Shown one piece after another: positions 1 to 53,436 of a DNA stretch of 53,436 nucleotides. Origin of the DNA: Cyanobacteria bacterium FACHB-63. GTDB lineage: Bacteria > Cyanobacteriota > Cyanobacteriia > Leptolyngbyales > Leptolyngbyaceae. The number at the start of each line of letters is the position of its first letter. The first letter of the stretch is position 1. The DNA lies in assembly GCA_014695255.1 (NCBI GenBank), contig JACJNX010000172.1, positions 1 to 53,436 on the forward strand, in the 5' to 3' direction. The notes below the pieces were generated by a model that was not told where the DNA came from, searched no databases, and worked only from the letters and a program-made list of their open reading frames with translations. The position numbers and the translations under genes were made by a program.

Positions 1-120
1 TAAAAACAAATACTCATCTAGGGTTTCGGTTTGAATCTGTTCTGCTGCCGCGAGAATGCCGATACTAATCGGAAGATCAAAGCTTGGTCCCTCCTTCCGC
101 AAGTCCGCAGGTGCTAAAAT
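1..120 (-). pseudogene. comM: Internal fragment of ComM/YifB, Mg-chelatase-like AAA+ ATPase
   Basis: Read on the minus strand from 120 to 1 there are 40 open codons that begin [18 protein letters not shown], the highly conserved N-terminal part of ComM/YifB (a AAA+ helicase involved in branch migration during natural transformation). The codon immediately before this stretch (121-123) is a stop, and nothing ComM-like lies further right, so the gene is cut at about position 120. Its 3' part would continue to the left, outside the window. The XisF-type recombinase starts only about 30 bases away, which suggests that an element has integrated inside comM. Recognition rests on the motif alone; the identity is strong but the fragment is short. 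Confidence 0.75.
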
Positions 121-153
121 TCAATACACAAGGAACCTTAAAAGGGAGTGTGT

Positions 154-1677
154 ATGAGGATTGCACCGTATATCCGGTTATCGAAACGAAGTCAGGCAAC
201 GAAGGGAGCGATCGCGTCACACCTTTTTCAGTTAAGTAAAGCGATTGGAGAACTGGGCGGGGAGAGCAGACCCATTTTTGACGATATTCCCGGCTGGGTA
301 GAGCGTTATTGGGATGTTGAGGAGGTTCCCCGCCAGGAACTTAGAAGCAATTTAATCTTTATTGATGTCGCCAGCGGGCGGCGCAATGACCGGGAGGATT
401 TTCTATATGTAATGAAACTGATCGAGCGCGGCGAGATCGATGTTCTGGTTGTGCGCCAGGATCGGTTCACACGGGACGCGGAAATGACCTTGAAGCTGAG
501 CAAGACGTTTGAGAAATCATCCTGTCAGTTGTTCGAGATTCTGCGCTGGCGGTTTATTAACTTTAGCGACCCTGAAGATTGGGGAGACTTTGCGACCCGC
601 GGTGTCCATGCTGAAAAGGAGAGCCGCGTCACGAGTCGCCGGATTCAATATCAAAAAGAGTTCGCGCGATCACAGCGTCAAGTTTTGACTCGACCTCCGT
701 ACGGCTTCAGGCGGTCATTAACGGGTCAAACGGAACCGAATCCCCAGACTTGGGAGAATGCTCGATTCATGGTGCAGTCCTTCTTTGACTGCGGGCGTTC
801 GGGGCATAAAGCAACTCGGATCATCGAAGAGAAACTAGGAGTCAAATTTACCCCGCAGGGTTTTAGAGTCTGGCTATTGAATCCGGCGCTGCGAGGACAC
901 ACCGCTTACAAAACTCGATACCCCGATAAAAATGGAACGCATCCGCATGAAGAAATTATCTTCAACACTCACACGCCTCTATTGACCGAGGAGGAAATGC
1001 GGCAGATTGATCTGGCTCTGGTGATTAATAAAAGACAGCGCCGCAGCGTAAAGAATTTTAATTTGTATCCGTTGTCAAATTTATTAAGCTGCGGACGCTG
1101 TGGAGCCCCTTGCCGAATCAACACTACAACCGATCCAAAGCGGGGCTATCGATACACGAATATCTACTGCAAGGCACATCAAGCAGGCTCAGGTTGCGGC
1201 GGTGAAATTATTGATTTAGGTAAGCAGTATGGGACGCGGCTCAACGGCCGATATAACCGCCTGGGGACTCCTTATACGCTGGCTGAGACTGCTGTTGTTG
1301 AGAAATTGAGAGAGCGGGCAAGCGAACTAGCTCAAACAGGAATGACATTCGTTGAGACTGAGATACCAGAGACCGCCGAGATGCTGAAACTCAAAGCGCA
1401 AATTCAGCAGTACGAGCAGATGTCTCAGTCTGACCCCGATCTACTACCAATCATTAAGAAGAAGCGGGAAGAATTAAAAAATCTCGTCAGGGAACGCACA
1501 GTTCAACCCGCCTTGGAAGAATCGAGATCTAAGTTAGTGGCGCTGGCTGAGTTTGCAGAGGATTGGAATCGATTATTTTCAGAGGCCGCGCCGGAAGAGA
1601 AGCTGGTTATGTTTGCGGAGTGGATCGAATCAGTCAAGTGCGATCGCGATTCTGTTGAAGTCACTTTATCAATCTGA
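154..1677 (+). CDS. XisF-like large serine site-specific recombinase
   Basis: Large serine recombinase of about 507 residues. The resolvase-type catalytic domain is at the N-terminus, with the nucleophilic serine expected in the motif YIRLSK near residue 8 and an arginine-rich catalytic segment (VVRQDRFTRD) near residue 110. A recombinase domain follows (about 180-290), then a zinc-ribbon-like CGRCGAPC with a partner YCKAH...GCGG (about 310-350) and a charged coiled-coil C-terminus. The overall pattern resembles XisF, which excises the fdxN element in heterocyst-forming cyanobacteria. A GTG at 148 is also possible; I prefer the ATG at 154 because it follows AGGGAG closely. It sits directly beside the broken comM fragment, so it is probably the integrase/excisionase of the element. 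No xisH or xisI partner is visible nearby. Confidence 0.85.
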   Translation: MRIAPYIRLSKRSQATKGAIASHLFQLSKAIGELGGESRPIFDDIPGWVERYWDVEEVPRQELRSNLIFIDVASGRRNDREDFLYVMKLIERGEIDVLVVRQDRFTRDAEMTLKLSKTFEKSSCQLFEILRWRFINFSDPEDWGDFATRGVHAEKESRVTSRRIQYQKEFARSQRQVLTRPPYGFRRSLTGQTEPNPQTWENARFMVQSFFDCGRSGHKATRIIEEKLGVKFTPQGFRVWLLNPALRGHTAYKTRYPDKNGTHPHEEIIFNTHTPLLTEEEMRQIDLALVINKRQRRSVKNFNLYPLSNLLSCGRCGAPCRINTTTDPKRGYRYTNIYCKAHQAGSGCGGEIIDLGKQYGTRLNGRYNRLGTPYTLAETAVVEKLRERASELAQTGMTFVETEIPETAEMLKLKAQIQQYEQMSQSDPDLLPIIKKKREELKNLVRERTVQPALEESRSKLVALAEFAEDWNRLFSEAAPEEKLVMFAEWIESVKCDRDSVEVTLSI

Positions 1678-1752
1678 ATCGCTCCATACTTCGCTTCGTA
1701 GCGCTCGATCAGAGAGAGGAGAATTTCACTGGCTGATTTAGTCATATGCTAT

Positions 1753-1785
1753 TAAAAAAGCCGCCCCGATTTGGTGGACGGCTCG
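1753..1785 (-). terminator. Intrinsic terminator (minus strand)
   Basis: On the minus strand an AGCCG...CGGCT hairpin with further internal GC pairs is followed directly by TTTTTTAAT. It lies just downstream of the small minus-strand gene at 1858-2046 and also faces the end of the recombinase gene. Confidence 0.6.
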
Positions 1786-1857
1786 ATGGTACTGGTTGAA
1801 TGAAATCGATTTGTGTGCGATCAACGCGGGGTGTGTGAGTTAGCGTTACCGAAGCCT

Positions 1858-2046
1858 CTAAACTTCTGAAGCTTTGGAACTGGTTTCTTGGTTTGACTCG
1901 GCTCTAACGAGATCGAGCGCGTCATCCAAGCATTTCGAGCAGGGTAATTCATTCACTTGGTTCTTACAGGTCTTTCTTCCAATTGCCACGGCGCGGTCAA
2001 ACTCGATAGCGGTCTTAATTAGAAGTTGTCGGGTCAATTCCAGCAT
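1858..2046 (-). CDS. Small hypothetical protein with a C-x8-C-x2-C cysteine cluster
   Basis: A 62-residue protein with the segment TCKNQVNELPCSKC, which has three cysteines that could bind metal, followed by an acidic helix. I do not recognise the family. Support for it as a real gene comes from its position: strong minus-strand-type hairpin terminators lie on both sides (1753-1785 and 2084-2127), and the overlapping plus-strand frame has no features of its own. Role unknown. Confidence 0.4.
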   Translation of the reverse strand: MLELTRQLLIKTAIEFDRAVAIGRKTCKNQVNELPCSKCLDDALDLVRAESNQETSSKASEV

Positions 2047-2052
2047 AGATTT

Positions 2053-2086
2053 CAGGTTATGAACATTAACAGGTTATGAACATTAA
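2053..2086. repeat. Tandem repeat of a 16-17-bp unit
   Basis: The unit AGGTTATGAACATTAA occurs twice in a row, the copies separated by a C, immediately upstream of the small minus-strand gene at 1858-2046. It could be an operator for that gene or simple slippage. Confidence 0.5.
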
Positions 2087-2127
2087 AAAGCCGCCTCCTG
2101 GTTGTTGGTGAGCGGCGGTTTGGTTTT
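2084..2127. terminator. Bidirectional hairpin terminator
   Basis: AAGCCGCC pairs with GGCGGTTT across a loop of about 16 bases. T-rich tails follow in both directions (GGTTTTT on plus, TTTTTAATG on minus). Confidence 0.55.
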
Positions 2128-2149
2128 TGCTTAGTACTTTATGTTTGAG

Positions 2150-2189
2150 TAACGACCTGCGCTATCTCAACTAATAGCGCAGGTCGTTA
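2150..2189. repeat. Perfect 16-bp inverted repeat with 8-base spacer
   Basis: TAACGACCTGCGCTAT at 2150-2165 is followed by its exact complement at 2174-2189. There is no T-run on either side, so a simple intrinsic terminator is less likely. It lies downstream of the truncated doc gene. Confidence 0.6.
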
Positions 2190-2247
2190 GGCGATTGCAA
2201 ATCTGTAGAATCGATTAGTGGCCGTACTCAGATCGGGTGTGGCGTGG

Positions 2248-2514
2248 TTAAGAGCGGGGCACAGACACTTGTTCAAGGTAGGCAGTGCGTTTATTACCGT
2301 CAAGGAACGGATGATTCATCGCCAAGTGGAAGAGGTAGGCGGCAGCTTGCTCGTAGATCGTCGAATGTAGAAGTTCACCGGCAAAGGTTGCTTGGGGTTG
2401 AGCCAGCGCGGATTCGAATAGACCTTGATCGCGGATACCAGATGCGCCGCCGAATTGCTCAAGGATAGCCTCATGGGTCTGAATCACTTCTTCTAGCGTC
2501 AGAAACTCAGGCAT
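2248..2514 (-). pseudogene. doc: Truncated Doc/Fic-type toxin
   Basis: Similar to the Doc (death-on-curing) branch of the Fic family, whose members transfer phosphate or AMP to target proteins. The Fic signature is visible as HPFLDGNKR near residue 70, preceded by the typical GGASGIRDQGLFESALAQP segment. After NKRTAYLEQ the sequence no longer looks like Doc and stops at 88 residues, whereas family members have about 120-130, so the C-terminal helices are missing. It overlaps the antitoxin gene by 8 bases, the usual type II arrangement. It is probably inactivated by a rearrangement near 2275. Confidence 0.7.
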
Positions 2515-2692
2515 CGGCTAGTCGCGTATACAACTCTGCGTTTTCCTTTAGCGAATCTTGCAGCGCGACGGTAAATCGTTCCTTGCGATTGCCAGAACTT
2601 ACGTTTAGCTGCTGGATTAATTCAAGGGCGCGGGGCAGTTGATCGGGCGGTAACTGATCTATTAGGTTGTACAGTTGTTCTTTGACTGTCAT
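2507..2692 (-). CDS. Antitoxin partner of the Doc-like toxin
   Basis: A 61-residue protein starting at MTVKEQLYNLIDQLPPDQL. The leucine/proline pattern is common in small cyanobacterial antitoxins. A longer reading to 2758 exists, but the ATG at 2692 gives the usual N-terminus of this family. It precedes and overlaps the doc-like gene by 8 bases on the same strand, which supports translational coupling. Normally such proteins neutralise the toxin and repress the operon. Here the toxin is truncated, so the gene may be a remnant. Confidence 0.55.
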   Translation of the reverse strand: MTVKEQLYNLIDQLPPDQLPRALELIQQLNVSSGNRKERFTVALQDSLKENAELYTRLADA

Positions 2693-2873
2693 GGCACTGG
2701 GTTGGGGCGCGCGTTTAGGATAGTTGAGAAGCTCGACCATTCCAGTCCATCGTATCAAGGGGTAGGGGTGGGGTACAACTGTAAATGAACAGCCCGACCT
2801 GCACCTGTAAAGAGCCGGGTTTGACCAAGTAGACGATTTGTTAGGACCGTGACTCTTGGCTTAGGTGATTACC

Positions 2874-3407
2874 TTAACACACGGGAAACTTTTGAGGCCC
2901 TGAACATTTCTTATGTGCGTATACAACAGACCCGACTTGAAGCTCACTAAGCTCACCGCTCAGAAGCCCATAGTGATTGTAGAGGTCGTAAGTTCCGGTA
3001 TTTGTTACAACCAAGATCCCACGGGAATTTCTGATCACTTGGTTCACTTTGCCTAAATAGCAGCGCTCCCCTCGCATACAGCCTGGCACATCGTCTGAAT
3101 CCGGAATCGCGCCTTCAGGCTCTTGAGGGGCACTAGGAACCGGACTAGAAACCGGGGTAGCACTAGGAACCGGATTAGGAACCGGGGTAGCACTAGGAAT
3201 CGGCTGAGGGTCTTTAACAGGCTGGACTACCTGAGGAATTGAAATGGAAACTGAAATTGGAACCGAGACCGGAGCTTGACCTGGATTTTTTATTAAAGAC
3301 ACTGCAATTTCACAAATCAACGCTACAAGTGCAGCCGCAATTCTCCAGAACCAAACAGACTTAGATTTCCGTTTACGTGGAGGTTCGATCTCAGGGACTC
3401 CAGCCAT
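2874..3407 (-). CDS. Hypothetical membrane-anchored protein with a Pro/Val/Ser/Thr-rich linker
   Basis: A 177-residue protein. A basic N-terminus (RKRKSKS) precedes one hydrophobic segment at about 20-42 (VWFWRIAAALVALICEIAVSL). A long repetitive linker of PVSVPISVS and IPSATPVPNPVPSATPV type runs over about 48-100, and a compact cysteine-containing domain with CMRGERCYLG and a C-terminal CSGPQKFPVC follows. The layout suggests a cytoplasmic tail, one membrane pass and an extracytoplasmic domain on a stalk. Family not recognised. It lies head-to-tail with 3468-4022 on the same strand. Confidence 0.55.
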   Translation of the reverse strand: MAGVPEIEPPRKRKSKSVWFWRIAAALVALICEIAVSLIKNPGQAPVSVPISVSISIPQVVQPVKDPQPIPSATPVPNPVPSATPVSSPVPSAPQEPEGAIPDSDDVPGCMRGERCYLGKVNQVIRNSRGILVVTNTGTYDLYNHYGLLSGELSELQVGSVVYAHKKCSGPQKFPVC

Positions 3408-3467
3408 TACACACTCTGGTTAAGGGGACACTGAGATCCTACAAGCAATTTTTGTAACAAACCAACT

Positions 3468-4022
3468 TTATGTAATTTTGGTTGAGAATTTAGTTGATTT
3501 TGATATTTGAGCGCGGCGCGGGCGCGGTTTTCTCGGCTTGGGTACCTCACACTTCCAGTCAGTTAGACGCAGGCATCCATCAGGATCAAGCTGATAATTC
3601 CCTTCAAGCCATTTCCCTAAACATCGGCGGCTGAGTCCTTCAGAACGGAGAGAGATTGTCGTTGGTTTACCTGAATGCGGCGGATTGCGTCTAACTCTGA
3701 TGACCACGAACCCGTCTCCGACCGCGCAAACTTCACCATTGACTTTACCGAACGACGGCGCCGAGTCTTCAATTTTTCCAATGATGAAGAAGGATTTCAG
3801 TCGACCTGGGGCGGTGCGCTCGGTTCTGGGATAACCAATCCAAGTCGTTGATGGATTTGCAAATAGTTCTAAATTACTCGTTAACCACTTCTTCGAAGCT
3901 CCCCGAAATGCACATGGAACCTCTATGACTTCATATTTGAGAGTGCCATTTCTATCGGTTGTAGGAACCGGTGCGCCTTTAATCGTGAGGACGCTTTGAT
4001 AGATACGTTTCGCATCTTCCAT
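3468..4022 (-). CDS. Hypothetical basic protein
   Basis: A 184-residue protein with mixed alpha/beta-looking composition and a strongly basic, proline-containing tail (PKPRKPRPRRAQISKS), suggesting nucleic-acid contact. The segment GKVNGEVCAVGDGFVVIRVRR looks like a small beta-barrel with OB-like alternation, but I cannot assign it. It is followed 60 bases downstream by the membrane-anchored protein on the same strand, and the two may be co-transcribed. Confidence 0.5.
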   Translation of the reverse strand: MEDAKRIYQSVLTIKGAPVPTTDRNGTLKYEVIEVPCAFRGASKKWLTSNLELFANPSTTWIGYPRTERTAPGRLKSFFIIGKIEDSAPSFGKVNGEVCAVGDGFVVIRVRRNPPHSGKPTTISLRSEGLSRRCLGKWLEGNYQLDPDGCLRLTDWKCEVPKPRKPRPRRAQISKSTKFSTKIT

Positions 4023-4187
4023 GTTGAAAATCTCCCCAATAACAGCAGCGATCGAGTCAATGCGATCGCAAGATCAAAAATCATTGGTTATTGAATGCTA
4101 AATCGATCAGAGTAGTGACGGTTGCGGTTGCACTGCGCAAATCAATTTTGTTACCATAAATATAACGTATTACATATTAAGATTTGC

Positions 4188-4388
4188 ATGAGAAAGAAGA
4201 AGAAAAAGTTTCGCTACTGCACCGCTTTCACAATCCGCAAGGAGACGTTAGACGCATTGGATTGGTATAGCGAGCAGCATCAATTAATTAAATCGCAGAT
4301 TGCCGATGAAGCGATTGAGATGTATCTCGCAGCGCGCGGCGTAACGACACCCGATAGCGCAGTTTCAGTCGAGTCAGATGAGGAATGA
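4188..4388 (+). CDS. Ribbon-helix-helix (CopG-like) DNA-binding protein
   Basis: A 66-residue protein with a lysine-rich start (MRKKKKKF) and then a strand-helix-helix pattern: FTIRKETLDALDWYSEQHQL for the strand and first helix, SQIADEAIEMYLA for the second. Family members bind operators as dimers and often control plasmid copy number or partition. The ATG at 4188 was chosen because the extra upstream codons from a TTG at 4122 do not fit the family. It lies upstream of the DNA polymerase with a short-motif-rich intergenic region between them that could hold its operator. Confidence 0.7.
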   Translation: MRKKKKKFRYCTAFTIRKETLDALDWYSEQHQLIKSQIADEAIEMYLAARGVTTPDSAVSVESDEE

Positions 4389-4410
4389 TTGAATTCGGGT
4401 TTAGCAGAAA

Positions 4411-4446
4411 TGCAAAAACCCCCGTAGCCGCAAACTAACAGGGGTT
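4411..4446. terminator. Hairpin with CCCC/GGGG stem
   Basis: AAACCCCC at about 4415-4423 faces AGGGGTT at about 4439-4446. A T-run follows on the minus strand only. It lies directly behind the ribbon-helix-helix gene and separates it from the polymerase. Confidence 0.4.
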
Positions 4447-4464
4447 CAGATTATTTCGCACAGA

Positions 4465-4527
4465 GCGTCACAGGTTACGAATCGCACGCACATCGCACAA
4501 CGCATAACGTACAACGCACATCTTACG
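4465..4527. promoter_or_regulatory. Iterated CGCA/ACGCAC motifs upstream of polB
   Basis: Between the ribbon-helix-helix gene and the polymerase the motifs CGCAC, CGCA and ACGCACATC recur about seven times in some 60 bases. Short iterated motifs at this place are a plausible operator for the upstream regulator or a replication-initiation site; this is inferred from position only. Confidence 0.3.
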
Positions 4528-4538
4528 AGGATTATAAC

Positions 4539-7355
4539 ATGTTCGGCATCGCGCAAGACTACTTTTCTCCTTTACTGACCAACGATTACATCGATCAGAT
4601 CCCGCTGCAAATCGATCCAGATCAGAAGGCAGATAAGACCTCTCACACAATCGCAGTGGACGCGGAATGGCAGTCTAAACTGGCTATATCCTTGAAGAAA
4701 TCCGAATGTAAGGTAGACGTATCTATTCCGTTGACCGTCCAATACTTCCACCGAGAAAGCGGCAGAAAACTTGTATACATCGCCCACGAATACTATCTTC
4801 ACCTGCAACAGTACGCACTTCTATCGGGAATCGAACTGATCCCGTGGGGCAATTTCGACAAGGGAACACTGGAAGACGCACTAGAAAGATTGGGATTGGA
4901 AAACGACCGCATCCGACTTTTGATGTTCTACTCGCCGAAAGACCTGAGATACGCTTTTGGTAAGGGACGAGCCGAGGATTTCTATCTCAAAGCCCGTCTG
5001 ACGAAGAAGCGCGGAGTCACGAACCGCAGAGGTGCCTTGTCACTCGGCGCGAGTAACCAGATCTCAATTCACGACCTGTCTGGTTGGGCAGCGAAAGGAC
5101 TCGCACAACTAGCGACAGCGGTAGGAGTAGAAATGACTGACAAACACGAACTCGACGACTACAAATGGCGTATGAACGAGGCACTGGTAGAACTCCCAGA
5201 AACATTCCTGCGTTACGCTATGGGCGACACGTCGGCACTCGTACAGATCTTTGAAAAGTACGTTGAACTGGTACGTAAGGTACAAGCCACCCTCGGAATT
5301 CCCGAGGACGAGCAGTTTACAGAAGACACGATTCCACGCACAACCGGGTCAATCGTGGCAAAAACATTAGGCATTTTCCTCAGAAACCAAGCCTCCAATA
5401 AAAAAGCGTATGACTTCGCAATCAAAAAACTCGGCATCCTGGAAGACGGTGACGAGACACACAAGAAGCAAACGCACAAGAAGCAGTGCGACAGCTTAAA
5501 CAAGCTCCGGCACGAAGTCAAAACGACCGCAGACCTGGAACGTAAGGATCTCCAAAAGGATCTCAAAACAATCATCAACTCTAATTCCTTCGATCACATC
5601 GCAATCAACCAAACAGGAGTAAAGTATTTCGTTAAGCAACAGGACACCAGCGTTTACTTATCCATCGTCCAAGGCGGTCGCTGCAACAACGAATTATCGA
5701 CGTCCTGGAGCCTTAAAGGGGTTGCACTCGATATCGACGAAAAAAGCTGCTACGGCTCAACACTCAAAGAGTACACCTACCCGATCGGACTCCCAACCGT
5801 TATCTCACAGTACGACCAAGAGAAGCGGATGACGCTCAGAGAATTCATGGCAAGGTACGGCAGCGAACTCGTTCCTAACCTGTGGCACATCGTTGTTTCA
5901 GGCGAATTACCGTTCAGACAAGACCTAGTATTCTCCAAGGTTGTAGGAGCGAAGACGATTAGAAGCTTGAATGGCGAAGGCTACGATAAGGATGACAGTG
6001 TTGAAAATCGCACCGATGTATCACACATTCCCGGCGATTTTCTACTCTGCCAGATGGAAATTTACAACGGCATCATCAACTCAGACATTCTCGAGGCAAT
6101 CGAACGTGTATCATCCAACTCAGAAAAGAAAGCCTGGTTCGATTTAGAAGTTCAGGCAGCGGCATTTTATCCGAAATCCGATCGGATTGACTCGATAGAC
6201 GAATGGATCGACCACGTTCTTCAAGACAAAGGCGAACGTATAGTCGTCGGCAACCGACACGGTAACAACAAAGACGACCGCACTCGGAAGTGGGTAGGAA
6301 TACCGATGATGGACTTCACGGGGATTCTCGTTGAAGAACGAGAGCGTGCTAAAGACAACGGTGAGTCCGCTTACCAAGAGGCACTCAAACTATTTATCAA
6401 CACGACCTACGGCGTGATAGCATCACCCTTCTTCGAGATTGGGAACACAATCCTGGCGAACAACATCACAGCCCGAGCACGTTTGGGTGCCTGGATGATG
6501 AATAAGGCGTTACACACAGTCCAATCCATCACAGACGGCGGCGCTTACTCTCCCTTGATGGTCGCCTATCTAAAACCAGACGCTAAGCTACCCGGCTTCG
6601 ACAAACTCGCCGACATTTCCAAATGGAAGGACACGAAGAATTACAAACGCACAATCGCCTCACTCGAAGGACTCCCGCCCGGTATAACCTGGGATCAGTG
6701 GGTACTCGACGTCAAAGCGAAATTCGACACACTACAGACAGACGAGGAGAGAAAAGCTTACGAAAAGGAACTAGGCGAGTTTCTCAATACAGTTACCAAG
6801 AATCACATCGACAAGTTCTGGAGCCTCTACGGTCTGAAATTTCCATTCAATATCGAACACAAGGTACAGAACATATCGACTGCAATGGCTTTCTTCAACA
6901 AAGGCGACTACGCCTTCAGAACCGTCGCCCACGGAGATGTCTTCAAAAGTCGCGGTAACAAGGACTTTAGCCAACTCAAAGGCCCGAGCGCGGAACTGAA
7001 ACCACATCCGATCTACGAACTTCTGAGAAACGTCCTGGACGGCAAAGACACCTTCCCAACCAGTATGGAATACAACAAACAGTACCTCCTATCACCCACC
7101 CGATGGGTTCAAGCCCAGAAATCAAAAGACGGCTACCACCACATCGCCGATCAGCATCCGGGCGACGAAATCATCGAAACTTACACAGCTCGCTTTAACA
7201 ACACACACATCCCTATCCTGAGACTGAAGGATTACAACCGCCGCAACGACCGAAAAAAGATCAACCACGCAAAACCGGTAAAACGTTTTGAACGTTACGC
7301 CGAAAAAGGTATCGCGAGCGTTGTACAAGCCATGAACGACGACAGACTGATCTAA
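4539..7355 (+). CDS. Family-B DNA polymerase with 3'-5' exonuclease motifs
   Basis: A 938-residue DNA-dependent DNA polymerase of family B. The exonuclease part shows Exo I as VDAEW (D41, E43) and Exo III as YAMGD (Y226, D230). In the polymerase part, motif A is DIDEKSCYG (D398), motif B is KLFINTTYG (K617...Y624-G625) and motif C is SITDGGAY (D666), a TDG variant of the usual DTD. A basic insert with THKKQTHKKQ lies near residue 310. Start: ATG after an ACGAGGA ribosome site. Polymerases like this are carried by phages and some plasmids; the iteron and hairpin cluster just downstream suggests it replicates the element. Unlike most of the window I saw no HIP1 octamer in this gene, so it may be a more recent arrival. 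Confidence 0.85.
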   Translation: MFGIAQDYFSPLLTNDYIDQIPLQIDPDQKADKTSHTIAVDAEWQSKLAISLKKSECKVDVSIPLTVQYFHRESGRKLVYIAHEYYLHLQQYALLSGIELIPWGNFDKGTLEDALERLGLENDRIRLLMFYSPKDLRYAFGKGRAEDFYLKARLTKKRGVTNRRGALSLGASNQISIHDLSGWAAKGLAQLATAVGVEMTDKHELDDYKWRMNEALVELPETFLRYAMGDTSALVQIFEKYVELVRKVQATLGIPEDEQFTEDTIPRTTGSIVAKTLGIFLRNQASNKKAYDFAIKKLGILEDGDETHKKQTHKKQCDSLNKLRHEVKTTADLERKDLQKDLKTIINSNSFDHIAINQTGVKYFVKQQDTSVYLSIVQGGRCNNELSTSWSLKGVALDIDEKSCYGSTLKEYTYPIGLPTVISQYDQEKRMTLREFMARYGSELVPNLWHIVVSGELPFRQDLVFSKVVGAKTIRSLNGEGYDKDDSVENRTDVSHIPGDFLLCQMEIYNGIINSDILEAIERVSSNSEKKAWFDLEVQAAAFYPKSDRIDSIDEWIDHVLQDKGERIVVGNRHGNNKDDRTRKWVGIPMMDFTGILVEERERAKDNGESAYQEALKLFINTTYGVIASPFFEIGNTILANNITARARLGAWMMNKALHTVQSITDGGAYSPLMVAYLKPDAKLPGFDKLADISKWKDTKNYKRTIASLEGLPPGITWDQWVLDVKAKFDTLQTDEERKAYEKELGEFLNTVTKNHIDKFWSLYGLKFPFNIEHKVQNISTAMAFFNKGDYAFRTVAHGDVFKSRGNKDFSQLKGPSAELKPHPIYELLRNVLDGKDTFPTSMEYNKQYLLSPTRWVQAQKSKDGYHHIADQHPGDEIIETYTARFNNTHIPILRLKDYNRRNDRKKINHAKPVKRFERYAEKGIASVVQAMNDDRLI

Positions 7356-7368
7356 TCAAATCCAGACC

Positions 7369-7420
7369 GAAAAACATACTCGTCGATCCAGAGTTATCAG
7401 GTCGACGAGTATGTTTTTTC
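7369..7420 (+). terminator. Intrinsic terminator of the polymerase gene
   Basis: An 18-bp inverted repeat, GAAAAACATACTCGTCGA at 7369-7386 against its complement at 7402-7420, with a T-run in the right arm. The mirrored A-run lets it work in both directions. It lies 14 bases after the polymerase stop. Confidence 0.85.
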
Positions 7421-7461
7421 AGCGGGTTTTATGACCGATTTTGATTGAATTGTTCGTAACT

Positions 7462-7525
7462 ACGATACCCCACCGTCTCCCGGTTTTTCGCTGTTTCGGG
7501 GGGGACGGTGGGGTATCGTTTTCTT
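7462..7525 (+). terminator. Second large hairpin, possible terminator
   Basis: ACGATACCCCACCGTC at 7462-7477 and its exact complement at 7504-7519, with a smaller CCCG/CGGG pairing in the loop, followed by TTTTCTTAATAT. It directly follows the polymerase terminator, so it is either a back-up terminator or part of an origin structure. Confidence 0.65.
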
Positions 7526-7608
7526 AATATACTTGGGTTTCAGCCGTTATGATCCGCTATGGGGTGGGAATTTCCCGCCGCTGCCGCCGTCCCCAGCCCC
7601 GCTAAACC

Positions 7609-7664
7609 GTCCGACTGACACCCGCTGACCGACGTCCGCTGACCGAGGCTCGCTGACCGACTGT
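7609..7664. repeat. Three 14-bp iterons (CGCTGACCGA core), candidate replication origin
   Basis: The 10-mer CGCTGACCGA begins at 7623, 7637 and 7651, an exact 14-bp period, with a degenerate unit before it near 7609. A GC-rich stretch (CCGCCGCTGCCGCCGT) precedes the array and an AT-rich stretch with hairpins follows. Iterons next to a replication gene are typical of plasmid origins. No Rep-type initiator is recognisable beside it; the polymerase upstream is the only replication gene nearby. Confidence 0.5.
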
Positions 7665-7678
7665 CTACGGGTGTGTGA

Positions 7679-7759
7679 ACTGGTTCAAAACCAGTCCGCC
7701 GAAAATCTAAAGAAAACCGAGAGAATTGCAGGACTTTCCTCTCGGTTTTCTTTAGATTT
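7679..7759. repeat. Pair of inverted repeats (7 bp and perfect 21 bp)
   Basis: ACTGGTT-CAA-AACCAGT spans 7679-7695. It is followed by a perfect 21-bp inverted repeat, 7703-7723 (starting AAATCTAAAGAAAACC) against 7739-7759, with a 15-base spacer. No gene ends directly upstream in either direction, so a role in origin structure or as a shared transcription boundary is possible. Confidence 0.6.
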
Positions 7760-7897
7760 ATTTTCGTGAAAATATGATCACTTTTACAGATGTCGAAAGG
7801 TGTACGCTCTGAGCTTCCTGGGGCGATTAGAGGGCGATCAGCGCGTTTTCCGAGAATGATGAATCATAAGTGTCCTTCGAAACACCCACCTTGTAGA

Positions 7898-8065
7898 TCA
7901 ACCTCGAAGGGGGTCTTCCTTGAGAAATTGCCAGCCGTTTAATTGTTTGATCTTTCCTTCCAAGAGAGATTGAATTTTGGGTATTTCTTTGAGAGCTAGG
8001 ACTTCGCGGACTTGATGTTCAATTGGGAGGGGTCTTACAATGCCGTCGCGGTTAATCACTGTCAT
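7898..8065 (-). CDS. Small hypothetical protein (55 residues)
   Basis: A minus-strand ORF from the ATG at 8065 to a stop at 7898-7900. The product begins MTVINRDGIVRPLPIEHQV and ends NGWQFLKEDPLRG. Composition and codon use look protein-like, with an amphipathic helical centre (VREVLALKEIPKIQSLLEGK). I do not recognise a family. It reads toward the hairpin cluster downstream of the polymerase, which could terminate it. Confidence 0.5.
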   Translation of the reverse strand: MTVINRDGIVRPLPIEHQVREVLALKEIPKIQSLLEGKIKQLNGWQFLKEDPLRG

Positions 8066-8074
8066 TTCATAGGC

Positions 8075-8185
8075 ATGAAAAGCGCCCGAGTGGACTTATT
8101 GATTTTTGACCTTGCAGATGCAGAAAGGTTGACGAGGATAGAAGCTTTATTTGACGCGGGGTTGAACCTCATACCGATCAGTTAA
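8075..8185 (+). CDS. Very small ORF, divergent from 7898-8065
   Basis: A 36-residue ORF starting MKSARVDLLIFDLADAERL and ending GLNLIPIS. The sequence looks amphipathic and protein-like, but at this length chance cannot be ruled out and the ribosome site is weak (AGG). It could also be the remnant of a longer gene. Confidence 0.25.
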   Translation: MKSARVDLLIFDLADAERLTRIEALFDAGLNLIPIS

Positions 8186-8219
8186 GAGCGCGGCAGGTGT
8201 GTTGGTTTGGTTCATGACG

Positions 8220-8489
8220 CTAATCCTGTTCTCTATCACCGTCTGTGAGCTCGTTCCAGATCTCATTCACTTTTGCGTTAATGCTGTCCATCGACAAGGA
8301 ATTGCCTGCGCTATTCAATCGTTGTACGGCTTCGTAGAACAGAATCAACTGCTCGACTTGAGCCCCTTCGTTTCTGCCTTGGCGCTCTGAGATACGAGCC
8401 AGAATCGATCTGATGTCCGTATCCAGTTTGTAATTCACTCGATCTGTCGGTCGGGTTCGTTTCGGTCTGCCCACGATATTTGCTGTCAT
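8220..8489 (-). CDS. Ribbon-helix-helix-like regulator
   Basis: An 89-residue protein with an arginine-rich N-terminus (VGRPKRTRPTD), then RVNYKLDTDIRSILARISE, whose strand-helix pattern fits ribbon-helix-helix proteins, and a helical acidic C-terminus. It would bind DNA as a dimer, perhaps at the long inverted repeat that starts 68 bases upstream of its own start codon. An AGGT-type ribosome site precedes the ATG. Specific role unknown; copy-number or partition control is plausible on such an element. Confidence 0.55.
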   Translation of the reverse strand: MTANIVGRPKRTRPTDRVNYKLDTDIRSILARISERQGRNEGAQVEQLILFYEAVQRLNSAGNSLSMDSINAKVNEIWNELTDGDREQD

Positions 8490-8557
8490 TCGTTACTACC
8501 TATCTATACTTCAAAACGCTTATACACCCTCACTGTACTTATAAAAAACATATTAAA

Positions 8558-8631
8558 TACAGACAAAAACCATAAGAGTTATCGATCGATAACGGCTCGA
8601 CAATCGATAACTCTTATGGTTTTTGTCTGTA
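8558..8631. repeat. Perfect 29-bp inverted repeat between divergent genes
   Basis: The arms 8558-8586 (starting TACAGACAAAAACCATAAGA) and 8603-8631 are exactly complementary with a 16-base spacer. The arms carry AAAAACC/GGTTTTT, as in bidirectional terminators, but the repeat lies upstream of both flanking genes (minus gene starting at 8489, plus gene starting at 8752). It is therefore more likely an operator, an insulating terminator or a single-strand origin hairpin. Confidence 0.75.
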
Positions 8632-8751
8632 CAGAAAACAGATATTTTCCTTATAATCAGAGAAGATCAAACGATCTAGTGGATACGGAACGAACCGCAC
8701 CACGATCAAACAATACAAAAACCTTAATCTTTCACGTAGGAGATTGTAATC

Positions 8752-8958
8752 ATGACTTTGCTTATTGCCGACGGAAATGAATTTGATTTAGCGACCGAAG
8801 CCTACAAAAGTTGGTGTGAGAGTAATGGCTCTATGTATCAACCGCCATCGAAAGGTGAGTCGGATTGGGAGGATGAAGTTTATGTTCTGCGAAACTCTCT
8901 GCGCGAAATCGTGCGTTTGAGTTGGGATGGAGCGAGCTTCAGCGTAATCGAAGATTAA
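8752..8958 (+). CDS. Small acidic hypothetical protein
   Basis: A 68-residue protein, MTLLIADGNEFDLATEAYKS and onward, acidic and with three tryptophans. It starts at an ATG 10 bases after AGGAG, a good ribosome site. No family recognised. It is the first plus-strand gene after the long inverted repeat at 8558-8631 and may be expressed from a promoter in that intergenic region. Confidence 0.5.
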   Translation: MTLLIADGNEFDLATEAYKSWCESNGSMYQPPSKGESDWEDEVYVLRNSLREIVRLSWDGASFSVIED

Positions 8959-9241
8959 GAGTTAGTTCCGTCTCTGGGTGCGTCTACCAATCTGCTGAGA
9001 TAAGCCATGCACAACCTTATGTGCAAACGGCTACAAAGAAAAAAAATGTTCAGAGAAAATCAGTTACGAAACACCTGAGCATCACTACATGAACCAAGCA
9101 AATCCCCAAGCCGCGGTTCAGGCCACCTAATCGAAACGCGATGGTCGAAAGTAACCATTCCCCCCGATCTGGTCTTCATTGGATCGACAGTAAAGATTAC
9201 ATCACACAGCCGTTACAGTCCGTCAAATTTCATTCGCCAAA
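8959..9241. other. Intergenic stretch without a convincing gene
   Basis: I see only very short open frames, such as a 13-codon one beginning near 9090. There is no clear promoter, hairpin or repeat. Confidence 0.4.
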
Positions 9242-9559
9242 GTGCTGTTCCGCGATCGCTTCACTCAAAAAATCCTGACCCGGCACGATTTAACTGCTGC
9301 CATCGAGGATTACAAGTTGCGGCATCCCGAGCTGGCTCCCAATGATAGCCAGTGGTTAATCAAAAACACAACTGACGCAATGTACAAGTTGGTGTTTGGT
9401 CTGACGGCAGTGAAACTCGAAGAGATGCTCGGTTGTGATCGTCATGAATCGAGAGAGGTTCTGGACGCAACTAGCTTGCAAGCAATCACCTTTGCCGAGC
9501 GGCTGATTTGCTCGTTGATCACTAATCACGATATGCACCCAATACAAGCGGTGCGTTAA
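9242..9559 (+). CDS. Helical hypothetical protein
   Basis: A 105-residue, mostly alpha-helical protein with an initiation-type GTG (MLFRDRFTQKILTRHDLTAA and onward). One internal cysteine lies in EEMLGCDRHES. The central part (MYKLVFGLTAVKLEEML) is amphipathic. I do not recognise the family. A HIP1 octamer overlaps its start. It is the first of a plus-strand series that includes the M41-like peptidase. Confidence 0.45.
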   Translation: MLFRDRFTQKILTRHDLTAAIEDYKLRHPELAPNDSQWLIKNTTDAMYKLVFGLTAVKLEEMLGCDRHESREVLDATSLQAITFAERLICSLITNHDMHPIQAVR

Positions 9560-9805
9560 GCCGAAGCGATGAACCTGGTTCTGTCTGTAAAACCTGAACC
9601 AGCGAATCACTAATCACATTCCCACGGCGCGATCGCACTTCCCGGAGCGGTTGAACTGGACACTCATATTCGAGCATCCAGCCTAATCATCGAGGTTCTA
9701 GGAACTCCAAGGCGCGACTGGAGATGCAGATTGGCATTTCCAGTTTGCAAGGTACATGGGCACACCCCACCGGATCGCGCCAGTCAATTCAACACACTGA
9801 ATCAT

Positions 9806-10375
9806 ATGAAACCAAAACTAATGACATTAATCTCCGAACGCCGCAAGGTAGTAGCAATCCACGAAGCGGGGCATGCGCTCTTCGATTGGCTCCGCGGTTG
9901 CTATTACGAAGTTGAAATTACACTCGACGGTACACAGCTTTCAGGCCTATTGACACATCGTCATTACCTGCTCCACAAGCAAGACGCTGTTCAATCGATG
10001 ATCTGCACCTGGGGCGGCATCATTGCGGAGGCAAGATACACGGGTGAGGATGTGTGGGACGTTTCGTATTCGGGCGGCAAGTATGATTATGAATCCATTC
10101 TGTATCTCGCCGACAAATTCTTCCCCGAAGACAATCGCGCAGTAGATAAGTCCTACGTCTTCTCCAGCAAGATTGTGAATCGCTTCTGGAAGAGGACGCA
10201 GAAGATCGCCGCCTTGCTAGAAGTCCGAGACGCGATCGACTCTGAAGACGTTCTGCACGCGCTCGGGTCTTACAATTACGAGTTTTATCAAAACAGGATT
10301 CTGAACCCGGCGTTGAAGGTAATGAACGCCCCAACGATCGAAGAAGAAATTCGGAGTCATTGCCGCTTGACATAA
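9806..10375 (+). CDS. Stand-alone M41 (FtsH)-like zinc peptidase
   Basis: A 189-residue protein from the ATG at 9806, reading MKPKLMTLISERRKVVAIHE. The zinc motif HEAGH (H19, E20, H23) stands in a context like the FtsH peptidase domain, and WGGIIAEARYTGED matches the GG-AAE-FG segment that follows in FtsH. SGGKYDYES may supply the third, acidic ligand. The AAA+ and membrane parts of FtsH are absent, so it would be a small soluble metalloprotease that either needs a partner ATPase or acts on accessible peptides. Longer starts upstream are possible, but the ATG at 9806 gives a compact domain. A further open frame overlaps its end (10371-10568). Confidence 0.7.
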   Translation: MKPKLMTLISERRKVVAIHEAGHALFDWLRGCYYEVEITLDGTQLSGLLTHRHYLLHKQDAVQSMICTWGGIIAEARYTGEDVWDVSYSGGKYDYESILYLADKFFPEDNRAVDKSYVFSSKIVNRFWKRTQKIAALLEVRDAIDSEDVLHALGSYNYEFYQNRILNPALKVMNAPTIEEEIRSHCRLT

Positions 10376-10568
10376 TCCCACACGCGAAGGCGCGATCCTC
10401 TTCGACCGATCGCCGTATGCAGAAGCGAAACTAACGCCAGGTGTCAGTTCGTTCTTGAATGACCTGCACGGCACTGATCCGGCTTTGGGATTGCGACTGC
10501 TTAAGCGAATCGCTAAATCACTCGACCCCGGCGCAATGAGTGACGCCTCCGACGTAGATTTGTATTAA
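10371..10568 (+). pseudogene. Protein-like frame without a start, possible frameshifted tail of the M41-like gene
   Basis: Open for 65 codons in the next frame right where the M41-like gene stops. It reads NPTREGAILFDRSPYAEAKL, then a helical LGLRLLKRIAKSLDPG, and ends SDASDVDLY. It has no ATG or GTG near its beginning. Such clean, protein-like sequence suggests either that the upstream gene once continued into it through a one-base shift near 10365 or that it is the end of a lost gene. Confidence 0.4.
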
Positions 10569-10589
10569 CCCAACACGCTAAATGATTCG

Positions 10590-10705
10590 CGTTAGTGATC
10601 ATGATAAATCGATCATGTTGATGACTCAGAGCACTCAAGTTTTGATCACAACTGATCGATCACAATTGTAAAAAAATTCAATCGGTTTTTACACACAATT
10701 GGCTC
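10590..10705. promoter_or_regulatory. Repeat-rich region upstream of parM, candidate centromere/operator
   Basis: GATCA/TGATC motifs occur repeatedly (GTGATCATGATAAATCGATC, then TTGATCACAACTGATCGATC). An imperfect inverted repeat CAATTGTAAAAA ... TTTTTACACACAATTG lies around 10663-10701. In ParM-type plasmids the centromere bound by the adaptor often lies directly upstream of parM. That role is inferred from position. Confidence 0.4.
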
Positions 10706-10827
10706 TACGTTCGCTATGGTAGAGATATGGGACGGTAATGGCTTAACCGTGGCATGGTAATGGGTCGGTGGCCAAGAGATTTCCCAATACAAAAATTACC
10801 GAAATTGAAATAGAGAAAAAAATCACC

Positions 10828-12096
10828 ATGAGAGCTGATCGAAAACCAGTTGGATTTGTGAAACAGGCTTACGCACATGACGCGGGAGCCACCGAGCAAA
10901 AGACGGTAGGAAAGCGCCGATCTCGGTCTGTAAGTATGCCTTCGTGCATTCAGTATCGAGCCAAGACGGAGGTATGTGCAGGAGATAAGGTGACGTTAGC
11001 GACTGCCTTTTATTGTCCGCGCTCCACAACCCGGAGTCTGAAAGGGAAATACTGGGTAGTCGATCCGGTACATATCCTTCTGTCAGGTCATCGCCCGGAT
11101 GAAGTATCGACCAATGAATCGCTGAAAGTTACGAATGCGCTGCCGCTGTTCTTATCGAGCATTATCGTTAACGATTTGATCCAGCCGGGTGAGACACGCA
11201 TCCGACTCGTTATGACACACCATAATCCCGAAAATAGCGCTGTACAGTTACGGAAAAGTATGGTGGGCGCACACGAAGTTCTCTATCGCGACAAAACGTA
11301 CCGGGTTGTGATTCACATGCCTACCGAGGGAGTCGTTGAAGAAGGTTACTACGTCAACGCGGGTAAAGGTCAGCCGCATATCGTGTTGGATCTCGGATAT
11401 CTAACGAATATCGTGACGGTCAAAGATGGAAACGGTATTCGGACTAAGAAGCCGTTCCGGGGGTCATACGGAGTCAACGTATTGGGTCGATTGATCCAGA
11501 GTAATACGCAGTTCAAGAAGACCCCGGAACTCATGCCGATCATGACTGCGATTCGGAACTACGAGAAAACAGTTGTAATACATGACTCCAACGGTAAGGA
11601 GCGGGTTGACTCGGACGGCAAGCCCAAACCCAAAACGATTTATAAAATGCCCTGCGCGATCGAGGGTGTGACAGACTTATTTCCGCTCTACAAACAAGCG
11701 CTACCCACCTGGCTCGGTTACGTTGTGGCTGAGGCCCTGGACACAAAGGGTAAATACGGAACGGAGCTACCGATCTATGCAATTGGGGGTGGAACTAACC
11801 TCCCGCTCGTTGAGAGTAAGTTGGAGAAGATGGGTATTTCTGTTTATCGCATCGAAGGCGAAGACAGCATCTTCAGCAATGTCAGAAGTCTCTACGAGGC
11901 TGTGATCGAGCGAGACTGCGCGGCAGGTTTCGATAGCTTGGATGGTTACGAAGATTCCAAAGACTTCGATTCATTCTTTCTGGAAGATCCCGAGAAAGCC
12001 GCTAAGCGTGAAGCTAAGAAACTAGAGCGCGAGGCTAAGAAAGCTAAGGAAGCCGAGGAAGCTAAGAGTGCGGAACTTGCTGGAGGTGTCAAATGA
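10828..12096 (+). CDS. parM: ParM/StbA-like actin-family plasmid segregation ATPase
   Basis: Actin-fold ATPase. Phosphate-1 motif DAGATEQK (D18 from this start), phosphate-2 motif VLDLGYLTNIVTV and adenosine motif AIGGGTNLPLVESKL appear in the expected order. Actin-like ParM polymerises on ATP and pushes plasmid copies apart. The C-terminus is a Lys/Glu/Ala coiled-coil tail (EREAKKAKEAEEAKSAEL), unusual for ParM. A GTG at 10768 would add 20 residues; the ATG at 10828 puts the first motif at the usual distance from the N-terminus. The stop overlaps the next start (ATGA at 12093), so the next gene is probably its adaptor. Confidence 0.8.
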   Translation: MRADRKPVGFVKQAYAHDAGATEQKTVGKRRSRSVSMPSCIQYRAKTEVCAGDKVTLATAFYCPRSTTRSLKGKYWVVDPVHILLSGHRPDEVSTNESLKVTNALPLFLSSIIVNDLIQPGETRIRLVMTHHNPENSAVQLRKSMVGAHEVLYRDKTYRVVIHMPTEGVVEEGYYVNAGKGQPHIVLDLGYLTNIVTVKDGNGIRTKKPFRGSYGVNVLGRLIQSNTQFKKTPELMPIMTAIRNYEKTVVIHDSNGKERVDSDGKPKPKTIYKMPCAIEGVTDLFPLYKQALPTWLGYVVAEALDTKGKYGTELPIYAIGGGTNLPLVESKLEKMGISVYRIEGEDSIFSNVRSLYEAVIERDCAAGFDSLDGYEDSKDFDSFFLEDPEKAAKREAKKLEREAKKAKEAEEAKSAELAGGVK

Positions 12097-12416
12097 GAAA
12101 GATGAATCGGGCGACAGGTAAGCGCGTTTGGTTACCCGGCTGGCTTCTGCAACAGGTTTACTCGATGAAGTACCCTCACATGAGTCAGGACGAGATCTGC
12201 GATCACCTGGTTAGTCTACCGGATACCGAACTTACGAATGACCTGCTGGGGATTCTGATGAGAAACGCCTTCAGTCAAAATGCGCCTGTTCCTGCTACAG
12301 CCTCGGCTCAAGTCGACTTGAGACCTGTTAGAGAGTCCATCGCTAAGCCGCCTATAAGCGTGGAAGACACTGCCCAGACTCTCGCTAAGCTTTTTACCGA
12401 TGACGACGATGACTAA
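12093..12416 (+). CDS. Probable ParR-like adaptor, partner of the ParM-like protein
   Basis: A 107-residue protein: basic start (MRKMNRATGKRVWLPGWLLQ), helical centre (SQDEICDHLVSLPDTELTND) and acidic tail ending FTDDDDD. It overlaps parM by 4 bases. ParR adaptors are small, bind the centromere through the N-terminus and touch the ParM filament through an acidic or helical C-terminus. I cannot see a ribbon-helix-helix signature with certainty, so the assignment rests on size, charge pattern and coupling. Confidence 0.5.
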   Translation: MRKMNRATGKRVWLPGWLLQQVYSMKYPHMSQDEICDHLVSLPDTELTNDLLGILMRNAFSQNAPVPATASAQVDLRPVRESIAKPPISVEDTAQTLAKLFTDDDDD

Positions 12417-12493
12417 TACGCATCGCATCTATAACACACATCAACCCCGCATCGTTGCAGGGTTTACAAATGAAAACCCGAGGTACAACTGTA

Positions 12494-12787
12494 ATGTTTG
12501 AGCTGACCCAGTGCATTATCAGCGAAAGATCAATGCGGGAGCTGGCGGTTAGTTGGTACAAGCGTTGCTTACTAACAGAACTTAACGACCCGGCTCCGCT
12601 ATACCACAAAGCTTTCTACTGCAACGTTAGAAAACTCGACTGGGTGAGCCTAGCTCCGCCTATTAAGGGTATGGTCGGCTTGGAATTAACCGTTACCGAT
12701 CAGCACAGGCATACAAACAAGCTCAATACTTCTGTCTATGTTGAGAGTGGTCACGACCCCGATACGCATCAGTGGTCTTGCAGGTAA
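12494..12787 (+). CDS. Hypothetical protein preceding the GIY-YIG nuclease
   Basis: A 97-residue protein beginning MFELTQCIISERSMRELAVS. The ATG at 12494 follows a GAGGT ribosome site and is preferred over the upstream TTG at 12455. I do not recognise the fold. It overlaps the next gene by 16 bases and is probably co-translated with the GIY-YIG protein, so it may be a partner or regulator of it. Confidence 0.5.
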   Translation: MFELTQCIISERSMRELAVSWYKRCLLTELNDPAPLYHKAFYCNVRKLDWVSLAPPIKGMVGLELTVTDQHRHTNKLNTSVYVESGHDPDTHQWSCR

Positions 12788-13329
12788 ACCTGCAAGACCT
12801 GCCGTTTGAGCTTTCTGAAGAGTCAATTCAGGATTTGGTCGCAACGATCCGTTCTGATCTACACGAGAGCCTCAATGATATGGTCTCGACTTATTACGAC
12901 TTGATCCTTGGTGGTTGCCCTGATATTGAAAACCCTGCCCGGATCAAGCAAAGCGTACTCAACGACTACGATCGCTTAAATCCCATCAGCGAGTTCAGTA
13001 AAGCTGAAGTCAAACCGGGTGTTTACTTCTTTACAACCCGCTCTGATATCTTGTATGTCGGGATGTCGGAAAATGTGAGGCAGCGACTGACCCATCACAA
13101 TTACAGAGCGGCTTTGAAGGAGATTCCAGACGCGCGTTTCGGTATTCTTCTCATGCCTCGCTCTCCAAGGACTTTCATAGCCGAAATGGAAACTCGAATG
13201 ATCCAGTGGCTGAAGCCAACCTGGAATATCAAAGATAATCCAAGGGTCGAAAGTCTAGCTGACATACTCAATAACTTGCCGATGTTATTGGGCGACTTCA
13301 TCAAGGTTGAAGACCTCATGCCGGAATAA
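12772..13329 (+). CDS. GIY-YIG nuclease-domain protein
   Basis: A 185-residue protein with an N-terminal helical region (LSEESIQDLVATIRSDLHES). A GIY-YIG domain follows from about residue 80: GVYFF for GIY, LYVG for YIG, then the catalytic arginine in ENVRQRL, the metal-binding glutamate in IAEMETRMIQW and the closing asparagine in PTWN. All key residues are present. Such domains nick or cut DNA in homing endonucleases, repair enzymes and mobile elements. The GTG start overlaps the upstream gene. The N-terminal helical region has a related copy at the right end of the window (53342 onward). Confidence 0.75.
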   Translation: MVLQVNLQDLPFELSEESIQDLVATIRSDLHESLNDMVSTYYDLILGGCPDIENPARIKQSVLNDYDRLNPISEFSKAEVKPGVYFFTTRSDILYVGMSENVRQRLTHHNYRAALKEIPDARFGILLMPRSPRTFIAEMETRMIQWLKPTWNIKDNPRVESLADILNNLPMLLGDFIKVEDLMPE

Positions 13330-13349
13330 CCCACTCCTATACACAACAA

Positions 13350-13398
13350 GAAGCCCCCGCACCTTTGTCCGTAAGAGGATTTGGGTGCAGGCTTTTCT
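13350..13398. terminator. Bidirectional terminator between convergent genes
   Basis: AAGCCCCCGCACC and GGGTGCAGGCTTT form an imperfect stem followed by TTTCTGC on plus. It lies between the GIY-YIG gene and the oppositely oriented PLD-like gene. Confidence 0.6.
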
Positions 13399-13405
13399 GC
13401 TGCAT

Positions 13406-15430
13406 TTAGAACTTACGATACTCGTAGCCAACGCGTGGTCGATGGATGTCTGAGTCAATCAGATCATCACCAAACAAGGCTTTGGATTCAACGGGCCGCA
13501 GGAAAGGGGTATCTTCTAGTTCCATCTCGGCTACGATTCGGGGTATCAACTGGCGCACGTTCCGAGGCGCGATTTGCTCTCTGCTAGGTGCGATTTGCTC
13601 TCTGCTACTAGCGTTCTCGAATCTTTGAATCAAGCCGTTGATAATAGCTGGATCAGTTGTGTATATTCCAACTTCTTGTTCTTTCCCGGTGTCATTTGAT
13701 GTTAAAAAATTGTGGCTACCAAGAACAGCAAATTTGTGGTCGCACACCAAGTATTTCTCATGCGTTCCTAACATTTTTAATTGAAGATACTCTCCCTCCA
13801 AGCGTTCTAATAGCTCAAGTGCGTCGTACTTCCAAGAATTTGGAATACTCTTTAGCCGCGCTCGGCTCGCCCCTACTTTGACGATATCGTCCAAATGACC
13901 CCAGCCAATATTGATACGTTGCCCGTTGTTCCGCAACGCTCTAAGCTTCTTCATCACCTCATCAGTAATTGCATATTGACTTAACCAGGGGCACACTAAA
14001 ATAAGACGCTCGGTACTTTGATCTAAAGCCTGCAATAAGTACTTTCGGCTTTCTTTTCTATCAAAAATCAGTTTGTACTCAAAGTTCGGCTGCAATTGTT
14101 GAAGCTGATTGTTGATTGCGTCAATATAGCGCTCAACAGATTGATCAGCTTGTCCTTGGAAACGCGCCGCCAATTGCTTAAGTTCCGCCTCAATCTTATC
14201 AACCCGATTCGTTGCCGCGAACGGGCTGGTCACTACATCTACCAAGCGTTGAATCACTTGAATGCGATCGTCTAATTGATGAACCTGCTGCTGGGTTTTT
14301 CGAGTGTGATCGTTCAACTGCTGAACCTGCTGTGTGATCTTTCGAGTGCCATCGTGCAGGTGACTGTAGCTGTGGTCAAGATTATCAAGGCGTTCCTGCC
14401 ATTCCTCAAACTGCTGCTGTAAAGCACTCAAAGAAGACTGGCCGGCTTCGAGCGATGAAATTTTCTCATTTAACCGCTCACGCCCAGCAGCTCCACTTGC
14501 AAGCTGCTTTTCGATCTCGGTTACACCTCGAGTGCGATTGTCCAGTGCAGTATACTTCTCATCGAGGCTATCAGTTTTCTGCTCTATTGCTTGGAATCTC
14601 TTGTTCAAAACCGATAAGTCTGTTTGCATTGACTTTAGGCTTGGAACTTTTGCGTTAACGCGCTCGAATTCTGCTTCTAACGCCTGAACTTTTTGGTTTA
14701 CTGCAACAAGACTCTGGGTGCGATCGTTCAAGTCTACGTAATGCAAACGAAGACTTTCCAGTTCTTCCCTAACCGATCCAATTTTGTCATTGATGTCCTG
14801 CTCGGATTGTTTATTGCTTTGGATCTCGAGATCCTCAAGGCGCTGAATCTGCCGCTCAATCCTATCAAAGCGTTGAGTCTGTTGCTCAACATCATCTGTC
14901 CAACTCTGAACCCGATCGCATAAATCCGCGTAGCGCAGACGAAGAGTGTCCGTTTCCTGTCCGATCGCTTCGATCTGCTGTGATAATCCCGCTAAGTTCT
15001 CGTTTGTATCTTGAATGAGTTGCCCGCCGATGAATTCGTTGAGTTCGTTAACTCGCGAAACTAGCTGCTCGAACTCAGTTCTTATTGGAGTGACATGCGT
15101 CGCTTGCCACTCTTCATACTGTAAAGACAAAGCCGATTGCAGTTGCTGTTGCAAGGTTTTTGTTTCTAACTGTAGCGTCTCAGCTAAATCCATCAATCCA
15201 GACTTGATGAGCGCCTCAAATTCCTGCCCGACCGCTTCCGGGTCTAGTGGTGCGGGTTGTTGCTCGATGTGCACCTCAAGCTTTTCTACAGACTGAGAAA
15301 GCTGCTCGAATTGTGATTGGAGTGATTGATATCTTACCGTTTGGGCTTCGACTGCTTGATCGAATGCTGCTCCGCGCTTCTCTAACTCATCGTTAAGCGA
15401 TGACCATGATTCCCCCAGAGCCGCCTGCAT
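13406..15430 (-). CDS. Long coiled-coil protein with C-terminal phospholipase D-like domain
   Basis: A 674-residue protein. Residues 1 to about 430 are heptad-rich, with many LxxLxxQ and EKxDSLDEKY units, so a long coiled coil. Residues about 450-620 look like a single PLD half-domain: LILVCPWLSQYAI, then HEKYLVCD (H557, K559), then GSHNF, the HxK...GSxN pattern. One HKD motif means it should act as a dimer; the reaction could be phosphodiester cleavage of lipid or nucleic acid. Near the C-terminus SREQIAP occurs twice in tandem, with a matching DNA repeat at about 13567-13612. Upstream, an overlapping ORF in another frame (15382-15672) supplies a membrane anchor and coiled-coil start, which may be the missing N-terminus. 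Confidence 0.7.
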   Translation of the reverse strand: MQAALGESWSSLNDELEKRGAAFDQAVEAQTVRYQSLQSQFEQLSQSVEKLEVHIEQQPAPLDPEAVGQEFEALIKSGLMDLAETLQLETKTLQQQLQSALSLQYEEWQATHVTPIRTEFEQLVSRVNELNEFIGGQLIQDTNENLAGLSQQIEAIGQETDTLRLRYADLCDRVQSWTDDVEQQTQRFDRIERQIQRLEDLEIQSNKQSEQDINDKIGSVREELESLRLHYVDLNDRTQSLVAVNQKVQALEAEFERVNAKVPSLKSMQTDLSVLNKRFQAIEQKTDSLDEKYTALDNRTRGVTEIEKQLASGAAGRERLNEKISSLEAGQSSLSALQQQFEEWQERLDNLDHSYSHLHDGTRKITQQVQQLNDHTRKTQQQVHQLDDRIQVIQRLVDVVTSPFAATNRVDKIEAELKQLAARFQGQADQSVERYIDAINNQLQQLQPNFEYKLIFDRKESRKYLLQALDQSTERLILVCPWLSQYAITDEVMKKLRALRNNGQRINIGWGHLDDIVKVGASRARLKSIPNSWKYDALELLERLEGEYLQLKMLGTHEKYLVCDHKFAVLGSHNFLTSNDTGKEQEVGIYTTDPAIINGLIQRFENASSREQIAPSREQIAPRNVRQLIPRIVAEMELEDTPFLRPVESKALFGDDLIDSDIHRPRVGYEYRKF

Positions 15431-15672
15431 ATGGTATGCGATTCTAACGTTTGAAGAGTTGCTGAGACGGTGGCTAGTTGTGCATACGCTGGTTGAACCG
15501 CATTCTGAATTGCCGCATGGGTCGCACGTTCTAAGTCACGACGATTTTTCAGATTAAGCCAAATAAATAACGCAAGGCACGGAGCAGCAGCAACCTGGCG
15601 CGTCATCAGTGCAACGGTCAGCCCGACCAATGATGAGTACTCTGCAATCTGCGACCAGTGCTGCTGTTTCAT
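15382..15672 (-). CDS. Small membrane protein overlapping the PLD-like gene, possible frameshifted N-terminus
   Basis: A 96-residue ORF with a hydrophobic stretch (YSSLVGLTVALMTRQVAAAP, then CLALFIWLNL) and a helical tail (ATHAAIQNAVQPAYAQLATV). Its reading up to LQTLESHT would flow smoothly into the start of the PLD-like protein (QAALGESWSSLNDELE) if one base were changed near 15428. Either two coupled genes overlap (the downstream ATG lies inside an ATATGC string) or this is one gene split by a frameshift. In both cases the pair would give a membrane-anchored coiled-coil enzyme. Confidence 0.5.
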   Translation of the reverse strand: MKQQHWSQIAEYSSLVGLTVALMTRQVAAAPCLALFIWLNLKNRRDLERATHAAIQNAVQPAYAQLATVSATLQTLESHTICRRLWGNHGHRLTMS

Positions 15673-15742
15673 GGCTAATCACATCTAGAGCTTTCTCGCT
15701 GCCCAATCGAGTCAACCGGGTACGACTGTCCCCAGCATTCAC

Positions 15743-16292
15743 GGAAATTCTCTAGTCACCGCTATTCCACGTAGAAGTCAATAAACAATTCAATTTTCCT
15801 TCACATGCCCTTTATAAATTGTGTTTTTGCCCAATCTATACTTGCGGATTGAGCGCATCATTGAGCGGCAGTACTTCTGAGTCTTCGGGCCGGGGCTTTG
15901 AAAGTTCAGAACGCGGAGCTGGAGCAAAATTTAACGCGAATTTGAAGGCGATTATTTAATTCAGCGAACCTCCCCCCTGGGCCTCGATTTGAAAAACCTC
16001 CGGCATGGTGAGGGACTCGAATCTAGTTTGCGGACTGTGAACGGTCATGACGATCGTCTCGCCCAAACTTACTATCGCTTTGCCCTAGGCTTGCTGGTTT
16101 CATTGCTTTACCAGTGCTGCAGTGCAAGTACAACACTTCTTGCCGGACGAGGTTTGGTACAAATATGCTACGCTAGATTGTTTATGCCAATTATCTGAGC
16201 CCTAAGGAAACGTATGTGAGCACAAGAGTTGAGCATACGCTTGTGAACAGTTAGGGCAACAAATCAACTGTTAACGTCGGCGGGTACAATTT
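15743..16292. other. Non-coding stretch, no supported gene
   Basis: About 550 bases with no convincing coding frame. A 69-codon plus ORF at 15989-16198 has no family features. Around 16001-16075 there is a tRNA-like string (GGACTCGAATC), but no complete cloverleaf can be formed. Confidence 0.45.
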
Positions 16293-16430
16293 GGCTCTCT
16301 CCTGATTTCGGGGATGTGAAGCATGATCAATGCCAAGTGCGAACAAAATTGCCGATAGGGACAAGATGCTTGGGTTTTAGGACATTCATAGCCATTCATC
16401 GACCTCGATCACCGAAATCAGAAAAGAGCC
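16293..16430. mobile_element. MITE-like element with 19-bp terminal inverted repeats
   Basis: GGCTCTCTCCTGATTTCGG at 16293-16311 matches the complement of 16412-16430 at 17 of 19 positions. The 138-bp element has no coding capacity. I do not see a clear target-site duplication. It lies downstream of the giant-gene operon. Confidence 0.5.
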
Positions 16431-16610
16431 TCTATGGGAAGCCCTAAACACCAAGTGAAAGCAGCTGCAATACTGGGCCGATCTTACTGCTTGACGTACC
16501 GTACTCAACTGAGAATTGCTATAAATCTTTCTGGCGAGCGTCTATTGGCTGTTGTGAGAACGTTTTGCAAACTATCCCCATTCGATCTGTTGCTTTACGT
16601 TTAGACTTTG
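16431..16610. other. Downstream flank of the giant-gene operon
   Basis: No gene and no strong hairpin visible directly after the 648-residue gene, so the operon terminator is not obvious. Confidence 0.35.
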
Positions 16611-18557
16611 CTATTGTCCATCGACATTAGTTCTTTGATTTGTTGGTACACTCACTAAACTATCAAAAACTAATCCGCTACTTCCCTCTCCACGCCCGGT
16701 TTGCTTACGGACACCTAACCAGGTAAATACCTGCCCTCCATACCAGCGTGTCCGTTGATAACTTTGAGACACTGAAACACCTGAACGCGGCACCTCTTCC
16801 TCATGCAAAAAGTAGCGTTTTTTGTCTGGGTCGGTTTGATTGTCAAGACCTTCTCGTAAAAGGACAGTACGGGGTTTGACCTTGGGTCGCTCGGTGCTGC
16901 CGGGTAGGATGCGAGGCATCGATGCCCGTTGTAGTTGAATTTGACGGCGATCGTTTTCAACATGGACTGGAATGAACGGGATCCAGTTTTCTGGAACACG
17001 ATTCATTACCTGATAGCGAATGGGCGCGTTGTAGATCTCGGGAGGGGACACGACGACACCCGATTCGATGTCTTGTTCTAGCAACCGTTTATAGTAGTTG
17101 TAAGATTCAAACCCGGCTTCTCGTCCTGACTTACTATCTCCTGAGGGTAAGGGAATTTGAGTTTCAATACCCCAGACCATATTCGCCATTTCATCTCGGA
17201 TGAGGGAGATTTCTTCCAGTGGGCGTCCCTCCTGAATCTTTGGCACGGTTGGCAACACTAAAAGGCTAGTGTCTGCTTCTGCATTCTGCCCTCGAGTGCT
17301 GATGGTAAACATACTCCACCGCTGCCAGTCATCATCCTGGCCACGGCCTGCAGGTTGAACCCAAATCCGCTCGCCAAATACATTGGTCACTGCCATCCCT
17401 TTTACCGATGCAATACTTCCTGCTGGTAAGGGATAGGAAATCAGAAACCAATCATTGGCATAAACCAGTCCAAATTCCATAAACAGCAATTTAGATAAAT
17501 CGCGCGTTTTGGGATTGATGTCGCCGAAGTTAGTCTTACGATCCTCAAAGGCCCACCACCGAGTATTGGGCATCCCGTCGTAGCTAATCTGCACGGGGAT
17601 AAAGGACAGAGGTGTCTCGGCACTGCCGATGGGGTCTGGCCCTTCCTCACTGGGAATCTCTGGAGCAGGCGCTTCGGGATCGAGAGGGGGAGTTGGAATT
17701 GTCAGTTCCTTGCGGTTGGGGTCAACGTCCAGGTTATACCAGTCGAGCCGACCCTGGTAGTATTCCTCTGCGGTGTAGACCTTTTCTCCGTCGGGTGTTG
17801 GGGCAGAGCAGGCAAACTGATATTCCAGTTGGGATGGTTTCCAGGCGTCGCCCTGGACTGCAGAAGGTTGGTAAAACTGTCGCCCAAACCAGTCCCTAAA
17901 CCGTTGCGCCAGAGCGTCTACATCACCATGACGACTCGCGGGGATAGATGTATTGTCGTAGGCATGACGGGTTGTATCTTCCACCAGGTAGCGGTAAAAG
18001 GCGTAACCATCCATCATCCGTCCGGCAACGGCGGTCACCTGCTGCCAAGCTTCGGGGTGGGCACAGGTTTGAGCGGCGGCAGGGGTCGTGGGGTCGGGTT
18101 CTGCAATGGAGTACTGTTGGATGTAGTCGGCATCAAAGTTGCCAATGGTCTGATTGACCAGCTTCAACCAGTGCCGCCCCATCATCAGCCGTAGATTGAG
18201 GGAAATATCCTGCTCCCCAATGGCAAAGGGAAGAGGGCGGCTTTCCACCTGGGCTTCCATGGGTACAGTGTCAGAAAAGGGGCGTGCAGGATGGTCATTG
18301 GGCTGATACTTCGTCAGCCGTGTTGACCCCATGTGAACCTTAGCGAAAATTGGCGATCCGGCATCATCCCCCAGAAATTCGCCCATCTGCCACTGTTTAC
18401 ACAACATCCAGAGCGCATCCCGCACATCCGCTTTAAGGGCGCGATCGAAGTCGGCTCGACGGGGGCGTGCCTCCAACCGATTCCACATCGTGATGGAGGG
18501 CAGGGTGCGCTGGGCTAGCACCGCTTGCATATTTTGAATGGGAGGAAGTTCAGCCAT
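16611..18557 (-). CDS. Large protein of unknown function (648 residues), last gene of the giant operon
   Basis: Begins MAELPPIQNMQAVLAQRTLP. It is rich in tryptophan and aromatic residues, with a segment of the type YDGMPNTRWWAFEDRKTNFG followed by LLFMEFGLVYANDWFLISYP. I recall similar strings in uncharacterised proteins of other bacteria, but no named domain comes to mind. No signal peptide or membrane segment is seen. A Pro/Glu-rich linker lies at about 285-320. The start codon overlaps the end of the 1924-residue gene by 8 bases with TGGAGAAA as ribosome site, so the two are translationally coupled. Role unknown; it is likely part of a complex with its operon partners. Confidence 0.7.
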   Translation of the reverse strand: MAELPPIQNMQAVLAQRTLPSITMWNRLEARPRRADFDRALKADVRDALWMLCKQWQMGEFLGDDAGSPIFAKVHMGSTRLTKYQPNDHPARPFSDTVPMEAQVESRPLPFAIGEQDISLNLRLMMGRHWLKLVNQTIGNFDADYIQQYSIAEPDPTTPAAAQTCAHPEAWQQVTAVAGRMMDGYAFYRYLVEDTTRHAYDNTSIPASRHGDVDALAQRFRDWFGRQFYQPSAVQGDAWKPSQLEYQFACSAPTPDGEKVYTAEEYYQGRLDWYNLDVDPNRKELTIPTPPLDPEAPAPEIPSEEGPDPIGSAETPLSFIPVQISYDGMPNTRWWAFEDRKTNFGDINPKTRDLSKLLFMEFGLVYANDWFLISYPLPAGSIASVKGMAVTNVFGERIWVQPAGRGQDDDWQRWSMFTISTRGQNAEADTSLLVLPTVPKIQEGRPLEEISLIRDEMANMVWGIETQIPLPSGDSKSGREAGFESYNYYKRLLEQDIESGVVVSPPEIYNAPIRYQVMNRVPENWIPFIPVHVENDRRQIQLQRASMPRILPGSTERPKVKPRTVLLREGLDNQTDPDKKRYFLHEEEVPRSGVSVSQSYQRTRWYGGQVFTWLGVRKQTGRGEGSSGLVFDSLVSVPTNQRTNVDGQ

Positions 18558-21500
18558 TTTCTCCAGTGTTGATGAAACGGTAAACAGCGTTATTCAGCGC
18601 AAAGTTGAGCATGATGGTAATGGGATGGAAGGTCGCCGCCGAAATGGTGGCGGGTAGAAAGCGAGCGTAGGCCGTCTCGTCTATTTGAGTCGGCTCGATC
18701 GCTCGTAACCGTGCTTCCTCCAGGGTTTCCCGGACAGCATCGACCAGATCTGGCCAGCGCCAGTTTCCCTCCATGTGAGGACTGGTTACCAGCAAGAAGG
18801 TTTGGGGCGGTTCTGCATTTGGGCGATCGTAGTTAAAGGTAATCCCGGTGGTTTCTTCGGGGGTTGGTATCACTTCCGTCCACTCATCGAGCAACAACCC
18901 ACACTGGTTAGCGCTGGGGTTGAAGGCGATCGCATAATGAGCCGTGTAGAGGAGGCGATCTCCCTCCATCACGTAGTCTGTCGGGTAAGGTAGCGCCAGC
19001 CAGGAGTCATTCTCCCGGTAGGGAAGTTGGATCGGCGTCAACTCCGGTTCCTGGGTATTAAAGGCACGGCCCAACATCGTTATCCGTTCCCAACGGGCTG
19101 CGTCTTCTCGCACTCGGGCAACGCCGTAGAGCCACTCATCCACCGGAAAGTCTAGCCCTACCCCCGCAGGTTCTGCCGTGGTGAGGTAGCTCAGCAGGGT
19201 GGTACGATCTCCCCAGGCTTTGTTCCATTCACTGCCCTGGTCTGCGGATAGGGCAAATTCTGGAACAATTTTGAAATCTTTACCCAGCAATGTCTTTGCG
19301 GCCTGAGTCAAGCCATCAACCTGCGCTCTCGGGCTACTCTGACTCAGAGCCGATGTGATCTGCTCATTGGTGAGGGCTTGCCGTCGCAGTAACTCTGTCC
19401 GTAACTGGGCAACGCGGCCTTGCAGATCTCCAGAGAATCGCAGGATTTCGTTCTCGACCTCCGTGATATCCAGCGCCTGAATCTCAAAGGCATCCAGAGG
19501 TAAGCGGCTGGTGATATCCGCCCAGAGTTGGGATAGACGGGTGTTGGGGGAGTCCAGGATGCTGCGGAATTGATTTAACTCCGCCTCAAATAGCGCAGCT
19601 TTCTCTACCACAGCCAACCGATAATCTTCGGGATCGACCGGCAATGGGACGGTAAATTCTGTCGCGACCTGCTTCTCGGCCTGACGCAGCAGCGCGAACC
19701 GCTCGTCGTCTGTGGTTGCTGCTGGGTAATCGGTGGTGAGAATGGTATTGCAGCGCTCCAGCCGTTCCTGCCAGCGGGCCACCAAGGTCTCTACTTGACC
19801 CCGCAGGGCGGCAAACTGTAACCGCTTCCAATCGTAGGCAAAGCCGATACCGGCCTGGGTGATGCCAAAGGCGATCGCCCGCTGAAATAAGCCCATCATG
19901 CGCTCGAGCCAGCCGTCAATGGCAGCCAAGATATCGGTGCGGTGAAGATCAGGATCGGGTAACCACAGTTCCAGATCCGCTAGCAAGGTATCTAAATCAT
20001 CCTCGCCGGGGTTTGGGTTCGTCACAATCGCTTCCAGTTGGGTCACCAGAGGCATCAGTCGATTGGCATTCAGAAATACCTGCTCCGCTGATTCCTGTCG
20101 GGCCTCCGTTGGCATCGCCACGTCCCCAGCCTGCAACGGACGAGATTTTAGAACTAAACTCCGGACACTGCCGAGCAAGGCCCCCAGTTCAAAGAAGGAA
20201 ATGCGATTGGGACGTTTGACGACATATTGAATTGCAATTTCCCCATCCCAGCGGGGGGTGTAGGTTGTTAGCACATGGTAGAGTACCTGGTCATCCAACT
20301 CGGTCATGGCCTGCTGGGTTTCGGGGTTGATCAGGTAGAGCAAATCCAGCGGTTGCAGCCCGAGTTGCTGCTGGCTGACCTCCACCGTTTTTGGTCCATC
20401 GGTGGGGTCGAGGTAAGTCGCCGTGCAAATGACGGTCGCAGGATTGGGAAGCAACGTGTTTAACCAGGCATTGATGGCGGGTTCTGCATAGGTGCGAGGC
20501 GTCACCGCCAGACTATTGGGGGAAACCGTCGGGTCTAACCCCGGCTCAAAATGCAGGCCCATGCGATGGGTCAGATTGGTGCCACTGCGTGGAGTTTGCA
20601 CCACTTCTGGTTCGGGCGGAAAGGTGCCTTTTGCATAGGCTTCCAGATTAGAGGCGACCCGCCCGTAGTTGCCCTGCACGGCCTGGTAAACCCCTTCCGC
20701 CATGACTAAATCTGCAACGGCATCGTGGATGTCCAAAATCCGATCCACTTCCGTGTTAATCACCACTTTTTGGGCATTGGTGATGCCTGTCGTCGGAAGG
20801 CTACTTTTGCCAAAGGGGTAGGTCTTGATGCCCGATGTTTTGATCTGGTTTACCAGCGTATAGCCATTGATCACATTGCGAGCTTCGATCGCCTGGATGG
20901 CATCCGTGTCCTCGGCACGGGTACCGCGAAATCGATTGGCGACTAAGGGGAACGCCTTGCGTAACTCAAAGATAAATTGATCCACCTCCGCTTCGGTATG
21001 GCGATCGTGCATCCCCCGTTCCAGTTGATACCCCAGCAACGCGCCCAGGGTTTGCCCGTTGCGAATCCCCTCAATAATGCCTAGGGCCAGACGCACCCGT
21101 TCTGAGGAAAGGTTGACCTTGAGCAGTGTGGGGTTATCGGGGGTGGCGTTGGCGATGTAGCCATTGCGGAGAATAGCAGCGGCGATCGCATGGTTCAAAG
21201 ATGGGGCATGGATAAATCCGCCATTGGTGGTGTCTCGCATCAACGGAGGCAGATTGGCATCAGGAGGGTTAAAGATGGCGTCGAGTTCCTCGTTTAACTC
21301 CACCGGGCTCAATTGTTTGTTTTCTGACTTCACCCGCTCTAGAACGCCGAAGGCACCCAGATAAATTCCCGTGCGGGAGGGCGATGGCGGGGTGGCAACT
21401 GCGCTTGTCGATACTGCAGCCGACGTTTCCGCAGACAAGCCTCTGATCGCGATGGGCGGCGATGGGTCAGGGGGTGGCGGTGGAGTGGGGCGATCGCCAT

Positions 21501-24324
21501 AGCGCATCCCCAACAGTTGATAATTCACCAGGCCCCAACGCCATGCGTCCAGGCGATATGTGCAGAGATCAACATGCTCGGCCAGGAGCCGTTCTAACCG
21601 GGCCGTGGGGGTCTTTTCTAGATGCTCCAGCGCCTCCAGTTGCTGATACAGATAGCGAGTTGCGGGCAACTGACCGAGGATTTGGGGAATATAATTTGCC
21701 ACCAACAGGTCTTGACTATTGGTTATGGCAGGCGCAGTTTGATAGAGATATTCATAGCGGCTTTCGCTGCGCTGGTTGAGCCGAATGGGTTTGCCCGACG
21801 TGGGCAGGGAGTTAGGGGTAGATTGCGGGGGGGCAACGGTGCGATCGGCGACGTGGATAAAGCTAGGGTCGAGCCGTGCCGTCGCCAGTTGTGCTGGAGA
21901 CAGCACCTCAAAGGTCTCCAGCAGGCGCAGGCCCGCATCCCAGTACCCCTGCTCCAGGGCATAGCGCAGCATCAGGTAGAGCAAGGCTGTGGGCTTTTTG
22001 TTATCCGTAAAGCCTTCTTCCTTGCGCAGGGCATCAAAGGAGGTTTGCGCCGTATCAATCAACCAACGAATATAGTTGCGGCCATCGTTGGTGTAGGCCC
22101 GAATCTGCCGGCTTTCAGAGAGGGGCGGATCGTCGATCACATCTCCCAACAGCTTGTCGGGTTGCTTCAGGAAAAACTTCTCCAGAATTTCAGGAATTGC
22201 ATCATCTGCATAGCCCAGGCGATTCAGCAAATCCATGCCGCTTTTGGGATACCCCACCGCCAGCAGCGCCAGCAGCAGTTGCCCCCAAACCCCCTGTAAT
22301 TTGAGGCGGTTGGTCAGTTGCTCCAGGCTTTCGGCATAGCGGTGGTAGTACTCCACCGAGGAGGGATGCAGGCCCACCACATCCAGCAAAATTTGATGGG
22401 GGTCTCCGGACTTGCCGACGTAGGAAACCTTGGGTAGCAGCTTTTGCCAGTCAGCCCGCATGGCTTGCAGGAGTCGGTGTAGCTCGATTAGATAATTGCG
22501 GTAGCCTTCCGGATGGGGCACCCCTTGAGGCCGGGGCCACCGTCTTCCGCGCAACCAACTCACCCGGCTAAAAACCGTGGTTGGCAAAATGCCATAGGGC
22601 TGATCGCCTATGCGGATGGCGGGCAGCAAGCCTCTAGCGGAAACAAAATTTGTGAAAAACCAGCGCGTCTGTTCGATGGTAGAAGCATCAAACACCGGAC
22701 TCATCATGGTTTCCATCAAATAGCCCGCGGTTCCCGGCCACAGCACCGTATTCATGGCACGGGCTTCACGCTGATCGCGGCCTCGGGCAAAGGGGGTGCG
22801 ATCAAAGGTGCTAAGCCGGATGCCCAGTAGCTCTGCCAGCCATTGCCCATCACTGCGCGAGCGCCAGTCCGGCTCATGCACCAGAGGCGCGGACTTAAAC
22901 ACCAGCTCATAGGTGTCATCAGCATCCTCCCGCTCAGAGAACCCGGAGCCCTCCCCTTCGGTATTGTTGGTGGGCGTTCCCTGGGGCACCAGACTAAAGC
23001 CTGAACTGCCCGTTTCATGGTGTTGAAACAGGGTTTCCAGCAGGGATTGCCCGACCTGCTCATCGGCCCCCAACCGCACCCCCAACACCAGCAGTTGATC
23101 AAACCCGAGCCGCCGATCCTCCAGACTGAGGTTGACGCGAAACCCCATCCCTACCGCCACCGCCCGGTCAAAATCCACCATCCAGCGCATGGCATCACTG
23201 ACCACCACATCGCCATTTTCTAAGTGCACTTGATCGGCTTGAGGGGCAAGTGGGTCTGGCCCAGCAATCAACGGGGTCGGAATGGGATTGCCCAATTTCT
23301 CTAGCACCTTGGTCCCATTGCGATAGCCCAGCAAGACCAGCCGCTCCGGTAACACCGTCACGCGGGGTGCCTGCGACCAGGGCTGTTGCTGGCTCGCCAC
23401 CTGCTCCTGAGGGGGAAACTCGACCCAGGCGATCGCCACCCGTGCTGTTGTGCGCGCTAGAGGAGAAATCGGCTCCTCATCGAAATTGACTGGTCTGTAA
23501 TCGGCCCGAATCAGAGCCGCCCGATCGCTCCCAACGGCATCTTCTAGAGCAGCCACCACCACCGCGATCGCTGCTGCCTCGTCCCCTGCCCGCCAGAGGG
23601 CAATCCAGAAGGTCTCAATATCTGATTTCTCGTCAGCGGGGAGGGGTGGTTGGGGGGCGATCGCCAGCACCACATCAAACTCGGTTTTCTGGGGAAAGGG
23701 GGTGCTTAGATCGGGCTGGTGTTGTTGGATCAACCAGGCAGCCCGACCGGAATTGAAGCCAGAGACGAGCGATCGCCAGGCCCCGCGCTGCTGCGCCTCA
23801 TCACCGCCAGCCCTGGCCCAATCCACCCAAAACTTCTGCACACTGACAATCTCACTTTCCGATGGCACCGATTCAAAGGTGTCCACCAAACACTCATCGG
23901 GATAAACCCGCACCCAAAGCTGCTCAACGGCTGCCGCTCCCGGCACCGGCACCGATTTAAACCGGGTTTCCAGCCGCAGGGGAAACAACAGAATAGGATA
24001 GTCAGTTCGCTTAGATTGAAGATTGGAGCGGGGATCGGTAAACGGCAAAAACTCCCTTGTAAGGCGATCTCCAACGCTGGCGACCTCATTCAACACCCCT
24101 TCTAACCGTCGGATGGTTGCCTCCGTGCTGGCTTGCTGCGCCTGCAACTGCTGCCGACGGGCATGATGGTCTGGATTTTGCGGATCAAAATAGCGCCCTA
24201 ACTGCTGTTGGGCCACCTGATTTTTAGCCAGGGTTTCGCGGGCCGCAAACAGATTTAAGCGAGTCGTTTCTTGCTGCTGCTGGCTCTGATGGAGTTGTCG
24301 GCCTGTGCTATCAAAGGCAGTCAT
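18550..24324 (-). CDS. Giant protein of unknown function (1924 residues)
   Basis: The largest gene in the window. The N-terminus is a Gln-rich coiled coil (QLHQSQQQQETTRLNLFAAR, about 1-100). It then has PILLFPLRLETRFK and LWVRVYPDECLVDTFE, and later RIGDQPYGILPTT near residue 600. A Pro/Ala/Ser-rich linker lies at about 955-1000 (PTPPPPPDPSPP), followed by a largely helical C-terminal third. These strings look like a conserved family seen in other phyla, but I know no function. No catalytic motif, signal peptide or membrane segment is apparent. A strong ribosome site (AAGGAG) precedes the ATG. It is flanked by the 1109- and 648-residue genes with an 11-base gap and an 8-base overlap. Confidence 0.75.
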   Translation of the reverse strand: MTAFDSTGRQLHQSQQQQETTRLNLFAARETLAKNQVAQQQLGRYFDPQNPDHHARRQQLQAQQASTEATIRRLEGVLNEVASVGDRLTREFLPFTDPRSNLQSKRTDYPILLFPLRLETRFKSVPVPGAAAVEQLWVRVYPDECLVDTFESVPSESEIVSVQKFWVDWARAGGDEAQQRGAWRSLVSGFNSGRAAWLIQQHQPDLSTPFPQKTEFDVVLAIAPQPPLPADEKSDIETFWIALWRAGDEAAAIAVVVAALEDAVGSDRAALIRADYRPVNFDEEPISPLARTTARVAIAWVEFPPQEQVASQQQPWSQAPRVTVLPERLVLLGYRNGTKVLEKLGNPIPTPLIAGPDPLAPQADQVHLENGDVVVSDAMRWMVDFDRAVAVGMGFRVNLSLEDRRLGFDQLLVLGVRLGADEQVGQSLLETLFQHHETGSSGFSLVPQGTPTNNTEGEGSGFSEREDADDTYELVFKSAPLVHEPDWRSRSDGQWLAELLGIRLSTFDRTPFARGRDQREARAMNTVLWPGTAGYLMETMMSPVFDASTIEQTRWFFTNFVSARGLLPAIRIGDQPYGILPTTVFSRVSWLRGRRWPRPQGVPHPEGYRNYLIELHRLLQAMRADWQKLLPKVSYVGKSGDPHQILLDVVGLHPSSVEYYHRYAESLEQLTNRLKLQGVWGQLLLALLAVGYPKSGMDLLNRLGYADDAIPEILEKFFLKQPDKLLGDVIDDPPLSESRQIRAYTNDGRNYIRWLIDTAQTSFDALRKEEGFTDNKKPTALLYLMLRYALEQGYWDAGLRLLETFEVLSPAQLATARLDPSFIHVADRTVAPPQSTPNSLPTSGKPIRLNQRSESRYEYLYQTAPAITNSQDLLVANYIPQILGQLPATRYLYQQLEALEHLEKTPTARLERLLAEHVDLCTYRLDAWRWGLVNYQLLGMRYGDRPTPPPPPDPSPPIAIRGLSAETSAAVSTSAVATPPSPSRTGIYLGAFGVLERVKSENKQLSPVELNEELDAIFNPPDANLPPLMRDTTNGGFIHAPSLNHAIAAAILRNGYIANATPDNPTLLKVNLSSERVRLALGIIEGIRNGQTLGALLGYQLERGMHDRHTEAEVDQFIFELRKAFPLVANRFRGTRAEDTDAIQAIEARNVINGYTLVNQIKTSGIKTYPFGKSSLPTTGITNAQKVVINTEVDRILDIHDAVADLVMAEGVYQAVQGNYGRVASNLEAYAKGTFPPEPEVVQTPRSGTNLTHRMGLHFEPGLDPTVSPNSLAVTPRTYAEPAINAWLNTLLPNPATVICTATYLDPTDGPKTVEVSQQQLGLQPLDLLYLINPETQQAMTELDDQVLYHVLTTYTPRWDGEIAIQYVVKRPNRISFFELGALLGSVRSLVLKSRPLQAGDVAMPTEARQESAEQVFLNANRLMPLVTQLEAIVTNPNPGEDDLDTLLADLELWLPDPDLHRTDILAAIDGWLERMMGLFQRAIAFGITQAGIGFAYDWKRLQFAALRGQVETLVARWQERLERCNTILTTDYPAATTDDERFALLRQAEKQVATEFTVPLPVDPEDYRLAVVEKAALFEAELNQFRSILDSPNTRLSQLWADITSRLPLDAFEIQALDITEVENEILRFSGDLQGRVAQLRTELLRRQALTNEQITSALSQSSPRAQVDGLTQAAKTLLGKDFKIVPEFALSADQGSEWNKAWGDRTTLLSYLTTAEPAGVGLDFPVDEWLYGVARVREDAARWERITMLGRAFNTQEPELTPIQLPYRENDSWLALPYPTDYVMEGDRLLYTAHYAIAFNPSANQCGLLLDEWTEVIPTPEETTGITFNYDRPNAEPPQTFLLVTSPHMEGNWRWPDLVDAVRETLEEARLRAIEPTQIDETAYARFLPATISAATFHPITIMLNFALNNAVYRFINTGENG

Positions 24325-24335
24325 AGGAGCTCTCC

Positions 24336-27300
24336 TTAGGGCAACATTTTTGAAGCGTGCACGGCCACCAGCACAGGCACCTGGTAGAGGATGTAGGCCA
24401 GTTCTGCCGCACTGACACTATTGCTCCAGGTGATTTGCATGTCTTCGGTGTGCTGTTTCTGACCCTCCTCATCTTCGGCGGGTGGGGGCACAAAAATGAG
24501 GGGAGGGGGCGGCAGGGGGCTAACAAATGGTTCTGGTGAGCCTGCGGGCAACACATCGGTCCAGGACACATCATTCCAGAACTGCTTGGAGCCTCCTCCA
24601 CTGCCATCCTGGTCAATATCAAAACCAAATCGCGGTTCGCCAGGGCGCTCCTTAATTACAAAGAACCAACCCGGATCATCCGGGTCTTCTTTCGTTTCCC
24701 CCCGCGCTTTCTGGGCCGTCAAGTCAAACCCAAAGAAATAAATATCTGGCTCCACCTTTGCCTCATAGAGCGGCGTCCGCACTTTATCGGGAGGTGGGTT
24801 GACTTCATCCGCACCGTCCAACGACACGAGTGAGCGGGGTTTGGTCTTGTCGATTTTGCCGTCTACCCGCTCCCATTCGGCCCGCTGGGCATAAATGACA
24901 GCAGTGGGGTATTTCTTTAGCAGTTCCCCACGAATCACGAGCACCAGTTCTTCTTCCGTTTCCCCAGACGCTTCTCGATGGTCGTTCTCCCCCAGGTTGG
25001 AAAATTTTGGCCAGCGATGTAACGGTGGGATATCCCGCAGTTTTTCCCGCAGCGCATCTCGATCCAGGTTGTCTCGGTTCAGATAGCCGCTAACATCCCA
25101 AAACTGCCGAAAGTAGCTGCCCCGCTGGTCTGTGGGATATTCGCGCCAGAGGAGTTCCCGCGCAAATTCGTGGTTTAGCCCCACCATGTATGCTTCGATA
25201 AAACGCTGGTTTGTTTCGAGGAGCGAAATGCTGTTTTGCTCAATGTATTGCAGATTCGGTAAAAACAATTCCACAGAAATCTCCGCCAGGGGTTTGTACA
25301 TGGGAATGTCAAACTCTGGATAGGCCATCGCTTCATCAAAGATTTCAAACAGGGCGTCTTTAATCCGAGGGGGAATGAAAACCGTGGTGAGGGTTGCGCG
25401 TGGAATGGTGAGTTCTGGATTAATGGCTTGAAACGTACCCACGGTCAACGCAGGCAGATCCAGTGGGCGTCGGGGAGGCTCCTGAGCGGCCTGATGGCTG
25501 GCCTGAATCAGCCGATTGGCATCTTTGAGGGCTACCTTAAAGCGTGCAGCTTCAGCACTATCGGTGCTTCCCTGAGTGGGTTCTACCGTCTCATCGGGGC
25601 TGGTCAGCACAAAGTCAGGGCTTTTGGGTAAGGTGTCGATCTGCTCCGGGGTTTGATTTTCCTCCTTGACGCTATCGGCAGCATCGGTCTGACGACCAAC
25701 GCGATCGAGATAGATGAAGGCAAAAACTGCCAGCACCGCAATCAGTAAACCCAGGACTCCCAGAAACAACGCTATCAAAATCAGCAAAATCAGGAGGATG
25801 AACCGCAGCCAGGGTGGGACGGCGCGCACAAGGTCGATCACCACCTTAGGTACATCTGGCAGCATTTCCTCGGCAACCTGGTCGAGGGTTGGCAGGCTGG
25901 GAGGGGTGACTTTTGGGGGAGCCGGGATGACTTCCCCCGTGTTGATGCGGGTCACCAGCGCTTCTGGGGGGCGGGTTGGGGAAAAATCCAGATATTGAAT
26001 CAGGCGTGATCGCGATCGCATCACTCGCCGCATCGGAGCCGCAACGGCAACCCGAGGCACAATGCTGGTTTTGACGGTATGAAAGCGGGTGCTATTGTTG
26101 ACCAACACGCGCCGATCGAGGGGGGCGGTGAGGGTAAAGAATCGATCGGGGTTGCGCTCCTTTAAGGGACGCAACTGGGCGTCGTACCAGATCCAGGAGA
26201 TTTCTTTAGCAACTTGCGCCCATTTGATCTGCTGGTTGGCTTTGAGAATATCGCCAATCTGCCCCCATGCCGCATCCATGTACGCTTCCTGGTTCTTTTT
26301 AATCACATCGGTGCCAAAGCCCGCCGCCACCCGAAAGCGAGGATCCAGGTTTAAGTCATGTACCCAATTGGTATTTTGGGGCAGACTATTACCGGCTTCA
26401 TCGGTCAGCAACCGCTGCATTTTGGCGTGCCAGCGGCCATAGAGGGGGGGCGTAATCAGGGGGTCAGGGTCAACCTGAATCGGCTCCGGCAGGTTGGGGT
26501 CATTGTGGGCGGTTTCTGCATCAAGGCGGCTATAACCATCAGCCAGGTTGATAAAGGCGGCCAGTTCCGTTTGAAACGGGTGGGGGTAGGGTTGCGCCCA
26601 ATTCTCGTATTTCAAAACCTCCTGTTGTTCATTGTCCTCCAGCGTGCCAAACGGAATTTGCAAGGCTCCGCCTAACTTCAGCACCCCTCCCAATTCTGGG
26701 TCTGTGATGCCGGGTAAGTTTCCATCTGGAAATTGCACATCCATGTCTCGCCGCCCCACACGGCTGTCCATCCGCCGAGGTTGTAGCAGCCGCACCAGAT
26801 ATTCAAAGTCGCCCACGGTGCTGGTGCGAAAATACCAGCGATGATAGACCGGATAGTGGGTCGGTTCCTGCCGTGTCGTGGGGGCACCGTCGGGATAGGC
26901 ATCCCAGGCGCAGTGAGTGGCGTAGGGGGTCGCAGCCGGATCAAGCCCTAACCCGGCCAACCGCCCGGTTTCAAACACAGGCACCAGAAACGCGTGGTAA
27001 GCGGTCTTTTCTTTTAACTGCCGGGGAGACACAATCCGGGAGTACGCCAGGTCTGGTTTTTGTTTCAGAATTTGTTCTAGCTGAGCCAGCGCCGCACCAT
27101 TTTCATTGGCTTCCAGCACCATGTCGGTGCTGCCTGAAATCAGACTTTTGTTGACGTGAACATGCGCCCAGGCCCACAGATCCTCGGCTTTTGGGAACAG
27201 CTTGTCATTCTCTACAACGATGTAGGGGAGGGGGCGATCGCCTCCTCCCTGGCCCTCTTGAAACTCCCCTTCTGCCAGCACCACCAGCATGATCCAGGGA

Positions 27301-27665
27301 CGCAGACGATTGACGTTAGTTGCATTGGGCTTAGCAGGGGTGTATCGCCAGGGAAAATCTTCGTCATAGAACTCGATGTAGGGGAGGAAATTGGTTTCAA
27401 AGTTGGTAATCCAATGACGGGGTTCCACTTTGAGGATGGCTTTTGCGTCAATCCCAACAATGTCTCCCGGCCCATACAGTTCAACTTTTTTAGAAATTTC
27501 CTGCTGCAATGGGGTTGTCCCCTCAATGGGGTCCCCCTTGAGGTTGAAGGCGATGGTCACCGATGCTCGGCTTTGAATTGCCGCATCCAGGTCAGCCGCA
27601 TTAATGGTGTTGGCAATGCCCTGGCGTAGCCACGGCAGAAATGTATAGGTTCCTAAATCAGTCAT
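24336..27665 (-). CDS. Large protein of unknown function with a hydrophobic segment (1109 residues)
   Basis: Starts MTDLGTYTFLPWLRQGIANT. The first 450 residues look globular with many tryptophans (DLWAWAHVHVNKSL). At about 612-655 there is a strongly hydrophobic stretch (LRFILLILLILIALFLGVLG and onward) that could cross a membrane once or twice. Acidic and proline-rich regions follow, then a second globular part with FGFDIDQDGSGGGSKQFWND near the C-terminus. I do not recognise a domain. A GAGG ribosome site lies in the 9-base gap to the upstream gene. The membrane segment makes it a candidate anchor for whatever the operon builds. Confidence 0.7.
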   Translation of the reverse strand: MTDLGTYTFLPWLRQGIANTINAADLDAAIQSRASVTIAFNLKGDPIEGTTPLQQEISKKVELYGPGDIVGIDAKAILKVEPRHWITNFETNFLPYIEFYDEDFPWRYTPAKPNATNVNRLRPWIMLVVLAEGEFQEGQGGGDRPLPYIVVENDKLFPKAEDLWAWAHVHVNKSLISGSTDMVLEANENGAALAQLEQILKQKPDLAYSRIVSPRQLKEKTAYHAFLVPVFETGRLAGLGLDPAATPYATHCAWDAYPDGAPTTRQEPTHYPVYHRWYFRTSTVGDFEYLVRLLQPRRMDSRVGRRDMDVQFPDGNLPGITDPELGGVLKLGGALQIPFGTLEDNEQQEVLKYENWAQPYPHPFQTELAAFINLADGYSRLDAETAHNDPNLPEPIQVDPDPLITPPLYGRWHAKMQRLLTDEAGNSLPQNTNWVHDLNLDPRFRVAAGFGTDVIKKNQEAYMDAAWGQIGDILKANQQIKWAQVAKEISWIWYDAQLRPLKERNPDRFFTLTAPLDRRVLVNNSTRFHTVKTSIVPRVAVAAPMRRVMRSRSRLIQYLDFSPTRPPEALVTRINTGEVIPAPPKVTPPSLPTLDQVAEEMLPDVPKVVIDLVRAVPPWLRFILLILLILIALFLGVLGLLIAVLAVFAFIYLDRVGRQTDAADSVKEENQTPEQIDTLPKSPDFVLTSPDETVEPTQGSTDSAEAARFKVALKDANRLIQASHQAAQEPPRRPLDLPALTVGTFQAINPELTIPRATLTTVFIPPRIKDALFEIFDEAMAYPEFDIPMYKPLAEISVELFLPNLQYIEQNSISLLETNQRFIEAYMVGLNHEFARELLWREYPTDQRGSYFRQFWDVSGYLNRDNLDRDALREKLRDIPPLHRWPKFSNLGENDHREASGETEEELVLVIRGELLKKYPTAVIYAQRAEWERVDGKIDKTKPRSLVSLDGADEVNPPPDKVRTPLYEAKVEPDIYFFGFDLTAQKARGETKEDPDDPGWFFVIKERPGEPRFGFDIDQDGSGGGSKQFWNDVSWTDVLPAGSPEPFVSPLPPPPLIFVPPPAEDEEGQKQHTEDMQITWSNSVSAAELAYILYQVPVLVAVHASKMLP

Positions 27666-27674
27666 GGTTCTGCC

Positions 27675-30600
27675 TCACCCGTTGAGATTAACTTCGTCGG
27701 CTGCAATCACATGGAGCAACGTTTGGCGCGTTGCATCGCGGGCAATTTCCGCCTGCATAAAAGCATGGGCTTTTGCCTCGCTGCTAAATACCGCCTGCTG
27801 GCTGATGACCCGGTTATCCACCGTCGATGCCACAACAAACTGTTCAGGTTTTAAGACAATGCGATCATCAAAGGGTTGAAACTGTTTTTTGTAATGTTGA
27901 GAGACAACCGACTTGGTTACTGCACTGCCATTGAGGAAGTGAGTGAATAAGCGATTGACAAAGGCAAATAACGCGATAATGACAAATTGAATGTTGCTAT
28001 CAATGACATGGGTTTCATAGCGAATATTACGCTTAACGGCCTTACCCGTAGCAATGGATTGATTCGAAACAGCTAATTCCACCCCGGCATCCTCCGGTTG
28101 AAACGGAGCTTGGGAGAGTTTGTCTGCATCTTTGAAGTTTTGAAATTGGGCGATCGCAAACGGCTCTCTCAAATCCGCTACTTTCTTCAGCCCACTGGCA
28201 ACCTCCAGATAAAATCGGTTGCCATCTTTGGGTTTCTGGTTCCCCACCTTATCAAGCCGCAAATCCAGCGGCACAAACCGTTGGGTAACGGTCAACGTAC
28301 CCGACGGGTGCAACACCAAACTTTCACTTTCTGTCGCTAACACCCGCAATGAAACCAGCAAGGTGTTCGCTGGCGGCAGTTGGGCTTTCCAGTTTGATAA
28401 CTTTTCAAATTCCCCCTTTAACAGCGGTAAGACATCAATGGGAGACAGGGACGTATCCTTCTTCTCCCCCCAGGTGAAGTCAAAGTTGGCTTTGATGCTA
28501 AAGAAGAGCAGTTTGAGTTTGCCATATCCCTTGGCCCGCCAGGGGGTAGCCCCTTCTAGAGAAAACTGAAGCGAAATACTAAATAGCCCAATGCCAAAGA
28601 CCTTGAGAGAGACTCCACAGGAAATTTCAATGATGAAAAAGAAGGGGTCAAATTGGAACAGGGCATCAAAGGCCAGATGACCTTCGAGCTTAAAGGCGCT
28701 GAAGCCAAAGAATAGCTCGGCTCTGGCCCCCAACTGCACCGTATTGGAGGTGACCGCAAAGTAACCCATCACCCGAATCCGTCCCCAGGATTCATTCAGG
28801 ATATTGAGGGATACCCGTTTGGGGGTGGGGAACGGTAGCGGCGGCGGCGTAAATTGAGGATGGAAACCACCCACGCTCACCACAAAATTACTGTCATCGC
28901 CCCAGGCCACGAGTACGCCCATCTCCCCTTCAATGGTGATGAACAGCACCCGCGATTCAAAAATGCTGGCAAAGAAGAACGCTCGTTTCTTATCAAATTC
29001 GATCGCCCCAATGAAGTTCACCTGAAGCACCAGCAGCGGTGCTTTTTCATCGGGCAACACCACCTTGAGTACTCCCAGGATGGCGATATTGCCAGGAATT
29101 TCGATAATGATGCCCAGAGAAAGGGTGATCAGGGCTGGGGTTCCCCATCCCAGCTTCGCCATGGGGCCAATCAGGAAGATGCCATTTTCTGGCGGGAAGA
29201 AGCGGCGCAAATCGCTGATGATGCGGGGGGCATTTTCGATGACGTTTTGCGGAAACAAGACGTTGGCGGCAGCTCCTGTCCGTACCCCTTCCGTCAGAAC
29301 CTCCAGCTTCATGGTGCGGTTCAGTCCCAGCAGCCCACCGACGCCCAGTAACACAAAGCCAAAGCCGAGTTGGATTCCAGTACCAAATTCAGCCGTGATG
29401 ATGATCAGCAAAGAAAAGCCCTTGGAGCCATCGGGCAGACGGGTAGTAATTAAGCCAATGGCTTTTAACGTCAGGAAGCCACTGAAAACTAGTTCCAGTG
29501 CCCCGGAATATTCCTCCCGATCAAAGTCGAAGTAGAGGTAGCCACCACCCTTGACCACCCCTGCATCTATCGCTAACCCAACCCCATTTGGCGGCTTAAA
29601 CTCGATATCAATCTGAGCTATGCCCGCATTGCCTCCCTCTGATGGAAACGTCATCCTGGCCTTAGCACCCAGGCGATTAACGCTCGCTGCCAATGGCCCC
29701 AACTGAACTGCTAAATCGGCAGAAAACTCCAGCGGAATCGCGCCTCCATCAAAGCCGCCAATCAAATACGCCGAGGAAACGAGCAGTGGTCCCAATTCCA
29801 GGTGGGTCGGCAAGGCAATTTCGATGGTCGCGCTGCCGGTAAAGCGCAGCCCGTCTTTGGTGTTGTAAACAGCCCCAAGGTCAAAGACAGATTCAACCTC
29901 CACCCCGCTGAGAATCTGCGCTAGAAATCCGTCCGCCTGGGAGGCATTGATGAAAATCTTTCCTTCTTTGACTTCCAGTTCTACACCTAGGTCAACAGTT
30001 GGAGACGGTGCTCCGCTGGTCGCACTCAGGCGCAGTGGCAGTCGGCTACTAAACCGCTTCAGCTCCAGTCGGCTATCGCCCACCTGCCCAATGAGAATCA
30101 TTGGCGATCCATCGCCATTCTCAGCCCTCAGACCAAAGGCTGCATCTAACGATGCAGCAGCCGTTGGCGGCTCGATCCGCAGTCCGTTTTGGGGATGTAG
30201 GAGAAACTCGATGCCCCCCTCAAAACGCGAGGTGGAACTGACCGTTACTGACCACGGCCCGCCAATTGGGGCTGCAACCTCCAACGACTTCTGAGCCGGA
30301 ATTCGCAGGCGCAGACTTAAACCAGGTAATGCGCCTGGTGTTACCGCCATGCGAAACAGAAATGCCTCCAGCACAAGCGGTTGCCCTGGCACTTCGATCA
30401 GTAAGGTTTCTGCATCCGGTCGATCCACCATCTGCTTCAAACGCTTAAACAGCTCGAGGCCATCAAAGCTGGGTTCGCCGAAGCCATACAGATCGGCCAG
30501 ATGCTGGGTCGGGTCGCTGAACAACGGAGCAATGCGGTCGAAGCGAACCCGCTGTAACCGGAAGGGCGGCAGGCTTGGATCGGTCGGATCACCTGCAATC

Positions 30601-31103
30601 GCCTCATCGTCAAACAGACCCACCAGAGTCAGTGCCCCCTTGAGGTTGGGCTGGCGATCTCTCACCCAGCTAATCAGCGTCAAATGCAGGAGTCGCTCCG
30701 GCAGTTGGCGTGCAGCTTCCCCCAGCCGTGCTTTCTGGTTCGCAGTCAGCCCTGAAGCGGCCTGTATTGCCGCTTCAATTGAGGTGCCCAACTGCACGAA
30801 TGCGTCGCCAGCCTCGCCAATTCGCAGCCCCAGCTGCAGTGCTGCATTCAGCATGGCGCTATTATCGTCGGCGGCGATTGCATCGATCAGGGACTGGACT
30901 GCAGGAGGCAATTGCAGGCAGGCGTCGGCAGCTTGCTGAAGCCGCTGCGGAATTGTCCCAGACTCCAGCAGACCCGGTGGCAACCGCATGCCGAGCTGAT
31001 CCAGCAGTTGCTCCGCTTGATCGCCCTGCAAGCGTTCAGCTAAGGGGGATAGCGCATCGCCGACGATGCCCACCAAAGTTTCGATTACTCCTGCTCCGCT
31101 CAT
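27675..31103 (-). CDS. DUF6603-like beta-rich giant protein (1142 residues)
   Basis: Residues 1 to about 230 are helical, with repeated amphipathic helices. From about 260 to 900 the sequence alternates hydrophobic and polar residues in long beta-like stretches with many Gly and Phe, including GIQLGFGFVLLGVGGLLGLNR near 600 (split as LGFGFVLLGVGG and LLGLNR), which I associate from memory with the uncharacterised family DUF6603. A C-terminal segment (SNIQFVIIALFAFVNRLFTH) is hydrophobic. There is no signal peptide. The start codon follows the S8 gene stop by two bases, with the ribosome site AGTAGGA inside that stop region. It may form a beta-helix or barrel-like scaffold; function unknown. 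Confidence 0.7.
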   Translation of the reverse strand: MSGAGVIETLVGIVGDALSPLAERLQGDQAEQLLDQLGMRLPPGLLESGTIPQRLQQAADACLQLPPAVQSLIDAIAADDNSAMLNAALQLGLRIGEAGDAFVQLGTSIEAAIQAASGLTANQKARLGEAARQLPERLLHLTLISWVRDRQPNLKGALTLVGLFDDEAIAGDPTDPSLPPFRLQRVRFDRIAPLFSDPTQHLADLYGFGEPSFDGLELFKRLKQMVDRPDAETLLIEVPGQPLVLEAFLFRMAVTPGALPGLSLRLRIPAQKSLEVAAPIGGPWSVTVSSTSRFEGGIEFLLHPQNGLRIEPPTAAASLDAAFGLRAENGDGSPMILIGQVGDSRLELKRFSSRLPLRLSATSGAPSPTVDLGVELEVKEGKIFINASQADGFLAQILSGVEVESVFDLGAVYNTKDGLRFTGSATIEIALPTHLELGPLLVSSAYLIGGFDGGAIPLEFSADLAVQLGPLAASVNRLGAKARMTFPSEGGNAGIAQIDIEFKPPNGVGLAIDAGVVKGGGYLYFDFDREEYSGALELVFSGFLTLKAIGLITTRLPDGSKGFSLLIIITAEFGTGIQLGFGFVLLGVGGLLGLNRTMKLEVLTEGVRTGAAANVLFPQNVIENAPRIISDLRRFFPPENGIFLIGPMAKLGWGTPALITLSLGIIIEIPGNIAILGVLKVVLPDEKAPLLVLQVNFIGAIEFDKKRAFFFASIFESRVLFITIEGEMGVLVAWGDDSNFVVSVGGFHPQFTPPPLPFPTPKRVSLNILNESWGRIRVMGYFAVTSNTVQLGARAELFFGFSAFKLEGHLAFDALFQFDPFFFIIEISCGVSLKVFGIGLFSISLQFSLEGATPWRAKGYGKLKLLFFSIKANFDFTWGEKKDTSLSPIDVLPLLKGEFEKLSNWKAQLPPANTLLVSLRVLATESESLVLHPSGTLTVTQRFVPLDLRLDKVGNQKPKDGNRFYLEVASGLKKVADLREPFAIAQFQNFKDADKLSQAPFQPEDAGVELAVSNQSIATGKAVKRNIRYETHVIDSNIQFVIIALFAFVNRLFTHFLNGSAVTKSVVSQHYKKQFQPFDDRIVLKPEQFVVASTVDNRVISQQAVFSSEAKAHAFMQAEIARDATRQTLLHVIAADEVNLNG

Positions 31104-31105
31104 TC

Positions 31106-33895
31106 CTACTGCCTCTTCAGTTCAAGGGCTTTCTGATCCAGCAATTGAAGATCGCCACCCGGCCAGAATTTTATGAATGAGCCGTAATGATCGATATCCA
31201 ACTGCAGGTTTGAATTGCCAAACCGTTTCAAGATCCAAAGAAAACGTTGCAGCAGCAAGCTAACGTCATGCCCATCAACTACTGCTGGCATGACGATGAG
31301 GCCGGTAGGATGGCTGACCAGCAAGTGCCGCACCAGAAGCGGCCCACCCTGATGCCGCCACACGGCTGCCACTCTTGAATTGTTGTTGACGAGCCGCAGC
31401 ACCTGATCAAAATGCTCACTGATCAGCGCCGCCATCAGCATTAACCCTGGCCGGGGACCAAAGCGCGATCGCCATTCTCCCAGGCGTGAATAAATCGTGT
31501 GGGGCGTATACCCCCACTCCGGCTCCTCGATGGAAAAGGAGCCACCGCCGCCACTACTGCCGCCCGCTGCTGCCGGAATGTCAGCCAGCACCGCTGCGGC
31601 ATTGGCCTTACCTGCTCCCCAGATGGAGCTAGCCCGGATGTTTAACAACGGGTCAAAGATTGGCGGTACTTCCGTACCAGGAATTCCTTCGACCCGGGTA
31701 GTTCGCTGCAGATGCCCCCGCACTTGCTCAAAGGTCAGGTTTCGATTCTTTTCGAACATCAAGGCAATCAGACCTGTGATGTGCGGCGCAGACATGCTAG
31801 TTCCATCCTTGTCCACCACCAACTGATCACAGCACGAAGATGGCTCTGGTTTGTCATCACGGCTACGCGGTGCCCTTACGCCAGTGCCGGGTGCTGCAAC
31901 AGTCGGCTTCAACTCGTGTACTAGTGCTCCCACAGCTTTCCACTGCACGGCGCCGTCCACCACGTTTTGTCCAAGCGTGTTAGGCCAGACAGGTTCTGCC
32001 GCTCCGGAAGTTCCGGCCGTGATGCAGCGATAACGAAAACCTGTCTGTGCTCCAGTCGGAATCACATGATTGCCGACACTATAGACATGACTCGGCTGCC
32101 ATGTGACTTGGGCTGGCATTGTCTGTTTGCCTCGAGACGAACTGTCGTTGATCAAGCCATTGTCGTCCGAGTAGTTGGCCACAGTGATGGCGGTTAGGGC
32201 GGAACCAGGTGAATTAATAGTGTCGAAGCGCCTGCGCTCAACGATATCGCTCTCAGATGGCAACCGAAAGGTAGGATGCGGATCGCCACTGAGTCCGGTC
32301 TCGAACCAGGCCCTCCATTTAGCCTCGACACCAGCAGTTTCCTGTAAGGTAAACTGCCACTGCCCTGGCCTGATTACCACATCAGAGCGTTCCACGTCAG
32401 TATTGTTCGGGTGCGCAGCCGCTGTTGTGCCATTGACACCGCGCATGACTGTCCAGGTTGTCGTGCCTTGGCCCGCCGTCACGGTAAGCTGTTCCGAACC
32501 GATTTTGATCTGGTAGTTCCCTGAGGTCGGGAAGCCGGCTGCCGATGCAACCGTGATAGAGACAACTGTGGCATTAATCGCGCTGCTCAGTTGTGTGCGA
32601 GCCGCTGTGATGGAAACCGAAATATTTTTCTGGTTGTTGTAAATTGGGATTGGTGCAGTCGAAGAGCCAACTGCAATTGTCATGCCGCCAATCGTAAAGG
32701 GCGATCCAGCAGCACCTGGGGCAATTGGTCCAATACTTTTCGAGCCAGGCAGCCCCGGATTTGGTGGTGCGGTTAGAGTCAGGTTCAGGGTTGATGTGCC
32801 GTTGTACCAGATATCCAGATAGTCTTGTTTCATCGAACCTTCTGGAATGGTGAACGATACTGTCGCCGATCCGTTGGCAGTAATGATTCCGTTCTCGTGA
32901 ATCTCATTATCACCATCGTTCCCGGCTGCACATACGATGGCCAGTCCAGGGGGCACCGAGCCAGCCGGTCGTAGAATACTTTCTAGGGTGTTATCGCGCC
33001 AAGCTGTACCATCGTGCGGACCTGAACTGGAACCAAAGCTGCAATTAATCACGACTGGCTTATTGCCGTGTCGTGTCCCTGCTTGAGCACACCACATTAA
33101 GGCGTCATCCACATTGCTCTGGGCCCCTTCTGGAAGATCGATGGCTTTGACGATGACTAGCTCCGCCTCTGGCGCAACCCCAACATATCTTCCTGGGAAT
33201 GAGCAGCGATCGTCTTGTCTCCCATTCCCGACAGCAATGCCCGCCACATGAGTGCCATGTCCGTTTTTGTCAACACTGTGGAAGGGTGGACCTGCGGCAA
33301 GGCCCGCATTAATTTCGGCAGCTGAATAGACCCGCCCAATTTGTTGAAACGCTGCTGGTGGCAAAGATCCGCCTGTACTTGCTGCCTGATCCCACAACTC
33401 CAGAATCCGAGTGGTGGTCGCGGTTTTCTTAAATGAGTCATGAAAGATATCGATGCCAGTATCAATAATCGCCACGATGACTCCTGCTCCTTTGCCAGGC
33501 CATGGAGCCGTGGGCGGTACCTTCCACGGTACCCGCATCTCCGCCACTGTTCCGTCCAAGGCTGGATGCGATTCTGGAATCTTCTCGATATGGACAACCG
33601 AAGGAACAGACGCCAAACGCTCCAGATCCTCGAATGCAATGCTGCCAGTGACCCTGCCGTTGAAGTCGAAGCCCGCCTGCAAACCAGCTTCCCGAAGCAC
33701 TTCAACATCTCCATCGTGGATCACACCGACGACAACCCGCTTCTTTTCGGAACTCGAAGAGGACTCAACGGCCCTTGCAGACGTTTCCAAGGCAGCAGAT
33801 TCAGGCCTACTGGACGATTGAGTCCGCCAAAACCCGAATTCCGCCACAAGATTGGGTGACAGCTTGCTCATAGGATCTTGAAATTTCTCATCCAT
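31106..33895 (-). CDS. Subtilisin-like S8 serine protease with inserted modules, first gene of the giant operon
   Basis: A 929-residue protein with a full S8 catalytic set: aspartate in AIIDTGID (about 147), histidine in NGHGTHVAG (about 213), oxyanion asparagine in CAAGNDGD and serine in GTSMSAPH (about 698). Between the last two sit inserted beta modules. One contains TVMRGVNGTTAAAHPNNTDV; another has the pattern W-x3-HVYSVGNHV ... GFRYRC ... GTSGAAEPVWP ... VDGAVQWKA, typical of small modules in phage tail and carbohydrate-binding proteins. No signal peptide is visible, so it may act in the cytoplasm or leave by another route. Its role may be processing of its operon partners, or it may be the toxic cargo. 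It heads the operon at 33.9 kb. Confidence 0.8.
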   Translation of the reverse strand: MDEKFQDPMSKLSPNLVAEFGFWRTQSSSRPESAALETSARAVESSSSSEKKRVVVGVIHDGDVEVLREAGLQAGFDFNGRVTGSIAFEDLERLASVPSVVHIEKIPESHPALDGTVAEMRVPWKVPPTAPWPGKGAGVIVAIIDTGIDIFHDSFKKTATTTRILELWDQAASTGGSLPPAAFQQIGRVYSAAEINAGLAAGPPFHSVDKNGHGTHVAGIAVGNGRQDDRCSFPGRYVGVAPEAELVIVKAIDLPEGAQSNVDDALMWCAQAGTRHGNKPVVINCSFGSSSGPHDGTAWRDNTLESILRPAGSVPPGLAIVCAAGNDGDNEIHENGIITANGSATVSFTIPEGSMKQDYLDIWYNGTSTLNLTLTAPPNPGLPGSKSIGPIAPGAAGSPFTIGGMTIAVGSSTAPIPIYNNQKNISVSITAARTQLSSAINATVVSITVASAAGFPTSGNYQIKIGSEQLTVTAGQGTTTWTVMRGVNGTTAAAHPNNTDVERSDVVIRPGQWQFTLQETAGVEAKWRAWFETGLSGDPHPTFRLPSESDIVERRRFDTINSPGSALTAITVANYSDDNGLINDSSSRGKQTMPAQVTWQPSHVYSVGNHVIPTGAQTGFRYRCITAGTSGAAEPVWPNTLGQNVVDGAVQWKAVGALVHELKPTVAAPGTGVRAPRSRDDKPEPSSCCDQLVVDKDGTSMSAPHITGLIALMFEKNRNLTFEQVRGHLQRTTRVEGIPGTEVPPIFDPLLNIRASSIWGAGKANAAAVLADIPAAAGGSSGGGGSFSIEEPEWGYTPHTIYSRLGEWRSRFGPRPGLMLMAALISEHFDQVLRLVNNNSRVAAVWRHQGGPLLVRHLLVSHPTGLIVMPAVVDGHDVSLLLQRFLWILKRFGNSNLQLDIDHYGSFIKFWPGGDLQLLDQKALELKRQ

Positions 33896-34355
33896 AGCAT
33901 TGGCACCATTTCGTGCGTGAATAGATTAGATTCAAACCCTCATGAATTGGTTCAATAGAACCTGGTTAATATCCTGATAGCTGCCACAAGCAACCAAATC
34001 TACAGGATTTTGGATTGAAAAAACCACCAAGTGCAGTGTAGAACTTAAATCTGATGTAACAATCATTAGGAAATATATCTTTGTGTAAATTAAAGAAAAT
34101 AAATAGACCTTTCCAGAAATCTACAAGCGTTACTGCTCCTGCGGCTGAGGGCGATCTGACCAGGGTAGTTGCTGAACGCAATCCTGCGGGTTTGCAACAG
34201 TTTCTATTAGGAATGAACCATAAAAATATGGCTGATTTTTGATTGATTTCTGCTGTTAAAAGGTACCCGTGAGGGTACTTTCAAGATGCTATTGTATTCA
34301 ACACAATAAATAAGTTGGGGCAGCATAATGGCTCAACTTATTTATTAGATGTGTC
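33896..34355. promoter_or_regulatory. Upstream region of the giant operon, with two hairpins
   Basis: No convincing gene. It should contain the promoter of the minus-strand giant operon, but I cannot name -35/-10 boxes with confidence. AAGGTACCC-GTGA-GGGTACTT near 34259-34281 and AATAAATAAGTTG (34305-34317) with its exact complement (34334-34346) form hairpins just ahead of the small plus gene. Confidence 0.4.
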
Positions 34356-34661
34356 ATGCAAGTCAAAAGCCAATCAACCAACGAACGGGAACTCCGTCTC
34401 AGTTTCAGCTTTAACCGCGATGATCTGCAACTGGAATACAGTCTTATTGGAGTTGTTGTGCATTTGTCTGAATGCCCAACGGTAGGAGAGCCGAGTAGTC
34501 CATCGCTGCCAACCCGCGTCATACGGGTCGCGTTGCCGCCAAATACTCGTTTAATTGACATAGACGCTAAAGCAATTAAGACTCATTCTTCACCTTCATC
34601 GAGAACATCAACGACAGTTCCTTCATTCTCAACTTCTAGAGTATTAGGCACAGAATAAAGC
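34356..34661 (+). CDS. Small hypothetical protein with a propeptide-like segment
   Basis: About 100 residues, beginning MQVKSQSTNERELRLSFSF. The centre reads VGEPSSPSLPTRVIRVALPP followed by NTRLIDIDAKA. The pattern G-x-P-x-LP ... VALPP-x-T/A-R-x-x-x-I is reminiscent of the pro-domains of secreted proteases of the gingipain type, where such segments inhibit the enzyme. It is encoded divergently from the S8 protease operon, so a regulatory link is conceivable but unproven. The tail is Ser/Thr-rich. Confidence 0.35.
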
Positions 34662-35025
34662 CAGTGCAGCATGGGAAAAGCTCCTAATCTTAAGTAACAT
34701 CTATACCTATAAGTGACGAAGAAGAAACAGTGTGACGCACTTGGCTCAATCGCCTGAAATAGTATTTGATTGATTCAATGTTCTTTCTAAAGAGAAACAT
34801 TTGTAAAACACAAAATCAACGCGTAGATTATAAGCCTTAAAATAGTTTAGTCACTAAACTTAAACTCATTGCACTAATACTTAGAACAACACAATTTTGC
34901 ATGAATAGACAGCTTCTACATCAATGGTGATACTGGAATGCCCAAAATTTCTCAGCATTCATAAAATTGCTAAGTGATACCTGGGCAGGACGAGACTGTA
35001 GCCCCAATATAAGGATTACCTCGCC
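34662..35025. other. Intergenic stretch, nothing recognised
   Basis: AT-rich, no coding frame of note, no strong repeat or hairpin. Confidence 0.4.
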
Positions 35026-35280
35026 ATGAATGACTTCACCTCGCTCGATGATTCAAGCACGGCTGTACCTCCTACTTCAATTAGCATCAGCAGCACAGAC
35101 CAAAATACTGTTCTTCTTGACCCTGCTACACTCAAAACTCTAGATCAGATTAGTTCTCTAACCCTAATCTGCATTACAGTTTGGCTATGCCTATACAGCA
35201 CTGTTCAAGTTTTTTCTAACAGCGTCCGGTTGATGGAGCAAATTAATCGCTTTATTGAACTGCTGGTTAAGAAGAACTAA
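35026..35280 (+). CDS. Small single-pass membrane protein
   Basis: An 84-residue protein. A polar Ser/Thr-rich N-terminus of about 45 residues precedes one hydrophobic segment (LTLICITVWLCLYSTVQVF) and a short basic C-terminus. No family recognised. It is convergent with the sigma-factor gene, with a gap of 66 bases. It could be a small anti-sigma-like or stress protein, but nothing in the sequence proves this. Confidence 0.45.
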   Translation: MNDFTSLDDSSTAVPPTSISISSTDQNTVLLDPATLKTLDQISSLTLICITVWLCLYSTVQVFSNSVRLMEQINRFIELLVKKN

Positions 35281-35346
35281 GTTTTTACTTCAACCCCTTG
35301 TCCTACACGGATGAGGGGAAGATTGAATACTAGAGAATTCCTACAA

Positions 35347-35952
35347 TTAGCGGAGTGGCGTATACTCACCTCCAAGTTCATGAAAGAGTCGTCGTAAGTC
35401 GCGTTTGGTGCGAGTTGCCCTCTGGCGCAGAGTGTCTTCGCTAGGCGCTTCACCATCGCGCTCAAGTAGACGTTTCCGAATAGCAGACCAAGATAATTCC
35501 TCTAAAACTCGCCAGTCCATTAATTCTGCACCACCTGGATTGTTAGCTCTTAACATCTCAAACGCTTGCAAAAGAATCGTTAAATTACGATCGCAGCGCT
35601 CCTCGCAGAAATTTTCACGCCCAGATAGCGCAGCTAAGGTAGCTGATTGTGGATCAGTAGGAAGCTCTCTTCTTTCCTTACGAAAGCGTTCTCGCACAAT
35701 ATTATAAGCAGTCGCTTTAATCCACGCTCTGGGCTGATGAATGGGAGTTCCCTGCTGTGTTGTCCTCAACCCCCTTAGATAGGCTTCAGTTAGAATGTCA
35801 GCAGGTTCGACACGAGAATCTAGACCAAATCGCTGAATATAACGTTTCACGGTTGGAATCATTGAGTAAGCATGGGGGCTATCTCTGTCAAGAATTTGAT
35901 TCATTACTTCGTCAAGCGCTTTTCTCTGACAATCCTTCTCTGAGTCGTTCAT
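35347..35952 (-). CDS. ECF-like RNA polymerase sigma factor
   Basis: A 201-residue protein. Region 2 is seen as VEPADILTEAYLRGLRTTQQ followed by PRAWIKATAYNIVRERFRKE, the usual sigma-70 region 2 order. A region-4-like helix-turn-helix lies near the C-terminus (LEELSWSAIRKRLLERDGEA then TLRQRATRTKRDL). Size fits extracytoplasmic-function sigma factors. Related cyanobacterial proteins are often called sigma-70 region 2 proteins. It lies about 1.4 kb upstream of the giant operon on the same strand and could direct its transcription; that link is only positional. Confidence 0.7.
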   Translation of the reverse strand: MNDSEKDCQRKALDEVMNQILDRDSPHAYSMIPTVKRYIQRFGLDSRVEPADILTEAYLRGLRTTQQGTPIHQPRAWIKATAYNIVRERFRKERRELPTDPQSATLAALSGRENFCEERCDRNLTILLQAFEMLRANNPGGAELMDWRVLEELSWSAIRKRLLERDGEAPSEDTLRQRATRTKRDLRRLFHELGGEYTPLR

Positions 35953-36268
35953 AGGTTTTCTACAACGAGGACTTCATACATCAGTGGCAGTTAACCTGAG
36001 AGTGTGACACTTATAGATGACAGAAGCCACCGTCTACGGGTTTTTCACCCTCAAAAGATTATAGTGAAAATCTTTAAAGTACGGGATGTCACATTCCTGA
36101 AGTCGTCAGCACTAAGTGTATGGAGGCGATTCAATCACTGCCATCCGTACCCTCGTTCTCTAGGTCTTAACCGATTCGGCGGCAGAACTTAAGTGCTTCA
36201 GTCTGCTCTTGAACGAAGTAACGGCACTGAAATTGTTTTGTCTTGTAACGCGCAGAAGGAAATATATT
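35953..36268. other. Divergent promoter region, nothing specific recognised
   Basis: Lies between the minus-strand sigma-factor gene and the plus-strand gene at 36269. No hairpin or repeat of note. Confidence 0.35.
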
Positions 36269-36868
36269 ATGGATAGTTTCATTCAAGCATCGCAAACACA
36301 CCGGGCTGTACTCAAAGAGTATTACAAGCTGGGATGTCTATCGACATTAACTGAAGCAGAAGAAGACCGCCTTCAGGAGATTTTGGAGGAGGCGCAGAAG
36401 GATTCAATGCTCGACGCTCTAATTGATGAAGTGGATCACATTCTAGGACACGAGTTAGGGCTAATCGATGAGAAGTTCGTTCAGCAACAACAGGGAAAAT
36501 TAAAATCGACGATTGATTCAAGGTGGATGGATCACCTGTTGACCAGTCACATTGGAGAACTAGATCCGCTCTTAATTCAGGAAGATGAGTCGGACTTACC
36601 CTCCTTGGAGGAAGCTCAAACTCGTCTAAAGCAAGAGGGACTTTACAATGGTCGAATTGATGGCGTTTTCGGTCCAATTACCAAGCAAGCATTTCGAGCG
36701 CTGCGACGTAGAATTCAGGAGCGACTTGAGAAGCAAGGACTTCCTACAGATTCGATTGATGGAATTCTAAAAGAGGATCAAAGTGTGATTGAAAGGGTTT
36801 ATCGAGAAGGAAAGAAGCTTGATCTTCAAGAGGTTGAGTTACTCAATTTAGAGGCAAAGTTTTCGTGA
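36269..36868 (+). CDS. Helical protein with a peptidoglycan-binding-like repeat
   Basis: A 199-residue protein from the ATG at 36269, chosen because GAAGGA precedes it at good spacing; the longer frame upstream looks non-coding. The N-terminal half is helical and acidic (LTEAEEDRLQEILEEAQKDS). At about 120-165 LEEAQTRLKQEGLYNGRIDG followed by VFGPITKQAFRALRRR matches the peptidoglycan-binding type 1 repeat. A second partial repeat follows (LPTDSIDGILKED). No signal peptide is visible, so binding to the cell wall would need another export route. Function unknown. Confidence 0.55.
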   Translation: MDSFIQASQTHRAVLKEYYKLGCLSTLTEAEEDRLQEILEEAQKDSMLDALIDEVDHILGHELGLIDEKFVQQQQGKLKSTIDSRWMDHLLTSHIGELDPLLIQEDESDLPSLEEAQTRLKQEGLYNGRIDGVFGPITKQAFRALRRRIQERLEKQGLPTDSIDGILKEDQSVIERVYREGKKLDLQEVELLNLEAKFS

Positions 36869-36920
36869 ATAGAATGAGAGTCTCTGACTGCTTCATGGGT
36901 GTAATTTAAGGTGATGAGGA

Positions 36921-36963
36921 GTTCCAGAGCAAGAATTACATTCTTTAACTCTTGTTCTGGAAC
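36921..36963. repeat. 14-bp inverted repeat after the peptidoglycan-binding-like gene
   Basis: GTTCCAGAGCAAGA at 36921-36934 pairs with TCTTGTTCTGGAAC at 36950-36963 (one G-T pair). It is probably a terminator between convergent genes, although no T-run follows. Confidence 0.5.
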
Positions 36964-37042
36964 ACAATTCTATACGTCCATCAGTTCTTGGTCACACTTG
37001 AGAGACTACCGAGTTAGATGCTGCATTTGGAAGCTGAGAAGC

Positions 37043-37909
37043 TCACTTATCCTCCTTCGCTTCAATTACCTTCTGAACGTCTTCATACACATCTGAGAGA
37101 AAGTCATAGCCTGTCAGCTTCTCAAGCTCATCCACCGTCGTCAAATAGTCCTTGTAGCTCTTTCTCTGAATGCCTGTAGTATTTGGCATACTCACCGCAA
37201 TCACCTGCGTCTTCTCAGTCACTCCGCGATTACCCAAACCAGGACGATCCAGCACCACAACGATCTTCCACAGCGTCGATGGAACGGTCACTTTATTTTT
37301 GCCGATCTCGGTTGCAAAGCCTTTTGTCCCGGTCCCCCCTTTGCCGTTACCACCTGCAATGATATAGAGTTCCTTACCCTTCTGTGCTAGGTCTCTGGAC
37401 AGGTCTTCAAGTTGCAGCCAAGGACCACCATTGTTGTCTTGCGTCTGCGGCAGAATGTTAGTCATGAAGAAAGTCGCACAGTTGTCGGTCGTACTCTTAG
37501 AGCGATCCCCCGATCTCGTCATGTGACCTCGCGAGAAACCGCTGCCTGTATAGTCGTTCGGTCGAACAGCAACGAAGTTCTTGGGTAAGTCAGGATCAGG
37601 ACTGAAGCTGGAACAGCGATCGACACTGCCCAACCAGGACGAATTCAATTGCCAACTCACCCAATTCGCAATCCGCTTGCTGTTGTTGTAGGACAAGGCA
37701 TACTGCCGTCTGATCAACAAGTAATCATCTTCATTCGATGGGTCGCTCATTGCGGCGCTGGGAGTTCCCATGATCAGATGAATGCTGCCGCTATTTCGAG
37801 CATCTGCAATGCTGCTATGAATTACGATGAGCGAGAAGATTAAAATACTACAGAGCCAATAGAGAGTCTGTCTTCTAATCTTTGTCGTCTGGAACACATT
37901 GATCAACAT
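37043..37909 (-). CDS. nucA: Secreted non-specific DNA/RNA endonuclease, NucA type
   Basis: A 288-residue protein from the ATG at 37909, which puts a signal peptide at the start (basic TTKIRRQ, then LYWLCSILIFSLIVIHSSIA, cleavage near ADA-R). The rest matches the sugar-non-specific nuclease NucA of Anabaena: SRGHMTRSGDRS holds the catalytic histidine of the DRGH motif (here the first residue is Ser), then FFMTNILPQTQDNNG with the metal-binding asparagine, and TVPSTLWKIVVVLD and LEKLTGYDFLS near the end. It would degrade DNA and RNA outside the cell. The inhibitor gene nuiA is divergent from it, with starts 60 bases apart. Confidence 0.85.
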   Translation of the reverse strand: MLINVFQTTKIRRQTLYWLCSILIFSLIVIHSSIADARNSGSIHLIMGTPSAAMSDPSNEDDYLLIRRQYALSYNNSKRIANWVSWQLNSSWLGSVDRCSSFSPDPDLPKNFVAVRPNDYTGSGFSRGHMTRSGDRSKSTTDNCATFFMTNILPQTQDNNGGPWLQLEDLSRDLAQKGKELYIIAGGNGKGGTGTKGFATEIGKNKVTVPSTLWKIVVVLDRPGLGNRGVTEKTQVIAVSMPNTTGIQRKSYKDYLTTVDELEKLTGYDFLSDVYEDVQKVIEAKEDK

Positions 37910-37968
37910 CTCAACCCCTGACAGCGCAACAGTTTTCACCAGCATTGTATGGGGAAACGTATAAAACA

Positions 37969-38382
37969 ATGCAAGAAAACAACTCAACCTCTGAACTCGT
38001 AACTACTTTGCAAGCACTCACAGAAAATCTGATGTGGATGAGTGAGACGGACGCACCGATTCAGGTTTTTTGCTGGCAGGATTGCAGTGCGATCGAGACT
38101 TCTGAACAGCTTCTAGAAAAAACGCATCATGAAGCAGATACGCCCGTTGAAGGAGTGGAATTAGAGAAATTCTTTGAACCTGTCACGACTGAGCAAGGTT
38201 GGTTTGGAGATGAGGAGAGGGAAACGGCAGCAAGATATCGATCGCTACTTTCGGCACTCAAGCAACATCTGAACGACATCAAGGTTTATCGAGTGGGAGA
38301 GGTCGAGATTGATGTCTATGTTGTGGGAGTGAGTAAAACGAGAACTGTTGTAGGCATCGCAACTCAAATCGTGGAGACTTGA
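37969..38382 (+). CDS. nuiA: NuiA-type nuclease A inhibitor
   Basis: A 137-residue acidic protein from the ATG at 37969 (a TTG at 37945 would add 8 residues). The stretch KVYRVGEVEIDVYVVG and the C-terminal GIATQIVET match NuiA of Anabaena, which blocks NucA by inserting its C-terminal region into the active site. It keeps a cell from being damaged by its own nuclease before export. The divergent arrangement with nucA means both promoters lie within a very short shared region (37910-37968). Confidence 0.85.
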   Translation: MQENNSTSELVTTLQALTENLMWMSETDAPIQVFCWQDCSAIETSEQLLEKTHHEADTPVEGVELEKFFEPVTTEQGWFGDEERETAARYRSLLSALKQHLNDIKVYRVGEVEIDVYVVGVSKTRTVVGIATQIVET

Positions 38383-38423
38383 CGTTTGAGGTTGTGTAAG
38401 TTGCGGAACAAGGTTTTGAATGT

Positions 38424-38459
38424 GGGCTTCTGACTTCACTGCATAAAGGTCAGAAGCCC
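38424..38459 (+). terminator. Hairpin after nuiA
   Basis: GGGCTTCTGAC at 38424-38434 and its exact complement at 38449-38459. No T-run follows, so its efficiency as a terminator is uncertain. Confidence 0.5.
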
Positions 38460-38612
38460 GCCGTGTAGATCATTGGATAACAACACAAGGCAGAACAGGT
38501 TTAGCTAAGCGAGGTTCAGTTCTCTACCATCTGGAACCTTCTTCAGTTAGGCTGTCCTGCCTTGAGGCAATATCCAAGCATCAACATTCAGTACCAAAAG
38601 GAGCAAGTTCTC

Positions 38613-39077
38613 ATGGCTATCATCCGCAGTCTGCAATTAAGAGTCAATCCGCTCCAAAATGCCACCCGTCGCCGTGTACTGGTCGCACTTACTACAGCAC
38701 TAGCTGTTACGTTCGGCGCTACGTTGCCATTCAGCGCTACGTCGCCAGCTACCGCAGCCGGGGTCAAATGCCAACCTAATGTGAGGGTGATAAACAAGAA
38801 GGGAGCTTCAATCAAAGTGCTGAAATTTCTGTACAAAGTCGGCGGCAGCAAAGTCTACACTGAAGGGTTGGCTAATAAAATCCTGACCCCGAATGAGACC
38901 GAGAACTGGTCAAGCCAAACGCTGAACAATGCGGCTACTGGCGTTGTTGTTACTTCCACTGCTGTCGAGTACAAGAACGACACCGGTAGCGGTTACGGGT
39001 CTCCGCGCACCTCGGCATGGTTCCCGCACAGTTTCACCTGCGGCTCAAACCACAACTACATCCACGAAATTCAGTAG
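38613..39077 (+). CDS. Small secreted protein of unknown function
   Basis: A 154-residue protein from the ATG at 38613, preceded by AAAGGAGC. Signal peptide: TRRRVLVALTTALAVTFGA and onward, cleavage likely after SPATAA. The mature part of about 100 residues has two cysteines (VKCQPNVRV and SFTCGSNHNY) and beta-like sequence, suggesting a disulphide-bonded small beta domain. Within the signal peptide DNA GGCGCTACGTTGCC and CAGCGCTACGTCGCC form a short direct repeat (FGATLPFSATSP). Family not recognised. Confidence 0.55.
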   Translation: MAIIRSLQLRVNPLQNATRRRVLVALTTALAVTFGATLPFSATSPATAAGVKCQPNVRVINKKGASIKVLKFLYKVGGSKVYTEGLANKILTPNETENWSSQTLNNAATGVVVTSTAVEYKNDTGSGYGSPRTSAWFPHSFTCGSNHNYIHEIQ

Positions 39078-39082
39078 GTCAC

Positions 39083-39122
39083 TGAGGGCGCTGTAGCTTC
39101 GAGTGAAGTTACAGCGCCCTCA
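39083..39122 (+). terminator. Hairpin after the secreted-protein gene
   Basis: TGAGGGCGCTGTA at 39083-39095 and its exact complement at 39110-39122, with further GCTT/AAGT pairing in the loop. It directly follows the stop codon. Confidence 0.65.
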
Positions 39123-39241
39123 TCGCTCTTCAGGAAGTTATGCAGGCTCCTTTCACTTCATTACGTCGTCTCTATCATTTGCGAATTAATTCGATCGAAT
39201 CGAGCCGGATTCGCATCTGTATCCCTCACCATTTGCTGCAT

Positions 39242-39814
39242 CTAAAAATTCAAATGCGCGATCGCGTCCTCTACCTGCTGTTCGCTCACCTCTAAATATT
39301 TCTGCAATGCCGTCAGCGTCTCATGTCCAGAGACTTCCTGAATCACGCGCAAGGGCACACCTTCATTAGAAAGCCGCGTCAGTGCAGTCCGTCTAAAGCT
39401 GTGGGTACTCGCTCCCTCAATTCCCAATACCTCAAATGCGTCTCGAAGAATTGCAGCCGCTGAATCGGGATGAATATGTCCGCGACCATGCCGACCGGGG
39501 AATAGAAACTTTTTGCCTGCTTGGGGTCGATGCAACATGAGTCGTGCTATCAGTTCCGCTTTCAATGGAATCGATCGCGTTCTCAATTTCCCTTTCGTGT
39601 TGCTCTTCCGAAACGTCAATCGGGTTCTCACCGCTCCACCTGCACTATAAACATCGTCCGTGAGCAACGAGCATGATTCTGCAATTCGGCATCCGGTGAA
39701 AAGACAGATGCTGAACAAAGCACGATCACGATCTCTTGATAGTCCGACTTCAAACAATCGATTAATTTCTTCGGCTGTAAGAATCTTCGCTTGACCGTGA
39801 CGATTGACCTTCAT
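39242..39814 (-). CDS. Tyrosine recombinase / phage-type integrase, catalytic domain only
   Basis: A 190-residue protein. Catalytic residues in order: Arg in FTGCRIAES, a Lys in the RKSNTKGKLR beta-hairpin, His-x-x-Arg in THSFRRTALTRL, His in VSGHETL and the nucleophilic Tyr in LQKYLEVSEQ. The N-terminal SAM-like arm-binding domain of larger integrases is absent, a form common in small XerC-like enzymes of plasmids and cyanobacterial genomes. It could resolve multimers or move cassettes. No clear attachment-site pair is seen beside it. Confidence 0.8.
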   Translation of the reverse strand: MKVNRHGQAKILTAEEINRLFEVGLSRDRDRALFSICLFTGCRIAESCSLLTDDVYSAGGAVRTRLTFRKSNTKGKLRTRSIPLKAELIARLMLHRPQAGKKFLFPGRHGRGHIHPDSAAAILRDAFEVLGIEGASTHSFRRTALTRLSNEGVPLRVIQEVSGHETLTALQKYLEVSEQQVEDAIAHLNF

Positions 39815-40256
39815 GACCAGTTACATCGGGAAAATTTAATTTTACGATGTAGCGACCTCAAACGCCTATATTGCGTACTTCTTCAAAAAACTGGCACATT
39901 CACTCTGATTTTTGGGGATTCTATTGCGAATGACTCCCACTTATTGACAGCGAGAAATCAGACCAGATCGGGGTCAACTTGGTTAGCTCGGTTAACGATC
40001 GTGGCTCACTTGTCAATCATGAGCATTAGTGAAAGTAGGAACAGACTGGGTAAGGTTTCCCCTAGTCTTAGAGAACTAATTCGCTCATGATGGAAGAATT
40101 TTCAAAACCGCCAGTCCTTTTATTCACACTGACATTTATAAAGGAGCCGTAGGCAATTGCCTACGGCTTATTAGTTGCGATGTTGAGATCAGCTGCTTGT
40201 CTTTGTGAGTGTCGCATCCCGCAGAAGTTCGATCTCGTAGAGTGCTATAGCCCTAT
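39815..40256. other. Region upstream of the tyrosine recombinase; contains a perfect 24-bp palindrome
   Basis: No supported gene (a 99-codon plus frame at 39791-40090 has no family features and runs antisense to the recombinase start). AGCCGTAGGC at 40145-40154 and its complement at 40159-40168 form a palindrome followed by TATTAGTT, probably a terminator. Confidence 0.45.
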
Positions 40257-40535
40257 CTAAGAGAGTTGAAGGTTCAGCTGGCTCGAAATCAATACGACAA
40301 TGCCTTTCTTCCGCAAATCGCCCAACGCTTTGTACAGATCCCCGTCATCTAGTTCCCAGCGATCGCAGAATGCAGCCACATCAATGGCAGGATTCAGCTT
40401 GCCAGGATAATCAATTTGTAATGCAAAAAAGACATAGTCACGATCGCTAGTCAGGAGCTTTAGATTCCGAATCCGTAAGAGTTCGTCTCGATCAAGCGAA
40501 TAGCTGACAATCGCATCAGAATCGTATTGAGTCAT
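40257..40535 (-). CDS. Small hypothetical protein, winged-helix-like
   Basis: A 92-residue protein. The second half (IDVAAFCDRWELDDGDLYKA then LGDLRKKGIVVL) has the spacing of a helix-turn-helix followed by a wing, and the N-terminus is acidic. I think it is a small DNA-binding or regulatory protein but do not know the family. Alone on its strand. Confidence 0.45.
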   Translation of the reverse strand: MTQYDSDAIVSYSLDRDELLRIRNLKLLTSDRDYVFFALQIDYPGKLNPAIDVAAFCDRWELDDGDLYKALGDLRKKGIVVLISSQLNLQLS

Positions 40536-41136
40536 AGATTAATAGTACATAAGTACGATAGGATTATACGGGGTATTTTCTGATCACAATGTAAAAAGAG
40601 CGGGATTGGGCTACTGAATTAATGCAATGCTAAGCAGGAGGTTTAGGATGAGACAGCACTGTTTTGCTCCTTAACATTCTGTAGTTTGAGTACTTACTCC
40701 TAGTCCGAGCAGCACAGAAGGAGCAGCAGCGCACAAACCATCAACAGGACTATTATCAGCGCAAGCCAGACCAACAAAGCTGTCGTGAAAGCAGAGCGAC
40801 GCGCAAAGCAAATGATTTGGGCTGGTTCTAACGTGTTAGTGACGACGCTGGTTGAATCGGGGATAGCGGGGATCTGGGCATGGGGAGTGACGGATGGGGA
40901 AAAGGCAGGAACCCGGATTGAGCGTGCAGAGGCAGATGCGCTTAGACAATTCGACAAAGGTCAATCAGACGGACTGCGAACGGTAATTTTTGAAGAAAGT
41001 TTATATATTCTAGGTTCTCCAAGTATTTCAAATAAAATTGATTTAGGGTAGTAATATTTGTCGCTGACACCTGAAATTGTTCTATCACTGGTTTAGGTCT
41101 GGCGGTGGGGCCCATCGAAAATAAGGTACTAAGAAG
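40536..41136. other. Gap before the ternary system; two overlapping weak ORFs
   Basis: The minus ORF 40700-40957 ends in a leucine-rich hydrophobic stretch; the plus ORF 40785-41051 overlaps it. Neither has a clear start or family, and I cannot decide between them. The promoter of the plus-strand system probably lies here. Confidence 0.35.
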
Positions 41137-42351
41137 ATGACAACTGTAATCTTTGTGCATGGAACTGGTGGTAGAAAAGAAGCTTATGCTGAAACCTTGC
41201 AACAGATGGAGCAAGCTCTTCAAAAACGTAGACCTGATGTCAAATTAGTTCCTTGCCTCTGGGGTGACCCTTTAGGAGCAAAACTCAATGCTGGAGGAGC
41301 CTCTATCCCCACCTATAAGGAATCTCAAGGCGGTCAGGTGCCAACGCCTGAGGATGAGAATGTACGCCTATGGGAAAATCTATACAACGATCCGTTCTAT
41401 GAGATGCGGTTATTGAGTTTAAGACCCCTACAAACTCAAAGAATTGTCCCTGGACAATCTACACCTTCACAGGAACTTAGAAGCAGAGTCGAATCACTAT
41501 CGACCGATACAGAATTACAGGCAAAGATGAATGTTTTAGGTATCGGTGCCGTTTTCCAACAAGCTTGCGAGGTAATTACAGGGGGCAACTCGAAACAGTT
41601 TGGAAGACTTTTAGAAACAGCTTCAAGACCTTTAGAAGGGGATTATGCTGCGATCGCCAGGGCTATTGTCTCCATGTCTCGAGTTCTGTGCAAAGAACAG
41701 GAGCTTTACCCCTGGCTATTGGTGGATGACCAACTACGGAATGAAGCAGTTGATGCAATCCAGAAGACGCTAACCCGCGATGAAACATCAAGGGGAGTTA
41801 TCTCAAACTGGACTAAGAGTCAACTTACGGGACTGGCATTTGGCTTTGGTACTAACAAGATCAGGCGGAAGCGGGGTGCTGTGATGGATGGTACTTATCC
41901 GTTTGCGGGAGATATTATGATATATCAAGCTAAAGGCGAAAAAATTCGTGAGTTTATTCGTGGTCAGATTGAGCACGAGCAAGTTGAGCCACCCGTCGTC
42001 CTACTTGCCCATAGCTTGGGTGGTATTGCCTGTGTTGATTTACTAATCGAATGCGATTTGCAAGATAAAGTTAAGTATTTAATTACGGTTGGATCGCAAG
42101 CGCCCTTCTTCTATGAAATTGGTGCATTGCAAACGCTGCCCTACGGTGAGCCACTACCAAAACACTTTCCGAAATGGCTTAATATTTACGATTTAAGAGA
42201 CTTCTTAAGCTACATCGGTAACTGTGAGGGAGTTTTTCCCGGAAAACTGGTGGATGTACAGGTAGATAATAGACAGCCCTTTCCAGAGGCCCACGGGGCT
42301 TACTGGGCTAATGAACAGACCTGGAACGAGATCGAAAAGGTGTTACCATGA
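41137..42351 (+). CDS. Alpha/beta hydrolase (lipase/esterase-like), first gene of the ternary system
   Basis: A 404-residue protein. Oxyanion segment VIFVHGTG at residues 4-11, nucleophile elbow LAHSLGG (S293), acid probably in NIYDLRDF and histidine in EAHGAYW (H386), the order expected for this fold. A long helical insert of about 200 residues separates the first strand from the elbow. No signal peptide, so it acts inside the cell. It would hydrolyse a lipid or ester; in conflict systems such enzymes attack the membrane. Its stop overlaps the caspase gene start (ATGA), so it belongs to the same operon and is a likely effector. Confidence 0.75.
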   Translation: MTTVIFVHGTGGRKEAYAETLQQMEQALQKRRPDVKLVPCLWGDPLGAKLNAGGASIPTYKESQGGQVPTPEDENVRLWENLYNDPFYEMRLLSLRPLQTQRIVPGQSTPSQELRSRVESLSTDTELQAKMNVLGIGAVFQQACEVITGGNSKQFGRLLETASRPLEGDYAAIARAIVSMSRVLCKEQELYPWLLVDDQLRNEAVDAIQKTLTRDETSRGVISNWTKSQLTGLAFGFGTNKIRRKRGAVMDGTYPFAGDIMIYQAKGEKIREFIRGQIEHEQVEPPVVLLAHSLGGIACVDLLIECDLQDKVKYLITVGSQAPFFYEIGALQTLPYGEPLPKHFPKWLNIYDLRDFLSYIGNCEGVFPGKLVDVQVDNRQPFPEAHGAYWANEQTWNEIEKVLP

Positions 42352-43454
42352 CCACTGCTCCTGTCCAAGCGCCTAATGTACATGCCTTAATCGTAGGGAT
42401 TGAGAAGTATCGGGCTGGCACTGAATATAACCTCAATGGTCCTGCAAATGATGCCCTAAAGTTTGCAGAGTGGCTATTGCAGCATGGCACTGAGCCACGG
42501 CATATTCATTTATTCTTATCTCCTTTAGAGCAGAATCAGGGAGTATCATCTAAGGCAAAAGGTAAAGGATTAGACCCACTCCCTGCAACTCACGACGAGA
42601 TCGCCAATACTATTCGCTCCAAGTTGACTATTGAAAGTAGCCGAGGAGATCTGCTTTATGTGTTCTGGGGCGGACATGGCATCATTACGAAAACAGAGGC
42701 AACTGTACGTCGGCTGTTTTTTTCCGATACTGATGATAACACGAAATGGAATTTGAATGTGAACTCATTGGTAGAAGCTTTGGGCACTTCGGCACACGGT
42801 TCTGGATTTCCTCGACAAATCTTCTTTATTGATGCTTGTGCCAATGCGTTTTATCAGGGACTAGCTCAGACTACACAAGGAGAAGCCTCTGAAGTCAGGT
42901 TTGCAGCCAGTGGTGATGCCGCGCGAGGAGAGCAAGTTGTCTTGTTTGCATCGGTAACCTATGACACAGCCACCAACGATTCTGCTAGTGGGACAGGTCA
43001 TTTTTCTAGTTCCGTGCTGGAACATTTACAGGGGGAATCTATATGCCCCGATATGAAGCAGGTTATAGAAAGAGTTCAATCTGATTTTTTACAGCAGCAA
43101 AAACAACCACCCGTTTATTGGTGGTCAGAGAAGGGTGAAAACCGACGGGTGATTGATAATACTCAACCCACTCAACCAAAAGTTATTACCCTTACCCCCC
43201 CCCAAGTGAAGAATCTACACGGAGCTTTAATTGAAGCATTTCCTGATCCTTCGGACTTAGACATGTTGGTACAGTTTTATCTGCATATTCCCTTAAATCG
43301 TATATCTATAAATGCTAAGACCCAGGATAAGCTCGTTCTTGATGTAATTCGGTATGTGAATGCTCGTGGAAAGATACTGGATTTAGTTAAAGGAGCACTT
43401 GAAACCAATCCTAATAGTCCATTTTTATTGCAACTCAAGAAAGCTTATTTATAA
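42348..43454 (+). CDS. Caspase-like peptidase with C-terminal EAD1 domain
   Basis: A 368-residue protein. The peptidase C14 (metacaspase) fold runs over about 8-250: VHALIVGIEKY, then YVFWGGHG with catalytic H110, then IFFIDACAN with catalytic C164. A linker follows, then about residues 280-368 form an effector-associated domain of the EAD1 type (LTPPQVKNLHGALIEAFPDP and later IRYVNARGKILDLVKGA). The same domain heads the next protein, so the two probably recruit each other by like-like contact. Cleavage of cell proteins after activation is the inferred role. Start overlaps the hydrolase stop by 4 bases. Confidence 0.85.
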   Translation: MTTAPVQAPNVHALIVGIEKYRAGTEYNLNGPANDALKFAEWLLQHGTEPRHIHLFLSPLEQNQGVSSKAKGKGLDPLPATHDEIANTIRSKLTIESSRGDLLYVFWGGHGIITKTEATVRRLFFSDTDDNTKWNLNVNSLVEALGTSAHGSGFPRQIFFIDACANAFYQGLAQTTQGEASEVRFAASGDAARGEQVVLFASVTYDTATNDSASGTGHFSSSVLEHLQGESICPDMKQVIERVQSDFLQQQKQPPVYWWSEKGENRRVIDNTQPTQPKVITLTPPQVKNLHGALIEAFPDPSDLDMLVQFYLHIPLNRISINAKTQDKLVLDVIRYVNARGKILDLVKGALETNPNSPFLLQLKKAYL

Positions 43455-43469
43455 AAGGTAAGAAAGAAA

Positions 43470-45212
43470 ATGCCCACTGGTGATATACCTAATTCCCAAT
43501 ATAAGGAGTTAACACCAGAGCAATTACATGCTCTATGCAAAGCATTAGAGGTTGCTGTTCCTGAACCAGAAACTTTAGAGAGAATAGTTCTTGGTCTAGG
43601 AGAATACTTAACTAATATTCCTAAAGCGAATACCCATCCTGGTCTCATTCTCAATCTTGTTAAATGGGCTAAAGCTAAAGGGAAAATCCGAAAGCTGATT
43701 ATTGAGGTTTCCTTAGAAAGTCCTCTAAACCCACAATTACAGCAATTTGTAAAAAAACATATACAGTCTCTTCTAGAGCTAGATCCCATAGATCTTCCAA
43801 GGGATTTACTCTTTTCACTAATTAGTTGCTTGCAGGAGACTAATGATTTCACAGAGAGCATCTGGAGAGCCTGTATTAAAACCTTACCTAATCTAGATAT
43901 CAGTAGTCCTAACATTAAAGATTTAGTCTTCCACGGTGAATTAAGTGGAGAAGTAAAATGGTTAATCATTTTAGAACTTTTGCTCCATACTTGGGAGGGA
44001 AATGATGAAAAAGGACAACTGAATATTGTTAAGTTTGTTGAAAACCTAGAAGTATTTTCCGAAGAAAGTTATAAATCTTCTTTAACTCAATGGCTTAAAG
44101 AATTACCTACAAGTCTGCGACCTCTTTCCAGAACTTCTAGCTCTATTAGCCGCCAAGAGCGTCCTTCTAATGAAACACTTAAATCTTTACAGGCTTATTT
44201 CTTGATTGTCATAGAGCCACCTGAGATTACAACCCAGACTGGACTGTATGGCATTAATGGCTACTTAATGACACACTTAGGTTCTAGCGCTCAGTTTACG
44301 CAAATCTATACACTAAACCTGAAGCCTCCTGCCAAAGTATTGAATTCCGGCGCTGAAGATGAGATAGATCATGTCTCTGCTGTATTGCAACAAACCAAGG
44401 GAGTATTCTGTAGCCTCCAACAAATTGAGGACAACTTACCTGACTGGTTAGTCCAGGCTCAAAATGAAATCGACATTCGATGTTCAGAGCTACAGAGCGA
44501 GTACGAATTGAGCTTTCGTCCTATTTATGACCTCAGTGTTGAGTTTTGGTTACCGTTTGAATGTTTAACGGCTGCTGCCGATACCTGGAAAATTTATGGT
44601 AAACCTGTGCGCTTGAAACAGCGTAGACTTGTTGTTGGTGAAGAATATCGGGTTGTTGTGCGTTCTTACGATCGATTTAGCGATTCAGATGCCTTAAATA
44701 ATTTGAATCGAATGTGGCAGGAACTTACCAGGTCATTAGAAGAATTGGTAGCTACAGAGGAAAATGTCCTTTCTGAAGGCACCTCTCGCTCTGCATCCTC
44801 CGGTATCGTACAGCCACAATTTCACAGTCTAGACTGCTGGTCGCGCATTGCAACGCTACGATCGCAGATACTACCAGCCTGTTGGGCATTAGCCCTGACT
44901 TCTCCCTTTGACATAAAAGAATATGAGCCGCAGCGGGACGAGTTATTTGCTTTGATTCTGGAGAAGGGGATTCCAATGGCTCTCTGGTCACGAAAATCCT
45001 CTATTAGTGGAATCCAAGAAGCGATGGATGAACTATTAACCAGTTATACTTCCTCACAAATCAATGAGTTGTTAGATCAGGTTAAACAGATCCGTAAATC
45101 TGCTAACGAGCAGCAATTGCTGGGAAAACATCTAGCCATTTGGTGTGATGAGCCGAAACGCCTAATGGAATTGAAACAGTTCCTTAGAAAATCTGGGAGA
45201 TTAAGTGCATGA
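43470..45212 (+). CDS. EAD1-VMAP adaptor (vWA-MoxR-associated protein)
   Basis: A 580-residue protein. N-terminal EAD1 domain, about 8-100 (ELTPEQLHALCKALEVAVPE, then LVKWAKAKGKIRKLIIEVS). A helical middle part follows, and a C-terminal VMAP-type domain, about 240-570, with YDLSVEFWLPFECLTAAADT and YRVVVRSYDRFSD, the pattern I know from VMAP proteins of MoxR-vWA ternary systems. In those systems VMAP links the ATPase/vWA core to the effectors. It follows the caspase gene by 15 bases and overlaps the MoxR gene by 4 bases. Confidence 0.75.
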   Translation: MPTGDIPNSQYKELTPEQLHALCKALEVAVPEPETLERIVLGLGEYLTNIPKANTHPGLILNLVKWAKAKGKIRKLIIEVSLESPLNPQLQQFVKKHIQSLLELDPIDLPRDLLFSLISCLQETNDFTESIWRACIKTLPNLDISSPNIKDLVFHGELSGEVKWLIILELLLHTWEGNDEKGQLNIVKFVENLEVFSEESYKSSLTQWLKELPTSLRPLSRTSSSISRQERPSNETLKSLQAYFLIVIEPPEITTQTGLYGINGYLMTHLGSSAQFTQIYTLNLKPPAKVLNSGAEDEIDHVSAVLQQTKGVFCSLQQIEDNLPDWLVQAQNEIDIRCSELQSEYELSFRPIYDLSVEFWLPFECLTAAADTWKIYGKPVRLKQRRLVVGEEYRVVVRSYDRFSDSDALNNLNRMWQELTRSLEELVATEENVLSEGTSRSASSGIVQPQFHSLDCWSRIATLRSQILPACWALALTSPFDIKEYEPQRDELFALILEKGIPMALWSRKSSISGIQEAMDELLTSYTSSQINELLDQVKQIRKSANEQQLLGKHLAIWCDEPKRLMELKQFLRKSGRLSA

Positions 45213-46438
45213 ATGAAGATCAATTCAATTGGCAGGTGTTTCAAGGGGATCATACACAGGATGGCAACCGCATCACGCAATTGTCACCCCCACCTCCTTG
45301 GCGACAGTTTCGTGGGCAACTATCTAAAGTTGATCCGACTTCAGAGCAGGATCTGACTTCAGAGCAGAAAGAGTACAAAGAAACAATTACTAACTATTGG
45401 CAGCAGATACAATCTCTTTCAAACACTGAAACACATACTCGAGATCGCCAGCGAGGCGAAAGCTTCCGCATTCGTACTGATCAAGCTAAAGTGATTCAGG
45501 CAGTTAATGCAGCCCTAGCGTTGCGACGACCTTTGTTGATTACGGGAAGACCTGGTTCTGGAAAGACTTCATTGGCTTATGCAATTGCCTATGAGTTAAA
45601 ACTTGGACCCGTGCTAATGTGGCCCATCACAGCTCGCTCCACCCTGGAAGCAGGACTTTACCGCTACGATGCGATTGCTCGATTACAGGATGCTCAGCTA
45701 CTTAAGCAAGAACCAGAACCCGATAATGGGGATAATCCCCCAACTGATACAGAAACCAACATGGAAGCAGAACAGGGTAGAAGGATAAAGGAGCGTAACG
45801 TTGGGGACTATATTCAATTGGGTCCGTTAGGCACTGCTTTTGTACCTGCTCTTTATCCTCGGGTCTTACTAATTGATGAGATCGATAAGAGTGATATCAA
45901 TTTGCCGAATGATTTGTTGAATCTATTGGAAGAAGGTCAATTTGAAATTCCTGAACTGGTTCGCTTAGCGGAATACCAGAGACAGGATAAACAAATGCAA
46001 GATGGACAAGGATCAGCGACAGTAGCCCCTCCCAGCCCCGAGCGGGTTGAGGTGCGTACAGCAGATAATTTAAAGGTCATGATTGAGGGTGGTAAGCTCC
46101 GATGTGATGCGTTTCCTCTGATTGTAATGACCAGTAATGGAGAACGAGACTTTCCCTCAGCATTCTTACGCCGGTGCTTGCGGGTTGAAATGCCTAAACC
46201 AGAGAAAGACGATCTATACAATATTGTTGAGGCTCATTTAACTGAAGATGTAGCTAAGAAAGTCAATGATTTGATTGAGCGGTTTTTGATGAAAACTGAT
46301 ACAGAAGCCGTTGCGTTAGCAACCGATCAATTGCTTAATGCTGTGTACTTGCGTAAGTATGGAGCAACTCTTGAAGCCGATAGTGATTTAGAACGGTTGA
46401 TATTCGCGGCTCTTACAAGCTCAGGGAGTGCAGGCTAA
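45209..46438 (+). CDS. MoxR-type AAA+ ATPase of the ternary system
   Basis: A 409-residue protein. Walker A ITGRPGSGKTSLA near residue 113-119, Walker B VLLIDEIDKSD near 221-230, sensor 1 and arginine-finger region IVMTSNGERDFPSAFLRRC. The long insert between Walker A and B and the LNLLEEGQFEIPEL segment are typical of the MoxR group, ring ATPases that remodel vWA partners. It overlaps the VMAP gene at the start (ATGA) and the vWA gene at the end (TAATG), so the three are translated together. Confidence 0.85.
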   Translation: MNEDQFNWQVFQGDHTQDGNRITQLSPPPPWRQFRGQLSKVDPTSEQDLTSEQKEYKETITNYWQQIQSLSNTETHTRDRQRGESFRIRTDQAKVIQAVNAALALRRPLLITGRPGSGKTSLAYAIAYELKLGPVLMWPITARSTLEAGLYRYDAIARLQDAQLLKQEPEPDNGDNPPTDTETNMEAEQGRRIKERNVGDYIQLGPLGTAFVPALYPRVLLIDEIDKSDINLPNDLLNLLEEGQFEIPELVRLAEYQRQDKQMQDGQGSATVAPPSPERVEVRTADNLKVMIEGGKLRCDAFPLIVMTSNGERDFPSAFLRRCLRVEMPKPEKDDLYNIVEAHLTEDVAKKVNDLIERFLMKTDTEAVALATDQLLNAVYLRKYGATLEADSDLERLIFAALTSSGSAG

Positions 46439-49400
46439 TGAAGCGTTTAGTTGCTGCGTTAGAGCAAAAATTTCCTGATCTCACTGCTGAAGAAATTGCA
46501 GACATTCTCTGGCTAACCCTTCAACAGTGGCAATTGCAGCAAACGAAGCAAACGACTTCTTCTCCAACTTCACAATCTGATTCTGAGCGGACCAACGAAC
46601 CTCCGCCCCTCCCTGTTATCCCTTCAGTTTCTTCTCTCCAGCAAACAAAATCCGATAGGGCTTCTCCTGAACCGTCACCATCTATGGCAGGAGTGACTAC
46701 CCAACGCCCTTCAACTTCTAGCCAATCAACGTCTTCCACAGCACCAGGGGCTGCCTTAGCCCTGCCAGATACTCGGTCACTGCACCAATCTTTGGAAATT
46801 TTGAAGGCGTTGCGTTCTCTCATCCGCCAAGTGCCTTCTGGAGATGCGAAACATCTGGACATTTCCGCAACAGTGCGTGCGATCGCCGATACAGATGTTT
46901 GGCTTCTGAAACTGCGTCCGGCTTTAGAGACTTGGCTTGAGTTGGCGATCGTTGTAGACACCTCGGCTTCAATGGTGATTTGGCAACGTACAATATTGGA
47001 TTTACGGCGAGTGTTAGCACAATCTGGTGTATTTCGGGATGTCCGTCTGTGGAGCTTAGAAGCACAAGAGATCTTAAATGGAACAGAGATCGATCAAACT
47101 CCTCCATTGAAATCTACTTCTCAACTAAGCCTTTATCTTCGTCCGGGTTTTGGTCCCGCAACAGTTAAACCACCACCCTGTCGTCCACAAGAGTTGTTAG
47201 ATCCAAGCAAGCGGCGGTTAATCATAGTGGTTAGTGACTGTATTGCCTCGTACTGGGATACGTACCAAATGCGAAGTATATTGCAACTTTGGGGCGATCA
47301 CGGTCCAATGGCGTTGATGCAAGTCTTACCAGAATGGCTTTGGAGCCGTACTGCTTTACTAGAAGTAGCCCTGGGACAGGTTGTGGGCTCTAGTCCAGGA
47401 CAGGAAAACCGATCGCTAACGTTTGTTCGACGTGGACGGTGGCAGCGGAAGCCGCCAGTTGGAGTGAGAGTGCCTGTTGTGACATTGGATCCTACGGTAG
47501 TTGCTCGATGGAGCCAAATGATTGCAGGAAATGCTTCTGTTCCTGCGCCAGGGTTATTGTTTTCACCAGCACAGGTACGGGAACTCCTTCCTCAAGATGA
47601 ATCTGAAGATGCTGAAGCCAGTGCTCGAGTTCTAACCCCATCGGAGCGATTAGAACAGTTTCGTAACTTTTCGTCACCGATGGCTCGGAGGTTAGCAGGA
47701 CTGCTGGCGGCTTGCCCAGAGGTAAGCTTGCCCATCGTTCGCATGATACAAACAGCCATGTTGCCAGGGGTTCAACAGGTTCATGTAGCAGAGGTTTTAC
47801 TAGGAGGATTGTTCAAATCCCTGGGAGAAGTTACGGCTCAGACACCGGCTGATGAGGTGCAGTATGTTTTTCATTCAGGAGTGCAGCTTCTGGTGCAACA
47901 CACAATACCACCAGAGCAGTCGTTCAAAGCTCTTTCTACCTGGATTCAACGCCGTTTTGGGTATTCTCTAGAAGATTTTCGGGCTTATATTACACCTGAA
48001 CGCATTGCGCAGATTAAGCCCTTTGCTGGAGTGCTTCTCGACGTGCTGAAGCGGCGTCGTGATCAGTACGTTGAGGTAATTAGCGAGATTGAAGCTGAAT
48101 TTCGTCCTCGCTATACATCTGCTGTAGAGCTTACCCAACAGGAGACAGCTAGTAAGGATTACGAAATTCTCACTCGACAGGGAACTTCAGAAGTGGTGGT
48201 CATTGCAATTCATGGCGGAAATTTGCAACCTGGCACAACCGAAATTGCTGATGCTGTAGCAGGCGGTCTCCACTCATTCTATTCCTTTGTCAGCCTCAAA
48301 CCGGAGATTGACCAGACACTTTATATTGCCAGCACGCAGTTTGATGAGCAGATCGCCCGAAGGATGGTTCGCAATGCGCGTACCGTTCTGTCCATTCATG
48401 GCTGTAAGGGAGATATAGAGTTTATTCGGGTCGGTGGTGCAGATCGAGATCGCATCGAGACAATTATTTCAGAACTGACCAGAGAAGGATTTAGAGTTGA
48501 TGACGATCGCTCCTCTGGAACACATCCTAACAATATCTGTAATCGAGGACTTACGGGACGAGGGGTACAAATTGAAGTCAGCCGAGGATTGCGGAATCGT
48601 TTAGTCGATGCTGATGGTCAAATTCTGGAAAAAAGGGGCTTCAAGCAACTGGTAAACGCATTGCAGCGGGGACTTAAAGCAGCGACGCTGCCGCAGTTTT
48701 CAGAGGCTCCACCTCCTGTTACTTCAGATAATATTGATTCAATTAATTTGGAACCAAGTTTCCCCGAGTTGCAAACTTTAGAATTTGAAACTGCTCAACT
48801 GATTGAAGAGTCAATTGTTTTACGCCCAGGCATTGCTATAAAACATCCTAGGGGGGGAGTCGGAACCTTAGGGTGTTTTGTGCGTAAGCGAGGTCAACAA
48901 CAACTCTACATCTTGAGCGTTTCTCACATTCTAGCTCCGAAAAACATTGCGAAAGCGGGTGACCCTATCATTCGTCTAACATCTCCAACATCTGAGGGAG
49001 AACAAGAAGATGTGATTGCAACGCTAGCTGAATATTTTCATCCCGAGATAGGAGCAGAAAATCAGCTTGATGTTGCGATCGCTGCAATCCAGAATTTACC
49101 AGTGGAAGCGGCAGATATTCGCGGAATTGGGACTCTTCGAGGAGCGTATACGGGCGAAGAATCAACCCTTTTAGGAAAGACGGTGCGCAAGCTCGGTGCC
49201 AGATCAGGAGTAACACAAGGTACCGTAAGCGATATTTCCGCTGATATCCGTATGAGTTATGAGTTTGGAAACATCACGTTGGAAAACTTGATCGGGATCG
49301 AAAGCCCTGGAAGTGAGCCGTTTACAGAATCAGGAGATAGCGGTGCGATCGTTATTGATGAAGAGGGATATGCCATCGGCATCTTGGTTGGCGGAACCAT

Positions 49401-50493
49401 TTCACCTGAGCGCGGTCAACGTTCACTATCCTTTGCCATTCCTCTTCAGAGTGTGCTAGATGCTCTAAGTTTGGAGCTTGTACTTGATAGTTCTACTGTT
49501 TCATTTCCTCCATTAGAAACTCAGGAAGTTGAGGTCATTACAATTGTTTCTGAGAATGAGACACCAGAAACAGATATTAGGTGGCAGCTTCTTGAGTATG
49601 AAGTGGCAACTGTCGAACGAAGGTCTGATCCACCTCAAACTGAATTTCTCCGCAATATTTTTCGCCAGGGGGATCAGCGCGGGCAATGGAGCATCCGCAA
49701 ACAGCGACAGCAGCGGGTTTGTTTATGGATTGAGCGTCTGACAAGCGGGGTTGACTTGGAAATGGTGCTGATTCTGGGAAGGAGTTTTGTCATGGGATCA
49801 CCAGAGAATGAGCCGGAACGTTTCTCTTCTGAGGGCCCGCAGCATGAAGTTAGCCTGAACCCATTTATGATGGGGCGTTACCCAGTGACACAAGCACAAT
49901 GGCAAGCAGTGGCAGCGATGCCGCAAATTAATCGAGAACTCGATCCATCTCCCTCCAGGTTTAAAGGAGAGAAACGTCCCGTGGAGAGGGTATCTTGGTA
50001 TGATGCGGTGGAGTTTTGCGAAAGGCTTTCGGCTTATAGCGGACGAGAGTATCGCTTGCCTACAGAAGCGGAGTGGGAGTATGCGTGTCGAGCTGGAACC
50101 ACAACGCCCTTTCACTTTGGAGAAACTATAACAAGTGACCTGGCAAACTACAGCGGTAGCGTCACTTATAACGATGGACCCAAAGGTAAAGAGAGCGAAG
50201 AAACGACTCCTGTAGATTGGTTCAAAGTGGCTAATGCCTTTGGTCTATGTGACATGCACGGAAATGTTCATGAATGGTGCCAGGATCATTGGCATGAGAG
50301 GTATGAAGGGGTGCCCATTGATGGTAGTGCCTGGTTAGCTGACCAGGAAGATGTAAGTCGTGTTGTACGCGGCGGTTCCTGGGACCTCAATCCGCGGTAT
50401 TGTCGTTCTGCCCATCGCGACAACTATTCGCCCAACTTCCGCTACGCCACTTTCGGTTTTCGTGTTGTTTGTTCTACTCCGAGGACTCTGTAG
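46438..50493 (+). CDS. Multidomain effector/receptor: vWA + PGA-hydrolase-like + trypsin-like + FGE-sulfatase domain with DGR-type variable end
   Basis: A 1351-residue protein. Domains: short helical N-terminus and Ser/Thr/Pro-rich linker (1-110); vWA, about 165-370, MIDAS motif DTSASM (D174); a domain like poly-gamma-glutamate hydrolase/YjqB, about 580-780 (AIHGGNLQPGTTEIADAVAG, VLSIHGCKGD, VQIEVSRGLRNR); trypsin-like domain, about 795-1025, complete triad H830 (SVSHIL), D878 (LDVAI) and S968 (SGDSGA); FGE-sulfatase domain, about 1105-1351 (GNVHEWCQDHW, RGGSW). The last 45 residues are encoded by a variable tract (50359-50486). It would couple ATPase-driven signalling (vWA) to two hydrolase effectors and a hypervariable recognition domain. 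Translation is coupled to the MoxR gene. Confidence 0.85.
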   Translation: MKRLVAALEQKFPDLTAEEIADILWLTLQQWQLQQTKQTTSSPTSQSDSERTNEPPPLPVIPSVSSLQQTKSDRASPEPSPSMAGVTTQRPSTSSQSTSSTAPGAALALPDTRSLHQSLEILKALRSLIRQVPSGDAKHLDISATVRAIADTDVWLLKLRPALETWLELAIVVDTSASMVIWQRTILDLRRVLAQSGVFRDVRLWSLEAQEILNGTEIDQTPPLKSTSQLSLYLRPGFGPATVKPPPCRPQELLDPSKRRLIIVVSDCIASYWDTYQMRSILQLWGDHGPMALMQVLPEWLWSRTALLEVALGQVVGSSPGQENRSLTFVRRGRWQRKPPVGVRVPVVTLDPTVVARWSQMIAGNASVPAPGLLFSPAQVRELLPQDESEDAEASARVLTPSERLEQFRNFSSPMARRLAGLLAACPEVSLPIVRMIQTAMLPGVQQVHVAEVLLGGLFKSLGEVTAQTPADEVQYVFHSGVQLLVQHTIPPEQSFKALSTWIQRRFGYSLEDFRAYITPERIAQIKPFAGVLLDVLKRRRDQYVEVISEIEAEFRPRYTSAVELTQQETASKDYEILTRQGTSEVVVIAIHGGNLQPGTTEIADAVAGGLHSFYSFVSLKPEIDQTLYIASTQFDEQIARRMVRNARTVLSIHGCKGDIEFIRVGGADRDRIETIISELTREGFRVDDDRSSGTHPNNICNRGLTGRGVQIEVSRGLRNRLVDADGQILEKRGFKQLVNALQRGLKAATLPQFSEAPPPVTSDNIDSINLEPSFPELQTLEFETAQLIEESIVLRPGIAIKHPRGGVGTLGCFVRKRGQQQLYILSVSHILAPKNIAKAGDPIIRLTSPTSEGEQEDVIATLAEYFHPEIGAENQLDVAIAAIQNLPVEAADIRGIGTLRGAYTGEESTLLGKTVRKLGARSGVTQGTVSDISADIRMSYEFGNITLENLIGIESPGSEPFTESGDSGAIVIDEEGYAIGILVGGTISPERGQRSLSFAIPLQSVLDALSLELVLDSSTVSFPPLETQEVEVITIVSENETPETDIRWQLLEYEVATVERRSDPPQTEFLRNIFRQGDQRGQWSIRKQRQQRVCLWIERLTSGVDLEMVLILGRSFVMGSPENEPERFSSEGPQHEVSLNPFMMGRYPVTQAQWQAVAAMPQINRELDPSPSRFKGEKRPVERVSWYDAVEFCERLSAYSGREYRLPTEAEWEYACRAGTTTPFHFGETITSDLANYSGSVTYNDGPKGKESEETTPVDWFKVANAFGLCDMHGNVHEWCQDHWHERYEGVPIDGSAWLADQEDVSRVVRGGSWDLNPRYCRSAHRDNYSPNFRYATFGFRVVCSTPRTL
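50359..50486 (+). other. DGR-type variable repeat 1 (3' end of the vWA/trypsin/FGE gene)
   Basis: A 128-bp tract from RVVRGGSW to CSTPRT. Compared with 51303-51430 and 52373-52500 it has no gaps. In the first 35 codons 25 sites differ among the three tracts: 23 at first or second codon positions and 2 at third positions. Invariant codons are almost identical at the DNA level. Confidence 0.8.
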
Positions 50494-50573
50494 CACTTTT
50501 CCCTTTTGCCCTCTTGCCCTTTTCGCTCCCAAGGCGAGACTTCAAATTCTGATCACAACTCTCACTCTCAACA

Positions 50574-51479
50574 ATGGCAGCTTCTTCAAATCCAAAACCA
50601 AAACCTAAGCTCACATTTCGGCGTCGCCGCCAAACGGTTCAGTTTTTCGTTGAATCCCTCAATGAAAATGTGGGGATCAAGATGATACTCATCCCTGGCG
50701 GCACCTTTCTCATGGGTTCTCCTGATACTGAGCTAGAGAGATCCAGCCGGGAAGAACCCCAACATGAGGTGAGCGTGCTCTCTTTTTTCATGGGCAAGTA
50801 TCCTGTGACGCAGGCGCAGTGGAGAGCCGTTGCAGAATTGCCGCAAGTTAGTCGAGAACTAAATTCAGAGCTGTCTCGCTTCAAGGGAGATAAGCGACCC
50901 GTGGAACAAGTGTCTTGGTATGACGCTGTTGAGTTTTGTGCGCGTCTTTCTAAATTCACGGGTCGGGAACATCGGCTTCCGAGTGAGGCGGAATGGGAAT
51001 ATGCCTGTCGGGCGGGAACGACAACTCCCTTCCATTTTGGTGAAACGATTACGACTGATCTTGCAAACTACCGTGGCACAGATGGCGATGAACTGAAGCT
51101 GTCAGGTTCCTATAGTTCGGGACCCAAAGGTGAATACCGAGAAGAAACGACGCCTGTAGACTACTTTGAGGGCGCAAACGGATATGGGCTTTTTGATATG
51201 CATGGAAATGTTTATGAATGGTGCCAGGATCATTGGCATGACGGTTATGAAGGGGCACCCAAGGATGGCAGTGCTCGGCTAACTGAAAAGGAAGGTGCAC
51301 GTCGTGTTATACGCGGCGGTTCCTGGGACGGCAATCCGCGGCATTGTCGTTCTGCCTATCGCCTCGGCGATTCGCCCGACGACCGCGACTACAGGCTCGG
51401 TTTTCGTGTTGTTTGTTCTGCTCCGAGGACTCCTCTGTATCAGAACTGGCAGGTGGGAGATCTGTCGGGCGTATCTTGA
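50574..51479 (+). CDS. FGE-sulfatase (C-type-lectin-fold) protein with variable C-terminus, copy 2
   Basis: A 301-residue protein consisting almost only of the FGE-sulfatase domain: [59 protein letters not shown], then the variable end RGGSWDGNPRHCRSAYR. True sulfatase-activating enzymes need a specific cysteine pair that I do not see here, so it is more likely a ligand-binding lectin-like protein. It lies 80 bases after the 1351-residue gene on the same strand. The C-terminal extension after the variable tract (LYQNWQVGDLSGVS) differs from the other two copies. Confidence 0.8.
   Translation: MAASSNPKPKPKLTFRRRRQTVQFFVESLNENVGIKMILIPGGTFLMGSPDTELERSSREEPQHEVSVLSFFMGKYPVTQAQWRAVAELPQVSRELNSELSRFKGDKRPVEQVSWYDAVEFCARLSKFTGREHRLPSEAEWEYACRAGTTTPFHFGETITTDLANYRGTDGDELKLSGSYSSGPKGEYREETTPVDYFEGANGYGLFDMHGNVYEWCQDHWHDGYEGAPKDGSARLTEKEGARRVIRGGSWDGNPRHCRSAYRLGDSPDDRDYRLGFRVVCSAPRTPLYQNWQVGDLSGVS
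51303..51430 (+). other. DGR-type variable repeat 2
   Basis: A 128-bp tract, aligned with tracts 1 and 3 from CGT GTT to GAGGAC/T. Variable codons here include GGC, CTC, GAC, GAT and AGG where the other copies have CTC/GAC, GAC/CAC, AAC/GGC and so on; the third base is nearly always kept. Confidence 0.8.
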
Positions 51480-51616
51480 AGAGTCCAGACTTGCTCCTGT
51501 GATGCTTTTTGAGCATCCAAAAATCAAACCGAGTCAGCTAGCTTGGTAGGGCAACCGAAGAGTTAACTGGCTCACCCAAATTTTGGCAATACCGGGAAGA
51601 CTCTAGAAAAGGCGCT

Positions 51617-52510
51617 ATGGACAAATCTTCCAACCAGAATGACTCACCTAAACAGGAACGAATGCCCGATCGTCAAGGCTCGGTAGCGACAAGATTCACA
51701 CTCCAACGCACTTCCCGAACTGGACAAGGATACATTGAGCCTCTATTGGATGCTGGCAGCGCTTTACCGCTCCACATGGTTCTTATTCCCGGTAGCACGT
51801 TTCTCATGGGATCGCCACCAGACGAAATCGATCGTGCAAATGATGAAGTTCCTCAACACACTGTCACCGTACCGCAATTTTTCATGGGTCGTTATCCAAT
51901 CACCCAAGCACAATGGCGATCTGTTGCAGGTTTGCCTCAGGTCGATCGAGAGTTAGACCCTGAACCTTCTAACTTCAAAGGAGAGAACTGTCCTGTAGAG
52001 CAGGTCTCTTGGGACAAGGCTGTCGAATTCTGTGCCCGCCTTCAAGAGCATACGGAGCGCCCCTACCGCTTGCCCTCTGAAGCCGAGTGGGAATACGCCT
52101 GCCGCACTGGCACCACCACACCCTTCTACTTTGGCAAAACTCTTACTGATGAACTCGCCAATTATGATGCTTCTGTAACTTATGCTGATGGACCGGCAGG
52201 CGAATATCGCAGGGAAACCACTCCTGTAGATCATTTTGGAATTGCCAATGCCTTCGGATTGTCAGATATGCACGGGAATGTATGGGAATGGTGTCAGGAT
52301 CATTGGCATGGCAATTATGAAGGAGCACCAACTGATGGCAGTGCCTGGTTAACTGACAATGAAGATGCATCTCGTGTTCTACGCGGCGGTTCCTGGTACG
52401 ACTATCCGCAGTATTGCCGTTCTGCCTATCGCCACGACAATTCGCCCGGCTACCGCAGCTACAATGTCGGTTTTCGTGTCGTTTGTTCTGCACCGAGGAT
52501 TCTTCAGTAA
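51617..52510 (+). CDS. FGE-sulfatase (C-type-lectin-fold) protein with variable C-terminus, copy 3
   Basis: A 297-residue protein. A polar N-terminus of about 50 residues, then the FGE-sulfatase domain ([65 protein letters not shown]) and the variable end [17 protein letters not shown]. It is the last gene of the cluster. Copies 2 and 3 lack the vWA, trypsin and peptidase parts of the 1351-residue protein and might act as free recognition subunits or decoys. Confidence 0.8.
52373..52500 (+). other. DGR-type variable repeat 3
   Basis: A 128-bp tract. Codons at the variable sites (TAC, GAC, TAT, CAG, TAT, CAC, GAC, AAT, GGC, TAC, AGC, TAC, AAT) end in the same base as the other copies, as expected when first and second positions derive from template adenines. 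Confidence 0.8.
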
Positions 52511-52560
52511 CGCTTTTCTCTTTTGCCCTCTTACTCTCTTCGGCGCGAAGCGTCTCAAAA
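52511..52560 (+). other. Pyrimidine-rich tail shared with the region after variable repeat 1
   Basis: CTTTTCTCTTTTGCCCTCTT just after the stop closely matches CTTTTCCCTTTTGCCCTCTT after the first variable repeat (50496-50515). Copy 2 lacks it. It may belong to the homing region of a DGR or be a remnant of duplication. Confidence 0.45.
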
Positions 52561-52690
52561 TTTTTCGGCAATTTTAGAAGCTACAGAGCGTTTCGCTTAC
52601 AATTGGCTCGCTTAGAATGCACCAGATCAACTAAGTTGCCTGCATGATTTTTGTGCAAAATTGCAATGTGTTCCAGGTAGAATCGGTACC

Positions 52691-53153
52691 ATGATTATTA
52701 CGATCGCCAGCTTTAAGGGTGGTGTAGGTAAAACAACCACAGCGTTGCATTTAGCCCAATATTTAGGAAAACATCGAGGGAGTAGCAAAGTCGTCTTGCT
52801 GGACGGAGATCCTATTTTCATGAAATCGGCACCCTATTCTCACCAAGTTCGGCATCCTCCCCTACCGCATATGTCAGGTGAAAAATTATGCTGCTGCGAT
52901 CGAACTCTGTTTCCCTTGTTTTTCTTGGACTGGAGCGATCAGAAAGACCGCAGCCTTGGTTGAAACTTTGTGTCGATTGACACCATTAACAGGGTGCCGG
53001 ACTTGAGTGAGAATTGGGTGCCGATTTGAGTGCAATTTTGCAGCAAGTGACTTACTGATCATTCCTTCGGAGATCTCTATCTTTTCGTTAGAGGCTACGA
53101 TCTCAACCGTAGGAGTTTTACATCGCTATCTGATGATAAGTATCGGATTCTTC
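52691..53153 (+). pseudogene. parA: ParA-type partition ATPase, broken
   Basis: The N-terminus MIITIASFKGGVGKTTTALH carries the deviant Walker A, and VVLLDGDP is the Walker A' region. After DGDP (about 52815) the ParA sequence is lost. A second piece resumes at about 53034 as SDLLIIPSEISIFSLEATIS, equivalent to the segment around the ParA Walker B, and DDKYRILQG near 53133-53159 matches a later ParA segment in another frame. About 60 residues between the two parts are missing and a roughly 200-bp foreign sequence takes their place. It is therefore inactive; it was probably a chromosome- or plasmid-type cyanobacterial ParA. Confidence 0.7.
52824..53032. mobile_element. Small IS-derived insertion with inverted ends inside parA
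   Basis: GAAATCGGCACCCTATTCTC at about 52824-52843 (continuing ACCAAGTTCGGCAT) is the imperfect complement of the stretch ending GAGAATTGGGTGCCGATTTG at about 53012-53031 (preceded by GGTGCCGGACTTGAGT). Inverted ends of about 35 bp bracket about 140 bp without an intact gene. This looks like an internally deleted insertion sequence or MITE. Exact ends and target duplication are unclear because the host gene is also deleted. Confidence 0.55.
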
Positions 53154-53154
53154 A

Positions 53155-53340
53155 AGGAGTGACAACAAGGCTAGAGTGCAGGCTGAATCAGGGAAATGGC
53201 ATTGAGACCTCGTAGAAAAAAGCGGCGTTTATGAGGCTTAAGTGCCATGAGTTTGTCCGCCCACTTAGAGCGAGCCAACATTATTTTAGGACTTCACATC
53301 CCATAATTTGCGTATACCCACTCTTAAACGAGAGCTCCCT
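53155..53340. other. Non-coding stretch after the parA remnant
   Basis: No gene recognised. A short frame beginning near 53197 reads only MALRPRRKKRRL and stops. Confidence 0.4.
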
Positions 53341-53341
53341 C

Positions 53342-53436
53342 TTGTTCTCGCTCTCTCAAGAATCAATTCCTGCTTTAGTCGAGACGATCCGTTCTGAGCT
53401 AAGCGAGGCTTTCGAGGGATGGGTTACTGAGTATAA
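53342..53436 (+). CDS. Partial gene related to the N-terminus of the GIY-YIG protein
   Basis: The frame reads LFSLSQESIPALVETIRSEL then SEAFEGWVTEY and runs off the window. This matches the N-terminal region of the GIY-YIG protein at 12772 (LSEESIQDLVATIRSDLHES...). The true start is uncertain: a TTG at 53342 is used here, and the frame is open further upstream. Whether a GIY-YIG domain follows cannot be seen. Confidence 0.5.
   Translation, partial: MFSLSQESIPALVETIRSELSEAFEGWVTEY

Follow-up and report, generated by a model that had tools for sequence, protein, structure and literature searches.

Three genes at one end of a cyanobacterial conflict operon carry variable repeats (VRs) of a diversity-generating retroelement (DGR) whose template repeat and reverse transcriptase (RT) were not found in the draft assembly, and the second of these repeats runs directly into an RNA element that in intact relatives stands behind the template. 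The locus lies on a 53,436-nucleotide contig of Cyanobacteria bacterium FACHB-63 (JACJNX010000172.1), analysed whole and hereafter called the window. We consider it likely (probability roughly 0.7) that VR2 recombined with the template and that the RT and template were thereby deleted here, freezing the target genes. Loss of RT and template by such recombination is apparently a route of DGR loss undescribed so far.

Variable repeats at the ends of three operon genes

The three target genes are part of a VMAP/AAA/caspase conflict operon. All three proteins contain a Pfam FGE-sulfatase domain, with a VR at the 3′ end of each gene:

42348..43454, + strand: caspase-EAD1 gene of the conflict operon (Pfam Peptidase_C14 7e-15, EAD1 1.5e-12)
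43470..45212, + strand: EAD1-VMAP-C gene (Pfam VMAP-C 2.9e-22, EAD1 4e-10)
45209..46438, + strand: AAA ATPase (Pfam AAA_5 6e-9, above cut-off; putatively MoxR-like, by position)
46438..50493, + strand: target gene 1, with SAV_2336 N-terminal, PGA-hydrolase, weak trypsin-like and FGE parts, and VR1 at its 3′ end
50368..50486, + strand: VR1 core (alignment, silent-site, codon-position and template-adenine tests)
50574..51479, + strand: target gene 2 (FGE), running past VR2 to a stop inside the RNA element
51312..51430, + strand: VR2 core, in the place of the relatives' template repeat
51428..51575, + strand: RNA element, Rfam RT-14-like, following the template repeat in intact relatives (R1 model match)
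51617..52510, + strand: target gene 3 (Pfam FGE-sulfatase)
52382..52500, + strand: VR3 core (tract alignment, template-adenine test)

In target gene 1, the Trypsin_2 match falls slightly under its curated cut-off, and the N-terminal part belongs to SAV_2336 (NCBIfam, 1.5e-108), with no Pfam vWA model matching. Judging from the literature on such proteins, the VR surfaces of the three FGE genes are probably ligand-sensing.

The original prediction, made from the letters alone, had picked out three equal tracts (50359-50486, 51303-51430 and 52373-52500) with differences concentrated at the first two codon positions. The tracts do align without gaps in the same frame, and the count of 25 variable sites for their first 35 codons also holds (23 at the first two positions, 2 at the third); over the full 128 bp there are 29, divided 15/10/4 among positions 1/2/3. 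Between genes 1 and 2, differences at the three positions number 36/34/104 upstream and 11/6/1 in VR codons 4-39 (p 6e-6), and the same contrast between upstream sequence and VR gave p 8e-5 and 1.5e-3 for the other two pairs. At identical residues, silent differences reach 0.54, 0.52 and 0.59 upstream in the three pairs (52-59%), and 0/29, 2/26 and 3/28 inside the tracts (0-11%), with none between VR1 and VR2 over 29 shared residues and two silent T/C changes separating VR3 from both. This pattern is not ordinary divergence.

The FACHB-63 genome itself yielded no template; in a comparison with 12 templates from other loci, 19 of the 25 variable columns proved to be adenine there (p 3e-9). Outside columns where these templates mostly have adenine, the tracts are thus homogenised, which marks them as DGR target repeats; that all three are VRs of a DGR is strongly supported. 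In several intact relatives the match between template and VR starts only at about tract column 10, so copying may not extend to the first codons of the tracts.

Ordinary FGE paralogues with no DGR in their history, moulded by gene conversion and by selection acting on the binding surface, are another conceivable source of the pattern, since FGE domains occur widely and C-type-lectin folds vary at the surface. Gene conversion, however, should homogenise the variable codons too, and this account must also accommodate both the agreement of variable columns with template adenines of other loci and the DGR-type element behind VR2; we give it almost no credence.

Searches for a template and a reverse transcriptase

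The original prediction had pointed to a template repeat and a DGR-type RT to be sought in the genome, and neither was found in the assembly, a draft of 179 contigs with 99.98% completeness. Queries with VR1, a predicted template and a degenerate pattern recovered no template repeat in this draft; the long matches were the three VRs only, one of these searches having scored 15 of its 30 first-look candidates. Nor did the protein, family, DNA or pattern searches turn up a DGR RT in the draft, where the sole RVT_1 match was an RT-Cas1. A decayed RT within the window was rejected: three DGR RTs used as tblastn queries gave only weak matches there (best E 0.11).

A DGR-RT remnant, a 28-residue tail, is present on contig C31 beside a paralogous operon. 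We did not adopt the C31 remnant as the parent template, since its first variable codons are not easily fitted to the VRs of the window, and count it as evidence for a second dead cassette. Nor does the C31 FGE gene belong to this family as a recent VR: it differs silently from VR1-3 at 12/20, 12/20 and 16/23 identical residues.

The proposal that all three genes are DGR targets therefore stands for their VR nature, given the homogenised scaffold and template-adenine columns; as to targets of a present DGR, it finds no support in this assembly, where template and RT were not found. The original prediction named the lack of any template repeat in the genome as a refutation. We do not read it so, because the element known from behind the templates of relatives still stands on VR2.

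The DGR could still be active, its RT and template residing on a missing contig or a lost plasmid and acting in trans on the three VRs. The silent identity of VR1 and VR2 would fit such activity; remote targets have been described in cyanobacteria (PMC7517822), and a member of the same genus (G005) holds part of a DGR RT and a template. Against this, protein, family, DNA and pattern searches of an assembly at 99.98% completeness returned neither part, and we regard continued activity in trans as unlikely. The window comprises a complete contig, and its final 113 bases recur at the end of contig C120, which leaves the neighbouring DNA unseen; whatever those gaps hold, the cassette is absent from its expected place, because the junction of VR2 and RNA element lies within one contig.

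A template-associated RNA element behind VR2

The covarying RNA element directly behind VR2 (51428-51575) matches R1, a model built on 15 relatives with the window excluded, at 132.5 bits (E 3.9e-29). It is the one R1 match in its own genome, the C31 locus giving none. The Rfam RT-14 RNA (RF02921) also matches over its full length at 51433-51573, scoring 40.1 bits (E 0.0033) below the gathering score of 48.1; the window element thus differs from that family in being sub-threshold and in standing behind a VR, not a template. The element is well kept, with 3 of 40 model base pairs non-standard. Genes 1 and 3 have an early stop behind the VR, which is absent in gene 2, whose frame ends inside the element. 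Candidate hairpins behind VR1 and VR3 were dismissed, their folds being on a par with those of shuffled sequence (z 0.56 and -0.25). The element behind VR2 indicates that a template was once present at this site, and its position suggests what its function here may be.

VR-element fusions in other genomes

VR-element fusions recur in other genomes. A survey of 291 genomes gave 128 elements, of which 15 (counting the one in the window) are such fusions and 103 stand behind a template. Orthology links some of the fusions (G201/G231, possibly also G148/G196), and the 15 therefore do not represent as many independent events. Classification covered 141 elements in all, 10 of which fell in neither class, under thresholds set post hoc, after earlier elements had been inspected; L106 and a second L136 match (~38 bits, no repeat upstream) had been set aside beforehand, and of L029 and L101, which are duplicates, a single locus was kept. 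The 13 added loci, already known to hold the element, are outside the 15/128 figure. An RT lies ≤2.5 kb upstream of 1/17 fusions compared with 75/114 template-type elements, a contrast partly built in because the target gene fills that space in fusions, and that distance is likewise free of an RT in 39/114 template-type elements. Judged by eye, the 3′ ends of 10/17 fusions have the C/T-AC form usual for templates.

At one fusion (L254, genome G085), an open RT frame stands immediately before a target gene whose VR adjoins the element; no template intervenes. Such an arrangement fits the idea that gene 2 mRNA, with its RNA element, is itself the template for an RT supplied in trans. The good preservation of the element fits too, and in BPP-1 the spacer immediately 3′ of the template is folded, and it both recruits bRT-Avd and primes cDNA (PMC12875486); the two RNAs are alike in position relative to the template and in being structured. 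Self-templating, however, predicts adenine depletion, and VR2 is not depleted (11 adenines among the 25 variable columns, compared with 12 and 14 in VR1 and VR3), nor was any RT found in the FACHB-63 genome. We accord this explanation of gene 2 very little weight, and hardly more to the general proposition that target genes bearing the template's RNA element are self-templating DGRs whose mRNA is both product and template. Were it true, diversity would be inherited and adenines consumed over time; gene 2 would await an RT in trans, and the G085 locus would be the version with an adjacent RT.

Separately, orphan VR patterns with no close DGR RT were seen in G002 and G026 (the silent-site test alone gave p 0.21 for G002), and L089 was discarded as an orphan VR, the silent-site pattern being absent (p 0.36).

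A proposed model for loss of the retroelement

We propose that a cyanobacterial DGR serving the conflict operon diversified the three FGE genes, in an ancestral order that probably ran from target 1 through target 2, (avd), RT, template repeat and RNA element to target 3. Locus L049 shows the predicted order target, target, bAvd, RT, template, element, and bAvd is also present in L055. VR2 and the closely similar template repeat would have formed direct repeats, and recombination between them would have excised the RT and template, joining VR2 to the RNA element. The three VRs would then be frozen alleles, with reading frames open and ordinary substitutions slowly gained.

Freezing was examined with a drift test that sets differences among VRs against those between template and VR. 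Six columns that vary among the three VRs are adenine in just 0-3 of 12 templates, which counts for freezing; in intact loci, 1/1370 non-adenines were changed. The latter figure covers gap-free template-VR pairs only, leaving out the second VR of L049 (a 2-base length difference), L091, L095 and L131 (gapped or VR-less) and also L048, whose template seems to have been partly overwritten (7 non-adenine changes across three pairs). If the non-adenine changes are restricted to columns 45, 93 and 108, the signal is modest (p 0.01). Counting against the model, VR2 keeps a VR-type 3′ end, GAGGACTC, so the crossover would have fallen in or beyond a very short stretch. The draft status of the assembly, its 179 contigs and the unseen flanking DNA also weigh against it.

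RT and template might instead have been lost by another route, through transposon-driven deletion or end-joining that chanced on the repeat end. An integrase gene is present on the contig and its end is a repeat; moreover, Dore et al. (PMC10907252) describe transposons and MITE-like repeats that replace DGR parts. The junction nevertheless sits at the VR/template boundary, the same junction type occurs in other genomes (15/128, window included), and the C/T-AC ends of 10/17 fusions are as expected of a crossover inside the repeat. We find this other route quite improbable.

Comparison with known systems

In VMAP ternary conflict systems, cyanobacterial DGRs that target FGE/C-type-lectin genes are already on record in PMC7159879, PMC7517822 and PMC10907252 (Kaur 2020, Vallota-Eastman 2020, Dore 2024). 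The window shares their operon partners, FGE targets and 3′-terminal VRs, and shares with the intact relatives compared here a template-like scaffold and the same RNA element; it differs from those VMAP-linked DGRs in that RT and template were not found and the post-template element is fused to a target VR. The closest parallel for loss, again from PMC10907252, is Thiohalocapsa PB-PSB1, whose DGR loci are degraded by transposons or MITE-like repeats. Both keep targets after loss of RT or template; in Thiohalocapsa mobile repeats replace parts, whereas the junction in the window lies at the VR/template boundary, suggesting recombination between the DGR's own repeats. The target type is already known, and the loss route is apparently the new part.

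Implications

Because template and target are direct repeats flanking the RT, one recombination would delete the machine and fix the current repertoire, and a hypermutation system may thus switch itself off yet keep its products. VR-like tracts in a genome are no proof of an active DGR. The VR-element junction offers a searchable mark, by which the loss of DGRs, and what becomes of frozen sensors, can be tested across cyanobacteria.

Template-directed variation in three FGE-sulfatase genes

Three FGE-sulfatase genes in the window end in variable tracts (VR1, 50359-50486; VR2, 51303-51430; VR3, 52373-52500) that, as originally predicted, are equal in length, gap-free and in the same frame, with 23 of the 25 variable sites in their first 35 codons at codon positions 1-2.

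Target genes of the window
Target 1, 46438-50493: FGE domain ends in VR1
Target 2, 50574-51479: FGE domain ends in VR2
Target 3, 51617-52510: FGE domain ends in VR3

Silent differences affect 52-59% of identical residues in the FGE domains 5′ of the tracts (three gene pairs) and 0/29, 2/26 and 3/28 identical residues within them, a drop significant in all three pairs (p 1.5e-7, 1.3e-4 and 7e-6). As positive controls, five loci with two targets each and a template close by showed 0 silent differences in their VRs. At 12 loci with a template repeat of a diversity-generating retroelement (DGR; 18 gap-free template-VR pairs, locus L048 excluded from the sum), changes had occurred at 243 of 484 template adenines and at 1 of 1370 other bases. 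Over tract columns 10-112, 19/25 variable window columns correspond to adenine in at least 6 of 12 templates taken from other loci, versus 9/78 invariant columns (p 2.6e-9). The codon signature therefore has the cause claimed for it, template copying with errors at adenines.

Search for the DGR machinery in the same genome

The genome (G000) is one draft assembly of 7,229,183 bases in 179 contigs, with the window as the entire contig C82; its final 113 bases (53324-53436) recur unchanged at the end of contig C120, which places the assembly break within a repeat. The genome search proposed with the original prediction, for a template and a DGR-type reverse transcriptase (RT), was run and found neither in this draft. 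The sole RVT_1 match is an RT-Cas1 fusion next to CRISPR-type genes, and a relative's DGR RT as query matched only this RT (27%) and a 28-residue stretch on contig C31 (57% identity, E 4.4e-4). In the RT-Cas1 gene (L002:5850-7846, minus strand, contig C27) the Cas1 part is divided between two overlapping open frames, so the gene is possibly frameshifted; the same locus carries a gene for a 23S_rRNA_IVP four-helix-type protein (L002:3039-3437).

An RNA element directly behind VR2

In intact relatives, the template is followed by a structured RNA of ~150 bases, for which RNAalifold on 17 sequences including the window gave 39 pairs, 30 with compensatory change. A covariance model (R1) trained on 15 relatives, with the window left out, matched the window's genome once, at 51428-51575 (132.5 bits; E 3.9e-29, R1 E-values being rough), among 150 scored of 1298 first-look candidates. 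Rfam RT-14, by its name presumably an RT-associated RNA, matches the same place at full length with a score below gathering; we found no mention of RF02921, the RT-14 motif or RT-14 RNA in open-licence papers. The element abuts VR2 and neither VR1 nor VR3, and the reading frame of gene 2 runs into it, so that its last residues are encoded there. In BPP-1 (PMC12875486), it is the spacer 3′ of the template that brings in the RT complex and primes cDNA synthesis. From its position, the window's element would act likewise.

Proposed loss of the cassette

The compared locus L049 runs target, target, bAvd (accessory protein), RT, template, element. From such an order, recombination of VR2 and the template as direct repeats would cut out avd, the RT and the template and bring VR2 up against the element, giving the window's gene order. 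We infer a crossover between VR2 and the template; because VR2 retains a VR-type end, GAGGACTC, it would have to lie near or beyond that point. Columns 45, 76, 93 and 108 vary among the window VRs and are adenine in 0/12 templates; columns 38 and 55 also vary and are adenine in 2/12 and 3/12. Columns 38, 55 and 76 could have been adenine in the lost template. Non-adenine changes number 3 or 6 in ~225 sites, versus 1/1370 in intact loci (p 0.01 or 5e-5), an excess that points, weakly if only 3 count, to drift after loss.

The C31 stretch resembles a DGR RT C-terminus, a 37-residue peptide read at this place matching 11/11 RTs compared (E 2e-9 to 0.001, from a small comparison set). It sits downstream of a second operon of VMAP-C/caspase, AAA and FGE genes and is followed directly by a short template-like start and then a VR-like end, with inner gaps.

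Remnant on contig C31
L186:8690-8960, minus strand: apparent DGR cassette stump (RT C-terminal tail, template start joined to VR-like end)

Its flank resembles that behind VR3, and the remnant appears to be left over from a further dead DGR cassette. Pyrimidine-rich stretches behind VR1 (50487-50525), VR3 (52504-52542) and the stump are alike; folds of those behind VR1 and VR3 were no better than shuffles.

Recurrence of VR-element fusions

R1 matched in 83/291 genomes sampled from the class, yielding at least 128 elements, a lower bound because 10 candidates were scored per genome. Upstream of these 128 lay a template in 103, a VR in an open FGE frame in 15 (window included) and neither in 10; adding 13 loci already known to carry this RNA brings the numbers to 114, 17 and 10 (n = 141). 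The 2.5 kb upstream include an RT in 1/17 fusions versus 75/114 template-type elements (p 2.5e-6), and in 1/15 versus 71/106 where at least 1.5 kb of upstream sequence was available, a contrast partly built in because the target gene occupies the upstream space in fusions. RT searches of fusion genomes cover G000, G011 and G012; in G012 (3 contigs) a 1132-aa FGE gene terminates at the element, and RT matches are only 25-27% identical. At L254 (G085:C59:3194-5950), an open DGR RT frame is followed directly by an FGE target whose VR abuts the element, with no template between, so a self-templating reading of such fusions stays alive.

Fusions in two species (L294 in G201, L296 in G231) share flanks and differ in their VR bodies (133/150 positions alike); they are apparently orthologous, the bodies differing as if still diversified. 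Repeats at the template position have a partly VR-like body at L048:8660-8791 and a largely VR-like one just 5′ of the element at L236, as if these templates had been overwritten. In a near-complete genome of the same genus (G002, 5 contigs), two FGE genes (L194, L195) carry VR-like tracts; searches there turned up neither a close DGR RT nor the RNA element. In the open-licence literature, as far as its text was accessible, we found no description of VR-element fusions.

Operon setting

Upstream of the targets lie genes for a caspase-EAD1 protein, an EAD1-VMAP-C protein and an AAA ATPase. Target 1 comprises SAV_2336, PGA-hydrolase, trypsin-like (weak) and FGE parts, and a ParA-type ATPase N-terminal fragment (52691-52963) directly follows target 3. 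An intact form, L055, reads VMAP-C, AAA, target, bAvd, RT, template, RNA element, target. Earlier work (PMC7159879, PMC10907252, PMC7517822 and PMC8144416) already describes FGE genes of VMAP systems that DGRs diversify, and also remote targets and the decay of DGRs through transposons. About 80% of VMAP-ternary systems in cyanobacteria and gammaproteobacteria are associated with a DGR, according to Kaur et al. (PMC7159879), and the DGR targets of such systems may be antigen sensors, as Dore et al. propose (PMC10907252).
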